Assembly (NCBI GenBank): GCA_029862745.1
Contig: JAOTWS010000002.1
Location: forward strand, 124,001 to 188,000
Origin: Nitrosopumilus sp.
GTDB lineage: Archaea; Thermoproteota; Nitrososphaeria; Nitrososphaerales; Nitrosopumilaceae
Direction of reading: 5' to 3'
DNA: 64,000 nt
The notes beneath the pieces are model-generated. The model was given only the letters and a program-made list of their open reading frames with translations. It had not been told where the DNA came from and did no database searches. A program made the translations under genes and the position numbers. Shown here in pieces: positions 1 to 64,000 of this stretch (its first letter is position 1; each line of letters begins with the position of its first letter).

Positions 1-1
1 T

Positions 2-715
2 GATGGTCCAATAATTATGCAAGGAAGTATAACAAGCCCATCTTGGACACAGGAATATCAAACAAATATACATTTAACTAAAGGGGATTTCAAATTCATT
101 GATCCTTTAGAAAATAAATACAAAATTGATAATGGTGCTAGAATAACTGTTGATCATGGAAATGTTATCGTAGGAAATGTTTATGGTAGAAAATACAGAG
201 TTGAAGATCTAGATGGAAGAGTAGGAATTTTTCAAATTCAGGAACATAAAACATGTATCTCAGCTCCAAATGGAAAAATTATTGTTGAAAATGTTGTTAA
301 TACTGTATTATTAGAGGCTGATTCTATTATTGTTCTAAATGTTGAAGATGATGTAACATTATCTGCACGTGAAATTTTATTTTACGGGAGTAAGCTTACC
401 TATGATTCTACAATTGAATTAAAACAAGGTGGTTCAATACGATTTTTTGAAAATTTTTCAATTCAAGGATTAAGTGGTGATGCAATGATCAAACTTGAAA
501 ATGGTAAAAAAATTAGAATGTTTAATCTCAAAACTAAAAGAATTAAAGATTTACCTGATGAATTTATTCCAAATAAAGAAAATTATGCAAAAGATGCCAC
601 TATGGTTGGGCATGGATTTACAATTACATATGATATGTTAGATAATCTCTCAAAAAAACCAACTAAAAAACAAAAAACTAGTTGGGCATCAAAGCTTGGC
701 TTTTCAAAAAATTAA
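2..715 (+). CDS. Hypothetical beta-rich protein, 5' end outside window
   Basis: The frame is open to the left edge of the window, so the first visible ATG at 17 is probably internal and the gene is 5'-truncated here. The visible part, about 235 residues, is dominated by short alternating hydrophobic and polar stretches with many Gly, Asn and Asp turns, which suggests stacked beta strands (a beta-helix or bactofilin-like shape). The last 35 residues are Lys-rich and probably disordered. I see no signal peptide or membrane segment in the visible part and no catalytic motif. I do not recognise the family. It is convergent with the cyclase gene that ends at 771. Confidence 0.6.
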   Translation, partial: DGPIIMQGSITSPSWTQEYQTNIHLTKGDFKFIDPLENKYKIDNGARITVDHGNVIVGNVYGRKYRVEDLDGRVGIFQIQEHKTCISAPNGKIIVENVVNTVLLEADSIIVLNVEDDVTLSAREILFYGSKLTYDSTIELKQGGSIRFFENFSIQGLSGDAMIKLENGKKIRMFNLKTKRIKDLPDEFIPNKENYAKDATMVGHGFTITYDMLDNLSKKPTKKQKTSWASKLGFSKN

Positions 716-770
716 CTAATTCATATTTTTAGCATTACAAAAAAATTAAATTTATACCGGTAAACATGGA

Positions 771-2537
771 TTACCTTCCTCCAAATCTATCTAATTCTGT
801 TCTTCTAACTTCAAATACATTGTAATCATACTTTTGTTTTAATTCAATAACACACAATTCAATAAACTCATACCCCGTCAATTTTTTTGCCATTTTATAC
901 ATATTCTCACCAATAACAAAGCTATTTCTTGGACAAAGAGAATTAATTTTAAAACATCGATTGACTGTAGGACCAAAAATATCACTAATATTAGAAGTAT
1001 TGCTCTCTGCCACTTTTACTGAACCATATGTTAAACTAATCTTGTAATCTAATTTAGGTAAGTTTGCTGCTTTAAGCTTTTCTTGTAATTTACCGTGAGA
1101 TTCAATCATTGACAAACAACATTCTACAACATTTTTCAATACTGCATCATCTGTAATGTCTACATTTGAAAATCTGAACATCAAAGCATCTCCAATATTT
1201 TTAACTACTTGACCTTTGTATTCTTGAATAATTTTTGCCATAAAATTAAGAAATATTTCGTATAATTTTGTAATGTCTTGATCAGATAATTTTGAAGTTA
1301 TTCTAGTAGAATCTGACATATCAACTACTCCAACACAATCATTTTGTTCATGTTGCGAAAACTTTAACATATCACCTTTAAGCTGTTTGATGACTTCTTC
1401 TTTTTGTTTGATCTCAATTAATGACTCTTGTAGTTTTTGTGCCATTGAATCAAATGCATTTGATAATTCTTCAATTTCATCTCCAGTTTTAATACTAGTT
1501 CTAACATCAAAATTTCCGCTTGAAATTTTATTGGCAGCAATTTTTAATTTTATTAACGGTCTTGAAATTGATTTTGATATTACAAAAGCAACAATACTCA
1601 TTACTATAGTAATTACTATTCCTGTCTGAAGAATTCTTTCTTGTAGGATGTTTATTGGTTTTTCTACTTCTGATTTATCAATTTCTACTAACAAAACAAT
1701 TCCTAAATCAACTGCACAATATGAAGAGCCGTAGATTGGAATATTTCTATAATCTTCATAAAATCCTAAATAATTTTCTCCTTCCTTAAAACATTTTTGA
1801 ACACCTAAAGTATCTACTTTCTGATTAAACACTACATCTTCATAAAATCTAGATTCAGATAACATCAAAAATTTGTCACTTACAATATAAGATTCTCCAG
1901 TTTCTCCTAACCCACTTCTATTTAGAAGAACACTATCTATTGCAGCAGTTCGCATTCGTGAAATTATTACTCCAATTGACTCATCACCTTTTTTACTCTC
2001 ATCTGCATAAACAGGTGAAACAACAACCATTTTTTTACCAGACTCTGTAGGTTCAAATACAACAAACGATTCTTTCAATCCTCTTTGAAAAAATGAATTT
2101 TCAAGAAAATCTTCATTTGAATTACCTGCAAGTGAAAAGAAAACTTTTCCATTCTTTCCAATTATTTTAACGTCTTCAAATCCAATGGAAAATCCAATTA
2201 GATCTTGAAATGCTTGGATTTGAATTAAAAAGTCTCTACGATTAGTCTCTTTGTTCTCTTGAAATTCATTTTCAGGGATATCATTCATTTCTGAAATTAA
2301 AAGTTGAATCATTGGATCACTAGCAATAATATTATTCTGCTCAATTCTTGATTCAAAAAGCAATCTTAGTGTATCTCCTCGCACTGTAGATTCTCCGAAT
2401 AATTGATCTCCTGCTCTATCTTTTAGAATTTGATCCGCATAATTGAAACTAAGAAATCCCGTTATTGAAAGGGCAATAACTGATACAATCAGTACTAACA
2501 AAATGAGTTTTTTACTAATATTAAATGAGATTGACAA
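771..2537 (-). CDS. Membrane sensor with HAMP and class III adenylate/guanylate cyclase domain
   Basis: 588 residues. A transmembrane helix near residues 9-29 is followed by an extracytoplasmic sensor of about 270 residues that looks like a Cache fold, a second helix near 303-322, a HAMP linker near 322-375, a short coiled coil and a class III nucleotide cyclase domain near 400-545. Both metal-binding aspartates are visible (D406 in VVDMSDST, D450 in KNIGD), as are the adenine-selecting pair K446 and D519, pointing to cAMP rather than cGMP. The transition-state Asn is present (N526), but the Arg four residues later is Lys (K530). The likely role is turning an external signal into a cyclic nucleotide. 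Cytoplasmic output at the membrane is inferred from topology. Confidence 0.85.
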   Translation of the reverse strand: MSISFNISKKLILLVLIVSVIALSITGFLSFNYADQILKDRAGDQLFGESTVRGDTLRLLFESRIEQNNIIASDPMIQLLISEMNDIPENEFQENKETNRRDFLIQIQAFQDLIGFSIGFEDVKIIGKNGKVFFSLAGNSNEDFLENSFFQRGLKESFVVFEPTESGKKMVVVSPVYADESKKGDESIGVIISRMRTAAIDSVLLNRSGLGETGESYIVSDKFLMLSESRFYEDVVFNQKVDTLGVQKCFKEGENYLGFYEDYRNIPIYGSSYCAVDLGIVLLVEIDKSEVEKPINILQERILQTGIVITIVMSIVAFVISKSISRPLIKLKIAANKISSGNFDVRTSIKTGDEIEELSNAFDSMAQKLQESLIEIKQKEEVIKQLKGDMLKFSQHEQNDCVGVVDMSDSTRITSKLSDQDITKLYEIFLNFMAKIIQEYKGQVVKNIGDALMFRFSNVDITDDAVLKNVVECCLSMIESHGKLQEKLKAANLPKLDYKISLTYGSVKVAESNTSNISDIFGPTVNRCFKINSLCPRNSFVIGENMYKMAKKLTGYEFIELCVIELKQKYDYNVFEVRRTELDRFGGR

Positions 2538-2685
2538 TTTTTTTCAGTTTTTATTTTATATGAATATCAAGGCTTTTAGTATTTTCACGTTTTTTGTGCC
2601 TGATAGTAATTCTATAAACTGGTAATCACTAGCATTTATGAAAATCATATTAAATATTTAATTAATTAATTCTTTTTTTGAAAAT

Positions 2686-3678
2686 ATGATATTCTTCATC
2701 TTATTCTCAATATTTCTTACTTTAGCTTCAACATCTGTTGTATATGCAGAAGAATATGTGGTTGATATTCCATTTGGAGCCTATAATCCTGAATTGAATA
2801 CACCTGCTGATACGTGGTATGATCCTCCTCAGATGTCTATTCTTGTTGGTGATACCATTATTTGGTATAATGATGACAAAGAAGGTCACACAGTTACTAG
2901 TGGAGAAGGTTCCGGTCGATTTGGATGGATGAGTGATAATTTTGGAACCCCTGACGATTATTTTAACAGTGGCAGATTTATGCCAGGTGAATCATGGTCA
3001 TACACGTTTGAAGACTCTGGTGTTTTTCCATATTATTGTACTATTCATCCTTGGATGGAAGGTGTAATAGTTGTGGAAAAATTAATTCCAGATTTTCCAC
3101 ATGATGCTACTGGTGCAAAAGTAGAATTTCCACTTTTACAATATACTCCAGATTTAGATATAGAAGTTAATCTGTCATGGGAACCTCCAATTATTAAAAC
3201 TCATGAAAAAATTCAGTTTGTATATCAATTCTATGATCCTCAAACAAATTCAAATCTTGCAGCAATGAAATATAATTTTATAATATTCCAAAATGGTAAA
3301 GAAATTTTTCGAGATGATGGACTGAGTCAGATAGGTGGTGATTATAGAAATTTCATTTTTAGTAATTCTGGTTCAATTATAATAAGAATAGAAGGAATTC
3401 ACACTACTTCAATGTTTGCTGAAGAAAGTGTAACCGTAAAAGGAGATGTTAAAGATAAAGAACAAAGATCAGTTGATTTTACTTCAGTAGTATATGACAA
3501 CCCAGAAAAAATTACTCATGAAGCTTATCATATAAAACCAGCTCAGAGACTTACAACCTATTATGAATTAATGATAATTATTATTCTTGTTCCTGCGATA
3601 TTATTCCTTTTTGCATTTTTTTGGATAATAAAAAAACCAAAACTATCAAACAACAAACCTGGTGCAGTTAAACTCTAA
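2686..3678 (+). CDS. Exported membrane-anchored blue copper protein (cupredoxin)
   Basis: 330 residues. An N-terminal signal peptide (about residues 1-21) precedes a plastocyanin-like domain ending near residue 132. Type 1 copper ligands are visible: H68 in EGHTV, then C118, H121 and M124 in YYCTIHPWM. A second beta-rich domain (about 150-260) follows, then a transmembrane helix near 292-316 and a short basic tail, so the copper domain faces outside. Ammonia-oxidising thaumarchaea use many such cupredoxins instead of cytochrome c as electron carriers; a respiratory role here is inferred. It is divergent from the cyclase gene across about 150 bp containing an AT-rich stretch (about 2645-2670) that could hold the TATA element. 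Confidence 0.9.
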   Translation: MIFFILFSIFLTLASTSVVYAEEYVVDIPFGAYNPELNTPADTWYDPPQMSILVGDTIIWYNDDKEGHTVTSGEGSGRFGWMSDNFGTPDDYFNSGRFMPGESWSYTFEDSGVFPYYCTIHPWMEGVIVVEKLIPDFPHDATGAKVEFPLLQYTPDLDIEVNLSWEPPIIKTHEKIQFVYQFYDPQTNSNLAAMKYNFIIFQNGKEIFRDDGLSQIGGDYRNFIFSNSGSIIIRIEGIHTTSMFAEESVTVKGDVKDKEQRSVDFTSVVYDNPEKITHEAYHIKPAQRLTTYYELMIIIILVPAILFLFAFFWIIKKPKLSNNKPGAVKL

Positions 3679-3714
3679 AAATAATAAAAAGAAATTAAAA
3701 TTGATTGAATTAAT

Positions 3715-4014
3715 CTAATCGATTAATTCAGTCCAACCTTTGACGAAGACTGAGTTCTTGTAGAGTGGAACTGGTTGTCCAACAGTAAAGTCCATTGGTC
3801 TCATCCAAAAAATTGCTTTTGTTGGGCATACACCTATGCATGCACCATCAGAAATACATCTTTCTGGATAGAAAACAAATGCTTTACCTCTCTTCCAGCC
3901 TTCAACTGGTTTTACTCTAAGGACATCTGGTCCCAATGTGGTACAGATTTCTACACATAGTGCACATCCGATACACATTTGTTCGCTGATGTCTGGAATA
4001 ATTCCTACTGGCAT
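3715..4014 (-). CDS. Ferredoxin with two iron-sulfur binding motifs, one Asp-substituted
   Basis: 99 residues, soluble. The first motif is complete (C14, C17, C20, C24). The second reads CxxDxxCxxxCP (C53, D56, C59, C63), so one cluster would be bound by three Cys and one Asp. The same substitution is known in Pyrococcus furiosus ferredoxin, where it gives a [4Fe-4S] cluster that converts easily to [3Fe-4S]. About 25 residues lie between the motifs, longer than in minimal clostridial ferredoxins. The likely role is low-potential electron transfer. A possible TATA element lies near 4038-4050, and a pair of palindromic repeats lies just upstream of it (4068-4101). It is convergent with the cupredoxin gene. 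Confidence 0.9.
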   Translation of the reverse strand: MPVGIIPDISEQMCIGCALCVEICTTLGPDVLRVKPVEGWKRGKAFVFYPERCISDGACIGVCPTKAIFWMRPMDFTVGQPVPLYKNSVFVKGWTELID

Positions 4015-4067
4015 AACAATATGATTTCTTGATTTCTTCTTAATATAATTTACCTAAAAAAATTGTC

Positions 4068-4101
4068 TTATAACGGCGTTTCAAATTTTATAACGGCGTT
4101 T
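4068..4101. promoter_or_regulatory. Twin palindromic operator-like repeats, 20-bp period
   Basis: The 14-mer TTATAACGGCGTTT occurs at 4068-4081 and again at 4088-4101, exactly 20 bp apart (about two helical turns). Each copy contains the 9-bp odd palindrome AACGGCGTT. The pair sits in the divergent region between the ferredoxin gene (start 4014) and the cdvB-like gene (start 4219), just upstream of an AT-rich TATA candidate for the ferredoxin. Two phased dimeric binding sites for a transcription factor are the simplest reading. Confidence 0.55.
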
Positions 4102-4218
4102 TAGATTTTGATCGTATAAATAACCTTTCCCAATGTTTTATTTTCATTAGTTAAATTTCATATACTGTTAACCATTTTTCACACCCGACATTAAGTATAG
4201 ATTATAAAATTTGATACA

Positions 4219-4860
4219 TTGCCGAATCTATCAAAAAATTGGTCAAAACAACCAAAATCTGGTATTACTGAAAAAATTAATGATACAATCAAACCAAAGG
4301 GAGCATTAAAACCAAGAGTTCAAGAAGGAATTAGAAAATTACAATTACAAATTAAAAAATTAGATTCAATGCTTACAAGCTTAAAAGAGCGTGATGCTAA
4401 ACTATTTCAAAGAATTGTAGATGCTACACAAAAACATGATGTTCAAACTAGTAAAGTTCTTGGAAATGAGCTTGCTGAAGTAAGAAAAGTTACAAAAATT
4501 TTGAGTAATGCTAGAATCGCGTTAGAACGAATTGAATTAAGATTAACTACATGTAGTGATCTTGGAGATACAGTTGTAGCAATTATACCTACAATGGGTT
4601 TGATGAAGAATCTAAAATCATCTCTAGGAAAAATAATGCCTGGAGCAGAACAAGAAATTGGTCAAATGGCAGAAATGCTTGGAGGCTTTATGACTGAAAG
4701 TTTCTCTGGAGATTCAGTATTTGGGGTAGATTCAACTACTAATTCAGAATCTGAAAGTATTTTGAAAGAAGCTGCCGCTGTAGCAGAAAACTCAGCAGGA
4801 CAGATGTTTCCATCAGTTCCTACAAATAGTTATCAAGCAACTAATACCAAATTTCTATAA
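4219..4860 (+). CDS. cdvB: ESCRT-III (Snf7) family cell division protein, CdvB paralog 1
   Basis: 213 residues, TTG start. The Snf7-like core is a run of basic, helical residues (about 25-115) with the KPKGALKPR segment near the N-terminus and an ERIELRLTT stretch near 107-115, followed by an acidic, low-complexity C-terminal half. In Crenarchaeota and Thaumarchaeota, CdvB polymers and the CdvC (Vps4-like) ATPase constrict the division neck. The tail ends with a FPSVP motif that recurs in the second paralog at 25389-26036 and may be the CdvC-binding motif. cdvA and cdvC are not in this window. Thaumarchaea usually carry several CdvB paralogs, so which one is the main division protein cannot be said. 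Confidence 0.9.
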   Translation: MPNLSKNWSKQPKSGITEKINDTIKPKGALKPRVQEGIRKLQLQIKKLDSMLTSLKERDAKLFQRIVDATQKHDVQTSKVLGNELAEVRKVTKILSNARIALERIELRLTTCSDLGDTVVAIIPTMGLMKNLKSSLGKIMPGAEQEIGQMAEMLGGFMTESFSGDSVFGVDSTTNSESESILKEAAAVAENSAGQMFPSVPTNSYQATNTKFL

Positions 4861-4872
4861 TATCTAAATTTT

Positions 4873-5337
4873 TTAACCATCAATAGAATCTCTAGATTCT
4901 TTGATTTTTTTGACTCTGTTTCCTTCGCTATCAATTATTCTGTCAACCCCTACAAGTTTCTCTTGTAAAATTTTGATAGTTGAACCTACTTCATCAGCTT
5001 CAGTTTCTACTTGTAGTCTTTTTTTTGCAAGCTCCTTAATTCCTCTATTCTCTTCATCAATATATTCACTAACTTTTTGTAATTTTTCTCTAAGATTTTT
5101 AATATCAACTGATTCTTCTTCAATATCTTTTTCAAGTAGGGTTCTTTTGTCTTTGAGATTCTTTATCATCAAACCAACATAATCTATGGCTTCTTCTAAT
5201 TTTGCACGTTTTCCCATTAGCTCACTAATACCAATCTCGTTTGATGACTCGACTTTAGAGCTAGAATCAATATTTTCACTTTCTTGTGTTTTTTCTTCCA
5301 CCATTTCTTCATCACCATCTTTGAATTTATCAAACAT
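4873..5337 (-). CDS. Coiled-coil protein of unknown function
   Basis: 154 residues. An acidic, Ser-rich N-terminus (about 1-38) is followed by an almost continuous coiled coil from about 40 to 150 with regular hydrophobic heptads and Lys/Glu on the surface. There is no signal peptide, membrane helix or catalytic motif. It is convergent with the cdvB paralog, 12 bp apart. The layout invites the guess of a cytoskeletal or division-related role, but nothing in the sequence proves it, and coiled coils alone match many unrelated proteins. Confidence 0.7.
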   Translation of the reverse strand: MFDKFKDGDEEMVEEKTQESENIDSSSKVESSNEIGISELMGKRAKLEEAIDYVGLMIKNLKDKRTLLEKDIEEESVDIKNLREKLQKVSEYIDEENRGIKELAKKRLQVETEADEVGSTIKILQEKLVGVDRIIDSEGNRVKKIKESRDSIDG

Positions 5338-5482
5338 TTTATGATTTTTCTTTTAAAAAGGGAATAAAAAGTTATTATGAATCTCAAAGCTGACCTTGTG
5401 AATGATTTTTATTCAATTAAAAAATGACAATTAACCTATAATATTGGATTTCTAAAATCTTGGTAGAAAGAATTGATTTTTC

Positions 5483-5899
5483 TCAATTTATGGTTATATT
5501 TCCAATATGACAATCTGATATTTTGACTTTTTCAGATTTTAATCCAGAATTTATAATAAAGGAATTTATCAATAAACTCTCATGATCATTTCAGTAATTT
5601 TTGCAAAAAATATTACATTATAACGATCCTTATTTGAGGCTCTGAAACATCCATTACTTTGTCATATTATTATATTTCACCAAATTTTGGGTCAAATTTA
5701 CTTCTCTAATCTTTAGTATGTGATTATCTGGAAATTTACTACTATTTTCTACCATTTTTGTTATTTTTCCATCCGAGGAGTTATTCTTGTATAATATAAT
5801 GTTGAACTTCGAGCCTTTCATGAAATATTTTAGTAAGAATAATTGTCTTCCTTTTTTGAAGGTTTTTCCTGCATTTTGAGCAACTTTTCTATTTTCTAT
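5483..5899 (-). pseudogene. Probable decayed gene remnant in a 976-bp gap
   Basis: The gap 5338-6313 has no intact gene. On the minus strand, 5654-5899 is open for 81 codons with plausible protein-like composition but has no start codon at its upstream end. A second piece ending at a TGA at 5483-5485 also reads like protein, with beta-strand-like text, and is separated from the first by stops and a frame change. Together they look like an eroding gene of perhaps 150 or more codons. The family is not recognisable. The rest of the gap is AT-rich with no further structure apart from the repeats near 6244. Confidence 0.35.
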
Positions 5900-6243
5900 T
5901 TAATAATCCTCTACAAATGAGTATGTTACAGATAATGCTGAAGCATCAATTCATGAATATAACAATAATTCCAATAAGTTTACTTTTACAATTTTATCGT
6001 ATCAATAGATTGTATAAATAATAATTTAGTAATGGCAATGAAACGCCTTGTTCCTTATATGGAAAATTTCTTGAAAATTGCATAAAATACCCAAAAATTC
6101 AGTCATTTTTGGAAAAATGATGATTATAGATATTTCTACAAAAACTCCTGATTTTCTATCACTTTTTTAGGTATGAATTTTATTTGAATTTTTCATTGTA
6201 CACTAATTTTTTAAAAAGTTGGCTATTTTTTTACAGAAACAGC

Positions 6244-6267
6244 TGTTCCGCTTTGTGTTCCGCTTTG
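6244..6267. repeat. Perfect tandem 12-bp repeat upstream of regulator gene
   Basis: TGTTCCGCTTTG occurs twice without a gap (6244-6255 and 6256-6267). It forms a GC-richer island in very AT-rich DNA, 47 bp before the start of the winged-helix gene at 6314. It may be a transcription-factor or upstream activating site for the cassette that follows. Confidence 0.5.
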
Positions 6268-6290
6268 AGGTTTCAAAATATTCCTCATTA

Positions 6291-6300
6291 ACTAATTAGT
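6291..6300. promoter_or_regulatory. 10-bp perfect palindrome before regulator start
   Basis: ACTAATTAGT is a perfect 10-bp palindrome 13 bp before the ATG at 6314. Its position fits an autoregulatory operator for the winged-helix protein encoded next, although short AT palindromes also arise by chance. Confidence 0.3.
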
Positions 6301-6313
6301 TCTATACTAGAGC

Positions 6314-6601
6314 ATGTCAAAACAACAATACAGGTCCGAAATGGGCATAATGGGTGATATCTTAGACGTTACCGCTGATGGCGGTCGTGGTGGAGTCATT
6401 GTATCTGCAATCTCTCGCAAAGCCAACCTATCTCACTACGCAGTACTAGACAAATGTGAGAAACTGGTAGAAGCAGGCTTAGTCGAATCCGTCAAAAATG
6501 ATAGGAATAGAGTCTTTTTGATTACTGAAAAAGGACTTCAGTTTTTTCAGGAATTTAAGAGATTCCAGGGACTGGTAGAAAGCATGAATCTAAGGTATTG
6601 A
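6314..6601 (+). CDS. Small winged helix-turn-helix transcriptional regulator
   Basis: 95 residues and almost entirely a winged-helix domain of the archaeal HTH_45 type: a helix at the N-terminus (YRSEMGIMGDIL), the turn-helix near 28-58 (SRKANLSHYAVLDKCEKLVEAGLV), a beta wing near 59-73 (ESVKNDRNRVFLIT) and a C-terminal dimerisation-like helix. It has no ligand domain. Codon choice looks less AT-biased than in most neighbours. The next gene, a membrane-bound winged-helix protein, starts 4 bp after its stop, so the two are almost certainly co-transcribed. The target is unknown; self-regulation through the palindrome and tandem repeat just upstream is a reasonable guess. Confidence 0.85.
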   Translation: MSKQQYRSEMGIMGDILDVTADGGRGGVIVSAISRKANLSHYAVLDKCEKLVEAGLVESVKNDRNRVFLITEKGLQFFQEFKRFQGLVESMNLRY

Positions 6602-6605
6602 GCCA

Positions 6606-7667
6606 ATGAACCCAGAAATCGTACAAATCCATAGAAAAGAGATTCTTAGAGAAGATGGAATGCTTTTTGTAAGGACTAATGGTATCCTCGAAATAATGAT
6701 TAAGACACCACTGCTAGTTGCAAGCTTAATTATCGTTGCACTCACGATGCCCATTCAGACCTCATTCAGTTCTACTCGAACTCTTGATCTTACTCTTTAT
6801 TCGGATGGTTCTACCCATGTTTCATCTAAGTTAGATGTAGATCCATTAGATCCTGACTTTGAAGTTGATCTATTTGGTTCATCTATTGATAACTTTGTGG
6901 CAGTTGGTGAAAATGGATTTTTGTTATCTAGTGAAATAGTTGGTGACAAGGCAACTATTGATACTTTTGGTTCTTTCACTATTACAATTGATTATGATAT
7001 TCATGACTTAATTTCAAAAGAGGGAAGAGTTTGGACTTTCTCTCTTGACTCTCCAACCGATTATTCATTGTTAATGCCACCAAACTCCATTATTGTAGGA
7101 ATGACTACCCTTCCGTCAAATATGAAAATAATTAACGAACAAACCAAATTAGACCTAAGTACAGGTTTTTCAGAAATTAACTATATTTTAGATACAACCC
7201 CTACTCCAACCCCTACTCCAACCCCTACTCCAACCCCTACTCCAACCCCTACTCCAACCCCAGAACAACAATCTGTGGATATTCCAATATTTGCCTTGAT
7301 TGGAGTTCCTATTGTAGTATCTGTAGCAGGAGCAATTATTATGATTAAGCGAAAACAAACAAAATCTTTACCAGTAATACAAACTGAAAATACTTTTGAA
7401 CCTAGAACAAATGTTGTCTCTAATGATATTGAAACTATTTTTAGCCTAAGGCCTGACATGCGTGATGATGATAAAGAAATTGTAAAATTTATTTCTGAAA
7501 ATGGAGGAGAGATCTTAGAAAGTGATCTAAGAAAAAAATTCCTACAACCGAGAACTACAATGTGGAGAGCAGTAAAACGACTAGAAAGATTAGGAGTAAT
7601 TGAAACTTCTAAAAAGGATTTGCAAAATCTAATACGATTAAAGAAAAATGTGGAGGAAGAAGAATGA
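6606..7667 (+). CDS. Membrane-tethered winged-helix regulator with Thr-Pro linker
   Basis: 353 residues from the first ATG; an alternative ATG at 6696 would leave a typical signal-peptide-like start. After the N-terminal hydrophobic segment (about 31-55) comes an extracytoplasmic beta-rich domain of about 140 residues, a pure Thr-Pro linker (about 197-219), a transmembrane helix (about 227-247) and a cytoplasmic winged-helix domain (about 277-345, with SDLRKKFLQPRTTMWRAVKR as probable recognition region). This is the layout of a one-component transmembrane regulator: external sensor, spacer and DNA-binding output in one chain. It lies 4 bp after the small regulator and overlaps the next gene by 4 bp, so all three are likely one operon. 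The ligand is unknown. Confidence 0.8.
   Translation: MNPEIVQIHRKEILREDGMLFVRTNGILEIMIKTPLLVASLIIVALTMPIQTSFSSTRTLDLTLYSDGSTHVSSKLDVDPLDPDFEVDLFGSSIDNFVAVGENGFLLSSEIVGDKATIDTFGSFTITIDYDIHDLISKEGRVWTFSLDSPTDYSLLMPPNSIIVGMTTLPSNMKIINEQTKLDLSTGFSEINYILDTTPTPTPTPTPTPTPTPTPTPTPEQQSVDIPIFALIGVPIVVSVAGAIIMIKRKQTKSLPVIQTENTFEPRTNVVSNDIETIFSLRPDMRDDDKEIVKFISENGGEILESDLRKKFLQPRTTMWRAVKRLERLGVIETSKKDLQNLIRLKKNVEEEE
7199..7258. repeat. Five perfect 12-bp repeats encoding the Thr-Pro linker
   Basis: Five identical copies of CCCTACTCCAAC run without interruption and encode Thr-Pro-Thr-Pro each time. The unit is a multiple of three, so gain or loss of copies changes linker length without breaking the frame. 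Identity at silent positions points to recent slippage. Confidence 0.85.
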
Positions 7668-8662
7668 AGACTATCAAAACTTGTGCCTTATTGATTTTAG
7701 TTACAAGTATAGTTTTTGGAGGCATGACGAGCAATGTTTTTGCTCAAGATGATCCTGCTATTCTAAAGATTGCAAAACGTGCACAAGAACAAATTCACAA
7801 TCAAATCTCTGATAATTCTTCAGATAAAATAAAAGAATTATTTGAAGAAGGCACACAAAAAGTAATTGCTCTAGAAAATGCACTTGCAAATGATGATATT
7901 AATTCTGCAAAAGAATATTTTCTCTCTGCAATGAAAATTTTTACCGAAATTTCTAGACAATCTTCATCTAATGTTACTCCTCAAGCAGAAACAACTGTTA
8001 GAAAGGATGTCAAAGATCCATCAAATGATATTCAAAGATTACAAGTATACGTTGCAAGCCTAAAAACAATTGCTAAAAAATACAATACAATAATTGATTT
8101 TTCTGAACTTGATGAATTATTCAGTCAAGCAAGAAAGGAGATAAGTGATCACCAATTTACTCTAGCATTAGAAACACTCTCTAAAATTAAAGAAAAAATT
8201 GTGGAACTAAACAAGGAACTTCGTGAGGAAGCATCAAAACAAGAATTTCAACGTGCTAAACAATATGCTAAACAATACTTGGAACAACTTGATAGATTAA
8301 TTGAAAATGCTAAAAAACAGGGTATTCCTAATGAAATCATAGAACAACTTGAAACAGCCAAAGAAAATTTATCCTTGGCTAATGATAAAAATGAAATTAT
8401 TGAACAAATTAGAGAAATTATATCTATTAAGGATCAGTTTGAATTAACAAAAAATGATAGACTTGAATCTAGAGTTTTACAACTAGAAAAAACCATATCT
8501 AGACTATCTCAAATAGATGGAGTAAATCTAGATGATTTAAAAGATGCTACAAATACTATTCAAATTATTAAGCGTCATTTGTACAATGGAGAATTTGAAG
8601 TATCAAATGATCTTCTAAGGGATTTAGCAAAACAATTAGAAGACATTAAAAATTCTCTTTGA
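7664..8662 (+). CDS. Exported helical coiled-coil protein
   Basis: 332 residues. A clear signal peptide ends near residue 27 (VFAQDD). The mature protein is almost all alpha helix with several long heptad-rich segments (about 95-210, 215-260 and 270-330) and no Cys. I see no membrane anchor at the C-terminus and no enzyme motif. The start overlaps the stop of the membrane-bound regulator (ATGA arrangement), which suggests translational coupling and a shared role, for example a periplasmic partner or sensor subunit for that regulator. That link is inference; the family is not one I recognise. Confidence 0.75.
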   Translation: MKTIKTCALLILVTSIVFGGMTSNVFAQDDPAILKIAKRAQEQIHNQISDNSSDKIKELFEEGTQKVIALENALANDDINSAKEYFLSAMKIFTEISRQSSSNVTPQAETTVRKDVKDPSNDIQRLQVYVASLKTIAKKYNTIIDFSELDELFSQARKEISDHQFTLALETLSKIKEKIVELNKELREEASKQEFQRAKQYAKQYLEQLDRLIENAKKQGIPNEIIEQLETAKENLSLANDKNEIIEQIREIISIKDQFELTKNDRLESRVLQLEKTISRLSQIDGVNLDDLKDATNTIQIIKRHLYNGEFEVSNDLLRDLAKQLEDIKNSL

Positions 8663-8707
8663 TAAATTATCATAAACTTCATATACATTTTCTAAACAGA
8701 ATTTAGC

Positions 8708-8902
8708 ATGGCATCAAAATCGATAATTGTTGGTGTAGGCATACCAATGATAATTGTTGGTGCATTAATGGCTTGGTTATGGGCTCCAATGGAAGGAGAT
8801 TTTAAGAATCAAGTTGAGCTTATTGGTAGTACTATTGGTATCTTGGGAGTAGCATTTGTCGTTTCTGGATTATTTTATACCAAAGAACCTGTAATGCATT
8901 AA
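8708..8902 (+). CDS. Small two-helix membrane protein
   Basis: 64 residues. Two hydrophobic helices (about 4-27 and 37-57) are joined by a short polar loop, with a short tail. No motif is recognised. It lies 45 bp after the exported coiled-coil protein in the same direction and may belong to that operon or have its own promoter. Short thaumarchaeal membrane proteins of this shape are common and mostly uncharacterised. Confidence 0.7.
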   Translation: MASKSIIVGVGIPMIIVGALMAWLWAPMEGDFKNQVELIGSTIGILGVAFVVSGLFYTKEPVMH

Positions 8903-8942
8903 AAGTCATTGAATAAATAATGAAAAAAATTACTATTATTAC

Positions 8943-9656
8943 TTGAAAGTCAGGTTATTTGAGATATTTACATCAATTGAAGGTGAAGGGATTCTTTATG
9001 GTACAAAGACTCTTTTTGTGAGATTTGCAGGATGTCCTTTTACTTGTTTTTATTGTGATACAAAGGAGTCACTCCCACTTGATTCTGGAACAGAATATAC
9101 AATTGAAGATGCAAGCAATCTAATTGATTCTAATTTAAGAAATAACACATACAAAGTAAATTTTACTGGAGGTGATCCTCTAATTCAACATGAAGCAGTT
9201 GCATTACTTGCAAAACACATTCAAGACAAAAAAATTCACACATATCTTGAATCATCATGCTTTGATATTGATAGATTCAATCACGTTTTACCGTTCATTG
9301 ATATTGTTAAAATAGAATTCAAAACAAAGGATTCTGATTTTATAGCTTCGCAATACTATGATAAATTAATTAGCCACACAATGAAATGCCTTGATTCATC
9401 TATAAAAGCAAAGAAAACAACTTATATCAAAATTGTAGTTAGTTCAAAAACTGATTTAAATGAATTTAAAGAACTAGTAAAGGATATTTTTAAAATTGTA
9501 TCTAGGGATGACATTGATGGGTTTATTATTCAACCGACATACGGTATATCTGAACCATCATTAGATCTTTTGTTGAATTTATATGATTTAGTATTCCCAT
9601 ATTATATTGATGTTAAGGTTGTTCCTCAACTACACAAATTAATTGGCGCACCATAA
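8943..9656 (+). CDS. queE: 7-carboxy-7-deazaguanine synthase (QueE), radical SAM enzyme
   Basis: 237 residues, TTG start. It converts 6-carboxy-tetrahydropterin to 7-carboxy-7-deazaguanine in the preQ0 pathway that supplies archaeosine for tRNA. The radical SAM cluster motif is CxxxCxxC (C31, C35, C38), preceded by the typical FTSIEGEG and TLFVRFAGC segments; a GGDPL SAM-contact motif follows near residue 77. It is somewhat longer than many bacterial QueE proteins. Next come folE in the same direction and queC on the opposite strand, which together cover GTP entry, ring contraction and nitrile formation. No queD was seen in this window. Confidence 0.92.
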   Translation: MKVRLFEIFTSIEGEGILYGTKTLFVRFAGCPFTCFYCDTKESLPLDSGTEYTIEDASNLIDSNLRNNTYKVNFTGGDPLIQHEAVALLAKHIQDKKIHTYLESSCFDIDRFNHVLPFIDIVKIEFKTKDSDFIASQYYDKLISHTMKCLDSSIKAKKTTYIKIVVSSKTDLNEFKELVKDIFKIVSRDDIDGFIIQPTYGISEPSLDLLLNLYDLVFPYYIDVKVVPQLHKLIGAP

Positions 9657-9720
9657 AATTAACCCCTTCCTAAAAAACTGATTAGGTTCAAATACTAGAA
9701 AAATCGTCTGAAAACATTAC

Positions 9721-10278
9721 ATGGATAAGGAACGCGTAAAAAAACTTGTTAGAGAATTAATCATTGAACTAGGTGAGGATCCTACTCGTGAGGGATTGAG
9801 AGAAACTCCTGAAAGAATTGCAAATATGTACAAAGAAATCTTCGGAGGCTATGATTCTGATTCCGAGCTTTCTGTACAGTTCTCAGAAGACTCTGATGTG
9901 GTAATTGCACGTAATATTCAATTTTATTCAATGTGTGAACATCACATGCTACCCTTCTATGGAAAAATCCATATTGCCTACTCTCCCAATGGCAGAGTTT
10001 TTGGTATATCAAAACTTGTTAGACTAGTTGAAAAATATTCAAAGCGACTTCAAATTCAAGAGCGACTAACTAAGAATATCGCCGATGAGTTAAATGCTCA
10101 AGGAGTTAATGGTGTTATAGTTTTAGTAGATGCTGAACACCTTTGTATGAAAATGCGTGGTGTTAAAAATGACGCAATGCTATCGTCCTCAGCATTTAGA
10201 GGAATATATGAAAATAAAGAAGAAAAAGCAGCCATAATGACACAAATTAGAAAAAATTTGACAGATTCCTATTTTTAA
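9721..10278 (+). CDS. folE: GTP cyclohydrolase I, FolE type
   Basis: 185 residues, normal for the family. It hydrolyses GTP to 7,8-dihydroneopterin triphosphate. Zinc ligands are visible: C72 and H75 in MCEHH and C142 in LCMKMRGV. The N-terminal helix and the PTREGLRETPERI signature are intact. Placed between queE and (opposite strand) queC, it most likely feeds 7-deazaguanine and archaeosine synthesis, although pterin cofactors could also draw on it. It follows queE by 64 bp and may have its own promoter. Confidence 0.95.
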   Translation: MDKERVKKLVRELIIELGEDPTREGLRETPERIANMYKEIFGGYDSDSELSVQFSEDSDVVIARNIQFYSMCEHHMLPFYGKIHIAYSPNGRVFGISKLVRLVEKYSKRLQIQERLTKNIADELNAQGVNGVIVLVDAEHLCMKMRGVKNDAMLSSSAFRGIYENKEEKAAIMTQIRKNLTDSYF

Positions 10279-10321
10279 CCAATACTCAAAAATTAAATAA
10301 TCATTATTTTTGTTTATAGAT

Positions 10322-10573
10322 ATGGGAGCAAACCCTTACATTCACGTTCCAAAGGAATCTTGGCCGAACTGGACATGGTATGCAATTGAGTGCATAATTG
10401 TTATTGCAATATCTATGATTACATCAAGTAAAATAACTGATTCTATTGAAGGACTTACTCCGGAAATTCAAAATTATGTGTTCATGGGAATTGTTGGATT
10501 GATCTTCTTAACTTGGTATGTTGGCATTAGGAGCTTTATCCTAAAAAAGAAAATTCTGAGGAATAGTTACTAA
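10322..10573 (+). CDS. Small two-helix membrane protein
   Basis: 83 residues from the ATG at 10322; a TTG at 10310 would add four residues, but the ATG gives a cleaner start. Two membrane helices (about 18-37 and 50-73) are followed by a basic tail (KKKILRNSY). The N-terminus is Trp- and Pro-rich. There is no recognised family. It follows folE by 43 bp and is convergent with queC, 2 bp away. Confidence 0.7.
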   Translation: MGANPYIHVPKESWPNWTWYAIECIIVIAISMITSSKITDSIEGLTPEIQNYVFMGIVGLIFLTWYVGIRSFILKKKILRNSY

Positions 10574-10575
10574 AA

Positions 10576-11250
10576 TTATTTCAGATATTTTGTTTTATCT
10601 ATGATTCCAGCTTTTTTGAATGCACTTATTCTATTATTACAAGATTCACAAACTCCACAGTGATATTTTTTATTAGAATAACAACTCCAAGTTTTGAAAA
10701 TTGAATCTCCCAAAACCTTTACACCTGATCTTAGTAAATCACTTTTTGACAATCCCTGACGGTATGGTGACCAAATCTCAATACTTTTTCGTAATTTTGA
10801 GTTAATACCATCAATCTCTCCTTGATTAAATGCTGATTGCAGTTTTTTTGCAAATACTGGTCTACAATCAGGATAATGACTATCTCCAGTATGTGCACCA
10901 TATACAACTAATGAAGCATCAAGTGTAAAAGCCCACGCTGATGCTATTGATAAAAAAACCGCATTTCTAATTGGTACTACAATTGAATAATCAAATTTTG
11001 TAGGAATCTTTCTTTTTGTACTTGTTAAAACATTTGAATTACCATACAAATCTTTCATAAATCCAATATCTATAATTTTATGTTGTTTTAGACCAAGTTT
11101 TTTTGCAAATGATTTTGCAGCTAAAATCTCTCTATTTGCCTTTTGACCATATGAAAATGTAATTCCATATAACTCATATTTTGGTTTCAAAAATGAAACT
11201 GCACAAATAGAGTCCACTCCTCCACTAAAAACAATGACAGCTTTTTTCAT
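10576..11250 (-). CDS. queC: 7-cyano-7-deazaguanine (preQ0) synthase, QueC
   Basis: 224 residues. It turns 7-carboxy-7-deazaguanine into preQ0 using ammonia and ATP. The PP-loop SGGVDS is at residues 9-14, and the zinc-binding cysteines form CxxCxxC near the C-terminus (CGVCESC) with another Cys upstream. The start codon shares one base with the stop of thrB (TAATG arrangement), so it is translated from the GPN-thrB-queC operon rather than with queE and folE, which run toward it from the other strand. Confidence 0.94.
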   Translation of the reverse strand: MKKAVIVFSGGVDSICAVSFLKPKYELYGITFSYGQKANREILAAKSFAKKLGLKQHKIIDIGFMKDLYGNSNVLTSTKRKIPTKFDYSIVVPIRNAVFLSIASAWAFTLDASLVVYGAHTGDSHYPDCRPVFAKKLQSAFNQGEIDGINSKLRKSIEIWSPYRQGLSKSDLLRSGVKVLGDSIFKTWSCYSNKKYHCGVCESCNNRISAFKKAGIIDKTKYLK

Positions 11251-12188
11251 TATTTTTCCAATTTATTTTCTTTTATCTGCTCTGCTCCGTTGCTAGGTTT
11301 ACATATTATTGTTTGACATTTTATACCTGCAGATGCAAACCCCTTTGACATGGCTATGTTAATTTTTTTCAAATTAGCAGAACTTTTTGAAAATGCAATT
11401 ACTGAAGGCCCTGCCCCACTTATTGTAACACCTAATGCCCCTGCTTTTAAGGTATTTTCTTTGACTTTAAGAAATCCTGGGATCATATGCTGTCTTGCTG
11501 GTTCAACTATTACATCTTTAATTGAATTCCCAATCAACTCTGGATCTTTTCTCATAAAGCCTACAACAATTCCAGCAGCATTTGATATGTTCAAAATACT
11601 ATCAATTAGATTAATTTTTTTTGGAATTACACCTCTTGATACCTTTGTTTTCTTTTTTGGAACATCAAGTTTTGGAACTGCAATACACATTCTGAGATTA
11701 CTTGGTGGTTCTATTCTAATAACATCTAAAGGGTTTGTTTTTACAATTACAAAACCTCCTAATACGGAGGCTGCAACATTATCATAATGAATAGATCCTG
11801 CACTTGCTTTTTCTCCAGATCCTGCAAATTCTACTAAGGAATTTCCATCAAGTTTTAATCTAAATAACTTATCAAATGCAACTGCAGTCGCTGATGCTGA
11901 TGCTGCACTACTACCCATTCCAAACCCAGCAGGAATTCCCTTTTTGATTTTAATTTCAACACCATCTTTTATTTTGAATTCTTTCTTCATGTTTTTCACA
12001 ACTAATCCAGCTGTATTGTTTTCAGGATTTATGGGAATATTGTCATCAGTTACTATTGTAATTCCATTCTTTGTTTTAGTTAGAGTGACTATATCATAAA
12101 ATGCATCTATTGCTAATCCAAACACATCAAATCCTGGACCTAGATTTGCAGTAGATGATGGTGCTTTAACTGTAATTTTTGATACCAT
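11250..12188 (-). CDS. thrB: Homoserine kinase (GHMP family)
   Basis: 312 residues. It phosphorylates homoserine on the way to threonine. The GHMP ATP-binding motif is visible near residues 84-98 (GIPAGFGMGSSAASA); the N-terminal SSTANLGPGFDVFGLA segment is characteristic of ThrB, and the C-terminal GVTISGAGPSVIAF motif closes the active site. The start follows directly on the stop of the GPN-loop GTPase and the stop overlaps the queC start, so the three genes form a tight operon. Confidence 0.94.
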   Translation of the reverse strand: MVSKITVKAPSSTANLGPGFDVFGLAIDAFYDIVTLTKTKNGITIVTDDNIPINPENNTAGLVVKNMKKEFKIKDGVEIKIKKGIPAGFGMGSSAASASATAVAFDKLFRLKLDGNSLVEFAGSGEKASAGSIHYDNVAASVLGGFVIVKTNPLDVIRIEPPSNLRMCIAVPKLDVPKKKTKVSRGVIPKKINLIDSILNISNAAGIVVGFMRKDPELIGNSIKDVIVEPARQHMIPGFLKVKENTLKAGALGVTISGAGPSVIAFSKSSANLKKINIAMSKGFASAGIKCQTIICKPSNGAEQIKENKLEK

Positions 12189-12947
12189 TTAATCTTCTAC
12201 TTCCTCACCCAAATTAAGAATTCTGCTTAGAGCACCTTCAAGATTAACAAAACCTTCACCTGTAACATTAGATATAGGAATTAGTCCTTGTGCAAATCCA
12301 CCCAAGTTTAAACCTCGTAAGATATTTGTAGTCAATGAAAAAGTATCGCCATCAGTATCTTTAGCGATGGCATTTTCTAATGTCCTCATGTTTGTTGACC
12401 ACTCTAAAATATTTTTTAATTTATTCCCAATAAGATCTGTTTTCGTTAAGACATTAATTGCAGGCAAGTTCAAACGTAATCTTATTGATGTAGCAAGAAG
12501 TGCAATTGAAACAAAATTTACTGGCGTTGTGATTAACGCACCATCAAAAATAAAAATACTTGTCTTCTCTTCTGCTGAAAGATTCTCTACAACAAAACGT
12601 CCACTTGAACGATATGCAAATAATTCAATTTGGCCAGGAGTATCAACAATCAGATAATCTGGATTCACTCTATCTATTTGATTTTGAATATCATCTATCT
12701 TTGATGCAATCAAATCATTTGCCATTATCATAGCACCATTTGGACCAAGTTCATACTGTTGCATTATAGATACATAGTCTACATAATCTCTAACATCTAC
12801 ATCACATGTGTAGGGTAAATTATCAACTCCTGGATCTAAATTCAAGATAGCAGCAAACGCACCATTCTTTGTGTAATATTCATGTAACTTTGATGTGAGT
12901 AATGTTTTTCCTGAACCTGCAGTACCAGAAATAAAAATTGATTTCAA
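12189..12947 (-). CDS. GPN-loop GTPase
   Basis: 252 residues. The Walker A motif is GTAGSGKT (8-15), and the family-defining Gly-Pro-Asn loop is at 68-70 (ELGPNGA). An NVLTKTDL segment gives the guanine-specificity motif. Eukaryotic relatives (Npa3/GPN1) help assemble or import RNA polymerase II; the archaeal proteins form homodimers, and their role is less clear. First gene of the GPN-thrB-queC operon. The promoter should lie within the 351-bp divergent gap to 13299. Confidence 0.93.
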   Translation of the reverse strand: MKSIFISGTAGSGKTLLTSKLHEYYTKNGAFAAILNLDPGVDNLPYTCDVDVRDYVDYVSIMQQYELGPNGAMIMANDLIASKIDDIQNQIDRVNPDYLIVDTPGQIELFAYRSSGRFVVENLSAEEKTSIFIFDGALITTPVNFVSIALLATSIRLRLNLPAINVLTKTDLIGNKLKNILEWSTNMRTLENAIAKDTDGDTFSLTTNILRGLNLGGFAQGLIPISNVTGEGFVNLEGALSRILNLGEEVED

Positions 12948-13298
12948 TCCATTTGATTTTCTTGATTTGCTTATATTTCAAACTAGCTTGATTACCATAC
13001 TTTATTCTTAATTTTTTTAAATTGGTATTAAACAATCAAATAAAACTCCATTTGATTTATGATTCAAAATATTTTAGAAAAGGAAGATAATATCAAAAAA
13101 TTTGGTTAGTCAATTATTCCAAGATCGAATTTTTTTAAACTTTGTTAGAATCATTATTTGATAAAATCAAGATAAAACTGCAAAATTAACATAAAAACAT
13201 CAATTAAATCAATTTTGCATTGTCCAATTTCAGGCGTGGATTTTTGATGACTAGAAATTTACTCAACTTTCATATTTGATTCCTCAAAAAAATTATTA
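12948..13298. other. 351-bp divergent intergenic region with inverted repeat
   Basis: No gene is supported here. The region must hold the promoters of the GPN-loop GTPase operon (leftward) and of the membrane protein at 13299 (rightward). One inverted repeat is visible: TGCAAAATT at 13179-13187 and AATTTTGCA at 13211-13219, with a 23-bp spacer, about 80 bp before the rightward gene. It could be a hairpin or a split operator. Confidence 0.4.
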
Positions 13299-14315
13299 AT
13301 GAATTGGAGACTAATAGCTATCCCTGTTACCTTAATTCCAATTTTCCTTATTGCAATCCAATTTGACATTAAACCTGAAGATGTTTTAGCTATAGGATTC
13401 TTTCCATTTGCTGGCGCAGTTGTTGCAATGATGATTAAATTGGGCCTTCAAGGAATTAAATTTGCATACATTGCAAGAAAATATCTTGGTAACTTTGATT
13501 CCTTTTTCAAATTAGTTGGTGTCAGGGTAGGAAGTGAATTCATTAAATTTACAACTCCCATGTTTGTTGGAGCAGAGTTTGTTGTAATCTATTATTTACA
13601 CAAAAAAGGAATTAACCCTGCAAAGGCTGCATGGATTGCAATAATGGATATTGTCACTGAAGTATTTGCTGCAGGTTTGCTATCTATCATGGCAGGAATT
13701 ATTGCATTGCTAAATGGTGCATACGTAGTTGGAGCTGTTATTTTAGCTACCAGCATTATTATCACATCTTTATGGATGATAATGTTCTTCCTTTCTTCTA
13801 AACATACGTTCCAAGTTCCGAACGTTTTAGCACATCTTGTAAAAAGATTTGGAAAAGAAAAGGGCAATAAAGTCATTGATAAAACAAACACTTGGATGAA
13901 AGAAGTATGCTCTATGAGTAGAGAAAATCTAAAAACACCTGAATCTAAAAAAATCTTTACTATTTCATTTGTATTTTCTCTTGCTTCTTGGTCATTTTAT
14001 GGAATTTCTTTTATGATTATTGCAATAGGTACTGGATTTGTAATTAATTCATTTGATTCTATTATGGCAGTTATGGGTGCAAATGCAATTGGAAACTTAC
14101 CAATTACGATCGGTGGTTCTGGCTTGGCGGAATTTGGAATTGTTGCATATTTGAATAATTTGGATCCTTTTGCATTTGAAATTTCAGAAGATGTAGTTGC
14201 TTGGGATGCAGTTATTGGCTGGAGAATTGCTACCTATTACATCCCAATTGTTTTTACTTGGCTACTTTTAGTAAAATTAGCCTTGAGTAAAATATCAAAT
14301 ACAAAAGATACATAG
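13299..14315 (+). CDS. Lysylphosphatidylglycerol synthase TM-region/UPF0104 family membrane protein
   Basis: 338 residues with about eight predicted membrane helices. The pattern of the family (PF03706-like) is visible: EFIKFTTPMFVGAE near the middle of the first half, then a conserved NAIGNLPITIGGSGLAEFG stretch near residues 262-280. In bacteria this domain flips aminoacylated lipids; archaeal stand-alone versions are probably lipid or polyprenol-linked transporters, substrate unknown. It is followed by an SDR gene in the same direction 35 bp downstream. Confidence 0.8.
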   Translation: MNWRLIAIPVTLIPIFLIAIQFDIKPEDVLAIGFFPFAGAVVAMMIKLGLQGIKFAYIARKYLGNFDSFFKLVGVRVGSEFIKFTTPMFVGAEFVVIYYLHKKGINPAKAAWIAIMDIVTEVFAAGLLSIMAGIIALLNGAYVVGAVILATSIIITSLWMIMFFLSSKHTFQVPNVLAHLVKRFGKEKGNKVIDKTNTWMKEVCSMSRENLKTPESKKIFTISFVFSLASWSFYGISFMIIAIGTGFVINSFDSIMAVMGANAIGNLPITIGGSGLAEFGIVAYLNNLDPFAFEISEDVVAWDAVIGWRIATYYIPIVFTWLLLVKLALSKISNTKDT

Positions 14316-14350
14316 AAAGCACTTTATCTTTAAATGATTTTTTTTTACTT

Positions 14351-15145
14351 ATGGATTTTAAAAATAAAGTAGTTCTAATTACTGGTGCATCATCTGGAAT
14401 TGGCAAAGATACAACAATCGAATTTGCAAAAAAAGGTGCTAACATAGTCTTAGTTGCAAGAACAAAAGACAAGCTTGAACAAGTTGCAAGCGAATTAAAA
14501 AAATTTCCTGTTTTGACACTAGTTTGCCAATGTGATGTTTCAAAAAAAGATCAAGTAAATGAAATGTCAAAAAAAGTTCTAGATAAATTTGGCCATATTG
14601 ATATCTTGGTAAATAACGCTGGATTTGCAATCTATGGCTCTGTTTCTGATCTTTCTATAGATGACATTGAATCTCAGATGGAAACAAATTATTTTGGAAT
14701 GATTTACTGCATTAAGAATTTTCTTCCAGTGATGCTAAACAGAAAGTCTGGACACATAGTTAATGTAGCATCTGTTGCAGCAAGTTTTGGTTTACCGGGA
14801 ATTGCCTCATACTGCGCATCAAAATTTGCGATGCTTGGATTTTCAGAGGGTCTTAAACACGAGCTAAAAAATACTGGTGTGGGAGTTACTGTTGTCAGTC
14901 CAATTATGGTAAGAAGCAATTTTTTTGATCATGATTCTTTTGCTAAAATGCCAAAATATTCTCCCACATCACTTAATTCTAAAACAGTTGCCCAAGCAAT
15001 TCTGAAGGCAGCTAATTCTCCAAGACTGGAAATTATAGTTCCGTCTGTAGTGAGAGGTGCAGTATGGATTAAAAACACATTTCCCTATTTTATCAATCCT
15101 ATCTTAGGAATGTCTTTTAAAAAATATCTAAATTCTACAAAATAA
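14351..15145 (+). CDS. Short-chain dehydrogenase/reductase
   Basis: 264 residues, classical SDR length. The NAD(P)-binding motif TGASSGIG lies near 10-17, the NNAG motif near 90, the catalytic Ser in VNVASVAA near 140 and the YCASK catalytic Tyr/Lys pair near 155-159. An Arg in VLVARTKDK suggests NADP preference. The C-terminus has a hydrophobic stretch (VVRGAVWIKNTFPYFINPIL) that may touch the membrane, as in SDRs acting on lipids. The substrate is not known. Confidence 0.88.
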   Translation: MDFKNKVVLITGASSGIGKDTTIEFAKKGANIVLVARTKDKLEQVASELKKFPVLTLVCQCDVSKKDQVNEMSKKVLDKFGHIDILVNNAGFAIYGSVSDLSIDDIESQMETNYFGMIYCIKNFLPVMLNRKSGHIVNVASVAASFGLPGIASYCASKFAMLGFSEGLKHELKNTGVGVTVVSPIMVRSNFFDHDSFAKMPKYSPTSLNSKTVAQAILKAANSPRLEIIVPSVVRGAVWIKNTFPYFINPILGMSFKKYLNSTK

Positions 15146-15152
15146 GAATATT

Positions 15153-15554
15153 TTATTCTTCTAAATCATTATCTACAGATTCATTAGAGCCAACATCTAA
15201 CAATTCAAGTGATTTTAATTCAAATTGATATATTGCATTCATATCGATTTCTTTTTCCTTTTCTAGAAATTCTGAAACTTTTTTGCTTAATGGAGCTTTA
15301 TGTTGATCAAAAGTAAATTCATAGACAATTCCTTTTTCTAAGCTACCTATCTTGATCTTTTTTGATAAATCCATTGTTACTATGTGTCGTCCATCTTCCA
15401 CAGGCTCATACAGTTGTGCATCAATTTTGTTATCACTTTCATATATCTCTAAAATATACCCTGTCTTTACCATCTCTTGAGGCTTTTTGAATTTTGCATT
15501 TTGGATTTCGTCAGTTACCCAATCGGGAATATCATCTTCTTTCTTTTTTACCAT
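15153..15554 (-). CDS. Conserved hypothetical protein, small beta-rich
   Basis: 133 residues. An acidic-basic N-terminus (KKKEDDIPDW) is followed by a compact region with about five alternating beta segments (about 33-85) and a C-terminal helix and acidic tail. The shape could be an OB-like barrel, but no signature is visible. It lies 14 bp after the zinc protein gene at 15569 on the same strand, so the two are probably co-expressed. Convergent with the SDR gene. I do not recognise a function. Confidence 0.65.
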   Translation of the reverse strand: MVKKKEDDIPDWVTDEIQNAKFKKPQEMVKTGYILEIYESDNKIDAQLYEPVEDGRHIVTMDLSKKIKIGSLEKGIVYEFTFDQHKAPLSKKVSEFLEKEKEIDMNAIYQFELKSLELLDVGSNESVDNDLEE

Positions 15555-15568
15555 ATTGTAAATCCCCT

Positions 15569-16012
15569 CTAATTCTCTGCTTTTTCTTTTTTACTTTTTG
15601 ACCACCATTCAAGATAGTCATCATGCTTGTCATCACGTGTTCTCTCTCTTTGATTTAACTTAAATTTAATATCTGAAATTTCTTCGCGTGTTGCATATAA
15701 CCCACAACGCTTACAAATGAAATGCCTTCTATTCTTTTCGTCCATTTTCATTGGAATATCGATCTCATCAAATAACTTAAACAAAGCATCCCTGTTTCTC
15801 TCCTCTTCTGGGAAATCTGCTTCATACTTTGCTTCAATTTTCTTTTTCTCTCGTGATGTACATTCTGGACAGTTAGGCACTATCATTTTAGCTAAATTTT
15901 TTCCATAAAAGCGTTCCCACATTCTAAACTGATCGATATTATCTGACACGCGGATTTTTTCATCATCCCTTGCGGTCCGTTCGCCCATCGAAATCCCGCG
16001 TGCCAGATACAA
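15569..16012 (-). CDS. Conserved hypothetical zinc-binding protein
   Basis: 147 residues from the first ATG; the ATG at 15988 (MGERTARDDEK) is an equally good or better start. Two knuckles, CPEC near residue 48 and CKRC near 100, would bind one zinc between them, separated by a charged helical stretch of about 50 residues. The rest is highly charged, with an Arg/Asp-rich C-terminus. The combination suggests an RNA- or ribosome-associated protein, but this is a guess from composition. Upstream partner of the 15153 gene. Confidence 0.65.
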   Translation of the reverse strand: MYLARGISMGERTARDDEKIRVSDNIDQFRMWERFYGKNLAKMIVPNCPECTSREKKKIEAKYEADFPEEERNRDALFKLFDEIDIPMKMDEKNRRHFICKRCGLYATREEISDIKFKLNQRERTRDDKHDDYLEWWSKSKKEKAEN

Positions 16013-16032
16013 AAAATCTTCAAAATAATGTA

Positions 16033-17268
16033 TTATCTCTTTTCTTCTAAGGCTTGAGAGGCTATCTTTGCTGAATTTTCTGCCCCATTAGGAATAAAAT
16101 TCATTGAAAATTCGCGTAATTTTTCTTCAAATTCTTCATAATTTTCTTTAATTTTGGATATGGCTTGAATAACTTGATTTGTTTTGATTGTTAATACACC
16201 AAGATTTCTATCTTCAGCCCATTTTATGTTGTTTGTATGTTCATCATAAATGGGTATTCCAATTATTGGCTTTCTTTTTCCTCCAATTATTTCACCCATT
16301 GTAGTATGAGAACCATTAATAACTGCATATTTGCATAAATCTAAAACTGTATCTTTTTCTTGTTCTGATAGAAAACCAACATCAATTTGTATCCAATCAA
16401 TATTTTTTTCCAATGCTTCTGATACTGAGTATTTTTTACCATTCTTTCCTAAAACAGAATCAATACTGGGATCATTTTTTGCATGTGAGATAATTCTTTG
16501 CTCGTTATTCATCTCATCTTTAATAAATACTTCTTCATATCTCTGACCAGTGCCATCATTAGTAGACTTATTTCCAGTCCTCATCCAATATCCAAATTCA
16601 TTATCTTGAATTAATTTTTCAAGATCAGAAATATTTTCTTTTTTAATTTCCTTGTTATTTGTAAAATGTCCTACGTATGTTATCTTTTCTTTTACTTCGT
16701 CTGTGAAATTCAAATTATATTCACACATTGTGTATGGCGGTGGAGAATCTGCAACAAGAATTTTTGATGCTTTAGCGATTTGTTTTGCAATAAAAATTAA
16801 TGATGGATAAAGATACGATCTTGAATTATATAATTTTGGTTTAAATTGATTTGTTACAAATAAACTAGGAATATTACGATTTTTTGCAAGAATGTTTGAT
16901 CCCATATCTCCATCATTAATTACTAAATCAAATTTTTCTTTATTGTATAGTTTTTTTTCCTCTCTCAAATAGTTTATAATTTGACTAATCAATGATGGAT
17001 TTTTAGCAATTGGAAATAACAAATTAAGTAATGACATTGAAACACTTGGACCAAATTTTCCATCTATTGGTGTTGGCATCAAAATTTCATGAATGTTCTC
17101 TTTTTGATCTGGAAATTTTTTTAATAATTTTTCATATACATGATCCTTACTTGAAAAATGAACCTCAAATTTTTCTTTAATATGATCGCCTAGTACTTCA
17201 TTTAGCCTCATCATTCGTGAATAGTGACCACTTCCCCACGGATAGATGAATTCTCCTATTTTGAACAC
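16033..17268 (-). CDS. MurG-like glycosyltransferase (GT-B fold)
   Basis: 411 residues from a GTG at 17268. The longer frame from 17331 would overlap the upstream gene by 32 bp and add a Trp/Arg-rich stretch before the first beta strand, so the GTG is preferred. The start reads FKIGEFIYPWGSGHYSRMM, the nucleotide-sugar transferase N-terminal pattern with a Gly-rich loop and HxxR/M. The C-terminal half carries a donor-site-like segment (about 315-350, KYAVINGSHTTMGEIIGGKRKPIIGIP), matching the GGxxT region of MurG/UGT enzymes. Donor and acceptor are unknown; it may act on lipids or surface glycans. It follows the ThiI-like gene closely. Confidence 0.75.
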   Translation of the reverse strand: MFKIGEFIYPWGSGHYSRMMRLNEVLGDHIKEKFEVHFSSKDHVYEKLLKKFPDQKENIHEILMPTPIDGKFGPSVSMSLLNLLFPIAKNPSLISQIINYLREEKKLYNKEKFDLVINDGDMGSNILAKNRNIPSLFVTNQFKPKLYNSRSYLYPSLIFIAKQIAKASKILVADSPPPYTMCEYNLNFTDEVKEKITYVGHFTNNKEIKKENISDLEKLIQDNEFGYWMRTGNKSTNDGTGQRYEEVFIKDEMNNEQRIISHAKNDPSIDSVLGKNGKKYSVSEALEKNIDWIQIDVGFLSEQEKDTVLDLCKYAVINGSHTTMGEIIGGKRKPIIGIPIYDEHTNNIKWAEDRNLGVLTIKTNQVIQAISKIKENYEEFEEKLREFSMNFIPNGAENSAKIASQALEEKR

Positions 17269-17299
17269 AATATGAAACCAAATATTCCTGCTTAAATTT

Positions 17300-18412
17300 T
17301 CAATGATTCTCCAACGAATCCAAAATATCATGTATGTTGTTAGGTCCCAGTATGACTGAAATCTTTTTCTTTGTTTTTATTGCTAATTCAACATCTTTTT
17401 TTGGAAAAGTAGGAATAGCATTAGAGAGCATACTTACCATTTTTTCTATTTTTTTCATATTTCTTTCTAATCCTATCTCTTTTACATCATCAAATAAATT
17501 GGAATCTACTCCGGCTAGTGGAATCAGAGGAATTTTTTTTTTTTTAAACACACGCATCAACGAGCTATCGATAAATTCTGAAGAAAATATCAATGGTGAC
17601 AAAGCTAGTGATACGCGTGTATCTGGATATTGTAACATTATCTCTAATACAGAATTTACAAATATCAAATAATTTCTAATTCCATTTGGTTTTATTTTTA
17701 GATGCAAAAATTCCAAATCTATTTCATTTTGTACAAGTATTGGAATGATTTGATTAATTATTTTGGCAAGATTCATCAGTTCTGATTTTTGTCTATAACA
17801 AACTATGATCTTTGTGTCATAACCTTGCTTAATTGTCTCAAAACAGGAAACTGCAGAAATTTCGTCATATATTGCACAAATTGCTTTTTTATTTTGTGAT
17901 TTATATGGAATTCCCCCCCTACCTTTATCAGAAAAAATACTGATGTATGCATTATTCTTTGTTAGATATGTATAAAGTAGTTTATCATAATTCTTATCTG
18001 TTCCTGGAGTTGCTCCAAGGTTTGATTTTTTTTCTATAATATTTGATGTTGCTGCAATTTCAACATCTTTTGTTACAAATCCTTTTGAGGTTCCTTCCAC
18101 TCTTACCAAAAATTTTTCTCCCTTTAGTAAGAGATTACCTCCAACAAATGTAATCTCTGAAACGATATCTTGAAAATCGTTTTTAATCTGCCTTGCAATT
18201 GCTATTTTTTCAATCCCAAAGAGTAAACTGATAGCAGATGAGGCAAACACAGGATCATTTGCATCAACTAAAATCACACCATCATCGAATTTAACTGATT
18301 TGAATTCCTGATTTTTTATTTTGAGAATTTTTTTAATGTTTAAAATTAACCTTGAAATTTTATTTTTTGAAAATATGGTTGGAAAAACTACAACATATGA
18401 TATTTCCTTCAC
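17300..18412 (-). CDS. THUMP-domain protein related to ThiI but lacking the PP-loop motif
   Basis: 370 residues. Residues about 50-165 read as a ferredoxin-like/THUMP RNA-binding region ending in the GRGGIP turn (164-169) that in ThiI leads into the PP-loop domain. The expected SGGxDS, which binds ATP for 4-thiouridine synthesis, is replaced by AIYDEISA (180-187), while the fold after it (helix, then beta strand KIIVCYRQ) still follows ThiI. No rhodanese domain and no CxxC are visible. It therefore probably binds tRNA or another RNA but should not adenylate by the usual route. It is divergent from cysH and upstream of the glycosyltransferase. Function unknown. Confidence 0.65.
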   Translation of the reverse strand: MKEISYVVVFPTIFSKNKISRLILNIKKILKIKNQEFKSVKFDDGVILVDANDPVFASSAISLLFGIEKIAIARQIKNDFQDIVSEITFVGGNLLLKGEKFLVRVEGTSKGFVTKDVEIAATSNIIEKKSNLGATPGTDKNYDKLLYTYLTKNNAYISIFSDKGRGGIPYKSQNKKAICAIYDEISAVSCFETIKQGYDTKIIVCYRQKSELMNLAKIINQIIPILVQNEIDLEFLHLKIKPNGIRNYLIFVNSVLEIMLQYPDTRVSLALSPLIFSSEFIDSSLMRVFKKKKIPLIPLAGVDSNLFDDVKEIGLERNMKKIEKMVSMLSNAIPTFPKKDVELAIKTKKKISVILGPNNIHDILDSLENH

Positions 18413-18495
18413 ATTTTTACTTTCAAATCCACTTGTTTATAATTTAGGATTAAATTTCGGGTAATCAATATAAAACAATCACTGTAATTGAAAAT

Positions 18496-19209
18496 GTGCC
18501 AAAATTCACGCAAGAACAAGTAGATGATCTTAACTCAAAAATAAAAACAACTCAAGAAGCACTTGAATGGGTATCTAATAACCTTCATCCCAAGGTTGCA
18601 AAAGCATCAAGTTTTGGTGCAGAAGATGCAGTTGTAATGGATATTATGCTAAAGATCAATCCAAAATTTAGATTCTTCACGCTAGACACAGGACGACTTC
18701 CACAAGAAACCTATGATATCATAGATGTTGTAAGAAAAAAATACAATATTTCAATTGAAGTCTTATTTCCAGATGCAAATGAAGTCAAAAAAATGGTTAA
18801 TCAAAAAGGAATGAATCTCTTCTATGACAGTATAGAGAATAGAAAACTGTGTTGTGATATTCGTAAAGTAAAACCAATGACTCAAATGCTCAGTACACTA
18901 GATGGCTGGATTACTGGATTAAGACGTGATCAGACCAAAAATCGAGAAAATGTAAAGATTTTTCAGCTAGATCATGGACATGGTAAAATTTTAAAGATTA
19001 ACCCAATAATCGATTGGACATGGGATCAGATTCAAGAATATATTAAAAAAAATAATCTTCCGTACAACAGCTTACTTGACAAAGGATATCCAAGTATCGG
19101 ATGTGAGCCTTGTACACGTGCAATAAAGCCTGGAGAGGATATTCGAGCAGGAAGATGGTGGTGGGAGCAAGGAGGCAATAAAGAATGTGGCCTTCATATA
19201 GAACCCTAA
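18496..19209 (+). CDS. cysH: APS/PAPS reductase (assimilatory sulfate reduction)
   Basis: 237 residues, GTG start. It reduces adenylyl sulfate to sulfite. The [4Fe-4S] cysteines typical of APS-using enzymes are all present (C119, C120, C203, C206), and the C-terminal catalytic motif ECGLH has C231. The SSFGAED and TLDTGR segments form the nucleotide pocket. The Cys pairs argue for APS rather than PAPS as substrate. ATP sulfurylase follows 14 bp downstream, so the two steps are encoded together. It is divergent from the ThiI-like gene. Confidence 0.93.
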
Positions 19210-19223
19210 ATACAGGAATTGAT

Positions 19224-20366
19224 ATGTCTGAAAATCATTCAATCAAACCACACGGTGGAATTCTAATTAATAGAATCAACAAAGTAAATTCTACAGGATT
19301 ATTTTCAATTACAATTAGCGAAGATCTTGCAAATGATGTTGAAAACATTGCAGATGGAATATTTAGCCCTTTAGAGGGATTTTTAGGAAAACAAGACTAT
19401 GAAAGCGTAATTTCACGTGGAAGATTGGAAAATGATCTGGCCTGGACCATTCCGATAATACTTGATGTTGATAAACAAACTGCATCAAAAATGAAAGAAT
19501 CTGGAGATGTATTATTAAAAAATCCACAAGGAATTGGAGTTGCAGTGTTACACGTTGAGGAAACATATTCTTTTGATAAAGAAAAAACCACTCAAGGAGT
19601 CTATGGAACTACTGATCCCTCACATCCAGGCGTTGCAAAGACAATGTCAATGAATGACTATCTAGTGGGTGGAAAGATTGATTATATTCAAAAACCAAAT
19701 GCAAGTGAACTTCGAAAAAATAGGTTAACTCCATTACAAACTAGAGAGGCATTTGCAAAAGCTGGATGGAAGACAATCTGTGCATTTCAAACCAGAAATC
19801 CCCCACATGTTGCGCATGAAATGCTTCAAAAGACATCAATTACAACACGTGATGGAATATTTGTAAATCCAATTATTGGAAAGAAAAAGTCTGGGGATTT
19901 TGTTGATGAAGTAATTATAAAATGCTATGAAACCATGATAAAACTATACTATCCAGAAAATAGATGTATTCTTGGAACCTTACAAACTGAGATGAAATAT
20001 GCCGGACCAAAAGAAGCAATTCATCACGCTATCATGAGACAAAACTATGGATGTACACATATCATTATTGGACGAGATCATGCGGGTGTTGGAAAATTCT
20101 ATGATCCATTTGCGGCACAAAAAATATTTGATGACTATCCAGAGTTAGAGATTGCCCCGGTATTCTTCCCAGCATTCTTTTATTGCAAAAAATGTCTTAC
20201 CTATACTACTCCTAAAGCATGTCCACATAGTGATGATGTTAAAGAGCAAATCAGTGGAACTGCACTTAGAGAGATGATTCAAAACGGTAAGACGCCTTCT
20301 CAATTCATTTTAAGACCCGAAGTAGCCAAAGTGATCTTAGATCATCCAAAACCTTTTGTTGATTAG
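19224..20366 (+). CDS. sat: Sulfate adenylyltransferase (ATP sulfurylase)
   Basis: 380 residues from the ATG at 19224; the longer frame from 19185 would run into cysH, so the internal ATG is chosen. It makes APS from ATP and sulfate. Signature motifs are [11 protein letters not shown] near residue 191 and [14 protein letters not shown] near 282, and a zinc-binding CKKC..CPH segment near 320 is usual for the archaeal and thermophile forms. With the preceding APS reductase it gives the first two steps of sulfate assimilation in an organism that grows autotrophically. Confidence 0.96.
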
Positions 20367-20396
20367 ATTTTTATTCAATCAGATTTGTCTTAGCTC

Positions 20397-21065
20397 GTGA
20401 AGTATCTGTTTTTACTAGTTTTATTTGCAGGATTTTTCATATCTCCTGCATTTGCCCAAGAACTTACCAATCCATCACTAATTATTAATACAATAGAAAT
20501 TACTTCAGATGAATTTAACAGACTTTTAAGAGATTCACCGATTGTAATGCTTGATGATGTTCATGCTATTAGCTGGCAAGTCACCATTGATAATAATCTA
20601 TTTTATGCAAATCCAAACGGAAATGCAGTTCTAAGACTTTATGATAAAACCACTCATGATGAATTCATTGAAGTTGGAATGGGTTCCCAACCCAACCACA
20701 AGTTTTGGGTTGCAGTTCAAACTCCAAAAGAAGGATATGTTGTAGTCCACAAAGACTTAGACAGAGGTTGGTATCCACAGGCAAAATCTATCATATCCTT
20801 TACTGACAGAGCAGGATTGACAGTAAATAACGGAGCTAGAATTGTAGTTACTAATCTGGATATTGGTGAATTTGCAATTGATTCCTATTCAGTATATGGT
20901 AAAGAGGGCTCTACTGATCCACCAGCAGTAAGTTCTGGAAGCATGATTATTGAAATACTATCTGGTGATCCTGCAAAGAATACATTTGCGTTATTCCCAT
21001 TTTACATAGCTGCAGGAATTGGAATTATAGTTGGAGTGTTGTTTCTAACTAAGAAGCGATCCTGA
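20397..21065 (+). CDS. Exported protein with C-terminal membrane anchor
   Basis: 222 residues, GTG start. A signal peptide (1-20, ending AFAQ) is followed by a beta-rich domain of about 160 residues with Trp-rich strands and no Cys, then a C-terminal membrane helix (about 198-218) with a basic stop-transfer tail (KKRS). The bulk of the protein faces outside. It resembles other thaumarchaeal surface proteins in layout, but I recognise no domain. It starts 31 bp after sat, possibly with its own promoter. Confidence 0.75.
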   Translation: MKYLFLLVLFAGFFISPAFAQELTNPSLIINTIEITSDEFNRLLRDSPIVMLDDVHAISWQVTIDNNLFYANPNGNAVLRLYDKTTHDEFIEVGMGSQPNHKFWVAVQTPKEGYVVVHKDLDRGWYPQAKSIISFTDRAGLTVNNGARIVVTNLDIGEFAIDSYSVYGKEGSTDPPAVSSGSMIIEILSGDPAKNTFALFPFYIAAGIGIIVGVLFLTKKRS

Positions 21066-21073
21066 TTTAATTT

Positions 21074-21466
21074 TTAATCTAAAGATGAAATTAGATTCTC
21101 TGATTCTGTATCTAAAAAAATCTTTTGTCCATTTTGAGCAGATAAAAATTCCTCTTCAGAAACTATTACAAGGGGAATATTAGCTAATGCACAACCAGTA
21201 GTTACAGTGAGGTCAGCTTTTTTACAGATCATTGCAAATGGTGCGGTATTATTTGATTTGATTGAATAAATGGTATATGCACCAACACTACTACCTACAC
21301 CGGAAGGAAATACTAGAATTGAGTCTTTGATTGATTTTTCAAATAAATCATGACTCTTATCATTAATAATTCCAGTTTTTTTATCAACAGTTCCCAAAAA
21401 ATTAATTGGCATTTCTGATTTCAAAATAATTCCTTCAGCTGTACCTTTAACAAGAATTTTTCTCAT
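21074..21466 (-). CDS. Aconitase X small (swivel) subunit, probable phosphomevalonate dehydratase
   Basis: 130 residues of the DUF126 swivel domain. The motif LVFPSGVGSSVGAYTIY (about 51-67) contains the Gly-Ser substrate loop of the AcnX family. It pairs with the large subunit encoded immediately upstream (4-bp overlap). In Aeropyrum pernix, this pair dehydrates mevalonate 5-phosphate to trans-anhydromevalonate phosphate in the archaeal mevalonate pathway for isoprenoid lipids. The same role here is inferred from family and from the archaeal context. Confidence 0.88.
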   Translation of the reverse strand: MRKILVKGTAEGIILKSEMPINFLGTVDKKTGIINDKSHDLFEKSIKDSILVFPSGVGSSVGAYTIYSIKSNNTAPFAMICKKADLTVTTGCALANIPLVIVSEEEFLSAQNGQKIFLDTESENLISSLD

Positions 21467-22617
21467 TTTGTTTCATCTTTAATTATCTGTGATAATGATT
21501 TTAAATTTACACCAACACCGTTAGAATTTTTCAAGTAAAATGCACCTTTGATACTATTTGTTGTAACTGAATCCACATTATCTCTGTTGATTAATGGTGT
21601 TAAACATGTACAACAATCTGAAAGAATTTCACATCCGGCACGTTCTAGTTCATTTACATACCCAATTTTTTTTGCTTGATCTTTAACTATCCTAGGAGTA
21701 AAGATCATACATCTTTTTTTAAATGAACGCCCTTTAAGTTTTAAAGTAAGATCTGAAACTTCATCTAATCCTAATTGAGGACTTCCAAGAGTAATGATGT
21801 CACCTTTTTCTGTTGTGTTTAATTCATTATAGATATCTCTCATCTCTTTTTCATCAAAATCTATTTTTTCAGAATCAGGATTTCCTTCTCCAAAAAGGAA
21901 TTTGGCACAAATTCCAGAAGTTCCCATCCCTCCACACATAGCCTTACATTGACGATTATCCATCCTTTTTAATCCTGATATATTTACAGAAACATCTCCC
22001 ACTTTACCTGCAAAGAAACCTAGCATTCCATATGTTAACTCATTTGGATTATCTACTTTCATTCTAATTGTAAGATTTGATGAATCATCTTTTCGTAAAG
22101 AAGAGTATGGACTTTTACCAGTTAATGCACTTGCAAGAGCACTAAATGCACTTTCCTTATTTGTTTTGAGATTATCATATGAATTTGCATGAATCGCAGC
22201 ATTACTTTCTGCAAATGCAACCTGTGTACCATCATTTGGTATGTCAAATATCTCATAAGGAATACACGAAAATGATGGAATAACTCCAATTTTTTCATAA
22301 GAATTTTTTATTGAGATCTGTTTTGAAATAAAGTTTGCATCTAGATTATAATTTGATACGTTATCTATATCAAATCCCATTGGATTCAAAGTTGTTTTTA
22401 CCTTAACCTTGGCATTCTTGCTGATTCCGGATAGAAATTCTTCCCCTGCATCACCAATTGTGTTATAATTAACACCTGATAAATGGGCCCATTCTATTGG
22501 AATAAGTTTTTCTGCATCTGTTGCTTCACCTGTTGCAACTAAAATTCTGTATGCCATCTGCATAATCTCTCCGTGTTCACCTTTTAGTGCTAATTCTTCA
22601 TCTCTTGTTAACTCCAA
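21463..22617 (-). CDS. Aconitase X large subunit, probable phosphomevalonate dehydratase
   Basis: 384 residues, DUF521/AcnX catalytic subunit. Cysteines for the [4Fe-4S] cluster are visible in KAMCGGMGTSGICAKF near 228-243 and in the C-terminal CCTCLTPL near 350. The N-terminal ELTRDEELALKGEHGEIMQMAYRIL is typical of the family. It overlaps the small subunit gene by 4 bp, so the two are translationally coupled. Product and pathway as for the small subunit. It is divergent from nth across about 30-55 bp, which is tight for two promoters. Confidence 0.9.
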   Translation of the reverse strand: MELTRDEELALKGEHGEIMQMAYRILVATGEATDAEKLIPIEWAHLSGVNYNTIGDAGEEFLSGISKNAKVKVKTTLNPMGFDIDNVSNYNLDANFISKQISIKNSYEKIGVIPSFSCIPYEIFDIPNDGTQVAFAESNAAIHANSYDNLKTNKESAFSALASALTGKSPYSSLRKDDSSNLTIRMKVDNPNELTYGMLGFFAGKVGDVSVNISGLKRMDNRQCKAMCGGMGTSGICAKFLFGEGNPDSEKIDFDEKEMRDIYNELNTTEKGDIITLGSPQLGLDEVSDLTLKLKGRSFKKRCMIFTPRIVKDQAKKIGYVNELERAGCEILSDCCTCLTPLINRDNVDSVTTNSIKGAFYLKNSNGVGVNLKSLSQIIKDETK

Positions 22618-22671
22618 TGGAATTCTTATGTATTACAGATATAATACTTGTACGTAGGATATCATACTAAC

Positions 22672-23322
22672 ATGAAAAAAATTCTTTGTGGAATGATAGA
22701 TACTATGAATTCTGTAAAACCACCAAGAATGACTGCGTTACGAGAACTTCATGAAGTAGAAACTGGAGGTCCATTTAGTATTCTTATTGGAACTATTTTA
22801 TCTGCACGAACAAAAGATGAAAGCACTACCAAAGTATGCAAAGTTTTATTCTCAAAATATAAAAATGCAAAATCTTTGGCAAATGCTAAGATAAAAGATA
22901 TTGAAAAAATTATAAAATCAATAGGTTTCTATCACGTAAAATCTAAAAGAATTATTGAGGTAGCAAAGATTATTGATTCCCAGTATGGTGGAATTGTACC
23001 TAATGACTTAGAAACTCTAGTTAAATTACCTGGTGTAGGTCGAAAGACTGCTAACTGTGTATTAGTATATGCTTTTGAACAGCCTGCAATTCCCGTTGAC
23101 ATTCATGTTCATAGAATCTCCAATAGATTAGGACTAGTTGAAACTAAAACCCCTGAAGAAACAGAACAGGAACTGATGAAAAAAATTCAAAAAAAATATT
23201 GGATCGAAATTAATGATACATTTGTAATGTATGGACAAAATATTTGCAAACCTATCTCTCCAATGTGTAAAGTATGTAAAATTAAAAAAAATTGTAAATA
23301 TTACAAGTCAAAAAATATTTGA
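22672..23322 (+). CDS. nth: Endonuclease III (DNA glycosylase/AP lyase)
   Basis: 216 residues from the ATG at 22672; a TTG at 22648 would add eight residues. It removes oxidised pyrimidines and cuts at AP sites. The HhH motif LPGVGRKTANCVL is near 123-135, with the catalytic Lys in GRKTAN and the catalytic Asp in VDIHVHR near 146. The C-terminal [4Fe-4S] signature Cx6Cx2Cx5C is complete (CKPISPMCKVCKIKKNC). Stand-alone gene, divergent from the AcnX operon. Confidence 0.95.
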   Translation: MKKILCGMIDTMNSVKPPRMTALRELHEVETGGPFSILIGTILSARTKDESTTKVCKVLFSKYKNAKSLANAKIKDIEKIIKSIGFYHVKSKRIIEVAKIIDSQYGGIVPNDLETLVKLPGVGRKTANCVLVYAFEQPAIPVDIHVHRISNRLGLVETKTPEETEQELMKKIQKKYWIEINDTFVMYGQNICKPISPMCKVCKIKKNCKYYKSKNI

Positions 23323-23422
23323 AAAAATAAAAATACTAGTTATAATTGTTTTAAAATACTTAATCCTTTTTTAATGATTGTCAATTTTACAGAAAGACTA
23401 TCTATATCTATTATTCATGTAA

Positions 23423-23557
23423 CATTATTATTTTGAGAGCGTTTCTCAAGTAATACAAGATATTATAATATTTGTAGTAAATGTTCCAGCAATACAATTA
23501 GATCATAAATCTGTTGTATTTACAAAATTAGCATTGAATATTTCTGAATCAATGTAA
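23423..23557 (+). pseudogene. Probable remnant of a surface-protein gene in a 651-bp gap
   Basis: The gap 23323-23973 holds no intact gene. In 23423-23557, one open frame of 44 codons reads like a repeat of a large beta-sandwich surface protein (phrases such as ESVSQV and LALNISESM). Near 23635-23705, another short frame carries a similar TTVVFTESSAS phrase, with stops and frame changes between the pieces. I read this as a decayed remnant of a repetitive cell-surface protein of the type common in Nitrosopumilus. The evidence is only composition and phrase similarity. Confidence 0.3.
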
Positions 23558-23973
23558 TGATGGTTATAGATTTATCAATTAAGATTAATGAGTGATCAGA
23601 AGAAACATCATTCAACAATAGATAAAATATTAACTCTTATTTCAATAGATACGACTGTAGTGTTTACTGAATCTTCAGCTTCTTCCATTTTAAAGTTAGA
23701 AATGTTATGAGCAACTTACTAACCCAGATAACTTTGTTGTAAAAAATATCATTTGATAGCATGATGATTATACTAAAATTTCTCATCCAAGTTCTAATTT
23801 TATGATTCTAATTTAATTTTCAATATAAAAGGAAAATATGAGTTTATTTTTCAGTATCTGATAAAAATATCTACCAAGAATAAATTTGGTTACATATTGA
23901 ACACCAGACAATTTTTCTTGCATTCTATGATTGAGTTGTCTAGGCATAAAATTTGTTATAAATTAATATTCAT

Positions 23974-25155
23974 TTGTTTCTTGGTAGATGTGAAACAGAC
24001 TTGATTCAAAAAAACCCTCAGGTTTCAATTATTCTGCCTACATATAATGAATCTAAAAACATAATTGACATTTTAAAACTAATTGATAGAAATATTCCAA
24101 AAGGAATCTTAACTGAAACGATCGTAATTGATGATAATTCACCTGATGGAACTGGAAAAATTGTTGAGGACTATGTTTCTAGTATTAAAAAAATTGCAGA
24201 AAATACCATTGATGTGATTCACAGAAAAGCAAAAAATGGACTTTCATCTGCAATTTTAAATGGAATACAAAATGCTAAAGGCGAAACAATTGTTGTAATG
24301 GATTCAGACTTCTCACATCCTCCACAAATTATCCCTAAAATGATTGAAGCCTTCAAACAGTATCAATGTGATCTAGTTGTAGCCTCAAGATACATTACAG
24401 GAGGAAGTATTAGAGGTTGGACAGCTAAAAGAAAACTAATGAGCAAAATTGCAACAATCATTGCAAAGAAAGGATTAGGAGTTAAAACAAAAGATCCAAT
24501 GTCAGGATTCTTTGCATTTAAGAAAAATATTATTAAAGAATTAAATTTTGATGCACTTGGATACAAATTTCTATTAGAAATTCTTGTAAAAACAAAAGGA
24601 ATCAGCATTAAAGAAATTCCTTATACCTTTGAAAATAGAAAATTTGGATCTAGCAAATTAGATACTAAAACTGTAATTGATTATATTAAATCTGTATGGA
24701 AATTATACAAGAATGAAAAAATAAAAACAACAAATGAAAAACGTACTTCAGTTCGTGTTCTTTCAAAGGCTGGAAGATTTTTTAGTGTTGGTGCATCTGG
24801 ATTTCTTGTCAACTATGTTGTTACAATGCTCTTGACATCTGGATTATCTGAATTATGGTATTTACATGCAAATATCTTTGGAATACTTGCATCAATATCT
24901 ACCAATTTTATCTTAAACAAAATTTGGACTTTTGAAGATAGAGACTTTTCAAGAAAAAAAATTTTATCTCAGTACGGTAAATTTGGTTTATTTAGTTCAT
25001 TGGGTGCATTAATCCAGCTTGGAATGGTGTTTTGGTTAGTTGATTCTTATGATATTGCATATCCATTAGCCCTAATTTCAGCAATAACAGCTGCCGCATT
25101 TAGCAACTTTGTATTGAACAAAAAACTTACTTTCAAAGAAAAACTTTGGAATTAA
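23974..25155 (+). CDS. GT2 glycosyltransferase fused to GtrA-like membrane domain (dolichyl-phosphate sugar synthase type)
   Basis: 393 residues from a TTG at 23974; a TTG at 24001 is the main alternative and sits closer to the catalytic domain. Residues about 15-240 form a GT-A fold related to dolichol-phosphate mannose synthase: VSIILPTYNESKN, DDNSPDGTG and the DSDFSHPP metal site. Residues about 262-390 are a four-helix GtrA domain, which moves lipid-linked sugars across membranes. The fusion probably makes and presents polyprenyl-phosphate sugar for glycosylation outside the cell (S-layer glycoproteins or glycolipids). The exact sugar is not evident. Confidence 0.88.
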   Translation: MFLGRCETDLIQKNPQVSIILPTYNESKNIIDILKLIDRNIPKGILTETIVIDDNSPDGTGKIVEDYVSSIKKIAENTIDVIHRKAKNGLSSAILNGIQNAKGETIVVMDSDFSHPPQIIPKMIEAFKQYQCDLVVASRYITGGSIRGWTAKRKLMSKIATIIAKKGLGVKTKDPMSGFFAFKKNIIKELNFDALGYKFLLEILVKTKGISIKEIPYTFENRKFGSSKLDTKTVIDYIKSVWKLYKNEKIKTTNEKRTSVRVLSKAGRFFSVGASGFLVNYVVTMLLTSGLSELWYLHANIFGILASISTNFILNKIWTFEDRDFSRKKILSQYGKFGLFSSLGALIQLGMVFWLVDSYDIAYPLALISAITAAAFSNFVLNKKLTFKEKLWN

Positions 25156-25388
25156 TGATTTATTGATAAACAAATTTTCTATGAAATTATTACAGTTATA
25201 GCAACATGTATGATTTAGATAATTATTGGCTTTTAACTATTGAATATGCCAAAACTGAATTACTTTGTGTTATAGTATAAAATAATCTGATAGAACATTA
25301 AAGTTTGAAAAATAAATTAATTCTTATCTATCATTTCTTTATTTTTAAAAAAATTAAAACAAAAAGAATGAACTTCGCCTTTTCCTGA

Positions 25389-26036
25389 CTACTCAAAGGA
25401 AGTAGAGGATTGTGACGAAAGTCCAGTTGAAGATGGTACAGATGGAAATTTATCTCCAATCTGTTGCTCAGCTACTGCAGATGCTTCTTGAAGAATCTTA
25501 TCGGTTTCTTCACTTGAAGCAGCAGACTCCATACTAAATGAGTCGCCTGCAAGAGAATCCATCATAAGTCCATTAAGTGTCTGGGTCATGCTATTCAATT
25601 CTGAATCTGCTTCTGGCATGAATCTTCCTAGTGATGACTTCAATCCCTTCATTGTAGACATCGCTGGTCCAATTGCTACCATAGCATCACCAAGATCATG
25701 AATAGTTGTCAGTCTTAGTTGGACTTGCTCTAATGACATTCTTGCATTGCCGAGCATCTTTGTAACTTTACGAATTTCAGCTAATTCGTTAGACAAAACT
25801 CTACTTGTGCTAGTATCATGTTGCTGCATTGCAGTCACGACTCTCTTAAAGAGTTGCGCATCTCTTTCGTGCAGTTTACCTAACATAGAGTCCATTTTTG
25901 AGATTTGGACTTGTAGTTTGTTAACTGCCGTTTGAATTCGTGGTTTTAATGCACCTTGAGGCTTTACTGCTTCACGGAGTTTGCCAGTTACGCCTTGAGT
26001 CTCCTGATGAGCCCAAGTCTTGTTGAAGTTTGGCAT
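25389..26036 (-). CDS. cdvB: ESCRT-III (Snf7) family cell division protein, CdvB paralog 2
   Basis: 215 residues, ATG start. It is collinear with the paralog at 4219-4860 over nearly the full length: FNKTWAHQ, VKPQGALKPRIQ, SNELAEIRKVTKMLGNAR and QVQLRLTTIHDLGDAM each have a clear counterpart. The N-terminal half is the basic helical Snf7 core; the C-terminal half is acidic and ends in the shared FPSVP motif and a Ser-rich tail. It has a less AT-rich codon choice than the first paralog, which may mark higher expression. Role in division-ring assembly with CdvA and CdvC is inferred from the family. Confidence 0.9.
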   Translation of the reverse strand: MPNFNKTWAHQETQGVTGKLREAVKPQGALKPRIQTAVNKLQVQISKMDSMLGKLHERDAQLFKRVVTAMQQHDTSTSRVLSNELAEIRKVTKMLGNARMSLEQVQLRLTTIHDLGDAMVAIGPAMSTMKGLKSSLGRFMPEADSELNSMTQTLNGLMMDSLAGDSFSMESAASSEETDKILQEASAVAEQQIGDKFPSVPSSTGLSSQSSTSFE

Positions 26037-26141
26037 GATGACAAGTTTAGAAATTTAGTCTTAATGGACGGTGTGTATTTAGATCGACTTTGAGGTTAAT
26101 TTAGCTAACAAACTCTTATTCATGATTCTCACAACTCAAGT

Positions 26142-26906
26142 GTGGCAAGGATTGTTGTATTTGATTCAGGATTAGGCTCCTTATCTATAATTCAAGCAAT
26201 GCAGGATTTATTCAAATCAGAAATTATCTATTTTGCAGATCAACAGAATTATCCATATGGAAAAAAATCACAAACTCAATTAAACAAAATTATAATAAAG
26301 TCTATTAACCTATTACAAGAACAATTCTTACCAGACATTATAGTTGTTGCGTCAAATACTCCTAGTCTTATGTTTAATTTATCATCAAGAAAAATAATTG
26401 ATGTAAAACCACCATTAGCTTATGCAAAAAAAATATCAAAGTCAAAGGAAATTGCCATATTAGCAACCGAAAATGCAATAAAGAGCAAAGGGTTAAATAA
26501 ATATCTCAAAAAAAATAACCTTTCAAAATCTTTTAAGTTTTTTATAGTAAATGCCTCAGAACTTGTAGAATTAATTGAATCTGGGAAATTTCTTACTAAT
26601 AAAAATTACTGTAAAAAAATTATTAAAAAAATACTTGATCAAATTTTAACTCAACATTCCATAGATACAGTAACACTTTCTAGTACACATTTACCATTTT
26701 TAAAACTATTATTAGAAAAAGAATATCCAAAAATTAAATTTATAGATTCAGGAAATATAGTTGCAAATAAAATTTTTCTGAAAATTAAAAATAAACAATC
26801 AAAAAGAAACTCATTAAAGATTTTCACTTCAGGTGATACTAAAAAATTTCAGAATAAATTAAATAAGATAGGATTGAAAAATAAGGTTAATTTTTTATCT
26901 ATTTAG
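26142..26906 (+). CDS. Glutamate/aspartate racemase-fold protein with both catalytic Cys replaced by Ser
   Basis: 254 residues, GTG start. The MurI layout is clear: IVVFDSGLGSLSI at the N-terminus (D8, S9), YFADQQNYPYGKKS near 30-43, then VVASNTPS and LSSTHLP where MurI has VACNTAS and LGCTHYP. The two catalytic cysteines are therefore S71 and S180. The fold and substrate loops remain, but a two-cysteine racemisation should not work. Archaea of this group have no peptidoglycan, so a changed function (binding, regulation, another amino acid or lyase chemistry) is likely. The C-terminus is Lys-rich and shortened. It is convergent with cbiF, overlapping by 8 bp. Confidence 0.75.
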   Translation: MARIVVFDSGLGSLSIIQAMQDLFKSEIIYFADQQNYPYGKKSQTQLNKIIIKSINLLQEQFLPDIIVVASNTPSLMFNLSSRKIIDVKPPLAYAKKISKSKEIAILATENAIKSKGLNKYLKKNNLSKSFKFFIVNASELVELIESGKFLTNKNYCKKIIKKILDQILTQHSIDTVTLSSTHLPFLKLLLEKEYPKIKFIDSGNIVANKIFLKIKNKQSKRNSLKIFTSGDTKKFQNKLNKIGLKNKVNFLSI

Positions 26907-27657
26907 CTTTTCTGTAACCGTGACTAAATTTTTTATCGTATAATTTAGAATACTCGTATGTCTCAGGATCAATCACATCACTGATAATCACAATTGCAGT
27001 TCTGGTAATTTGTTCATTTTTTACTTTTTTTGCTATTTCTTCAAGTGTTCCTTTAATGATTTTTTGATCTTTCCAGCTTGCATGATAAACAACAGCAACT
27101 GGAGTTGTTTTTTTATACCCACCAGCAATTGCTTCTTTTACTAAGTTTGATATCAAATGAACACTAAGATAAAAGATCAATGTAGCTCTATGCTTTGCGA
27201 GCTCTGAGATTTTTTCACGTTTAGGAACCTTGGTTCTAGATTCTGCTCTTGTAACAATAATTGTCTGAGTTACCCCTGGTAATGTCAATTGAGTTCCAAG
27301 TGCTGCAGCTGAAGCTAAAAATGCTGTTATTCCGGGAATAACAACAGATTTAATTCCATTTTTTTCTAAGTTATCAATTTGCTCTTTGATTGCACCGTAA
27401 ATTGAAGGATCCCCATCATGTAATCTTACTACAAGTTTGTCTTTTTTTGCATTTTTGTACAACAAATCAAAAATTTCTTCTCTTACTAGTTTTGCTGCAT
27501 CATATAATTTTCCTTTTTTACAAAGCTTCAAAATCGGTTGAGGAATTAAAGAACCAGAATAAACCACAATATCTGCTTTTTGAATTAATTTCTTGGCTTT
27601 GACTGTTATTAATTCAGGATCACCTGGACCACATCCAACAAAGAATACCTCAGACAC
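26899..27657 (-). CDS. cbiF: Cobalt-precorrin-4 C11-methyltransferase
   Basis: 252 residues. SAM-dependent methylation at C11 in the anaerobic cobalamin route. Family signatures are FFVGCGPGDPELITVKA at the start, RLHDGDPSIYGAI near 78-90, PGITAFLASAAALG near 109-122 and VTRAESRTKVP near 135-145, which singles out CbiF/CobM among the related methylases. It overlaps cbiL by 8 bp (27650-27657) and is the last gene of the cbiT-cbiL-cbiF run. Confidence 0.93.
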   Translation of the reverse strand: MSEVFFVGCGPGDPELITVKAKKLIQKADIVVYSGSLIPQPILKLCKKGKLYDAAKLVREEIFDLLYKNAKKDKLVVRLHDGDPSIYGAIKEQIDNLEKNGIKSVVIPGITAFLASAAALGTQLTLPGVTQTIIVTRAESRTKVPKREKISELAKHRATLIFYLSVHLISNLVKEAIAGGYKKTTPVAVVYHASWKDQKIIKGTLEEIAKKVKNEQITRTAIVIISDVIDPETYEYSKLYDKKFSHGYRKAK

Positions 27658-28372
27658 GTTTTACCACCAAAATTGAAAAATATTTTGTAGTTAACGTATC
27701 ATCATTTACTTCACCTAAAGTCATTTTTCGAATAATTTCATTTTTTGTTCCAAGATCTTGACCTATCGCAAAAATTGAATTATCTGGGAATCCTGACTCT
27801 TTTAGAACCTCAATTACTTTATCAAAATATCTTCCATCCTTAAGAAATATCATGGATTCAGAATTTTTTGCAATCTCTTTAACACTAGATAGATCATAGC
27901 ACGATGGAATAATAGCAACTTTTTCTGCACCTTCAGCAATGCTTACACCAACTTTAGATGCAAACGTAAACATGGAAACAATTCCTGGTATCACATTAAT
28001 ATCCATATATGGATAGTTTTCTTTTAGATCCTTGTGCATATAGATCCAAGTACTATACAAGTAAGGATCACCTATTGTAAGATACACAACATTTTTTCCA
28101 GTAAGAACTGTTTCAGCCATTATTTTTGCATTCTTTTTCCATGTCGCTTCAAGAATATCCTTATTTTTTGTCATTGGAAAGATTAGCTTTACAATTTTTT
28201 GATTTTTTGATTTATCAATTATAGGTGAAACAACACTAAATGCAATACTTGGTCTATCTTCACTAGAGGCAGGACACATGATAATGTCTGCATTTTGAAT
28301 TGCTTTTACAGCCTTGACAGTGAGCAATTCTACGTCTCCGGGACCTACTCCAATTCCAATCAATCCAGGCAT
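27650..28372 (-). CDS. cbiL: Cobalt-precorrin-2 C20-methyltransferase
   Basis: 240 residues. It methylates C20 of cobalt-precorrin-2. It has the tetrapyrrole methylase start LIGIGVGPGDVELLTVKAV and the YLTIGDPYLYSTW loop, with IIMCPASSEDRPSIA near 31-45, typical of CbiL/CobI. It lies between cbiT (36 bp upstream) and cbiF (8-bp overlap) in one operon. Confidence 0.92.
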   Translation of the reverse strand: MPGLIGIGVGPGDVELLTVKAVKAIQNADIIMCPASSEDRPSIAFSVVSPIIDKSKNQKIVKLIFPMTKNKDILEATWKKNAKIMAETVLTGKNVVYLTIGDPYLYSTWIYMHKDLKENYPYMDINVIPGIVSMFTFASKVGVSIAEGAEKVAIIPSCYDLSSVKEIAKNSESMIFLKDGRYFDKVIEVLKESGFPDNSIFAIGQDLGTKNEIIRKMTLGEVNDDTLTTKYFSILVVKRV

Positions 28373-28408
28373 GTAAAGTATGGATTTTATCCCAATTAAA
28401 AATCTAGA

Positions 28409-28999
28409 TTACACCTTGGTAGCAGAAATTATTGTTACAGGATTTCTTGCAAGCATCATAGTTCCTGCAGTGGTTTTTCTGCTTTTTGATACTGTTATCT
28501 GAATAATATCCACAAATTCAAAATGCAATTTCTTAAGAACTTGTAACACTGAATAAAATGTCTCAATTAGTATCATACCAATTACAATTCTACCTCCTGA
28601 TCTTAATTTGTTCTCAGAAAGCTCAACTATTTCTTTTGTATCACCACCAGTCCCTCCAATGAATATTGTATCAGCTTCTTCAAGTTCAAGCATCTTTTCT
28701 TTAGCATTACCATAAATTACAGAAATATTTGATATGCCAAATTTTTCTATGTTTTTTTTAGTTAATTCTACAGCATTTTGATCATAATCAATGGCCAATA
28801 CTTTACCCGATGATCCAATTTGAAGTGCAGCTTCAATAGATATAGATCCACTACCACAACCAATATCATAAACTATTTGACCTGGCCTTAATCTTGCTTT
28901 ACTAATTTGAATAGTTCTTATTTCCTCTTTTGTTATTGGAACGTTTTCTGTTCGCTCAAAAAGTTCATCTGGAATTCCAGGAGTTTTGTAATTCCACAT
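28409..28999 (-). CDS. cbiT: Cobalt-precorrin-6B C15-methyltransferase (decarboxylating), CbiT
   Basis: 196 residues. A Rossmann methyltransferase with the SAM loop VYDIGCGSGSISIEAA near 43-58 and the CbiT opening GIPDELFERTENVPITKEEIR. It methylates C15 and decarboxylates the C12 acetate. It is the CbiT half only; the CbiE half that is fused to it in CobL is absent here and not seen elsewhere in the window. First cobalamin gene of this block, directly after a small membrane protein gene. Confidence 0.92.
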   Translation of the reverse strand: MWNYKTPGIPDELFERTENVPITKEEIRTIQISKARLRPGQIVYDIGCGSGSISIEAALQIGSSGKVLAIDYDQNAVELTKKNIEKFGISNISVIYGNAKEKMLELEEADTIFIGGTGGDTKEIVELSENKLRSGGRIVIGMILIETFYSVLQVLKKLHFEFVDIIQITVSKSRKTTAGTMMLARNPVTIISATKV

Positions 29000-29027
29000 A
29001 GTCTATCATTAATTCTAAATTATCAAA

Positions 29028-29504
29028 TTATAGATTAATGCCGGCAGAAACAGTTCCTGCATGAAGTAATGTATAAGTTACAATCCAAGTAAACAGGTAT
29101 AAAAAAACATAGCTACCAATACCTTGTGTAACAATTTTTTTCCTATCTGATGATGGTAATTGTAATTTCATACCTTTTGCAACAATAATTGTACCAATAA
29201 ACACTATTATCATAAACACAATCGAAGCCCATCTTCTTTCTTCACCTTCAATATCTTCAAACATGAAAGTTGCTGCAGAACCAGCAATTACTGCTAACCC
29301 AACACGTAACCAAAATAATTTGTTTAATTTTCTATCTTTCTCACTTTTTTCAGCTACACTAACAGGCGAATCTGCTGATTTATCTGGAACAGGATCAGAT
29401 TTTTCTATTTCAGGAATATCATTTGGATTTTTGTCTCTAGATTCCTTTTTTGAATCATCAGGTCCAGGTGTAGCCTCTGATTTTTTCTTTTTAAACTTTG
29501 CCAA
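29028..29504 (-). CDS. Small three-helix membrane protein, possibly EMC6-like
   Basis: 158 residues. The first 60 residues are charged, Pro-rich and probably disordered in the cytoplasm. Three membrane helices follow (about 63-82, 92-112 and 127-150) joined by short loops. Spacing and the last helix (IVTQGIGSYVFLYLFTW) recall the EMC6/Rab5IF family, part of the membrane-protein insertase machinery in eukaryotes with archaeal relatives. That link is by eye only and could be wrong. It precedes cbiT by 28 bp but need not share its role. Divergent from the RqcH gene. Confidence 0.65.
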   Translation of the reverse strand: MAKFKKKKSEATPGPDDSKKESRDKNPNDIPEIEKSDPVPDKSADSPVSVAEKSEKDRKLNKLFWLRVGLAVIAGSAATFMFEDIEGEERRWASIVFMIIVFIGTIIVAKGMKLQLPSSDRKKIVTQGIGSYVFLYLFTWIVTYTLLHAGTVSAGINL

Positions 29505-29601
29505 GTAAATTTCTAGCGTGTCTCAAGCAAACCATGTTTAATATCTTTGGTCATAATTTGAGCACATCAAAGGAAGAGTATAATTTTAGACGATAAATAC
29601 C

Positions 29602-31539
29602 ATGATTATGACCCTTGCAGGAATTGAACTACGGTATTTAGTTGATAAAATTTCTGAACAAGTTCAAGATTACTATATTAGCAATATATACGGAATTACA
29701 AAAGACAGTATTCTATTCAAACTTCACCATACTGAAAAAAGTGATTTATTTATGATGATCTCAACATTTGGTGTTTGGTTAACTACAGTAAAAATTGATC
29801 AAATGGAACCAAATAGGTTGCTCAAAAGATTACGAAGTGATCTTCTTAGATTAAAATTAAAAAAAATAAAACAAATTGGTTCAGAAAGAATTGCATATTT
29901 TATTTTTGAAGGATTTGGAAAAGAGTTTATTTTAGTGGGAGAATTTTTTGGGGACGGAAATATTTTACTCTGTAGTAAAGATATGAAGATACTTGCACTA
30001 CAGCATTCGATAGACGTAAGACATAGAAAACTTAGTGTAGGTTTAGAATATGCACAACCACCGGAAAATGGATTAGATATTTTTAACATATCAGAATTAG
30101 ATTTTGTTGAACTTGGTACAACAGATATAGTTTCTGCTAAGTGGTTAGGACGAACTTTGGGGTTGCCAAAAAAATATGTTGAAGGTATTTTTCAGATCGC
30201 AGATGTAGATCCAAAAAAAATTGGCAATCTATTAACACCTAAAGAAATAAAGAAAATTTTTGAAACTACTAAAAAAATTGTTACAGATGTAGTATCCGGA
30301 AACCATAATCCAATAATTATTAGAAATGAAAAAACAGAAGTTGTTCCACTTAAACTAGGAACCCCTGAAGGAGAGATTACTAATGTTGATGATTTCATTA
30401 AAGGGTTAGATATTGTTTTTACAGAAAACATAGTCAAAAAAGGAAAATCTATTCAATCAAGCGGATCTGATAAAAAAATCAAAGAATTACAAACTCAAAT
30501 ATCTGAACAAGAAAAAGCAATTGAAATCGTTAAAGAAAGATCAAAAAATATCACAAATGTTGCAAATTCTCTTTTTGAAATGGTGTCAAAAGGAATAATG
30601 TCAATCGATGATAAAAATGCGCAAGAAATTTTGGCAAGTAATAATGCAAAACTAACTAGTGAAAAAGGATTTTCATTAATTGTAATTCAAGATGAAAAAA
30701 TAAAGATAAACACTAATGCCTCACTCCAATCAATTGCATCATTATTATTTAATGAGGCAAAAAAGCAATCAAGTGCAATAAATTCAATTCAAACAATTAA
30801 AGAAAGAACAGAGCAAAAGCTAAAAAAATTCCAAAGTAAAACCGATTCTGAAAAAGATTTGGTAATGATTTCAGAAATTAGAAAGAAACATTGGTATGAA
30901 AGATATAGATGGTTCTATACATCTGATGGGTTTCTTGCAATTGGTGGAAGAGATGCTGCATCAAATTCAGCCGTAGTTAGAAAGCATTTGGTAAAAAATG
31001 ATAGGATATTTCATGGAGATATTTTTGGCTCACCATTCTTTATTTTAAAAGAAGCAGAAAATGTACCTGATACAAGTATGAATGAAGTTGCACATGCAAC
31101 AGTTTGCTTTAGTCGTGCATGGAGAGAAGGAATGTATGGAGTAAGTGCATATTGGGTAAATCCTGAACAAGTAAAAAAATCAGCTCCTAGCGGAGAATTT
31201 CTACCTAAAGGCTCTTTTACTATAGAAGGACAAAGAAATTTCATAAAATCTGATACTTTGAGATTAGCTGTTGGAATTATTCCATTAGACGATGATTATG
31301 TTTTAACATGTGGACCCCCTGATCCAATCAAAAAAAATTCTATTTGTTATGCAATTATTGAACCTCATGGCACTGAAATGGTAGATGTAGCCAAAAAAAT
31401 TAGAATTGAATTCTCTAAATTACAAGAAGAAATTACAAAAAAAATATCTATTGATGATTTTGTTCGTGTTCTACCCCCTGGAAAAAGCCAAATTAAGGAA
31501 GTAGATATTGGAGATTATACTACTATTTCTAAATATTAA
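29602..31539 (+). CDS. rqcH: NFACT/RqcH family ribosome quality control protein
   Basis: 645 residues. It binds obstructed large ribosomal subunits carrying stalled peptidyl-tRNA; bacterial RqcH and eukaryotic Rqc2 recruit tRNA to add C-terminal tails. Order: NFACT-N domain (about 1-190), HhH region (about 190-240), long coiled coils (about 285-325 and 385-420) and the NFACT-R domain near 430-550 with HWYERYRWFYTSDGFLAIGG and GRDAASN. A C-terminal beta domain (about 560-640) completes the family. ATG starts at residues 1 and 3 are both possible. Divergent from the EMC6-like gene. Confidence 0.92.
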   Translation: MIMTLAGIELRYLVDKISEQVQDYYISNIYGITKDSILFKLHHTEKSDLFMMISTFGVWLTTVKIDQMEPNRLLKRLRSDLLRLKLKKIKQIGSERIAYFIFEGFGKEFILVGEFFGDGNILLCSKDMKILALQHSIDVRHRKLSVGLEYAQPPENGLDIFNISELDFVELGTTDIVSAKWLGRTLGLPKKYVEGIFQIADVDPKKIGNLLTPKEIKKIFETTKKIVTDVVSGNHNPIIIRNEKTEVVPLKLGTPEGEITNVDDFIKGLDIVFTENIVKKGKSIQSSGSDKKIKELQTQISEQEKAIEIVKERSKNITNVANSLFEMVSKGIMSIDDKNAQEILASNNAKLTSEKGFSLIVIQDEKIKINTNASLQSIASLLFNEAKKQSSAINSIQTIKERTEQKLKKFQSKTDSEKDLVMISEIRKKHWYERYRWFYTSDGFLAIGGRDAASNSAVVRKHLVKNDRIFHGDIFGSPFFILKEAENVPDTSMNEVAHATVCFSRAWREGMYGVSAYWVNPEQVKKSAPSGEFLPKGSFTIEGQRNFIKSDTLRLAVGIIPLDDDYVLTCGPPDPIKKNSICYAIIEPHGTEMVDVAKKIRIEFSKLQEEITKKISIDDFVRVLPPGKSQIKEVDIGDYTTISKY

Positions 31540-31822
31540 AATAAATTACATTTAGTTTAATAATTTTAATAGAATCTCACCTAGATATTTATTCAAAATC
31601 ATGGATAATGATATAAGCTAGAATTAATGTTATTTTGTTTTGAATACCTAGAGCTTCTTATACGATTTAATTACAATGTTTTCAAGTTTTCTTTAAACAA
31701 AAAATACAATGTCATCTAATGTATTATAAAAATTCTATATCTATCTATTAGTTGAAACACATCTTCAACTAATTTAATCATCTTATAATTTGTATAAATT
31801 GTAGACACTAAATGATTTATCT

Positions 31823-33301
31823 CTATGGAAAAGCAATTGATTTAATTACTATAGAATCTAATTCTGAAATTTTAATTCTCTTTTGTTCCATACTATCTCT
31901 CATTCTAATTGTTACAGTTTCATCTTCCAACGTTTGATGATCAACAGTAATTGCAAACGGAGATCCAATCTCATCTAGTCTTCTATATCTTCTTCCTATT
32001 GCTCCTGAATGATCCAAAAATGCATCACATTTTCGTTTAATTTTTAGATAAATCTCATCAGCCTTTTCTTTTAATCCATCTTTTTTCACTAATGACAAAA
32101 TTCCAATATGAACAGGTGACAAATAGGGTTTTAGAGCTAAAACTATTCTATCATGCTCTTTATCATCTCTCAGACTGTGCTCTAAGATAGTATAAAGACT
32201 ACGATCAATTCCCATTGAAATCTCAAAGACATGAGGAAGAACTTTTTCATCATTATCCATTACATCGAATTTCTCATTACTTTTTTTTGCATGACTTGAC
32301 AAATCATAGTCTGATCTATAATTGCATGCAACTAATTCAAGCCAACCAATTGTAGTCTTAACTTCAAAGTCAAATGCCACATCAGCATAGAATGCTTTTT
32401 CTTTGTCACCTAGTTTTCTGAATCTACTTTTTGTAATATCAATGCCTGTTTTTTCATAAAATTCTGTCAATATCGCTAAGTAGTATGCAACAAACTTGTT
32501 TGGAATAATACCTGATTCTACTGCTTCTTTACATGTCATGGATACAGGATATGTATCTGTTTGAACTTGGATTATCACATTCTGAATTTCTGAGAATTTC
32601 TCCATTTCATCTAATTTGGATGGATTACAAAATACTTCAATTTCTGCCTGATAAAATTCTCTTAAACGAAGAAGACTTTGTCGTGGTGCTATCTCATTTC
32701 TAAAACTTTTGCCAACTTGTGCAATTCCCAAAGGAAGTTTCCCTCTCATAGTTTTGAACAGTCTCGGAAAATCTACAAAAATTGATTGACATGTTTCAGG
32801 TCTAAGATATGCTTCCTCCTCCTCAGGCCCAATACCAACTTTGAACATCATATTGAAATTCTTTGTCTTACCAAAGCTCCCTTTACATTTTGGACACTTT
32901 ATGTTATTTTGTAAAATAGCATTATCAAATTCTATCAAATCCTCACTTTCAGGGATCTCAATACCTGAAATCTCTGCAATCGTTCTATCTGCTCTAAATG
33001 TTGAATTACATTTTGTACATTTTATTATTGGATCTGCAAAATTACCCAAATGACCTGATGCCTCAAAAACTGATTTTGACATTATTTGGGAACCATCAAT
33101 TTCAAGCATCCCATCACGTCTGATCAATTCCCTTCTCCATAACTCTAAAAACTTATTTTTCAAGCCAACTCCGGATGGTCCATATTCCCAAAACCCTGCT
33201 TGTGCATCTGCATAAACCTCACAGCTAGGAAAATAAAATCCACGTTCAAGTGCTAATTTCATTACATCTTCATAATCCATAATTTGATTCCTTATATTCA
33301 T
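31823..33301 (-). CDS. glyS: Glycyl-tRNA synthetase, archaeal/eukaryotic single-chain type
   Basis: 492 residues. A class II synthetase that charges tRNA-Gly. The N-terminal catalytic core has the YEDVMKLALERGFYFPSCE start and motif 2 in SFRNEIAPRQSLLRLREF near 205-222. A zinc-like insertion with CTKC near 90 and CPKC near 140 and a C-terminal anticodon-binding domain (about 390-490) follow. Motif 3 lies near 363-375 (EISMGIDRSLYTI). A glycine tRNA (CCC) is also in this window at 40829. The gene lies 11 bp before nfo on the same strand. Confidence 0.95.
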   Translation of the reverse strand: MNIRNQIMDYEDVMKLALERGFYFPSCEVYADAQAGFWEYGPSGVGLKNKFLELWRRELIRRDGMLEIDGSQIMSKSVFEASGHLGNFADPIIKCTKCNSTFRADRTIAEISGIEIPESEDLIEFDNAILQNNIKCPKCKGSFGKTKNFNMMFKVGIGPEEEEAYLRPETCQSIFVDFPRLFKTMRGKLPLGIAQVGKSFRNEIAPRQSLLRLREFYQAEIEVFCNPSKLDEMEKFSEIQNVIIQVQTDTYPVSMTCKEAVESGIIPNKFVAYYLAILTEFYEKTGIDITKSRFRKLGDKEKAFYADVAFDFEVKTTIGWLELVACNYRSDYDLSSHAKKSNEKFDVMDNDEKVLPHVFEISMGIDRSLYTILEHSLRDDKEHDRIVLALKPYLSPVHIGILSLVKKDGLKEKADEIYLKIKRKCDAFLDHSGAIGRRYRRLDEIGSPFAITVDHQTLEDETVTIRMRDSMEQKRIKISELDSIVIKSIAFP

Positions 33302-33312
33302 AGAATAAATTT

Positions 33313-34152
33313 CTACGCAAATTCCTTTGCTTTTCTAATATTCTCAAAGTCGTCCCTTTCATCATCAATAGGAGTCTCTAAAATTATTGGAATTTTTTTC
33401 TTGTTTGCAAATTTTACTACAGCTTCGATTCCTTTTTCTCCAATTCCACCCAATCCTAAATGATAATGTCTATCCAGATTACAACCAATTTCCCCTTTAG
33501 CATCATTTAGATGCAGAATTTTCAGATTTTCTATTCCTACGTATTTATCAAATTCCAAAAATGTTTCTTTTACACTATCTTTATTTGTTAGATCATATCC
33601 TGCAACAAATGCATGACAAGTGTCAAAACAAACACCAAATTTTTTTGTAGGTTTTAACTGTTTGAAAATCTCTCCTAACTGTTTAAAATCAGAACCAACA
33701 GAATTTTTTTGTCCTGCAGTATTTTCTAATAAAATCATCACATCATTTTTTGTTTGACCTGCTTTAGTTAAACCCTCTACTAATTTTTTAATTCCAGCTT
33801 CCTCACCTGTTCCTAAATGACTACCAAGATGAGTTACTAAATATGGAATCCCTAACTGTGAACATCTCTCAACTTCGCTAATCAAAGTTTTAACTGATTT
33901 TTCAAATCCATCTTCTTTTGGAGTTGCAAGATTTGGTAAGTATGGCATATGAGCACAAGTTGCAAATCTGTCAATCTTACTTGTTTTTAATTTTAATTTA
34001 AAATTAGCAATGTCATCCTTGGTTAGTTCTTTTGCATGCCAACCTCTCGGATTTCTTGTAAATATCTGAAAAGCAGAACATTCTCTTTCAACAGCATTAT
34101 CCACTGCTTTGTCAATTGATCCTGATATCGATACATGGCATCCTATCTGCAT
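33313..34152 (-). CDS. nfo: Endonuclease IV (AP endonuclease)
   Basis: 279 residues from the ATG at 34152, where the family starts (MQIGCHVSISG); a frame from 34194 would add 14 residues of no family character. It cuts DNA 5' to abasic sites using three metal ions. Metal ligands are visible in order: H in GCHVSI, H in LVTHLGSH, E in LLENTAGQ, D and H in GVCFDTCHAF, H in ILHLNDAKG, D-H in NLDRHYHLG and the final E in PIILETP. It lies upstream of glyS on the same strand, 11 bp apart. Confidence 0.95.
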   Translation of the reverse strand: MQIGCHVSISGSIDKAVDNAVERECSAFQIFTRNPRGWHAKELTKDDIANFKLKLKTSKIDRFATCAHMPYLPNLATPKEDGFEKSVKTLISEVERCSQLGIPYLVTHLGSHLGTGEEAGIKKLVEGLTKAGQTKNDVMILLENTAGQKNSVGSDFKQLGEIFKQLKPTKKFGVCFDTCHAFVAGYDLTNKDSVKETFLEFDKYVGIENLKILHLNDAKGEIGCNLDRHYHLGLGGIGEKGIEAVVKFANKKKIPIILETPIDDERDDFENIRKAKEFA

Positions 34153-34238
34153 TTGTGTTAATTTTCTTAAAACATAATTTAAACTAGGGTCCAAATTTAA
34201 AAAACCAGATTTTTAAGTAAACTAGGTGAATTACTAAC

Positions 34239-35267
34239 ATGTTAGAACTGGGTACTGATGAATTTGCAAAATATCCGTTTCTGGAAGGTGCTGGGAAAAT
34301 TCTTAAAGACAAAGGTTTCCCATTATCACAATTTGGAACTGATCCTGATCTTAAATCAGTAGTTGATAAAGCATATCACAGACTTAAAGTTTCTACCAAA
34401 GGAGGTATCTACAAGTCTGAAATTATCAATGGAGAAGCATCTGATTCTGCTCGTGAAAAAGAGATTTTTTCATTTCTCTTAGCAATAGTATTGATAAAAT
34501 TAACCGGAATGCACACGTTGATTAAAAGATTTGCTCTTGCCGAAGCTAGACGTGCAGAAAACCATCTTGAAAAAGATTTAGGAAAAGCTTCTGATAAATC
34601 AAAAATTGATTTAGCAATAAGAATTATTTATGATTTATTTAGTATTGAAGTTATAAAAGAAGATGATTTTTTTAAAATATCCGTATCTGATTATCTAAAA
34701 CATTCAATAGATTTTCATGAAAGAGAATGGAAATTAATCAACCGACATGTAGAAGATGGAAAAGTATTACTTACTCCAGATAAAACAGTTAGATTAATTC
34801 GAAAAGAATTAGGCAATTACATTATCTCCAAAATTACAAATGCACCGACTCCACCGATGATATCTGGACTTGAAAATATAGTAAAGGAATTTACTTCAAT
34901 TGGTAAAGATCTTGCTCCTTCTTACATTGTAACTAGTGGTGATTATCCTCCTTGCATCAAACATGCAATTGAAGTTCTTGAGAAAGGTGAAAATCTCCCT
35001 CATTCAGGAAGATTTATGCTTGCCACATTTTTACTTTCAAAGGGACAAACAGTTCAGCAAATTGCACCCTTGTTTAAAAATGCGCCTGATTATAATGAAC
35101 GTGTTACACTATACCAACTTAATCACTTATCTGGAATGTCCGGAAGCGGTACCCAATATTCTTGTCCTTCGTGTGAGAAACTTAAAACTCAAAGTTTGTG
35201 TTATGCAATATCTGAATGTGATACCATCATTAATCCATTACAATTTGGAAAGAAGAGACAATCATGA
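34239..35267 (+). CDS. priL: DNA primase large subunit
   Basis: 342 residues. It partners PriS and carries the [4Fe-4S] cluster domain in its C-terminal half. Candidate cluster cysteines are C239 in DYPPCIKHA and the group YSCPSCEKLKTQSLCYAISEC near 306-326; the LPHSGRFMLATFLL segment near 255 is characteristic. The stop overlaps the start of priS by 4 bp (ATGA), so both are made in a fixed ratio. Divergent from nfo. Confidence 0.94.
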   Translation: MLELGTDEFAKYPFLEGAGKILKDKGFPLSQFGTDPDLKSVVDKAYHRLKVSTKGGIYKSEIINGEASDSAREKEIFSFLLAIVLIKLTGMHTLIKRFALAEARRAENHLEKDLGKASDKSKIDLAIRIIYDLFSIEVIKEDDFFKISVSDYLKHSIDFHEREWKLINRHVEDGKVLLTPDKTVRLIRKELGNYIISKITNAPTPPMISGLENIVKEFTSIGKDLAPSYIVTSGDYPPCIKHAIEVLEKGENLPHSGRFMLATFLLSKGQTVQQIAPLFKNAPDYNERVTLYQLNHLSGMSGSGTQYSCPSCEKLKTQSLCYAISECDTIINPLQFGKKRQS

Positions 35268-36385
35268 AAGAAATTGATGTTAAGTTTGTAGAGGAATCAT
35301 TTAAAAAATATTATTTTGATCACTTTGATCTTATTAAAGTTCCAGAAAGGGCATCTGAAAGAGAATTTGGTTATCAAAAGTTTAACTCCGGAATGATTCG
35401 TCATATTTCAATAAAATCTGATAAGGAATTACATCTTTTATTTATGCAAAATACTCCATCTGATGTTTATTGTTCAAATGCATGTTATTCCTTTCCTAAT
35501 TTACCAATGAATGAAAAGGATTGGCAAGAGGCAGATCTAATTTTTGATATTGATGCAAAAGATCTTGATTTACCATGTAGAACAAATCACACTATATCAA
35601 TATGTAATCAATGCAATGAAATTTTAAAAAATTCTTCAAAATGTATAAATTGTAATTCTATAAAATTAGAGAAAAAATCACTCCCATGTAAAAATTGTAT
35701 TAATGCTTCAAAAACAGAAGTATCAAAATTATCTCAAATCTTAATTGATGATCTTGCTATAGTCCCCGAAAATATTCATGTATATTTTTCAGGTAATGAA
35801 GGATTTCATGTTTATGTACGTAACTCACAATTTCAACAAATTGATTCTAGAGGAAGATCCGAATTAGCAGATTATATCATGTTCCGTGGAGTGATTCCTG
35901 AAACATTTGGAATGAAAAAATTTAAACAAGATAGGTCCTCATTCCCAGATTTTGATGAAAAGGGTTGGAGAGGAAGATTTTCTAAATATATTTTTGGTTC
36001 TAAATCAAAACGCTCAAAAATTATCTCAGAACTAATTATTAATGGTTATTCATCTTTTCAAAAGATTCTTGATGAAGCATCACAAAATATTGGTGTAAAA
36101 ATTGATCCTAATGTAACCATGGATGTTCATAGAATTTTTAGACTCCCAGGTTCCATTAACAGCAAAAGTGGTCTTACAAAATTATATTGTGAAAATTTGT
36201 CAAAGTTTGATCCGTACGTTGAAGCATCTTTTCTCAATGATGATCCCATAGAAATTATTGCAACCTGCCCGATTCAATTTAGTCTTAAAAGCAAAAAATT
36301 TGGTCCATATAACAATGAAAAAGTAACTATTCCTACTTTTGCAGCAGTCTATATGATTTGCAAAAAACTAGCAATATTAGCTTAA
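35264..36385 (+). CDS. priS: DNA primase catalytic small subunit
   Basis: 373 residues. It makes primers for replication. The catalytic carboxylates lie in LIFDIDAKD near 93-101, and the nucleotide-binding SGNEGFHVYVRN is near 182-193. An unusually rich set of Cys pairs (CNQC, CINC, CKNC, about 114-145) between them forms a zinc element. A DVHRIFRLPGSINSKSG segment near 287-303 holds the final active-site residues. Overlaps priL by 4 bp and precedes the UPF0182 gene by 41 bp. Confidence 0.94.
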   Translation: MKEIDVKFVEESFKKYYFDHFDLIKVPERASEREFGYQKFNSGMIRHISIKSDKELHLLFMQNTPSDVYCSNACYSFPNLPMNEKDWQEADLIFDIDAKDLDLPCRTNHTISICNQCNEILKNSSKCINCNSIKLEKKSLPCKNCINASKTEVSKLSQILIDDLAIVPENIHVYFSGNEGFHVYVRNSQFQQIDSRGRSELADYIMFRGVIPETFGMKKFKQDRSSFPDFDEKGWRGRFSKYIFGSKSKRSKIISELIINGYSSFQKILDEASQNIGVKIDPNVTMDVHRIFRLPGSINSKSGLTKLYCENLSKFDPYVEASFLNDDPIEIIATCPIQFSLKSKKFGPYNNEKVTIPTFAAVYMICKKLAILA

Positions 36386-36426
36386 TTTTACTGGTAAGAC
36401 ATTAATTTACCAAATCTTAACAAAAC

Positions 36427-39288
36427 TTGATTTTGTATAGTGCTTCTACTGATAAACAAACTCCTCCTCCTGATGCTGGAAAATTCATCAGATTAGGTAT
36501 TGTTGCTGTTATAGGAATCATAATTTTTGCCGCAGTAGGAAATCAGGCAGTAATTCTATCAATGAACTTCACCGAATTTGGTGATCAATTCAGTAAACCC
36601 CTCTATTACACATTAGTCTCAACCATAATTCTATCTGCAATTGCTCTTATTCGCGTAAATATTGTAGGCAGATCTTCAATTTTCTGGTATGTTATCAGTT
36701 CAGGAATAGGATTTCTTGGAAGCGGCGGACAGCAACCAATATCAACTAACATTCAAAGTTTCAGAAATTATAAACTTCCTTATGTACAGTTTATAATTTG
36801 GCAAATTACTAAGATATTACTTTTTGGAGCATTCTTTGCAAATATTATGTTTGGATTTGCCACAGTTTCATTTATTGAAGGAAATTACCTAGGAATTGAA
36901 TATCTGCCAAAATTATTTACATTACCTTTTGTGACTCCAGATACTAATCCAACTTATGCTGTTGAAAATGTGGTTCCAATGATTCCTGCATTAGTAATAT
37001 TGATCCCACCATTACTTGCAGCTATTGGATTGCGTTTAGTATTATACGTTGGAATTCATAGAATTATTCATGTAGTTACATCATATCTACAAGATTCTAA
37101 AGAAGGCAAGCCAAGATATCTAAACTACGTTTCAACTATTGAAGGAATGATTGGCATTGCTACTATTTGGGTAGGATTTAATCTCTTCTTTACTGATCAA
37201 ATCGATTATAATACAAGATATGTAATTGGTGGTACACTTATTATTGGTCTTGCACTAATTACATTTTCAATAGTTGATAGAATTCGTGCACGTGTACTAA
37301 CTCATATGTTTAAGCGAGATGTATACATTAGAATTCTAACAATTATTGTTATTGCAATAATTGTTGCAGGTGTTGTTTCTGTTAACAACAGTATTGCTGA
37401 TGCAAAGAAGATTGAATTTTTAGGACCATATACAGCTCAACAAATTGGGGTGAATCGTCATCTTGGTGAATTAAACAACGTGCAAGAAAATATTCATAAA
37501 GTTCAATTAACATCTGTTTCTTCAAATAATATCAAAAATTATGTTAGTCAACATAATGATGTACTTGATGTAATCCGAGTCTGGGACTGGGAGGCAGCTT
37601 TTGCAAAATTAAAGCCTGAGATAGGCCTAATTCCATACGTAGACTTTGAAGACAATGATATCTTGCGCTTTAACAATACGTTGTATTGGACTGCATCTAT
37701 GAAACCTATTCTACCAACATCTGTTAGCCTTGAAAATAAATGGTATAATGAACATCTGGTATACACGCATGCTCCAAATGGATTCCTTACTTTAGAAGCA
37801 ACAGATGGCCAGATTGTTGATAGCGGAGAATTTTTCAAACAAAGAGCAATTTACTATGGTGAAGGAGGCCTTTTTACGGAAACATGGTCTGGTTATCCAA
37901 ATTCAAGAGGCTCTAACAGTGCAGAACTTGGAGGAGTATCCTATTCTGGTTTGGGTGGATTAGATATATCACCACCATTAAGTTGGATATTTGAGCCAAA
38001 CTTTTTACTTTCATTTCCATCTGAATCAGTCCATATTATGAGATACAAAGATGTACATGATAGAATGCAAATTTTGTATCCTTATTTCCTTTATGATTTG
38101 TTTGGAAAAGAATTAGATTCGCTTCCTGTTACAGATGGAACGAATTCTTATTGGTTGATTCCATTAATTATTGGATTTGATACTAGTGATATTCCATGGT
38201 CAGTTGGTAATCCATATTTACGTTTAGTAGGTTATGCGCTAGTGGATGCATACAATGGTGATATTCAATTACTAAAAACTGGTGATGATTTCTTTTCAGA
38301 AATGTTTTCTAGTCAATACTCTGATCAATTCAAACCAATACCAACATGGTTAGAAGAACAAATTAGGTATCCTGTTGAACTATTTAATTGGAAAACCGAG
38401 ATGTATAATATTTATCATGTGACTAATGTAGAGACTTTTATTCAGGCAAACGAATTTTATGAAATTCCACGTGGTCTTGATACCTATTATGTTGTAGCAA
38501 AACCACCTGGTTTTGAAAAAACTGAATTTTTGGGATTACTTTCATTAGAATTAAGAGGATCTCAGGGCAGAAATCTTGCAGGATATATGATAGTTGAAAA
38601 TGATCTCACAGGTTTAGGAAATATGCAGTTTTATGAGGTTCCATTAAACTCTACAACAAAATTAATTGGTCCTACTGCAGTCCGAGAAGCGCTTGATAGA
38701 GATCCAGAATTTGCTCAACTAAAGACTCTCTTAAGAAATCCAAGAATTGGTGATAATATTTTATATCGTGTAGGTGATCATGATGTTTACTTTATTCCTG
38801 TATATACTGCAGGTGCTGGTGGTGTAGTAGCCCAATTGGGTACGATTGCAGCAGTAGGAGCAGCATTTAATGGAGAATATTTTGTAGGGTTAGGGGAAAC
38901 CCAAGAAAAAGCATTTGAAGCATATTTGAAGAAAGTTTCTGGTGTTGCATCAGCTGTTACTACTGCTGATGATAATTATGTTGAACTAATTAGAAGTGAT
39001 AGAATTGAAATAATTAAATTATTATTTGAAGAAAATGGAATTTCAGTTGCTGAGCCAACATCAATTCAAATTCCATTATCATTCAATGAAGGGGAGACAT
39101 TCTTCTTTACTGAAAGTGATCGTCTAAGCACTGTAGAGTTCTTGTCTGACTTTATTGATGACTTTGTAAAACCAAGAAGTGATAGAGTATTCATGTGGCA
39201 AGAAGAAAATAATCTCAACATTGGAACAATCTTTAACAAAGATGGAATATCTGAGATACATTACGTCTCGATTGAGGTAGGCAACTAA
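36427..39288 (+). CDS. UPF0182 family large membrane protein
   Basis: 953 residues, TTG start, normal for the family. About seven membrane helices lie in the first 320 residues (for example near 20-40, 58-76, 118-145, 180-205, 230-250, 260-280 and 295-315). They are followed by an external domain of more than 600 residues with the family phrases SGLGGLDISPPLSWIFEPNFLLSFPS and RYPVELFNWKTEMYNIYHV. Function is unknown in all organisms. The next gene, a glutamine amidotransferase, starts at the base after its stop, so the two are coupled. Confidence 0.88.
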   Translation: MILYSASTDKQTPPPDAGKFIRLGIVAVIGIIIFAAVGNQAVILSMNFTEFGDQFSKPLYYTLVSTIILSAIALIRVNIVGRSSIFWYVISSGIGFLGSGGQQPISTNIQSFRNYKLPYVQFIIWQITKILLFGAFFANIMFGFATVSFIEGNYLGIEYLPKLFTLPFVTPDTNPTYAVENVVPMIPALVILIPPLLAAIGLRLVLYVGIHRIIHVVTSYLQDSKEGKPRYLNYVSTIEGMIGIATIWVGFNLFFTDQIDYNTRYVIGGTLIIGLALITFSIVDRIRARVLTHMFKRDVYIRILTIIVIAIIVAGVVSVNNSIADAKKIEFLGPYTAQQIGVNRHLGELNNVQENIHKVQLTSVSSNNIKNYVSQHNDVLDVIRVWDWEAAFAKLKPEIGLIPYVDFEDNDILRFNNTLYWTASMKPILPTSVSLENKWYNEHLVYTHAPNGFLTLEATDGQIVDSGEFFKQRAIYYGEGGLFTETWSGYPNSRGSNSAELGGVSYSGLGGLDISPPLSWIFEPNFLLSFPSESVHIMRYKDVHDRMQILYPYFLYDLFGKELDSLPVTDGTNSYWLIPLIIGFDTSDIPWSVGNPYLRLVGYALVDAYNGDIQLLKTGDDFFSEMFSSQYSDQFKPIPTWLEEQIRYPVELFNWKTEMYNIYHVTNVETFIQANEFYEIPRGLDTYYVVAKPPGFEKTEFLGLLSLELRGSQGRNLAGYMIVENDLTGLGNMQFYEVPLNSTTKLIGPTAVREALDRDPEFAQLKTLLRNPRIGDNILYRVGDHDVYFIPVYTAGAGGVVAQLGTIAAVGAAFNGEYFVGLGETQEKAFEAYLKKVSGVASAVTTADDNYVELIRSDRIEIIKLLFEENGISVAEPTSIQIPLSFNEGETFFFTESDRLSTVEFLSDFIDDFVKPRSDRVFMWQEENNLNIGTIFNKDGISEIHYVSIEVGN

Positions 39289-39831
39289 TTGCTACTTGTT
39301 GTTGATAATGGATCTATCTATACAAAAAATTTAACTGATTTTTTAAACAACCAAAATATTTTATTTAAGAAACAAATCCCACATCTTTTAGATTTGCTTT
39401 CCCTTGAAAATTATGATTCTTTCATCTTATCTGGAAGAAGGAAAAATGATAAAAAAACCAATGAAATTAATTCTAAAATTATTACTTATTCAATCAAAAA
39501 TAACATAAAACTACTTGGAATCTGCTATGGCGCAGAAATCTTAGCTCTAACCTTGGGTGGTACGATTAGAAAAATTCCATTACCTCAAAAGGGGAATGAA
39601 AAAATTAAAATAATAAAAGATAACTCGATCTCAAGTAATTATTTAGAAGTATTTGAAAGTCATGGATTTGAGATATCAAAATTACCTAATGTGCTTATTC
39701 CACTTGCTGAATCAAAAAATTGCCGATATGAAATAATTCGACATAAAACAAAGCCAATTTTTGGAACACAATTTCACCCAGAAATGAGTAAAGATGGTCA
39801 TGAATTAATTAAAAAATTTTGTCTATTTTGA
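39289..39831 (+). CDS. Class I glutamine amidotransferase domain protein, GuaA subunit-like
   Basis: 180 residues, TTG start directly after the UPF0182 stop. It has the amidotransferase triad: C79 in LGICYGAE and H163/E165 in QFHPEMS. The start VVDNGSIYTKNLTDFL resembles archaeal GMP synthase glutaminase subunits, but the usual SGGP loop reads LSGRRKND, and there is no synthetase domain. It could be the glutaminase subunit of GMP synthase (separate in archaea) or a paralog feeding ammonia to another enzyme. The gene is followed by the C39-like/TPR gene 33 bp on. Confidence 0.75.
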   Translation: MLLVVDNGSIYTKNLTDFLNNQNILFKKQIPHLLDLLSLENYDSFILSGRRKNDKKTNEINSKIITYSIKNNIKLLGICYGAEILALTLGGTIRKIPLPQKGNEKIKIIKDNSISSNYLEVFESHGFEISKLPNVLIPLAESKNCRYEIIRHKTKPIFGTQFHPEMSKDGHELIKKFCLF

Positions 39832-39864
39832 TTGATATTAATAACTCTTAGAATTTCTTAATTC

Positions 39865-40827
39865 ATGGAGCAAGAGGATCATCAATTAATTTTACCATTA
39901 ATTGATCAAGAAAATATTTGTCTTCCATTACCAATTAACGTAGTATCAAAATATTGGAATATTGAATTATCTATGGTAGAGGCTGAAGAAACTGCCAAAC
40001 AGTATTTAGGATTTGATGGAAGTATTCTAATTGAAGGAATTGAATCTGCTGAAAGACATGGTTTATCGTGTAAAATAGTTAATTCGTCTTTAAAAGAATT
40101 AAAAAAAATTATTGATTTGGGGATACCTCCAATAGTTATTCTTCCAGGAATTCCTGAAATTACTCAACATGCTTCAGTAATTACTGGATATGATGATGAA
40201 GAAAAAACAATTCTTCATTATATTCAGACAGGTAATAAACAAGGAGAACAACAAGAAGGAGCAATACCTCAGGATATTTTTGAGAAAGAATGGTCTGAAG
40301 AAGGAAAATTATTGATACTATTAGCCCCTTCAGACACCTTCTCATCAGTATCTCTTGAAAATGATTCTAGTAACAAATCAAATCGTCTATGTTTTACTTC
40401 TGAAAAATTTCGTATTCTAAAAAATTCCAAAGATACAATTGAATCATTACAACAAGCTCTAAAACTTGATGCAAAAAATTCAACTGCATTAAATCTTTTG
40501 GGAGCAATAATGAATGAACAAAATTCTTCTGATTGTATCAAATATTATGAAAGATGTCTAGAAATCAACAAAAGATCATATTTGAGTTATAACGGTCTGG
40601 GAAATTACTATCTAAAAACAAATCAATTTCAAAAAGCAGAAGAATGTTATACAAAGGCCATTAAAATTAACCCAAAAAGATCTGCAAAAATTTACAAAAA
40701 TCGTGCTTATCTAAGAGAAAAACAAAATAAAAACTCTGATACAAAAGAAGATCTCCGAACTTATTTGAAATACTCTCCTAAAGCTTCTGATAGAGGAATA
40801 ATAGAGCAAGCAATACGTGAATTATAA
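39865..40827 (+). CDS. C39-like cysteine peptidase domain joined to TPR repeats, cytoplasmic
   Basis: 320 residues. Residues about 8-155 resemble a peptidase C39-like domain: C19 in ENICLPLPINVVSKYW as candidate nucleophile and H102 in QHASVITGYDD as candidate base, with the following Asp. Residues about 195-315 hold roughly three tetratricopeptide repeats (for example ALNLLGAIMNEQNSSDCIKYYE and LSYNGLGNYYLKTNQFQKAEE). No signal peptide or membrane helix is visible, so it should act inside the cell, unlike most bacteriocin-processing C39 domains. Target unknown. Ends 1 bp before the tRNA-Gly gene on the other strand. Confidence 0.7.
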   Translation: MEQEDHQLILPLIDQENICLPLPINVVSKYWNIELSMVEAEETAKQYLGFDGSILIEGIESAERHGLSCKIVNSSLKELKKIIDLGIPPIVILPGIPEITQHASVITGYDDEEKTILHYIQTGNKQGEQQEGAIPQDIFEKEWSEEGKLLILLAPSDTFSSVSLENDSSNKSNRLCFTSEKFRILKNSKDTIESLQQALKLDAKNSTALNLLGAIMNEQNSSDCIKYYERCLEINKRSYLSYNGLGNYYLKTNQFQKAEECYTKAIKINPKRSAKIYKNRAYLREKQNKNSDTKEDLRTYLKYSPKASDRGIIEQAIREL

Positions 40828-40828
40828 T

Positions 40829-40901
40829 GCGGAGTGCGGGATTTGAACCCGCGACCTTCAGCTTGGGAAGCTGACATCTTACCAGTCTAGACAAACTCCG
40901 C
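40829..40901 (-). tRNA. tRNA-Gly (anticodon CCC)
   Basis: A 73-nt cloverleaf reads cleanly on the minus strand: acceptor GCGGAGT/ACTCCGC, T at position 8, a four-pair D stem with a G-U, anticodon stem TCAGC/GCTGA around the loop TTCCCAA (anticodon CCC), a five-base variable loop, T stem GCGGG/CCCGC and loop TTCAAAT. No intron and no encoded CCA. It reads GGG glycine codons, rare in this AT-rich genome. Confidence 0.95.
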
Positions 40902-40953
40902 CTAGAAAATATTCATTGACTATGATTAAATATCTTGATTGCTGTATTATTAC

Positions 40954-41127
40954 ATGGATGCAAGATGTCCTGAATGTGAAAAGGTTGCAAAATTAGATGA
41001 TGATATTACTGTGGTAAAATGCCCTCACTGTAACTTCGAATCAGACTATGATTCATATCTTGAAATAATGAAAGATCATGCAATCAATATGTCATCTGAA
41101 TACATTCCTGATAGACCCGGAATCTAA
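40954..41127 (+). CDS. Small zinc-ribbon protein
   Basis: 57 residues from the ATG at 40954 (a TTG at 40939 would add five). One zinc ribbon is formed by CPEC (about residues 5-8) and CPHC (about 23-26); the remainder is an acidic helix and a short Pro-containing tail (EYIPDRPGI). Such small ribbons in archaea often attach to transcription or translation complexes, but no specific family is recognised. It ends back to back with another small zinc-ribbon gene on the opposite strand. Confidence 0.75.
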   Translation: MDARCPECEKVAKLDDDITVVKCPHCNFESDYDSYLEIMKDHAINMSSEYIPDRPGI

Positions 41128-41250
41128 TCACCAATAATTCCCTTTATCTGAGCAATCTAAATGAGCTCCACAATTGGGACAAAACATATGACATGCTTGC
41201 ATATCAACCATTTTGTTATTACATCGTGGACATTTGATATCCTCTACCAT
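41128..41250 (-). CDS. Very small zinc-ribbon protein (40 residues)
   Basis: 40 residues, too short for a standard ORF cut-off. It starts at the ATG at 41250 and stops at TGA 41128. The sequence has two clean knuckles, CPRC (7-10) and CPNC (24-27), plus extra Cys at 20 and 33, and ends in GNYW. The density of metal ligands in so short a frame is hard to explain by chance. It is convergent with the zinc-ribbon gene before it, with no spacer, and divergent from S6e. Function unknown; RNA or RNA-polymerase association is typical for such ribbons. Confidence 0.7.
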   Translation of the reverse strand: MVEDIKCPRCNNKMVDMQACHMFCPNCGAHLDCSDKGNYW

Positions 41251-41324
41251 GCCTATATTTGATAATCTTGATTTAAAAATAATGTCCAAAGGTTAATTAG
41301 TCCTTCAACTTTTTTTTGGAATAA

Positions 41325-41711
41325 TTGGCAAACTTCAAACTTACAATCTCCGACATTAAAGGGAAATCAGTTTCAAAAGAACTCAAAGATAGTGATGCTA
41401 ATGCATTATTGGGATTACAGTTAGGAAATGAAACTGATGCTGCAATTGTAGGATTGTCTGGAAAATTAAAACTTACTGGTGGTAGTGATAAGTCTGGAGT
41501 ACCAATGAGAAATGATATTCATGGTGCTGCAAGAAAACAAGTTTTACTTTCTAAAGGTGTAGGTTTACAAAATGCAGATACTGGACAAAGAAAAAGAAAA
41601 TTAATGCGTGGAAATACTCTATCCGAAGAAATCTATCAAGTAAATTGTAAATTTGATGGAGAATTACCAGTTGAAAATACTGAAGAAAAAACAGAAGATA
41701 AAAAAGAATAA
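41325..41711 (+). CDS. rps6e: Ribosomal protein S6e
   Basis: 128 residues, TTG start. A small-subunit ribosomal protein shared by archaea and eukaryotes. The family core is clear: FKLTISDIKGKSVSKEL at the start, LTGGSDKSGVPMRNDIHGA near 50-68 and RKRKLMRGNTLSEEIYQVN near 88-106. The acidic C-terminal tail (about 115-128) is short. It is followed by aIF2-gamma and a PIN-domain gene, an arrangement common in archaea and linking ribosome and initiation. Confidence 0.95.
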   Translation: MANFKLTISDIKGKSVSKELKDSDANALLGLQLGNETDAAIVGLSGKLKLTGGSDKSGVPMRNDIHGAARKQVLLSKGVGLQNADTGQRKRKLMRGNTLSEEIYQVNCKFDGELPVENTEEKTEDKKE

Positions 41712-41742
41712 CTTAACATATACCGATTGTAAATTTTGATTC

Positions 41743-43005
41743 ATGCATTGGCGAGAAACACTTCCTGATTGGTATATTAAAAAATATGGTTATCAACCAT
41801 GTGTTAACATTGGTACTGCTGGTCATGTAGATCATGGAAAAACAACTCTGATTCAAGCTCTAACTGGTTCATGGACAAGTGTACACAGTCAAGAATTAAA
41901 ACGTGGAATTACAATTCGTGTTGGTTACTCAGATGCAGCTTTTTACAAATGTAAAAAATGTGAAGAACCTTTAGGTTATTCAACAACTCCAAAGTGTAAT
42001 AATTGTGGAAAAGAAAGTGAATTATCTAGAGTAGTGAGTTTTGTAGATAGTCCAGGGCATGAAAGTTTGATGGCAAACATGCTTTCAGGATCTGCTCTTA
42101 TGGATGGTGCATTATTACTAGTAGCAACAAATGAAAAAGTTCCCAAACCTCAAACCAAAGAACATCTTTTAGCTCTTCAAACTCTTGGAATTCAACAAAT
42201 AGTTATAGTTCAAAATAAGGTTGACTTACTTTCTTATGATGAAGCTCTAACAAATTATCAAGATATTACAAAATTTGTTAAAGGGACTTATGCTGCAAAA
42301 GCACCTATTATTCCAATCTCTGCACAATCTGGATTAAATATTGATGCATTAATTGGTTCAATAGAATCAACAATCAAAACTCCAGATAGAGATGAAAAAG
42401 CAGATACTGTAATGCATGTTCTACGTTCTTTTGATGTGAATAAGCCTGGAATAAAACTAAAAGATATCAAAGGTGGAGTAATTGGGGGAAGTCTTATTCA
42501 AGGAATTTTTAATGTTGGAGATGAAATTGAAATAAAACCTGGTATTATGAATGAGAGAAAAAAATCATATGAACCGTTACTAACAGAAATCACTTCATTA
42601 GGAACAGCTGCGGGAATCGTGGAATCTATAAAGCCTGGCGGTCTAGTAGCTATTGGAACAAAATTAGATCCGTCTATGACTAGGAGTGATTCATTTATCG
42701 GCTCAGTTATTGGTAAACCTGGAACACTCCCTGAAAACTCCACAGATCTAAAATTAGAAGTTAATCTTTTTGATTCTGCAGTAGGTGCAACTGAAGACAT
42801 TAAAGTTCAGCCAATTCAGTCAGGAGAATTACTTCGATTAAACATTGGAACTGCACCAATATTAGGTAAGGTTAACAAAGTAAAATCGAAAAATATTGAA
42901 ATTGAACTTAGAAGGCCTGCATGCATCTTTGAAGGAGGGAATGTTGCCATCAGTAGAAGAATTGCTGAAAGATGGAGACTAATTGGTGCAGGAATAGTTG
43001 GTTGA
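41743..43005 (+). CDS. Translation initiation factor aIF2, gamma subunit
   Basis: 420 residues. The GTP-binding core of the initiator-tRNA carrier. G motifs are visible: GHVDHGKT near 27-34, DSPGHE near 102-107 and NKVDL near 157-161. A zinc knuckle insertion (CKKC and CNNC, about 69-90) is typical of aIF2-gamma and separates it from EF-Tu and SelB. Domains 2 and 3 fill about 205-420. The alpha subunit gene is nearby at 44402 on the other strand; the beta subunit is not in this window. The downstream PIN gene overlaps by 8 bp. Confidence 0.96.
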   Translation: MHWRETLPDWYIKKYGYQPCVNIGTAGHVDHGKTTLIQALTGSWTSVHSQELKRGITIRVGYSDAAFYKCKKCEEPLGYSTTPKCNNCGKESELSRVVSFVDSPGHESLMANMLSGSALMDGALLLVATNEKVPKPQTKEHLLALQTLGIQQIVIVQNKVDLLSYDEALTNYQDITKFVKGTYAAKAPIIPISAQSGLNIDALIGSIESTIKTPDRDEKADTVMHVLRSFDVNKPGIKLKDIKGGVIGGSLIQGIFNVGDEIEIKPGIMNERKKSYEPLLTEITSLGTAAGIVESIKPGGLVAIGTKLDPSMTRSDSFIGSVIGKPGTLPENSTDLKLEVNLFDSAVGATEDIKVQPIQSGELLRLNIGTAPILGKVNKVKSKNIEIELRRPACIFEGGNVAISRRIAERWRLIGAGIVG

Positions 43006-43366
43006 AGTAATCTGTGATACTAATTTTCTTATTCATCTAGCAACTAGAAGAATCAAAAATATTGATAATTTAGATGTTGAAATAGGTCAGATCACTTTTG
43101 TAGTGCCACAGGTTGTAAAAAATGAATTATCTAAATTAGCAACCAATCCAAAAAAAAATCAAGACATCCAATCAACTTTAAATTATATAAAAAATTTTAA
43201 AATCATTCCCATATTTGGCACATTTGCTGATAAAGAATTACTTGATTATGTATCTAACAATAAAGTTATTGTTGCTACTATGGATAAAGAATTAAAAAAA
43301 CAGATTAAGGAATATGGTAATTCAATACTGTCATTTTCAAATGATACAATAGTTTTAGAATCTTAG
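42998..43366 (+). CDS. PIN-domain nuclease of the Fcf1/Utp24 type
   Basis: 122 residues, TTG start inside the end of aIF2-gamma (8-bp overlap). PIN-domain acidic residues are visible: D near 6 in VICDTNFL, E near 43 in VKNELSKL and D near 99 in VATMDKELK. The eukaryotic relatives Fcf1/Utp24 cut pre-rRNA in 18S maturation, which fits the translation operon. It could act on rRNA here; a toxin role is unlikely because there is no antitoxin gene. Confidence 0.82.
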   Translation: MVEVICDTNFLIHLATRRIKNIDNLDVEIGQITFVVPQVVKNELSKLATNPKKNQDIQSTLNYIKNFKIIPIFGTFADKELLDYVSNNKVIVATMDKELKKQIKEYGNSILSFSNDTIVLES

Positions 43367-43403
43367 AAATATTTAACTTCATGGGATTCTTAATGCTTTT
43401 CAT

Positions 43404-43859
43404 ATGAAATCTCTATCTTTAGAAAGTAAATCATTTGAAAATGGAGAAATAATTCCTAAAAAGCATGGTTATAAACATGGAAATAATAGTCCCCATCTTA
43501 AAATCAGTGGAATTCCAGAAGGAACAAAATCATTGGTTTTGATCATGGATGATCCAGATGCAATGGGAGCTGTCGGAAAAGTTTGGGTTCATTGGGTTTT
43601 GTGGAATATCTCTCCTAATACTAAAGAAATTCTAGAAAATTCTATTCCAATTGATTCAATTGAAGGCAAAACTGATTTTGGAGAAATTGGTTATGGAGGT
43701 CCTGCTCCACCAGACAAAGAACATACTTACGTTTTCAAACTTTATGCTCTAGATCATGAAATTTCTCTACAAAAAGGATCAACTAAAGCAGATGTTGAAA
43801 GATCTATGGATAATCATATTCTAGCTAAAACAAAACTTGAAGGAAGATATGCTCCATAA
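43404..43859 (+). CDS. YbhB/YbcL family Raf kinase inhibitor-like (PEBP) protein
   Basis: 151 residues, a compact beta protein of the phosphatidylethanolamine-binding family. The ligand pocket motif DDPDAMG near 50-56, VWVHWVLWNI near 62-71 and GYGGPAPPDKEHTYVFKLYAL near 96-116 are all intact. No signal peptide is present, so it is cytoplasmic. Ligand and role in prokaryotes are not known. Single gene after the aIF2-gamma operon with a 37-bp gap. Confidence 0.93.
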   Translation: MKSLSLESKSFENGEIIPKKHGYKHGNNSPHLKISGIPEGTKSLVLIMDDPDAMGAVGKVWVHWVLWNISPNTKEILENSIPIDSIEGKTDFGEIGYGGPAPPDKEHTYVFKLYALDHEISLQKGSTKADVERSMDNHILAKTKLEGRYAP

Positions 43860-44026
43860 TCTTATTTTGCTTTTGAAATAAAATATTAGATTTTTTGATA
43901 GAGTAAAAAGTAAATATAATTGATGAAAAATATTGAATTCAAAATCTAGTTTACTTTCTATTGGAAAATTTGATTTAAAGTTTTAACATATCTTAATCAT
44001 AGGAATTCTTTTACAATTTTTTTTAA

Positions 44027-44099
44027 TTACTTCTCAATCAAATCTTACCGGTTAGGCACTAAATCAGTCTAATCCTTTATTTAACTATCTGAGAAGTAA
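44027..44099. other. Nested inverted repeat, 73 nt, possible structured RNA or operator
   Basis: TTACTTCTCA at 44027-44036 pairs perfectly with TGAGAAGTAA at 44090-44099. Inside it, GGTTAG (44050-44055) pairs with CTAATCC (44069-44075) with a one-base bulge. The two spacers are 13 and 14 bases long, so the whole is a stem, symmetric internal loop and upper hairpin. It lies in the 385-bp gap 43860-44244 between the PEBP gene and nop10. The rest of that gap shows only a broken signal-peptide-like frame starting near 44108. Confidence 0.35.
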
Positions 44100-44244
44100 C
44101 GCTCTTGATGAAATATATGCTGATTATGTAGTAGTTTTTGTTCAGGTCAGATACAGTTGTTAATATTGACAATCAATATTATCAGTTGTATATGCAAAAG
44201 ATATTAAATTCTCTGTAATGGGAACAATCCATTAAATTAAATTT

Positions 44245-44400
44245 CTAATTGTATCTCTCAGCTAATCTATATCGCATGTATTTGTCATCTGGTGAAAATT
44301 TAGCAGGGTGTACTGAAATCGTCTCTTCCCCACACTTGGGGCACTTTTCTTTTAAAGTATAATGATTATACTTTGAACATTTTCTTAATAGGAATCTCAT
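44245..44400 (-). CDS. nop10: H/ACA ribonucleoprotein protein Nop10
   Basis: 51 residues, too short for a routine ORF cut-off. The family is clear: MRFLLRKC at the start, [11 protein letters not shown] (14-24) and [15 protein letters not shown] (31-45). Nop10 holds Cbf5 and the guide RNA together for rRNA pseudouridylation. Archaeal Nop10 normally binds zinc through CxxC twice. Here the first pair reads C8-S-K-Y11, so one ligand is missing, with H13 as a possible substitute; the second pair (C20, C23) is intact. Starts 1 bp after the aIF2-alpha stop, the standard archaeal operon order. Confidence 0.92.
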
Positions 44401-44401
44401 C

Positions 44402-45199
44402 TTAATTATCTCTTGTTTTCTTTGATTCTTCTCTAGTAAATTTGAATGAACCTTTTTTCTTTTCTATATTTGTTTGAATTTCTTCAATAATTGGTTTTAA
44501 TGATTTTTCAGCAGATTTGAAATTCTCTGAAGTAATTGACAATCTATATTTTGGTGCACCCAAATATGTGATATCTATAGTAGAATCTTTTTTTAATATA
44601 TCTAGTAATATTTTTTTAATAATTTCAACTCCATCTGATTTTTCACTTGTGATTTCCATAATGCCTCTAATTTCAACTGATGGAAGTTTAATTTTTGAGC
44701 AAATTTCTTCAATTACTGTTACTGTTTTTTTTGCAATCTTTAATTCTTTTACAGATTCAATTCCATTTCTTCCAATTTCTATAAATGCATCGTAAACTGA
44801 ATCAAACTTTGAATATATACTATCTTCCAATTTTTCAATTTCTTCATCTGTTAATTTTGCTTTTTCTTTAACATTTTGTAATATTGTTTTACCTTTTTCA
44901 AATTTCTTAACTTCCTTCAGCTTTTGTTTTTTCTGATCTTTTGATACTTGTTTTAATGATAAATCAATATCTCCTCGTTGAGAATTTACTTTTTTAACAA
45001 GGAGAACTTTTTTCTCACCATCTCTGACAAATCTACTTACTGATCTAATCCAACCTGGAGCAATCTCTGAGATATGTAAAAATCCTTGAATACCGCCGTA
45101 TTCATCTAATGTGACATATGCCCCATGATCCATTACCTTTGTAACTGTAGCTAGAACAATTTCACCCTGTTCAGGCATTTCTTGAATTTCAGTAGACAT
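44402..45199 (-). CDS. Translation initiation factor aIF2, alpha subunit
   Basis: 265 residues. The N-terminal S1/OB domain (about 8-85) reads [23 protein letters not shown] and [23 protein letters not shown], a helical domain follows (about 90-170), and an alpha-beta C-terminal domain (about 175-265) contacts the gamma subunit. With aIF2-gamma at 41743 it delivers initiator tRNA. nop10 follows by 1 bp. The S27e and L44e genes that often precede it in other archaea are not here; the corrinoid adenosyltransferase gene is upstream instead. Confidence 0.95.
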
Positions 45200-45239
45200 T
45201 TCTTCTAAAACTTATTCATGCGTAATTTAATGTTGCTGG

Positions 45240-45782
45240 TTAGAAATCAATTCCCTTCTTAGCTTTTATGCCATGCTGAAATGGATGTTTAATCTCTTTC
45301 ATTTCAGTTACTAGATCCGCTATTTCAATTACTTTGTTTGTGGCATAGTTTCCTGTTAATACTAAATCCATTGATTGTGGTTTTGATTTGATTATGTTAA
45401 GAACATCCTCTACTGCAATCAATCCAAGATTTACTGCATAATTAATCTCATCTAAAATTACTATATCGTATTTTCCTGATTGAATTTTTTCATTACTGAT
45501 TCTAACTGCCTCTTTTGCAATTTTTTCATGATCTCCTTTTGGACTTTTGTCATCAATTATTCCAACAAATCCTTTGCCTACAGCAATCATCTCAAATTCA
45601 GGCTCAAGTCTTTTAGAAGAATCCATTTCACCATAGTGCCATGAACCTTTAATGAATTGAATCATGCAAATTTTTTTCCCATAACCTGTTGCTCGTAATG
45701 CAATTCCTAATGCTGCAGTTGTTTTCCCCTTACCTTTTCCTGTATATACAATAGTTAATCCATACTTTTCCATAGTCAGCAT
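45240..45782 (-). CDS. cobA: Corrinoid adenosyltransferase, CobA/BtuR type
   Basis: 180 residues. It adds the adenosyl group to Co(I) corrinoids. The nucleotide-binding loop is GKGKGKTTAALG near 15-26, followed by the family phrase IQFIKGSWHYGEM near 42-54 and VILDEINYAVNLGLI near 108-122. It precedes the translation pair aIF2-alpha/nop10 on the same strand and is divergent from cbiA, the next cobalamin gene. The short 79-bp gap between them must hold two promoters. Confidence 0.94.
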   Translation of the reverse strand: MLTMEKYGLTIVYTGKGKGKTTAALGIALRATGYGKKICMIQFIKGSWHYGEMDSSKRLEPEFEMIAVGKGFVGIIDDKSPKGDHEKIAKEAVRISNEKIQSGKYDIVILDEINYAVNLGLIAVEDVLNIIKSKPQSMDLVLTGNYATNKVIEIADLVTEMKEIKHPFQHGIKAKKGIDF

Positions 45783-45861
45783 TCAAAGGATATGGGTAAA
45801 AACATTCGGTATTTTTTAAAAAAGTATCAATTTAAATAAAAAATGATTCTAGTCATACGAA

Positions 45862-47217
45862 TTGCAAATTCCTAGGATTGTATTAGCAGGCACTACAAGT
45901 GGAGTTGGAAAAACATCCATCACATGTTCTATTATTCATGCTTTACAAAAACGAGGTTACTCAGTACAACCATTTAAAGTAGGTCCTGATTACATTGATC
46001 CAAGTTATCTTTCAAGTATCTCAAAACGTGAAACATATAACTTAGATGTTTGGCTAATGGGAAAAAATCAAGTTTTGAATAGTTTTATTGTAAATTCAAA
46101 ATCAAGTGTATCTGTAATTGAGGGCGTGATGGGTTACTACGATGGTTTTAGTGGAAATTCAAATTATGCTAGTACTCATCATGTAGCTTCAATTACAAAA
46201 TCTCCTGTACTCTTGGTTTTGGATGCAAGTAAAACAGCTCGTTCTATTGCTGCAACTGCACTTGGGTTTCAAAAATTTCATCGAAATTCACGCATTGCTG
46301 GAATTATTCTTAACAAAATAAGTAGCAAGAAGCATGAATTTTTATGTAAATCTGCGCTAGAAAAAACTAAAATTCCAATAATTGGCATTATTTCAAAAAA
46401 TCCAATCCTAAATTTGGAATCACGTCATTTAGGGTTGATATCCACACTAGATAATAACACACTAAAAAATCAAATTAGAAAAATATCAAAAATAATTTCA
46501 AAATGTTTAGATGTGGATCAAATTATCAAAATTATAAAAAATCCAATCACTTTACCACAAAAATCAAAACACATACACAAAAAACAGAAAACTACAATTG
46601 CAGTTGCTCGTGACACTTCGTTCAATTTCTATTATCAAGATAATCTTGAAGCACTACAACGTGAAGGAGCAAATCTAAAATTCTTTAGCCCTGTTAATGA
46701 TAAAAAAATACCAAAATGTGATGGACTCTATATTGGAGGAGGATTTCCTGAAGTTTTAAGTAATTTACTTGAAAAAAATATCACTATGAAAAAAATAATT
46801 AAAAAAATGGCTGAAGACAATCTTCCAATATATGCCGAATGTGGTGGATTGATGTATCTAACAAAATCTATTATTTCAGATAACAAAAATCACAAAATGG
46901 TTGGTTTATTTGATGCTGAAACCAAAATGACAAAGAAAATGAGACTTAATTATACTAAAGGAAAGATCACTCAAAAAAACCCCATCTCAGACAAATTACA
47001 TAATTTTCAGGGTCATGAATTTCATTATTCACAATTAGATTCCATTTCATCTGATTCAAAATTTGTGTATGATTTAGAAATTGGTGAGGGAATAAAAAAA
47101 CATCAAGACGGGATGCTAGTACACAACACACTTGCTTCTTATGGTCATCTCTATTTTGATAGTTCAAATTATGCGCAAGTTTTTGTTAAAAATTGTATAG
47201 ACTATTCACGAAGCTGA
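45862..47217 (+). CDS. cbiA: Cobyrinate a,c-diamide synthase
   Basis: 451 residues, TTG start. It amidates the a and c side chains of cobyrinic acid using glutamine. An N-terminal P-loop of the dethiobiotin-synthetase type (AGTTSGVGKTSI, about 9-20) is followed by VKVGPDYIDPSYLS-like substrate segments. The C-terminal triad glutaminase domain has GLYIGGGFPE near 292-301 and the nucleophile Cys in YAECGGLMYL near 330. The tail overlaps the end of cbiC on the other strand by 12 bp. It is the only cobalamin gene of this block on the plus strand. Confidence 0.94.
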   Translation: MQIPRIVLAGTTSGVGKTSITCSIIHALQKRGYSVQPFKVGPDYIDPSYLSSISKRETYNLDVWLMGKNQVLNSFIVNSKSSVSVIEGVMGYYDGFSGNSNYASTHHVASITKSPVLLVLDASKTARSIAATALGFQKFHRNSRIAGIILNKISSKKHEFLCKSALEKTKIPIIGIISKNPILNLESRHLGLISTLDNNTLKNQIRKISKIISKCLDVDQIIKIIKNPITLPQKSKHIHKKQKTTIAVARDTSFNFYYQDNLEALQREGANLKFFSPVNDKKIPKCDGLYIGGGFPEVLSNLLEKNITMKKIIKKMAEDNLPIYAECGGLMYLTKSIISDNKNHKMVGLFDAETKMTKKMRLNYTKGKITQKNPISDKLHNFQGHEFHYSQLDSISSDSKFVYDLEIGEGIKKHQDGMLVHNTLASYGHLYFDSSNYAQVFVKNCIDYSRS

Positions 47218-47847
47218 TTCTGCTCTAATTAATTTAAAAATTGCATTGATTATGGCAGAAGCTGATGAGCTACCACCTTTTCTACCAATATTTGTAATAA
47301 ATGGAGCACCTTCTAACTTTGATAATTGCTCTTTTGATTCAGCAGCACAGATGAATCCCACTGGAATTCCAATTATTAATGCAGGTCTGATAATATCTTC
47401 CTTCACCATCTGAATTACTTCTTGAAGAGCAGTAGGGGCATTGCCAATAGCTACTATACCTCCATCAATATTTGATTTAGCTACTCTCATGGATACCTGG
47501 GAGCGTGTCTTCCCTTCTTTTTTTGCTAATTCCATTATTTCTGGATTGGATATATTGCAAACTATGTTGTTTTTAAAATCTTTAAGATTTTGCTTATTCA
47601 GGCCTCCAATCACTCCATTAACATCAACTACTATACTGCAGCCATTTCTTAAAGCATCCATGCCACTTTGAATTGCATCCTTGTGAAAAATAATTTTATT
47701 TTTATTTGCAAAATCAAAGTCTGCTGTTGAATGAATTACTCTTCTCACAATTGGCCATTCCTTTTCATTATATTGATGTGTACCAATTTCATCTTCAATC
47801 ATTTGCATACTGGCATCTTCAATTGATTGACCTTTTTTAGTTTGCAT
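47206..47847 (-). CDS. cbiC: Cobalt-precorrin-8 methylmutase
   Basis: 213 residues. It shifts the methyl group from C11 to C12 to give cobyrinate. The catalytic His is in RRVIHSTADFDFA near 36-48, and GNAPTALQEV near 137 and GIPVGFICAAESKEQL near 159-174 are family signatures. Last gene of the cbiD-cbiG-cbiX-cbiC run; it overlaps cbiX by 11 bp. Confidence 0.94.
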   Translation of the reverse strand: MQTKKGQSIEDASMQMIEDEIGTHQYNEKEWPIVRRVIHSTADFDFANKNKIIFHKDAIQSGMDALRNGCSIVVDVNGVIGGLNKQNLKDFKNNIVCNISNPEIMELAKKEGKTRSQVSMRVAKSNIDGGIVAIGNAPTALQEVIQMVKEDIIRPALIIGIPVGFICAAESKEQLSKLEGAPFITNIGRKGGSSSASAIINAIFKLIRAESAS

Positions 47848-48589
47848 TTTCTACCTCTCTTGCTCTCTCTGATATCAAATCTATCATTTTTTTATCAGTT
47901 CCTAAATGTTTGGTAATGAAAGTTTTTTCTATATTAGAATTTTTTAGTGCTGGTATCAAATCATTATTTATATCATTTTTTACGTGTGCTCCTTCATGAA
48001 GAAAATAAAAAACAATAACTAGTACTTTTGGATTATCCTTTTCACATTTTTGTATACCTTTAAAAATATCTGGTTGTTCTATTTCCAACCAACATCTACT
48101 TACATTTCTATATGAATTATTTAATCCAGTAACAATATAATTTAACGACATTTGAGCATTAGGATCTTTACTTCCATGCCCTATAATCATTACATCTACA
48201 TCTTTTTTTGGAAGAGTGATTTGATTTTCTTGTAATGTTTTGGATATTCTATTTTCAACAATATCTATCAAAGTTTTGTGCATGCTCATAGGTTTAGTGA
48301 CAACAAATTTTACATTGGTATCTTTTTGGAATTTCATTACATCCGTAACTGCATTCTTTACTTTTTTACCTGGATACAAAAAATAAGGAACTATAGTCAA
48401 AGAATCAATATCTTGTTTGAGACACTTAGTAATTCCATCTTCGATATATGGTGGTTCAACCTCTAGAAAACAAAAATCAACAAACTCATAGCCGCCTTTT
48501 GCATGAATTCCTTTGCAAATTATCTCTAATTCTTCAGAAGCCTCTCTTTCCCTGCTTCCTCTATCAATTAGTAGTAATCCTCTTTTCAA
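47837..48589 (-). CDS. cbiX: Sirohydrochlorin cobaltochelatase, two-domain CbiX with inactive N-terminal half
   Basis: 250 residues, two tandem CbiX domains (about 1-115 and 130-245). It should insert cobalt into sirohydrochlorin. In the second domain both metal-binding His are present (H138 in IIGHGSKD and H202 in HEGAHVKND). In the first domain they are replaced (R10 in IDRGSRE and K76 in PGKKVKN). The catalytic site therefore appears to be in the C-terminal half only. It overlaps cbiG by 4 bp and cbiC by 11 bp. Confidence 0.9.
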   Translation of the reverse strand: MKRGLLLIDRGSREREASEELEIICKGIHAKGGYEFVDFCFLEVEPPYIEDGITKCLKQDIDSLTIVPYFLYPGKKVKNAVTDVMKFQKDTNVKFVVTKPMSMHKTLIDIVENRISKTLQENQITLPKKDVDVMIIGHGSKDPNAQMSLNYIVTGLNNSYRNVSRCWLEIEQPDIFKGIQKCEKDNPKVLVIVFYFLHEGAHVKNDINNDLIPALKNSNIEKTFITKHLGTDKKMIDLISERAREVENAN

Positions 48590-49644
48590 TTCAAAATCCT
48601 CGCTATTGCTATTGTCAAATTTGGTGGGAATTTTTGCTTTTCTACAATCAATTCTCCTCCAGAAACCTTGATGGCTGCAGCTTCAGATACACTTGGAGTT
48701 CCTTCAAACGCTCTTACAGTTTCTGATGGGTTTGGAGCAGAAATCTCATCTAAATCCTCTTTGCTTACATATTCAACAGGAATATCCATTTCTTCTCCAA
48801 GATCTATCAATCCTTGTACATCCTGTGGTTTTTTTATTGAAACAAGTTTTACAACCGACTTTGAACTTAGTTTAAATTTTTCTAAACAAAACTCAATTCC
48901 TTCTTTGATTGTCTCTTTTGTAGTGTCCCAGTGTAATCCAACACCTATCACTAAGCTTGGAGGACGATATATTACAGATTGTTTAGATAACTCTCCATCG
49001 ATTATTTTATCCGAAATTATGAGATATGCTTTAGAGTTTGATTTTTTTAAATCTTGTAAATTTTCATAAATTGAAACATTTTTTGGCAATTCTTTACACC
49101 ATTTTTTATTACCTGCATCTTGAAAAACTCCTATAGGTTCCTCATTTACCATATGTGCACTAATTTTAGTTACGGTTGAATCATCATCGATTTTCCAATT
49201 AAATTCTCTTCCAACAAGATCAACTGCTATAGTTTTGTTAACATCAGCTGCAGTAGTTATTACTGGTAAAGATCCTAATTTTTCTGCTATTTCTTGAGTT
49301 AATTCATTAGCTCCTCCAATATGACCAGATAATACACTAATTACAAAATTTATTTTATCATCAATCACAATTACTGCAGGATCTGTTTTTTTATCTTTCA
49401 AATGAGGTGCAATCAATCTAATTACTGCACCTAATGAAAAAAGACAGATTAATGCATTATTGTTTTTAAAAAGTTCAACAATTTTCTCTGATGTAGGCTC
49501 AGAATACCATATAATCTCATTATCCCCATTTGATAATTTCAAGGGACCAAAAACGCTCCATTCTGGAAATAGTTTTTTTAAATTTTGTCCAATTTTAACT
49601 CCATTTTTGGTAATTGCAAGAACTGAAGTCTTCTCCATACACAA
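48586..49644 (-). CDS. cbiG: Cobalt-precorrin-5A hydrolase
   Basis: 352 residues. It opens the delta-lactone ring and releases acetaldehyde. The N-terminal CbiG domain has FSLGAVIRLIAPHLKDKKTDPA and the SGHIGGANELT loop near 114-124; the C-terminal CbiG domain has VIGVGLHWDTT near 236 and LAxxD-like segments. Full two-domain form, not fused to CbiH. ATGs at residues 1 and 3 are both possible. It follows cbiD by 25 bp and overlaps cbiX. Confidence 0.93.
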   Translation of the reverse strand: MCMEKTSVLAITKNGVKIGQNLKKLFPEWSVFGPLKLSNGDNEIIWYSEPTSEKIVELFKNNNALICLFSLGAVIRLIAPHLKDKKTDPAVIVIDDKINFVISVLSGHIGGANELTQEIAEKLGSLPVITTAADVNKTIAVDLVGREFNWKIDDDSTVTKISAHMVNEEPIGVFQDAGNKKWCKELPKNVSIYENLQDLKKSNSKAYLIISDKIIDGELSKQSVIYRPPSLVIGVGLHWDTTKETIKEGIEFCLEKFKLSSKSVVKLVSIKKPQDVQGLIDLGEEMDIPVEYVSKEDLDEISAPNPSETVRAFEGTPSVSEAAAIKVSGGELIVEKQKFPPNLTIAIARILN

Positions 49645-49669
49645 AACTTTCCAACTTTAATAAAATACC

Positions 49670-50755
49670 TTACTCTTCTGATTTTCTAGCAAGAATACTT
49701 CCATCAAAATCAAATAATATTACCTCAATTGGAACTTTTTCCTCTGAATGTTTTCTCATATGTTTATAGGTCTCATTACAAATTAATTCAAAAAATCCAT
49801 TGACATTATTCTCATGAATTATTTCAGAAACATGTCTGGCTGTATTTGCTTTTTTAATACTTTTAATCACTAATTCATTTGCGTTTGCTCTTCTTGCTAA
49901 TTCTGAAAGAAAGTTCATATCTACTTTAGAGCCTTTAACGTGAGTTTGTTTTATACCTGCAGCCATTTTGGTAAGTTTTCCAATAAAGCCAACAACATAT
50001 GCTTTTTTAATATTTTTTTTACTACATTGCTGAATTGTATAACCTGAAAAATCACCCATCTGTATAAAACAGTGTTCTGGTAAATCTAAAATTTTTTTTG
50101 CATAATCTTCACTTCTTCCACCTGTTGTAAGAACTACGGTATAATTTCCCATGGCAATTGCTACATCCAAATTTTGTCTTATTGATGCTGCATAAGATGC
50201 TGTAGAAAACGGAATAACAATTCCACTAGTACCTAAAATAGAAATTCCATTTTTAATCCCTAATCTTGGATTATCTGTTTTTAGTGCCAACTCTCTTCCT
50301 TTTGGAACAGAAATTACAACTCTGAATCCTTTCTTTTTAAGAATTTTTTCACCTATTGATCTTAAGTTCTCATCAATCATTTTCTTAGGTACTGGATTTA
50401 TTGCTGGTTTATTAATCTCCAAACCTAATCCAGGTTTAGTGACAATTCCAACCCCTTCTCCACCATCAATGTCAATTTGATTTACTTTGTCTGTAAATGA
50501 CAGCTCTACAATAATTTTTGCACCGTGAGTTACATCTGGATCATCTCCACCATTCTTAATCACGGAACACTTTGCTCTATTGGAATCAAATTCACAAGAA
50601 TAAATTGGAATTTCAATAAAAGATCGTTTTGGTAGCAAAATATCGATATTTTCAATTTTTTGCTGATTCATAATTGACAACAATGCAGCCTTGGCTGCTG
50701 CCGTAGCCGAACTTCCAGTTGTATATCCTGTCTTTAATTTTGTCTTTTCTTCCAC
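49670..50755 (-). CDS. cbiD: Cobalt-precorrin-5B C1-methyltransferase
   Basis: 361 residues. It methylates C1 after CbiG has acted. Family signatures are KTGYTTGSSATAAAKAA at the start and KNGGDDPDVTHGAKI near 66-80. GTSGIVIPFSTASYAASIRQNLDVA near 174-198 is also typical. First gene of the minus-strand cobalamin run, so its promoter lies in the 95-bp gap before the divergent epimerase-like gene. Confidence 0.95.
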   Translation of the reverse strand: MEEKTKLKTGYTTGSSATAAAKAALLSIMNQQKIENIDILLPKRSFIEIPIYSCEFDSNRAKCSVIKNGGDDPDVTHGAKIIVELSFTDKVNQIDIDGGEGVGIVTKPGLGLEINKPAINPVPKKMIDENLRSIGEKILKKKGFRVVISVPKGRELALKTDNPRLGIKNGISILGTSGIVIPFSTASYAASIRQNLDVAIAMGNYTVVLTTGGRSEDYAKKILDLPEHCFIQMGDFSGYTIQQCSKKNIKKAYVVGFIGKLTKMAAGIKQTHVKGSKVDMNFLSELARRANANELVIKSIKKANTARHVSEIIHENNVNGFFELICNETYKHMRKHSEEKVPIEVILFDFDGSILARKSEE

Positions 50756-50850
50756 ACATTTACTGTATTCATTTTGCTGTATTAACTCTTATTTGATAAT
50801 TTTCAAAATATTCTACATAGATTTAAAATTAAAACTGATTTGATATTATT

Positions 50851-51720
50851 ATGGCAAAATACAAGAAAATAGTAATTACTGGATCTAATGGGTTTGTAGC
50901 TAAACATCTAAGAAAATATTTATCTGAAAAAAATATTCAGTTATTATCAATATCAAGAAATAATTTTAAAAAATTTAAAAATGAATCAAAAATTATCTCA
51001 AACAATTACAATGAAAACAATCTCCTCAAACAATTACAAAATTCTGATGCATTAATTCATCTCATTGGTATTGGTAAACAATCTGTAAATACTAATTATA
51101 ACATGATAAATGTTGAAATCACAAAAAATATTGTAAATTTATGTAAAAAAGCGAAAATTAAAAAAATTGTTTATCTGAGTGGTTTGGGTGTTTCAATAAA
51201 TTCGTCCACAGGATATTTTATTTCTAAATATAATGCTGAAAAAATTATCATTAATTCTGGGTTGGATTATACAATTTTTAGACCTTCGTATATTGTTGGA
51301 AAAGATGATCATTTCACAAAATATCTAAAAAAACAAATTAAACATGGAGAAATTAAAATTCCAGGTTCTGGAAACTATCTCATACAACCAATCTATATTG
51401 ATGATGTTGTAGAAATCATTTTTCAATCCGTTTTTCAATCCAAATTTAGAAATAAAATAATTGATCTTGTTGGTCCTAATAATTTAACTTTCAAGAAATA
51501 TGTTCAACTTTTTTCTAAAGGAACTAAAACAAATATTAAAAAAATTGATTTAGAATACGCATATCATGCTGCCATTACTAATACAAAATCTGATTTTAAC
51601 ACAGATGATCTAAATATTCTAATTGGTAATTTCAAGGGAACTCATCAAAAATTAAGAAAATTTACTAAAATTAAATTTCACTCAATCTTGGAATTATTAG
51701 AGACTGGTAGATTGCTTTAG
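50851..51720 (+). CDS. NAD(P)-binding epimerase/NDUFA9-like atypical SDR
   Basis: 289 residues. The Rossmann motif [16 protein letters not shown] near 8-23 and the VYLSGLGVS strand near 110-118, with [12 protein letters not shown] near 126-137 (YxxxK), make it an extended or atypical SDR. It resembles the complex I assembly-type NDUFA9 and YwnB-like proteins that keep the fold but may only bind NADPH. The sequence is very rich in Lys, Ile and Asn. It overlaps the end of metK on the other strand by 24 bp. Substrate unknown. Confidence 0.8.
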
Positions 51721-52863
51721 TGTTTGAGCTTTGTCTGTCTTTTCCCAAGTAAATTCTGGTTCCTCTCTTCCAAAATGACCATATGAAGCAGTTTTTCTAT
51801 AAATTGGTCTCTTCAAATCTAACTGTGATATGATTCCTGATGGTCTCATATCAAAATTCTTTCTTACTAGTTCTTCTATTTTATTTTCTGGAATTTTGTT
51901 CGTTCCAAACGTATTAACATGAAGTGATACTGGTTCAGCAACTCCTATTGCATATGCGAGTTGTACCTCACATCTATCAGCTAATTCTGCTGCAACTAGA
52001 TTTTTTGCAATATATCTACACATGTAACATGCGGATCTATCTACTTTTGAAGGATCCTTTCCTGAAAATGCTCCACCACCATGTCTTCCGAATCCTCCAT
52101 ACGTATCTACAATGATTTTTCTTCCAGTTAAACCTGCATCTCCATGTGGTCCGCCAATTACAAATTTTCCAGTAGGATTAATGTGAATTTTTATTTCTTC
52201 ATTCCAAAGCTCTCCTAAAACTGGCTTGATCACTTTACTGATTATCTCTCTTGAAATTTCCTCTTGAGAAATCTCAGGTGAATGTTGTGTTGAAACTACG
52301 ACTGTTTCAATTTTTGTAGGTTTGTTATCATCATATCTTACAGAAACCTGTGTTTTTCCATCAGGTCTTATCCAAGTAAGGACATTATTTTTTCTTACTT
52401 CAGCAAGTTTCTGTGCAAGTTTTTGTGAAAGTAAAATTGGCATAGGCATAAGCTCTTTAGTTTCATTTGTTGCATATCCAAACATCAGTCCCTGATCACC
52501 GGCACCTTGCTCTTTATCTTTAGTTGGAGTAACACCTTGACTAATATCCGGACTTTGTGCATGAAGACGTAATGTTATTTCACAAGATTCTGTATCAAAC
52601 ATCAAATCTTTGTTGTCATATCCTATCTCCCTTATTGTTTTTCTAACTAATTCTTCTTGGGCTTTTTTATCAAAATTTGCTTTTGATGTTACTTCTCCTG
52701 CAACAGCTACAAAATCTGTGGTAACCATTGTTTCAACAGCTACTCTTGAATCAGGATCTTGTCTAAGAAATTCATCTAAGAATGCATCTGAAATATTATC
52801 ACATATTTTATCTGGGTGTCCTTCAGTTACTGATTCCGATGTAAATAGAAAATTATTGGTCAT
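51697..52863 (-). CDS. metK: S-adenosylmethionine synthetase, bacterial type
   Basis: 388 residues from the ATG at 52863; the longer frame from 52890 would overlap the Sm gene. It makes SAM from methionine and ATP. It has the bacterial/eukaryotic signatures: [20 protein letters not shown] near 9-28, [12 protein letters not shown] near 115-126 and [17 protein letters not shown] near 254-270. Most archaea use an unrelated-looking archaeal MAT, so this form marks an exchange early in the thaumarchaeal lineage or before. SAM demand fits the many cobalamin methylases and radical SAM gene in the window. Confidence 0.95.
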
Positions 52864-52879
52864 AAAACTACACTGTTCA

Positions 52880-53125
52880 CTAGAGTTCATTTTCTAGTTT
52901 GATAAATAATACATTATTACCTCTTACGATAACTCTTCCATAATTGGCAATTGTTTTACCATCGTGTAGTTCTTCTGCGTCTGTCATAATCAAATTCATG
53001 TATGAATCAACATTATCCATTTTTCCTTTATACTCAACTTCATTTTTGAGTCTTACTGTAACTTTCTTCTTGGTATTTTTTTGAAGAGTAGTTAGAGGTC
53101 TTTTTGCGCTAGTTGGTTGGGACAC
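52880..53125 (-). CDS. Archaeal Sm-like (LSm) RNA-binding protein
   Basis: 81 residues, GTG start. The Sm1 motif ([24 protein letters not shown], about 25-48) and Sm2 motif ([12 protein letters not shown], about 64-75) are both clear. It forms a ring that binds U-rich RNA. The N-terminal 20 residues are basic and disordered. It lies 16 bp before metK on the same strand, probably one transcript. Confidence 0.93.
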
Positions 53126-53227
53126 TAATTGTTCACTTGTTTTGCAACTTTGTTCTCTAGAATAAAAGCCTTGCCTCCTCTTTGAAAATTAAAATTCTTT
53201 AAATTTTTTCTTCATTTTCTAACAATT

Positions 53228-53893
53228 ATGCAAACGATTTCTACTGGTTTACAAAAATTAGATGAATTCTTAGGAGGTGGAATTCCTGTGGGTGTTATAG
53301 TAGATATTTTTGGTAGAAATGGAACTGGAAAAACTCAATTGTTATTACAACTATCGATCAATTCAATCAAAAATAACGGCAATGTTTTGTATTTGGATAC
53401 AACTGGCGGCTTCAGACCTGAGAGAATTCTTGAAATTCAAAAACAATCTAACTTTGAGTTTGATATTCTTGAAAAAATTACCGTATCTAGAATAACTAAC
53501 ACATCAGAGCAAATAAAATCAATTAGCAATATTCAAAAAAATGATTTTTCATTAATTATTATTGATAATATAACTGATTTATTTTCTTATGAATATAAGA
53601 AGGAAGAATCTATTTTTGAAAAAAATGTCTTATTTACACGATACATGCATGAACTATCTAATTTTGCAATAACAAACAAAATTCCAATTGTTGTCTCTAA
53701 TATGATTCGAAACATAGATGGAAAAGAAGTTGAGAATATGAAAAGTGCCATTGATCCTTTCACCCATATCAAAATACATCTTTTTAAAAATTCATCAAGA
53801 TTTCAAGGAGAAGTCTATTGGATTTTGAACAAAGAATATTTTTCTTACACAATTGATAAATTTGGCATATCTAATCATCCCGAAGATATTTAA
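53228..53893 (+). CDS. RecA/RadA-superfamily ATPase, RadB-like
   Basis: 221 residues, smaller than RadA and lacking its N-terminal HhH domain. Walker A is FGRNGTGKT (28-36), Walker B is LIIIDNITD near 107-115, and QTISTGLQKLDEFLGGGIPVG is the RecA-family opening. These features suit RadB-type recombination mediators or KaiC-like regulators. It is followed by a possible 37-residue membrane protein and the Lhr helicase on the same strand. Divergent from the Sm gene. Confidence 0.82.
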   Translation: MQTISTGLQKLDEFLGGGIPVGVIVDIFGRNGTGKTQLLLQLSINSIKNNGNVLYLDTTGGFRPERILEIQKQSNFEFDILEKITVSRITNTSEQIKSISNIQKNDFSLIIIDNITDLFSYEYKKEESIFEKNVLFTRYMHELSNFAITNKIPIVVSNMIRNIDGKEVENMKSAIDPFTHIKIHLFKNSSRFQGEVYWILNKEYFSYTIDKFGISNHPEDI

Positions 53894-53915
53894 TGGTCAA
53901 TCCTAAAGTTAAATT

Positions 53916-54029
53916 ATGGTGGGAATTTTTAATTCAATTCCAATTATTACTATTGTTTTGTTTGCACTTGGTTTGGTAGGTGTACTTGTTTATGAAAGAT
54001 CAAGATCAAATTCAACAAACGAATCATAA
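53916..54029 (+). CDS. Possible very small single-helix membrane protein (37 residues)
   Basis: An ATG at 53916 opens a 37-codon frame ending at TAA 54027-54029. It encodes a short polar start, one long hydrophobic helix (about 5-26), then ERSRSNSTNES as a charged cytoplasmic tail, a well-formed tail-anchored or single-pass layout. It overlaps the start of the helicase gene by 38 bp in another frame. The frame is below usual length limits and could be chance, but the positive-inside charge pattern favours a real gene. Confidence 0.4.
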   Translation: MVGIFNSIPIITIVLFALGLVGVLVYERSRSNSTNES

Positions 54030-56733
54030 TATTGAATCATTGTTTGAGAAATTTGGTTTTTCAAAACTAACTGAAATTCAGAAAAAAGCTTTACCAATAA
54101 TTTTACAAAAAAAAGATTGTCTTATAATTGCTCCAACTGGTTCAGGAAAAACAGAGTGCTCTGTAATTCCAATTTTTTCTTTTTTAAAAAATTCAAAGAA
54201 AACTGGAAGAATTAAAGCACTTTACATTACTCCTTTACGAGCATTGAACCGTGATGTATTTAGAAGAATTACAAAATATGCACATGACAACAAATTATCA
54301 ATTGAAATTAGACATGGAGATACTACACAAAAAGAAAGAAAAAAAATTTCAGAAAACCCTCCAGATATTATGATCACAACACCTGAAACTCTAGTAATTC
54401 TTTTGACCCAACAAAAAACACTTGTAGCGCTATCTGAATTAGAGTGGATTGTAGTTGATGAAGTTCATGAATTACTGTCTAGTAAAAGAGGTTCTCAACT
54501 GTCATTAAGTATTGAAAGATTAGCCTTTAACTCAAAATATCCTCTTACAAAAATAGGCTTATCTGCTACAGTTGGAAATTTTAAGGAAGCTGGAAAATTT
54601 GTCGTGGGTACAAAACGAAAATGTGAGATAATCAGAGATACATCGATGAGAAAATATGATGTAAAAATAAAATATATTGATGGAACAATTTCTGATGTCG
54701 CAGAAAAAATTATTGAGTATATATTAGAATTAAAGTTAGATTCTCCTGTTCTTTTATTTACTAATACTAGGGGGGAAGCTGAATTTTTGGCTTCAATCTT
54801 GAAAGAAAAATCATCTTTACCAATTGAGTTACATCATGGTTCTCTTTCAAAAGAGGTTAGAGAAGAAACTGAGTTGATTTTACGTGAAGGAAAACATGGT
54901 ATTATTGTATGCACATCTTCTCTTGAATTAGGATTAGATATTGGTTCAGTTGAATTAGTAATACATTATGGTTCTCCAAGGCAAGTCTCAAAATTTATAC
55001 AAAGAATTGGAAGAAGTAGACATAATCGCAATGCATCAGCACAGGGATTAATTATAACAAATAATGCTGATGATGAATTTGAAGCAAGAGCTATCCTTGA
55101 TCGTATTCAGGAGGGTTCAATTGAAGAGCAAAAAATTCATGATGCATCTCTTGATGTTCTAGCTCATCATTTAGTTGGATTGGTAATGCAAATTGGAGAA
55201 CTTTCAGTTCAGCAGGCTTTTGATATAATAACAAAAGCATATCCATTTCGTAATTTATCAATGGAAGAACTAATAGAAGTATTGGATTTGCTTGATTCAA
55301 ATTATCTGATATTTTTTGATCGAACAAAAATGACCTTTTGGAAAAAAGGTCGTGCATTCAAGTATTATTTTGAGAATCTTTCTACAATTCCAGATATTCT
55401 TAAATTCAAAGTATTTGATAGTGTAGGAAAAAAAATCATTGGATCATTAGATCAAAGATTTGTAGGCAATTTTGGTGACCCTGGAAATATTTTTGTGTTA
55501 AAAGGCTCACAATGGAAAATACTGAATGTAGATGAAAAGTCATTTACAGTCAATGTTGAATCATTTCTAGGTGGAGGAATTACAGTTCCATATTGGGAAG
55601 GAGAGAGTATTCCGATTGATTACAAAACTTCAAGAAAGGTGGGATCTTTTCGTAGTAAAGTCAAAAATGGAACTCTTGTATTAACAAATAAAATTATTGA
55701 GAAATTAGTTTTTAATGAAATCCATAATGAAAATAATATTTTAATTGAATCAAATAGATCTATTGGTTCAATTGTAATTCATTCATGTCTTGGCACTAAA
55801 ATTAACACTACATTGTCAGCATTACTCTCTTCAATACTATCTTCAATGTTAGGTTCCATAGTTGATTCACGTTCAGACGGTTATAGGATTGTTTTATCAT
55901 CTAGATCACGTATTTCAGAAAAACTTTTCACGGAAGTTATAAAAGATGATTATGATTTGCATTTGATTATTAGTACATCTTTATCTGGAACTCATAATGT
56001 TAATTGGAAGACTTGGTGTGTTGCAAAAAAATTTGGAACTGTTGGAAGGGGAGCAATATATGAAAAAAAATATGCTCGATTTTTATATGAGCGGTATTAT
56101 AAAACCCCCCTTGTACGTGAGGCTCTTCGTGAATTATTTCATGATAAATATGATCTAAAAAATTGTGATATGATACTCAAAAAAATACGTGAAGATGAAA
56201 TACATCTTAAGTGGTTAGAAGTTGAGCAATTTTCAAAATTAGCAGAACCAATCTTAGATCATACTACAAAATATTATTCGTCCCCAGCAAATCTTGACAA
56301 AGGGATTCTTGATTTAGTAAAAACTAGGTTAGAAAAGACAAAACATCGCCTGATTTGTGCTAGATGTGGAAAGTGGGAACGTGTATTTCAAACATCTGAA
56401 GTTAAAAATAATTTAATATGTCCATATTGTAAAGCTCGTCAAATAACTGCAACTTATTATTCTGATTATGATTTACCTAAGATTATTCAAAAAAAACACC
56501 AAGGAAAAAAATTATCTTCTGATGAAAAACACAAATTTGATCGTGCCTGGAAAGTTTCTTCTTTAGTTGAAAATTTTGGAAAGATTGCTATTATTGTAAT
56601 GTCTGGATATGGGGTTGGCGCTGATACTGCAGCAAGAATATTACGAAATATGGTTGATGAAGAACACCTGTTCAGACAAATCTATGAGGCAGAAAGACAA
56701 TATATTGTAACCCGGGGATTCTGGGATTCCTAA
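53992..56733 (+). CDS. Lhr-type superfamily 2 DEAD/DEAH-box helicase
   Basis: 913 residues from the ATG at 53992 (a start at 53980 would add four). Motifs: Q-motif-like FSKLTEIQKKALP near 21-33, Walker A APTGSGKTE near 48-56, DEVH near 155-158, SAT near 194-196 and motif VI QRIGRSRHNRN near 339-349. A winged-helix and Lhr core domain follow, and a zinc-like CARC..CPYC pair near 795-825 precedes the C-terminus. It unwinds DNA or DNA-RNA hybrids in repair. It converges on the RPA gene with a 4-bp overlap. Confidence 0.92.
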   Translation: MKDQDQIQQTNHNIESLFEKFGFSKLTEIQKKALPIILQKKDCLIIAPTGSGKTECSVIPIFSFLKNSKKTGRIKALYITPLRALNRDVFRRITKYAHDNKLSIEIRHGDTTQKERKKISENPPDIMITTPETLVILLTQQKTLVALSELEWIVVDEVHELLSSKRGSQLSLSIERLAFNSKYPLTKIGLSATVGNFKEAGKFVVGTKRKCEIIRDTSMRKYDVKIKYIDGTISDVAEKIIEYILELKLDSPVLLFTNTRGEAEFLASILKEKSSLPIELHHGSLSKEVREETELILREGKHGIIVCTSSLELGLDIGSVELVIHYGSPRQVSKFIQRIGRSRHNRNASAQGLIITNNADDEFEARAILDRIQEGSIEEQKIHDASLDVLAHHLVGLVMQIGELSVQQAFDIITKAYPFRNLSMEELIEVLDLLDSNYLIFFDRTKMTFWKKGRAFKYYFENLSTIPDILKFKVFDSVGKKIIGSLDQRFVGNFGDPGNIFVLKGSQWKILNVDEKSFTVNVESFLGGGITVPYWEGESIPIDYKTSRKVGSFRSKVKNGTLVLTNKIIEKLVFNEIHNENNILIESNRSIGSIVIHSCLGTKINTTLSALLSSILSSMLGSIVDSRSDGYRIVLSSRSRISEKLFTEVIKDDYDLHLIISTSLSGTHNVNWKTWCVAKKFGTVGRGAIYEKKYARFLYERYYKTPLVREALRELFHDKYDLKNCDMILKKIREDEIHLKWLEVEQFSKLAEPILDHTTKYYSSPANLDKGILDLVKTRLEKTKHRLICARCGKWERVFQTSEVKNNLICPYCKARQITATYYSDYDLPKIIQKKHQGKKLSSDEKHKFDRAWKVSSLVENFGKIAIIVMSGYGVGADTAARILRNMVDEEHLFRQIYEAERQYIVTRGFWDS

Positions 56734-58127
56734 TTTTTCTTTATAATTTTAGAAAATGGCGTTAGGAAAAGCTCTATTCTACCTTCAATCCCAGCCTTCG
56801 CATTTAGACCTGTAATCGAAACAATTTCTCCTAATTCACATTTATCAATTAGTCTTGCTTGCTTTCTCCAACCTTTTACCCAAATTTGACCTGTATCATC
56901 TTCAACAAACATTTCTGAAAGTAAAATTGATTCTCCAGTCTTTGTTTGAACTTCACGCCTCTCAGGAACTTTTAATATTATTGCTTCAATGCAATAACTC
57001 CCATCAACTCTTACATCGTTAATCTTTGTTCTAATCTTAGATAATGATAGAATGGATTCATCATTATCTAATTTTCTTACAAACGAATTTTCATCTAATG
57101 TAATTGAATTTCCATAAACTTTAGATGGCATACATTCTATTACGTCACCCTCCACACAAATACTAGTAGAATTTGAAAAATCACTAATATTATACAAATT
57201 TTTCTTATTGTCTACTGCTAAAATCATATTTTTATCATTATCTGATGGTGATATTGAAAGTACTCGCACAATTATCGGCTCTACTTCTTTTCCGCCTTCA
57301 ATTTCAATAATTGTTGCATCATTTCCATGAATTTCCAATCCCTGATTTCCTGATTTAATTTTAACACCAAGTAACCTTATTTTGGCTGACTGTAAAATCA
57401 TGTTAGGTATTGAGGTTTCATCTTTGCCCCAAAGAACTACTCTAATCCTACTTCCGTCTTTTCCTTTTAGTCTCATTCTTAGTGCTTTTCCTAGTTGACC
57501 ACGAGAATTTGTAAATTCCATACCACTAATCATACCATCAATTATTCCTGAGATTACAAGATCTTTTTGACCCTCTTTTAATTCACTAATGTCTTTTGTA
57601 ATTGTATCAATAGTTGGAATCTCACTTTTTGTATCTGTAGCTTCAATGTTAGATCCAGATCCAATATTGATTGTTGGAGAACCATCAAGATCTGATTTAA
57701 CATAAGCTTTGATGATTTTAATTAAATCCCCTGGTTTCAGATTTTCAATTCCTGGTAAATTTGCTTTTTCATCCCATAATTTTACACTTGCAGTAGAATT
57801 TTCGTCATAAACGGTCATTGTTCTAAGATAAAATGGCGATCCGTCTTTTCTTGAATATTGTTTTGCAGGTGAAAGATTCAAAACTCTTGTTTGTAATGAT
57901 ATTTCTTTTGCTCCTGCATACAGATCTTTCAAACCAATTTCAACCTTAAGTGGCTCAGATAATACAATTCCATAATCTGATGCTATCAAAAATAGTGCTC
58001 CTTGATCAGTTAGATACCCTGCACCTATTTTTTCTTTTTTTAACTGTATTTGCTCTTCAATGTCCTTTTTAGTTAATTCTGGTTTTTGCTCAAGAAATTT
58101 GGCAATAAGATTTTCAAATTCAGACAA
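56730..58127 (-). CDS. Replication protein A-like single-stranded DNA-binding protein
   Basis: 465 residues with several tandem OB folds, about 65-165, 175-275, 280-350 and 360-460. Typical phrases are TVYDENSTASVKLWDEKANLPGIENLKPGDLIKI (split here: TVYDENSTASVKLWDE then LKPGDLIKI) and MFVEDDTGQIWVKGWRKQAR. The N-terminal helical segment (about 1-45, FLEQKPELTKKDIEEQI) is usual in archaeal RPA. No zinc finger is visible. Convergent with the Lhr helicase (4-bp overlap), which also acts on single-stranded DNA. Confidence 0.9.
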   Translation of the reverse strand: MSEFENLIAKFLEQKPELTKKDIEEQIQLKKEKIGAGYLTDQGALFLIASDYGIVLSEPLKVEIGLKDLYAGAKEISLQTRVLNLSPAKQYSRKDGSPFYLRTMTVYDENSTASVKLWDEKANLPGIENLKPGDLIKIIKAYVKSDLDGSPTINIGSGSNIEATDTKSEIPTIDTITKDISELKEGQKDLVISGIIDGMISGMEFTNSRGQLGKALRMRLKGKDGSRIRVVLWGKDETSIPNMILQSAKIRLLGVKIKSGNQGLEIHGNDATIIEIEGGKEVEPIIVRVLSISPSDNDKNMILAVDNKKNLYNISDFSNSTSICVEGDVIECMPSKVYGNSITLDENSFVRKLDNDESILSLSKIRTKINDVRVDGSYCIEAIILKVPERREVQTKTGESILLSEMFVEDDTGQIWVKGWRKQARLIDKCELGEIVSITGLNAKAGIEGRIELFLTPFSKIIKKN

Positions 58128-58349
58128 TTCGTTTTTTGCTAAACTTGTTCTATTAATAAAAATTTCATTAGTTTGTCAATTTGATTTTTTCTAGAAATGA
58201 TCGCTTTCTAATATTTCTACAGAACTCAGAATTTTTAAATCAACACTTTTCTAAATTCATGCATATTTTATTTAAATTAATTCTAATTATTTGAAAATTA
58301 CTCTGATTTACTTCATTAACTAAATTAATAGGAAGATCGCAATTTTATT

Positions 58350-59288
58350 ATGTCTTGCATTAATGTTGATCATTTATCAAAATCTTATGGCTCCATCCGT
58401 GCTGTAGATGATCTTGTGTTATCCGTTAAATCTGGACAAGTCTTTGGATTTTTGGGTCCTAATGGGGCTGGAAAATCTACAACAATAAAACTTCTTACTA
58501 CACTTATCCCACCTTCGAGTGGTTCTCTCTTTATTCTTGGTATGAATGCTATAACAAATCCTCTTCAAATTCGTCATAAAATAGGAGTTGTTTTACAACA
58601 ACCAAGTTATGAGCCTACTCTTTCTGTTGAAAAATCTCTTGATAAATATGGTATGATGTGGAATGTTCCAACAACCGAACGTAAAAAAAGAATGGAACAG
58701 CTTTTACAAGATTTTGATCTAGTGGAAATTCGAAAAAAAAGAAATGAAGATCTTTCGATTGGTCAAAGAAGAAGAGTGCAGGTTGCACGTGAATTTATGC
58801 ATGATATGGAATTGTTATTCTTAGATGAACCTACCGTTGGTCTGGATCCAAGTGCTAGGAGAAAATTATTAGATTATTTAAAAATTAAAGTAAAAACTGG
58901 ACTAACTATTTTTTATACCACGCATATTCTAAGTGAAGCTGAATATCTTTGCGATCAAATAGCTATTATTGACAAAGGAAAAATTATTACTGTTGATTCC
59001 CCTGATGCATTAAAAAACAGATTTGGAAAAGAAAAAACTATTAAAATTCATTTATTAGAAAAACATTCTGATATCTCATTTCTTTTAACTGGAATCTCCG
59101 ATTGTAAAATTAATTTTGAGAGTGGAACTAACATCATAATTAATTCCGAGCAATCAGAATTAGTATTATTACAAATATTGAAAATACTTAATAAAAATAA
59201 TATTGAGATTGAAGATTTGTCTGCTATCCCAACAAGTCTTGAAGAAATATTTCTGAAAATGATGAACAAAAATGCATCCAATAATTAG
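58350..59288 (+). CDS. ABC-2 type exporter, ATP-binding subunit (DrrA-like)
   Basis: 312 residues. Walker A is GPNGAGKST near 37-45, the signature is LSIGQRRR near 136-143 and Walker B is LLFLDEPTVGLDP near 154-166; a C-terminal domain of about 90 residues follows, as in DrrA and NatA. It pairs with the permease gene that overlaps by 17 bp. A drug, lipid or ion exporter is likely, substrate unknown. The 222-bp gap upstream holds the promoter. Confidence 0.93.
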   Translation: MSCINVDHLSKSYGSIRAVDDLVLSVKSGQVFGFLGPNGAGKSTTIKLLTTLIPPSSGSLFILGMNAITNPLQIRHKIGVVLQQPSYEPTLSVEKSLDKYGMMWNVPTTERKKRMEQLLQDFDLVEIRKKRNEDLSIGQRRRVQVAREFMHDMELLFLDEPTVGLDPSARRKLLDYLKIKVKTGLTIFYTTHILSEAEYLCDQIAIIDKGKIITVDSPDALKNRFGKEKTIKIHLLEKHSDISFLLTGISDCKINFESGTNIIINSEQSELVLLQILKILNKNNIEIEDLSAIPTSLEEIFLKMMNKNASNN

Positions 59289-60033
59289 ACTAGTGAATCG
59301 AAATCTGACGATTTCTCTTAATCCTGGATTCTTGATCTGGCAAGTAATTTTTCCCCTAATCTATATTTTTGTTGCAGGATTTGCATATGCGCCATTAATT
59401 AGTGAAGTTCCATTTGGAGCAAAAGATCTTGATTATCCTGCATTTTTAGCATCAGGAATGATTGGATTTAATATTATGAATAGTACGCTTGTCTCTGGTA
59501 TCATTATTTGGAATGATAGAAAGCATGGAATGTTTGAGCAAATAATGTCTGGACCTTTTACTCGTAGTCATTATATTCTTAGTAATATATGCACCATAGG
59601 AATTGTTGGATTAGTTAGTGCAACACTGATTGCTCTAGTTGGGTATCCTGTATTTTTTGAATCTGTAGAGTTCTCAATTATAACAATTCCAATAATTATT
59701 TTTGGTGCAATTACTGGTTCTGTATTATTTGGATCATTGGCCTCAATAATTTCCACCAGATTACGCTCAAGTGAGGGATTTAATGTAATTATTAATACTG
59801 TTTTTCTTTTCTTTGCTTTTGTTAGTACTGCATTTTATCCTGCAGATGGTGCCCCTGAACCACTTCATTCTGCATTTTATTTGAACCCACTTACTTATCT
59901 TGTGGATGTAATTAGAGCAGGAATTTTTGGTAATATTACTAACTTTGTTATTTTTGAAATGCTAGTTCTTGTTTGTATTGCATCTGTGTTATTTGTAATT
60001 GCTTCAAAACTTCTTACAAAATTAGATTTTTAA
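59272..60033 (+). CDS. ABC-2 type exporter, permease subunit (DrrB-like)
   Basis: 253 residues with about six membrane helices (near 22-42, 60-80, 105-130, 138-160, 170-190 and 225-245). The ABC-2 signature is visible in NPLTYLVDVIRAGIFG near 203-218. It overlaps the ATPase gene by 17 bp, so the two are translationally coupled and form the full exporter as a dimer of each. Substrate unknown. Confidence 0.93.
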   Translation: MHPIIRLVNRNLTISLNPGFLIWQVIFPLIYIFVAGFAYAPLISEVPFGAKDLDYPAFLASGMIGFNIMNSTLVSGIIIWNDRKHGMFEQIMSGPFTRSHYILSNICTIGIVGLVSATLIALVGYPVFFESVEFSIITIPIIIFGAITGSVLFGSLASIISTRLRSSEGFNVIINTVFLFFAFVSTAFYPADGAPEPLHSAFYLNPLTYLVDVIRAGIFGNITNFVIFEMLVLVCIASVLFVIASKLLTKLDF

Positions 60034-60508
60034 TTACTGTGATTATTTTTGTATTTTTCATATAACTCATTAATTTTTTTAACGATGTCTAAATTTTCAT
60101 CCTTTACTAAATCTAGATTTAGAATAACCCAATGACCCTCAATAATACAAGGATATATTTTTGTTCTATTATCTAAATTTTCGTGAATTTCATCCATGAA
60201 TTTCTACATTTCATTAATGCCTATGCCTTTTTCTTCACAATTCCTTTTGTAATCTAAGTATAATTAATTATCCATCATATGTTGTATCAACTAATATTTT
60301 TACAAATTTCGTAGTTTTAGTTGTTGATATCTATTTTATTTTTTTAAAATTTTTCTAAATCTGATTTCATTTTTGATTCTATTTATTTATCGTCTGATGA
60401 AACAAATTTTGTATATTTTTTAATATTGTCCATAAATTTTTTATGGATTCTACGAACAGGCGAAAACAATATGATAATTTCAGATTTTTCTTGGATTTTT
60501 TTGTTATT
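60030..60508 (-). pseudogene. Probable decayed gene in an 800-bp gap
   Basis: The gap 60034-60831 has no intact gene except a 55-codon minus-strand frame (60030-60197) with a good ATG and protein-like text (HWVILNLDLVKDENLDIVKKI). Upstream, 60383-60508 is open for 41 codons with similar protein-like text (EIIILFSPVRRIHKKFMDNI) but no start at its upstream end, and the stretch between has stops and frame changes. Together they look like the N- and C-terminal remains of one gene. Alternatively, the 55-codon frame is a real small gene. No family is recognised. Confidence 0.35.
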
Positions 60509-60831
60509 CTAGGTTTTACTGTGGAATGATTCAAAACTATTTTCAAACCTTGAATCTTATTAGTACAGTTTGATATAATATGTATAAAATATGTTAATTC
60601 TCTTGTAATACAAACATGAAGATATTATGGATTTTGGATTGTAGAATTTTCTGAATGATTTTCATATTTTGAATTAATTTCTACACAATCAAAATTTCTT
60701 TTCACAAGTAAATTGAATAATGTCTTTTCAACTTACGCTTATTTCTAATATGATATATGCCATTGTGGCTAATTTCAGGAAATTGATCTGGTTATATTCG
60801 TGTTATAACTTATTCTTGTTTTTATAAAAGT

Positions 60832-60903
60832 AGCCCGGCCCAGACTCGAACTGGGGTCAAAGGCTTCAAAGGCCTCTATGCTTGACCGCTACACTACCGG
60901 GCT
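60832..60903 (-). tRNA. tRNA-Gln (anticodon TTG)
   Basis: A 72-nt cloverleaf on the minus strand: acceptor AGCCCGG/CCGGGCT, T at position 8, D arm with GTGT, anticodon stem GAGGC/GCCTT around loop CTTTGAA (anticodon TTG), a four-base variable loop and T arm CCCAG/CTGGG with loop TTCGAGT. No intron and no encoded CCA. It reads CAA glutamine codons, the preferred one in this AT-rich DNA. Confidence 0.94.
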
Positions 60904-60969
60904 GCTAAATCGAGCACTTTTATTCCCTTAATGAACTTTTTATTTAAATAACTTAGAATTAAACAGAAA

Positions 60970-61998
60970 TTATTCTTTTATAACTTTGATTAGTTTCTGT
61001 ATGGGATCTTCCATTTTTCCTACAATTTTTTTTGCTCTATTTTGATTTGGATTCTTTTTTGTTCGAATTTTTTTTCCAATATAATTAGAAATTCTATTTG
61101 GATTTGTTTCCCGTTTTATCAAATATTTCTTTACAAGAAAATCTTCAATTATGTTAGGAACTGCGTTGTAAGATATAGTTGGAACTCCCATTAATGCAGA
61201 TTCGGCTGTCATTGTTCCACCAGATCCTATGAAAATATCTGTGTTATTTAACAAATGTTTTCCATCATATGACATTTTCACAATTTTAGCTTTTCCGCCA
61301 ATTAATTTTTGAAGATTTTGGATTTGTTTTGTATATCTTCCTAAAATAACAATATTTTGATCACTGTAATCTTTTATAATTTTCTCTATAATTGGAATGA
61401 TTTTACTAGATTTTGACATATATGAGGCCTCTTCTTCTTCTACTCTGATCAAAATATTTTTTTGTTTATTGTTGTTAAATGGCAATATCGCTTTTTGATT
61501 AATCTTTCTTTTTATGGTAACAGATGCATCAATTGCTTTATATGAAATAATATTCTTTTTATCGATCCCATATTTGGAAAATTTATTTTTAGGAATTATG
61601 TATGGAATTAACAATTTTTGAATCAATGGCAATGTTAATCTCATAACCGCATTAGCATGTGGTGAATCACAAAATGCAATATGCCTTATACCTAATCCAA
61701 ATGCAATTCTAGCCGCTTCAGGTGAGCAAAAACTAATTGTTATGTCTGGTGAGAATACTTTGATTATTTTTAATAGTTTCTTCATTCTGTCTATACTGGC
61801 TTTAACTTTTGTTTTTTTGTCGCCACCACCATGTTTTCCTACAAAAATAAGGTCAAAATCTCGTATTTTTGCTAATTTAGAAACTTCTTCATATTCCCTT
61901 GAAGTGCATAAAAGTTCATGTTTTCCTCCTAATTTTTTAATTATTGATTCAGAAAACAATAATTGTTTTGGTGTAAGAATGTCAATCCATATTTTCAA
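60970..61998 (-). CDS. DUF354 family protein (glycosyltransferase-like GT-B fold)
   Basis: 342 residues. The start MKIWIDILTPKQLLF, the SPDITISFCSPEAARIAFGLGI segment near 84-105 and the GSGGTMTAESALMGVPTISY motif near 258-277 are those of DUF354, an archaeal relative of nucleotide-sugar epimerase/transferase GT-B proteins. The Gly-Ser-Gly-Gly-Thr loop is the donor-site counterpart. The C-terminal 40 residues are strongly basic. Substrate unknown; surface glycan synthesis is plausible. Divergent from the Rossmann-protein gene. Confidence 0.85.
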   Translation of the reverse strand: MKIWIDILTPKQLLFSESIIKKLGGKHELLCTSREYEEVSKLAKIRDFDLIFVGKHGGGDKKTKVKASIDRMKKLLKIIKVFSPDITISFCSPEAARIAFGLGIRHIAFCDSPHANAVMRLTLPLIQKLLIPYIIPKNKFSKYGIDKKNIISYKAIDASVTIKRKINQKAILPFNNNKQKNILIRVEEEEASYMSKSSKIIPIIEKIIKDYSDQNIVILGRYTKQIQNLQKLIGGKAKIVKMSYDGKHLLNNTDIFIGSGGTMTAESALMGVPTISYNAVPNIIEDFLVKKYLIKRETNPNRISNYIGKKIRTKKNPNQNRAKKIVGKMEDPIQKLIKVIKE

Positions 61999-62061
61999 GT
62001 ATTTTTCATAATTGTAGTTAGTTCAATAAGTTTTTCTTGGTCTATAATTAGATCCTAGATA

Positions 62062-63201
62062 ATGGGGGGAGTAAAAGTTGTTGTTTATGGTCTTAGTACT
62101 GAGGGATATGCTATTGCATCCCAAATGGCCATTAATGGTGCAGATGTTTACATTATAGATGAATCAACTCCATCCGCAATTTCTCTCAAAGCAGAAATTG
62201 CCAAAACATATCCTAATGTTTCATCTCTCAAAGAGGATGAACCTCTATTATCTATGGAACCAATTGATGTAGCAATTTCTAAAGCACAATACCTTTTCTT
62301 TACTCCAAGAGTTAGAAAGACAGGACAAGATATTAAAACTGAAATTCATTCTAAATTTAAGGATGCGGTAACATCATTACAGAAAAACAGCTCAGTTATT
62401 TTCACTCTTCCAACAGGATTTGGAGGTAACAATGAAAATATTTCATTGTTAGAGCATGTTACAGGTCTTGAAGCTGGAAAACAAATTTCTTACTATTATT
62501 ATCCATTAGAGAATCTTAATGAGCAACCAAAAATTATTGGAACATTTAATGGAAAAGAGGATCTTACATTGTCTGGATTACTTACTGTTGGAAAAAAAGA
62601 GAAACAATTTGCTACAATTTCATCGTCGGAACATCTTCATGCAATTAATGTCTTATCTAGATTCTCAAGATTATGTAGTGTTTTAGAGGTTTGTAAATAT
62701 GCTCAAGATGAAATTACAAAAAATGATTTTGCTTTAGATGATTTTCAAGAAATTTATCTTGATAATATGGTTAGTGGCCTCTTTGATTTAAAATCTTTAG
62801 GATCATCATTCGAAGGAACCAATAGTCTAATGTATCTAATTAATGGAAGTGTAAAAGGAATTGATGGATACATTAAACGACTAATTGATAAAATTCGTAT
62901 AACATTGAAGAAAAATGATCTAAAAGCAAGCAGAACAAAAATTGTATTATCCTGGAGTCTTGATCAACATGCAATGCGTGGAGATAAAATTGAGATGCTC
63001 CAAAATTTAACATCTAGATTACGTGATTATATTGGTGATGTTGAATCATATGAAGATCCAAGTTTTGATCTATTTCACAGTGATAAAACTACAATTATTG
63101 TCACATGTTCAAAATCTGATTTTGATAATATTAAAAAAACCAAACAAGATTCTGATCTGATAATTGTAAAAGCTAATCCATTATGTGAAACAATTCAATA
63201 A
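62062..63201 (+). CDS. Rossmann-fold NAD(P)-binding protein upstream of grpE-dnaK
   Basis: 379 residues. The N-terminal beta-alpha-beta VVVYGLSTEGYAIASQMAINGADVYIID reads as an NAD(P)-binding loop (GxSxxG, about 9-14), and a 6PGDH/UDP-sugar dehydrogenase-like helical middle follows (about 190-290). No catalytic Cys or Lys typical of those dehydrogenases can be placed with confidence. The position 26 bp before grpE, in the same direction, suggests co-expression with the chaperone genes. I do not recognise the exact family. Confidence 0.7.
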   Translation: MGGVKVVVYGLSTEGYAIASQMAINGADVYIIDESTPSAISLKAEIAKTYPNVSSLKEDEPLLSMEPIDVAISKAQYLFFTPRVRKTGQDIKTEIHSKFKDAVTSLQKNSSVIFTLPTGFGGNNENISLLEHVTGLEAGKQISYYYYPLENLNEQPKIIGTFNGKEDLTLSGLLTVGKKEKQFATISSSEHLHAINVLSRFSRLCSVLEVCKYAQDEITKNDFALDDFQEIYLDNMVSGLFDLKSLGSSFEGTNSLMYLINGSVKGIDGYIKRLIDKIRITLKKNDLKASRTKIVLSWSLDQHAMRGDKIEMLQNLTSRLRDYIGDVESYEDPSFDLFHSDKTTIIVTCSKSDFDNIKKTKQDSDLIIVKANPLCETIQ

Positions 63202-63227
63202 TAGTATAAATTAGCTAAACTAGTACT

Positions 63228-63788
63228 TTGATTGGATTGTCAAAAGAAAATAATTCTGATGAAATTCCAGTTGATGTGATTTCAGAAACAAATCTTTCAT
63301 CAAAAGAATATGATCCTCCAAAAACCAGTGCTGAAGAATTATTAAAATTATTGGATTTAGAAAAACAAAAATCATCTGAATACGAAGAAAAATTTAAACA
63401 CGCACTTGCAGATTTTCAAAATCTTAATAGAAAAACACAATCTGATATACAAAATGGTGTAAATACAAAAATTAATGAATTCATATTAGATTTTTTGAAA
63501 ATTTATGATGATTTTGTAAGAGCTAAAGAAGTTTTCTCCGAAAGTAAAATCAATACAGACGGTCTGGACTCAATTCTTAAAAATATGGATTCATTATTAA
63601 AAAAATATAATGTAATTCAAATTGATGCATTAGGAGAGATATTTAATCCAAATTTACATGAAGCCATATCTATAATCACCGATCCTAATTTGGATGATAA
63701 TACAATTACAAGAGAGATCAGGAAAGGATATATTTCTCATGAGAGGGTTATAAGACCTACGTTAGTAGAAATTTCAAAAAAAGGATGA
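63228..63788 (+). CDS. grpE: Nucleotide exchange factor GrpE
   Basis: 186 residues, TTG start (another TTG at 63237). It opens DnaK to exchange ADP for ATP. A disordered acidic N-terminus (about 1-35) precedes a long coiled-coil helix (about 36-85, with [16 protein letters not shown]), a four-helix region and the C-terminal beta domain ending in [16 protein letters not shown], all canonical. The stop overlaps a possible dnaK start, so the two are coupled. Confidence 0.94.
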
Positions 63789-63794
63789 TAAAAA

Positions 63795-64000
63795 TGGCTA
63801 AAATTATTGGGATTGACCTAGGAACAAGTAACTCCGCGGCTGCGGTAATGTTGGGTGGGAAACCAACAATTATTCCAGCAGCTGAAGGAGCCACTGTGGG
63901 AGGAAAAGCATTTCCATCAGTTGTAGCATTTAGTAAAGATGGTGAGCTTCTAGTTGGTGAACCAGCACGAAGACAGTCTGTAACAAATCCTGATAGAACC
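63795..64000 (+). CDS. dnaK: Chaperone DnaK (Hsp70), N-terminal part; 3' end outside window
   Basis: The first 68 codons of DnaK are visible: the phosphate-1 loop [16 protein letters not shown], then [21 protein letters not shown], the standard Hsp70 opening. A start at 63786, overlapping the grpE stop, is also possible and would add three residues. Hsp70 machinery is absent in many archaea and is thought to have come from bacteria; thaumarchaea have it. The rest of the gene runs off the right edge. Confidence 0.95.

Follow-up and report, generated by a model that had tools for sequence, protein, structure and literature searches.

A MurI-fold protein with serine at both catalytic cysteine positions is conserved in ammonia-oxidising archaea

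Introduction

Glutamate racemases of the MurI type (EC 5.1.1.3, TIGR00067) carry two catalytic cysteines, which are Cys74 and Cys185 in RacE of Bacillus subtilis. Proton transfer in MurI is assisted by an Asp, a Glu and a His. A loss of catalytic cysteine is also known from human trans-3-hydroxyproline dehydratase, an enzyme with a fold unrelated to that of MurI. In the MurI mechanism, the two thiols alternate as base and acid (PMC8142540). For OpaE, another enzyme of the superfamily, it was shown that the C90S variant keeps 4.8% of the activity, while C199S and the double variant C90S/C199S keep ≤0.3% (PMC12661438). In EcL-DER and MMP0739, Thr takes the place of one cysteine, and activity in one direction is retained or predicted (PMC8142540). 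In these two proteins, as in the human dehydratase, a hydroxyl residue in place of a catalytic Cys goes along with a changed direction or outcome of the reaction, but only one Cys is replaced and a thiol remains (PMC8142540), whereas the archaeal protein described here has neither. A wild-type enzyme of the MurI fold with both cysteines replaced was not found in our literature searches.

Ammonia-oxidising archaea rank with the most abundant microbes of the ocean and are not known to make peptidoglycan. In 2025, the Nitrosopumilus maritimus protein A9A551 (“GLUR”, K01776) was credited with glutamate-racemase catalytic residues and with a fold matching MurI of Bacillus anthracis, and the use of D-glutamate by ammonia-oxidising archaea was built on this reading (PMC12363236). 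The “glutamate racemase” of ammonia oxidisers was reported to account for 32-72% of the pool of glutamate racemases in deep-sea samples of the Mariana Trench, above all in sediment (PMC12363236). A word search of the main text of that paper found no mention of the catalytic cysteines of the A9A551 protein.

Results

The window, that is, the whole stretch of DNA analysed, comprises 64,000 nucleotides of a Nitrosopumilus sp. genome. It contains an intact open reading frame, free of internal stops on translation, with the following features:

26142..26906, plus strand: Ser/Ser MurI-fold protein (P0001), 254 aa, GTG start (ORF, profile, PDB matches, model)
26163..26180, plus strand: D8-S9-G10-L11-G12-S13 motif (alignment, 181 orthologs)
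26238..26261, plus strand: active-site segment with D33 and P38-Y39-G40, invariant (ortholog alignment)
26352..26354, plus strand: codon TCA for Ser71, which aligns with the first catalytic Cys (alignment; VASNT motif)
26577..26579, plus strand: Glu146, equivalent of the MurI Glu (ortholog alignment)
26682..26684, plus strand: codon AGT for Ser181, which aligns with the second catalytic Cys (alignment)
26685..26690, plus strand: invariant Thr182-His183, corresponding to the TH of the MurI motif GCTH (ortholog alignment)

The 254-aa protein matches the NCBIfam profile TIGR00067 with an E value of 9.5e-32 and 110.4 bits, which is under the curated cut-off of 146.65. Three orthologs exceed this cut-off, all of them in family f12, which is probably Nitrososphaeraceae. 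All PDB sequences matched at E ≤0.001 belong to glutamate racemases, the best of them with an E value of 1.7e-16. The AlphaFold2 model (mean pLDDT 94.1, pTM 0.90) has the two-domain fold of MurI, and in a Foldseek search of this model against the PDB the best matches were all MurI, with TM scores of 0.81-0.88 at 20-25% identity among the top twenty. The profile PF01177 (Asp/Glu/hydantoin racemase superfamily) gave no match for the window protein; its orthologs score 28-41 bits, and one of them passes the cut-off of 31. A Pfam match to PGAP1 (17.7 bits, under cut-off) was treated as noise. Judged by its predicted fold and its homology to MurI, the protein is placed in the Asp/Glu/hydantoin racemase superfamily.

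The first-pass annotation had described a MurI scaffold in which both catalytic cysteines are changed to serine, and profile, PDB matches, model and alignment agree with this description. It correctly assigned the first site to S71 in the VASNT motif, but its second site, S180, has to be moved by one residue. In the alignment of LSSTH (L179-S180-S181-T182-H183), the Cys of the MurI motif GCTH pairs with Ser181, and the exchange of Gly for Ser180 is a separate change, less conserved than Ser181. The protein shares with MurI and RacE the fold, the length and the remaining active-site residues (Asp10, Ser11, Pro-Tyr-Gly, Asn-Thr, Glu152 and Thr-His in RacE), with Asp8 and Ser9 as in MurI. It differs from them in both cysteines and in the DSGxGG motif, the second Gly of which is Ser13 (DSGxGS) in all 181 orthologs. 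Arylmalonate decarboxylase and maleate isomerase are likewise marked by a catalytic Cys, along with family-specific motifs, and the Ser/Ser protein has no Cys at either catalytic position.

By tblastn, 189 of the 250 genomes from the same family gave a match to the gene; among the 131 of good quality, 110 did. Across the class Nitrososphaeria, sequence or profile matches are confined to four families of one order. Judging from named Nitrosopumilus records and from the distribution given in PMC12363236, these four families are ammonia oxidisers. For the conservation counts, 181 full-length orthologs from the four families were translated and aligned. Ser71 and Ser181 are both serine in every one of them, as the earlier annotation had left to be seen from an ortholog alignment, and no close relative keeps Cys. 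Likewise invariant (181/181) are Asp8, Ser9, Gly10, Gly12, Ser13, Asp33, Pro38, Tyr39, Gly40, Thr73, Thr182 and His183, and Glu146 is kept in 180 with a single Asp. Asn72, the position of which we take to be a substrate contact in MurI, is kept in 164; the other 17 have Ile, Met or Val, namely loci L073-L077 and some of those from f12 (such as L059, L063, L071). The variation of this residue may hint that those lineages bind another ligand or bind it in another way.

We mapped 15 active-site positions from MurI structures, and 12 of them are conserved to ≥99%, compared to 7 of the remaining 234 positions (Fisher p 2e-13). The overall identity of the orthologs drops to about 30%, and the active site is nonetheless fixed. 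The median dN/dS is 0.20 (285 pairs with dS 0.1-1.5). Strong purifying selection acts on the protein and is centred on the altered active site. Since nearly all other active-site residues are fixed and the median dN/dS is 0.20, the gene is not decaying, and the earlier view of selection rather than decay is borne out. The serine codons are all TCN at Ser71 and all AGY at Ser181, with zero switching between the two codon families among the orthologs. This pattern fits a single ancient fixation per site and adds no independent events.

In a plasmid collection, the window protein matched only Phyllobacterium zundukense (WP_262291953.1, annotated as “Asp/Glu racemase”) and Fusobacterium vincentii SB055 (unannotated homolog at 733153-733920). 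Both have Ser at the two catalytic positions, a DxGxGS motif and LSSTHLP (TLSSTHLP), and both fall into the same clade as the archaeal proteins. They differ by their 31.5-36% identity, DAG for DSG (DAGxGS), SNAPS for SNTPS and their bacterial hosts. The Fusobacterium record also has a separate MurI with Cys/Cys, which scores over the family cut-off; therefore, the role of cell-wall racemase does not fall to the Ser/Ser protein there. Gene context was considered as a clue to a pathway in these bacteria and rejected: in Fusobacterium the gene is isolated close to rRNA sequence, in Phyllobacterium it is convergent with a PLP enzyme, and neither setting names a pathway. Although listed as a plasmid, the 2.1-Mb Fusobacterium record (L281, NZ_CP084075.1) resembles a chromosome and has genes for pyrimidine synthesis and ribosomal proteins; the plasmid collection includes further records of chromosome size. 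Viral relatives were not found by viral-contig scans and a phage search.

A maximum-likelihood tree was calculated from 52 proteins, comprising 34 Ser/Ser (32 archaeal and 2 bacterial) and 18 MurI-type sequences, with few outgroups and a midpoint root only. The Ser/Ser sequences do not group with MurI but are split from it at 100/100 support, and all 18 MurI-type sequences retain both Cys, one of them from another Thermoproteota lineage (G525, L120). The test of archaeal monophyly without the bacterial members gave an AU p value of 0.12. That Cys was the ancestral state rests on the general use of Cys in the superfamily and not on the midpoint-rooted tree. The Ser/Ser group appears to be a distinct and ancient clade on the MurI fold, fixed in ammonia-oxidising archaea and with members in at least two bacteria. 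What had been noticed in one protein is real but not special to it, being an ancient family trait that extends to the two bacterial relatives.

The genome G088, a single contig of 1,645,259 bp, is presumably that of N. maritimus SCM1. Its ortholog of the window protein (L023, 47725-48474) is Ser/Ser in the alignment. The CdvB-like neighbour in the window is 95% identical to a copy at 48580-49218 of G088 and is probably the ortholog of Nmar_0061; from this neighbour match at 49 kb, the SCM1 gene for the Ser/Ser protein is probably Nmar_0060.

The gene is flanked in the window by the following genes:

25389..26036, minus strand: divergent gene for a CdvB-like (ESCRT-III-like) paralog, at a distance of 105 bp (synteny)
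26899..27657, minus strand: convergent gene for a tetrapyrrole methylase (CbiF/CobM-like), sharing 8 bp with the 3' end of the Ser/Ser gene
27650-28372: CbiL-like gene, next after the CbiF/CobM-like gene
28409-28999: CbiT-like gene, after the CbiL-like gene

At E 0.001 the CdvB-like paralog matches no Pfam family. No other synteny is kept as widely as its divergent pairing with the racemase-like gene, found in three families and, with two small frames in between, in one genome of the fourth; this pairing is old. A link to cobalamin synthesis was rejected, as the CbiF, CbiL and CbiT genes are convergent, not co-transcribed and, in several relatives where the gene still neighbours CdvB, missing from the locus. 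At three f12 loci (L180, L182, L187), a hydantoinase/oxoprolinase A-like gene of about 700 aa (PF01968, PF05378) follows downstream on the same strand. A general co-occurrence of this gene with the Ser/Ser gene was not found across 40 genomes: it is absent from the gene-bearing genomes G088, G086 and G327 and present in G222, G034 and G033, all of which are without the Ser/Ser gene, and it was rejected as a general partner. No neighbouring or co-occurring gene that would name a pathway was found in the loci compared.

In several genomes of Nitrosopumilaceae the gene is broken or missing. In G118 (L082), G174 (L193) and G173 (L081) its frame is disrupted while the CdvB and CbiF genes on either side are intact, and some of the frame breaks in degraded copies could be assembly errors. 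Only an N-terminal remnant is left in G117 (L152), both neighbours are kept but the gene is gone in G006 (L154), and nothing of it was found beside CdvB in G222 (L153). By its distribution the Ser/Ser gene seems to be of advantage in most conditions without being essential everywhere, with losses in some lineages. G026 has two copies (L109, L110) in two similar contexts of CdvB, racemase-like gene and CbiF, one of them frame-broken; duplication or mixed strains are possible.

Discussion

Since neither acid/base thiol is left in the Ser/Ser protein, it is very improbable that it racemises glutamate by the two-thiol mechanism. We put the probability at roughly 0.55 that the Ser/Ser proteins form a distinct clade which has given up this reaction and retains a different chemistry in the same cleft. 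A retained chemistry is suggested because Asp8, Glu146 and His183, the counterparts of residues that assist catalysis in MurI, are invariant together with Ser9, Thr73 and Thr182; a pseudoenzyme would be expected to lose them. The protein would act on a small carboxylate in the MurI cleft, and the hydroxyls of Ser71 and Ser181 would orient or hydrogen-bond the ligand. Alternatively, one serine, Ser181 beside the pair of His183 and Glu146, might be a nucleophile or proton relay. The reaction could be a hydrolysis, transfer, elimination or isomerisation, any of which would need no thiolate base. The most specific form of this idea is a serine-based enzyme, with Ser181-His183-Glu146 as a triad-like nucleophile or relay opposite Asp8-Ser71, found order-wide and in scattered bacteria and catalysing a reaction undescribed in the Asp/Glu racemase superfamily; we regard it as quite doubtful. 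Several points temper the case for retained catalysis: the 17 orthologs with a changed Asn72 mean that the ligand may differ between lineages, the gene is broken or gone in some relatives whose flanking genes are intact, none of the neighbouring or co-occurring genes names a pathway, and the conservation of the active site would also suit a role in binding alone.

Such a role is the main rival, although we consider it rather unlikely. The protein would be a pseudoenzyme that holds glutamate or a related dicarboxylate without catalysis, as a sensor, a carrier or a partner-binding regulator. This would agree with a pocket retained in every ortholog after the loss of its thiol bases, with the essentially inactive double Cys to Ser variant of OpaE (PMC12661438), with the dispensability of the gene in some lineages, and with a most widely kept neighbour that is a divergent ESCRT-III-like gene and not a metabolic operon. 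However, the residues with a catalytic role (Asp8, Glu146, His183) are as invariant as the substrate contacts, and the one residue that varies, Asn72, is itself a contact.

That the protein is a genuine glutamate racemase, which interconverts L- and D-glutamate and allows ammonia-oxidising archaea to use D-glutamate (PMC12363236), seems improbable to us. The proteins in question belong to the same family, and the absence from Nitrososphaeria that do not oxidise ammonia was seen here too. The match to B. anthracis MurI was also obtained in our Foldseek search, most active-site residues are conserved, and EcL-DER and MMP0739 illustrate that one-way activity can remain, or is predicted, with one Cys as Thr (PMC8142540). 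These natural exceptions keep one Cys, whereas both thiols are missing from 181 of 181 orthologs, L023 included, and in OpaE the exchange of Cys199, alone or together with Cys90, left next to no activity. In addition, the window protein scores under the curated glutamate-racemase cut-off and its clade is separate from MurI. The published description states that the catalytic sites are present, but L023 is without the two bases that deprotonate glutamate. The racemase claim for N. maritimus is therefore without a chemical basis.

A decaying relic of a horizontally acquired MurI, to which the degraded or missing copies in G118, G174, G173, G117, G222 and G006 might point, is highly improbable given a gene present in most good-quality genomes of the family, its low dN/dS and an active site invariant over deep divergence. 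The first-pass annotation had proposed selection for a new role; the dN/dS and the invariance bear out the selection, while the new role itself is what we infer.

On the sequence evidence, the Ser/Ser form is a novel variant on a known fold, which removes the chemical basis of the published functional claim. If the protein cannot racemise, the D-glutamate inference of PMC12363236 and metagenome counts based on K01776 need correcting. The conserved Ser/Ser clade spans two domains of life. A proton-transfer site of two thiols that turned into one of two hydroxyls, while the residues supporting it stayed intact, offers a clean case for studying how enzyme chemistry changes.
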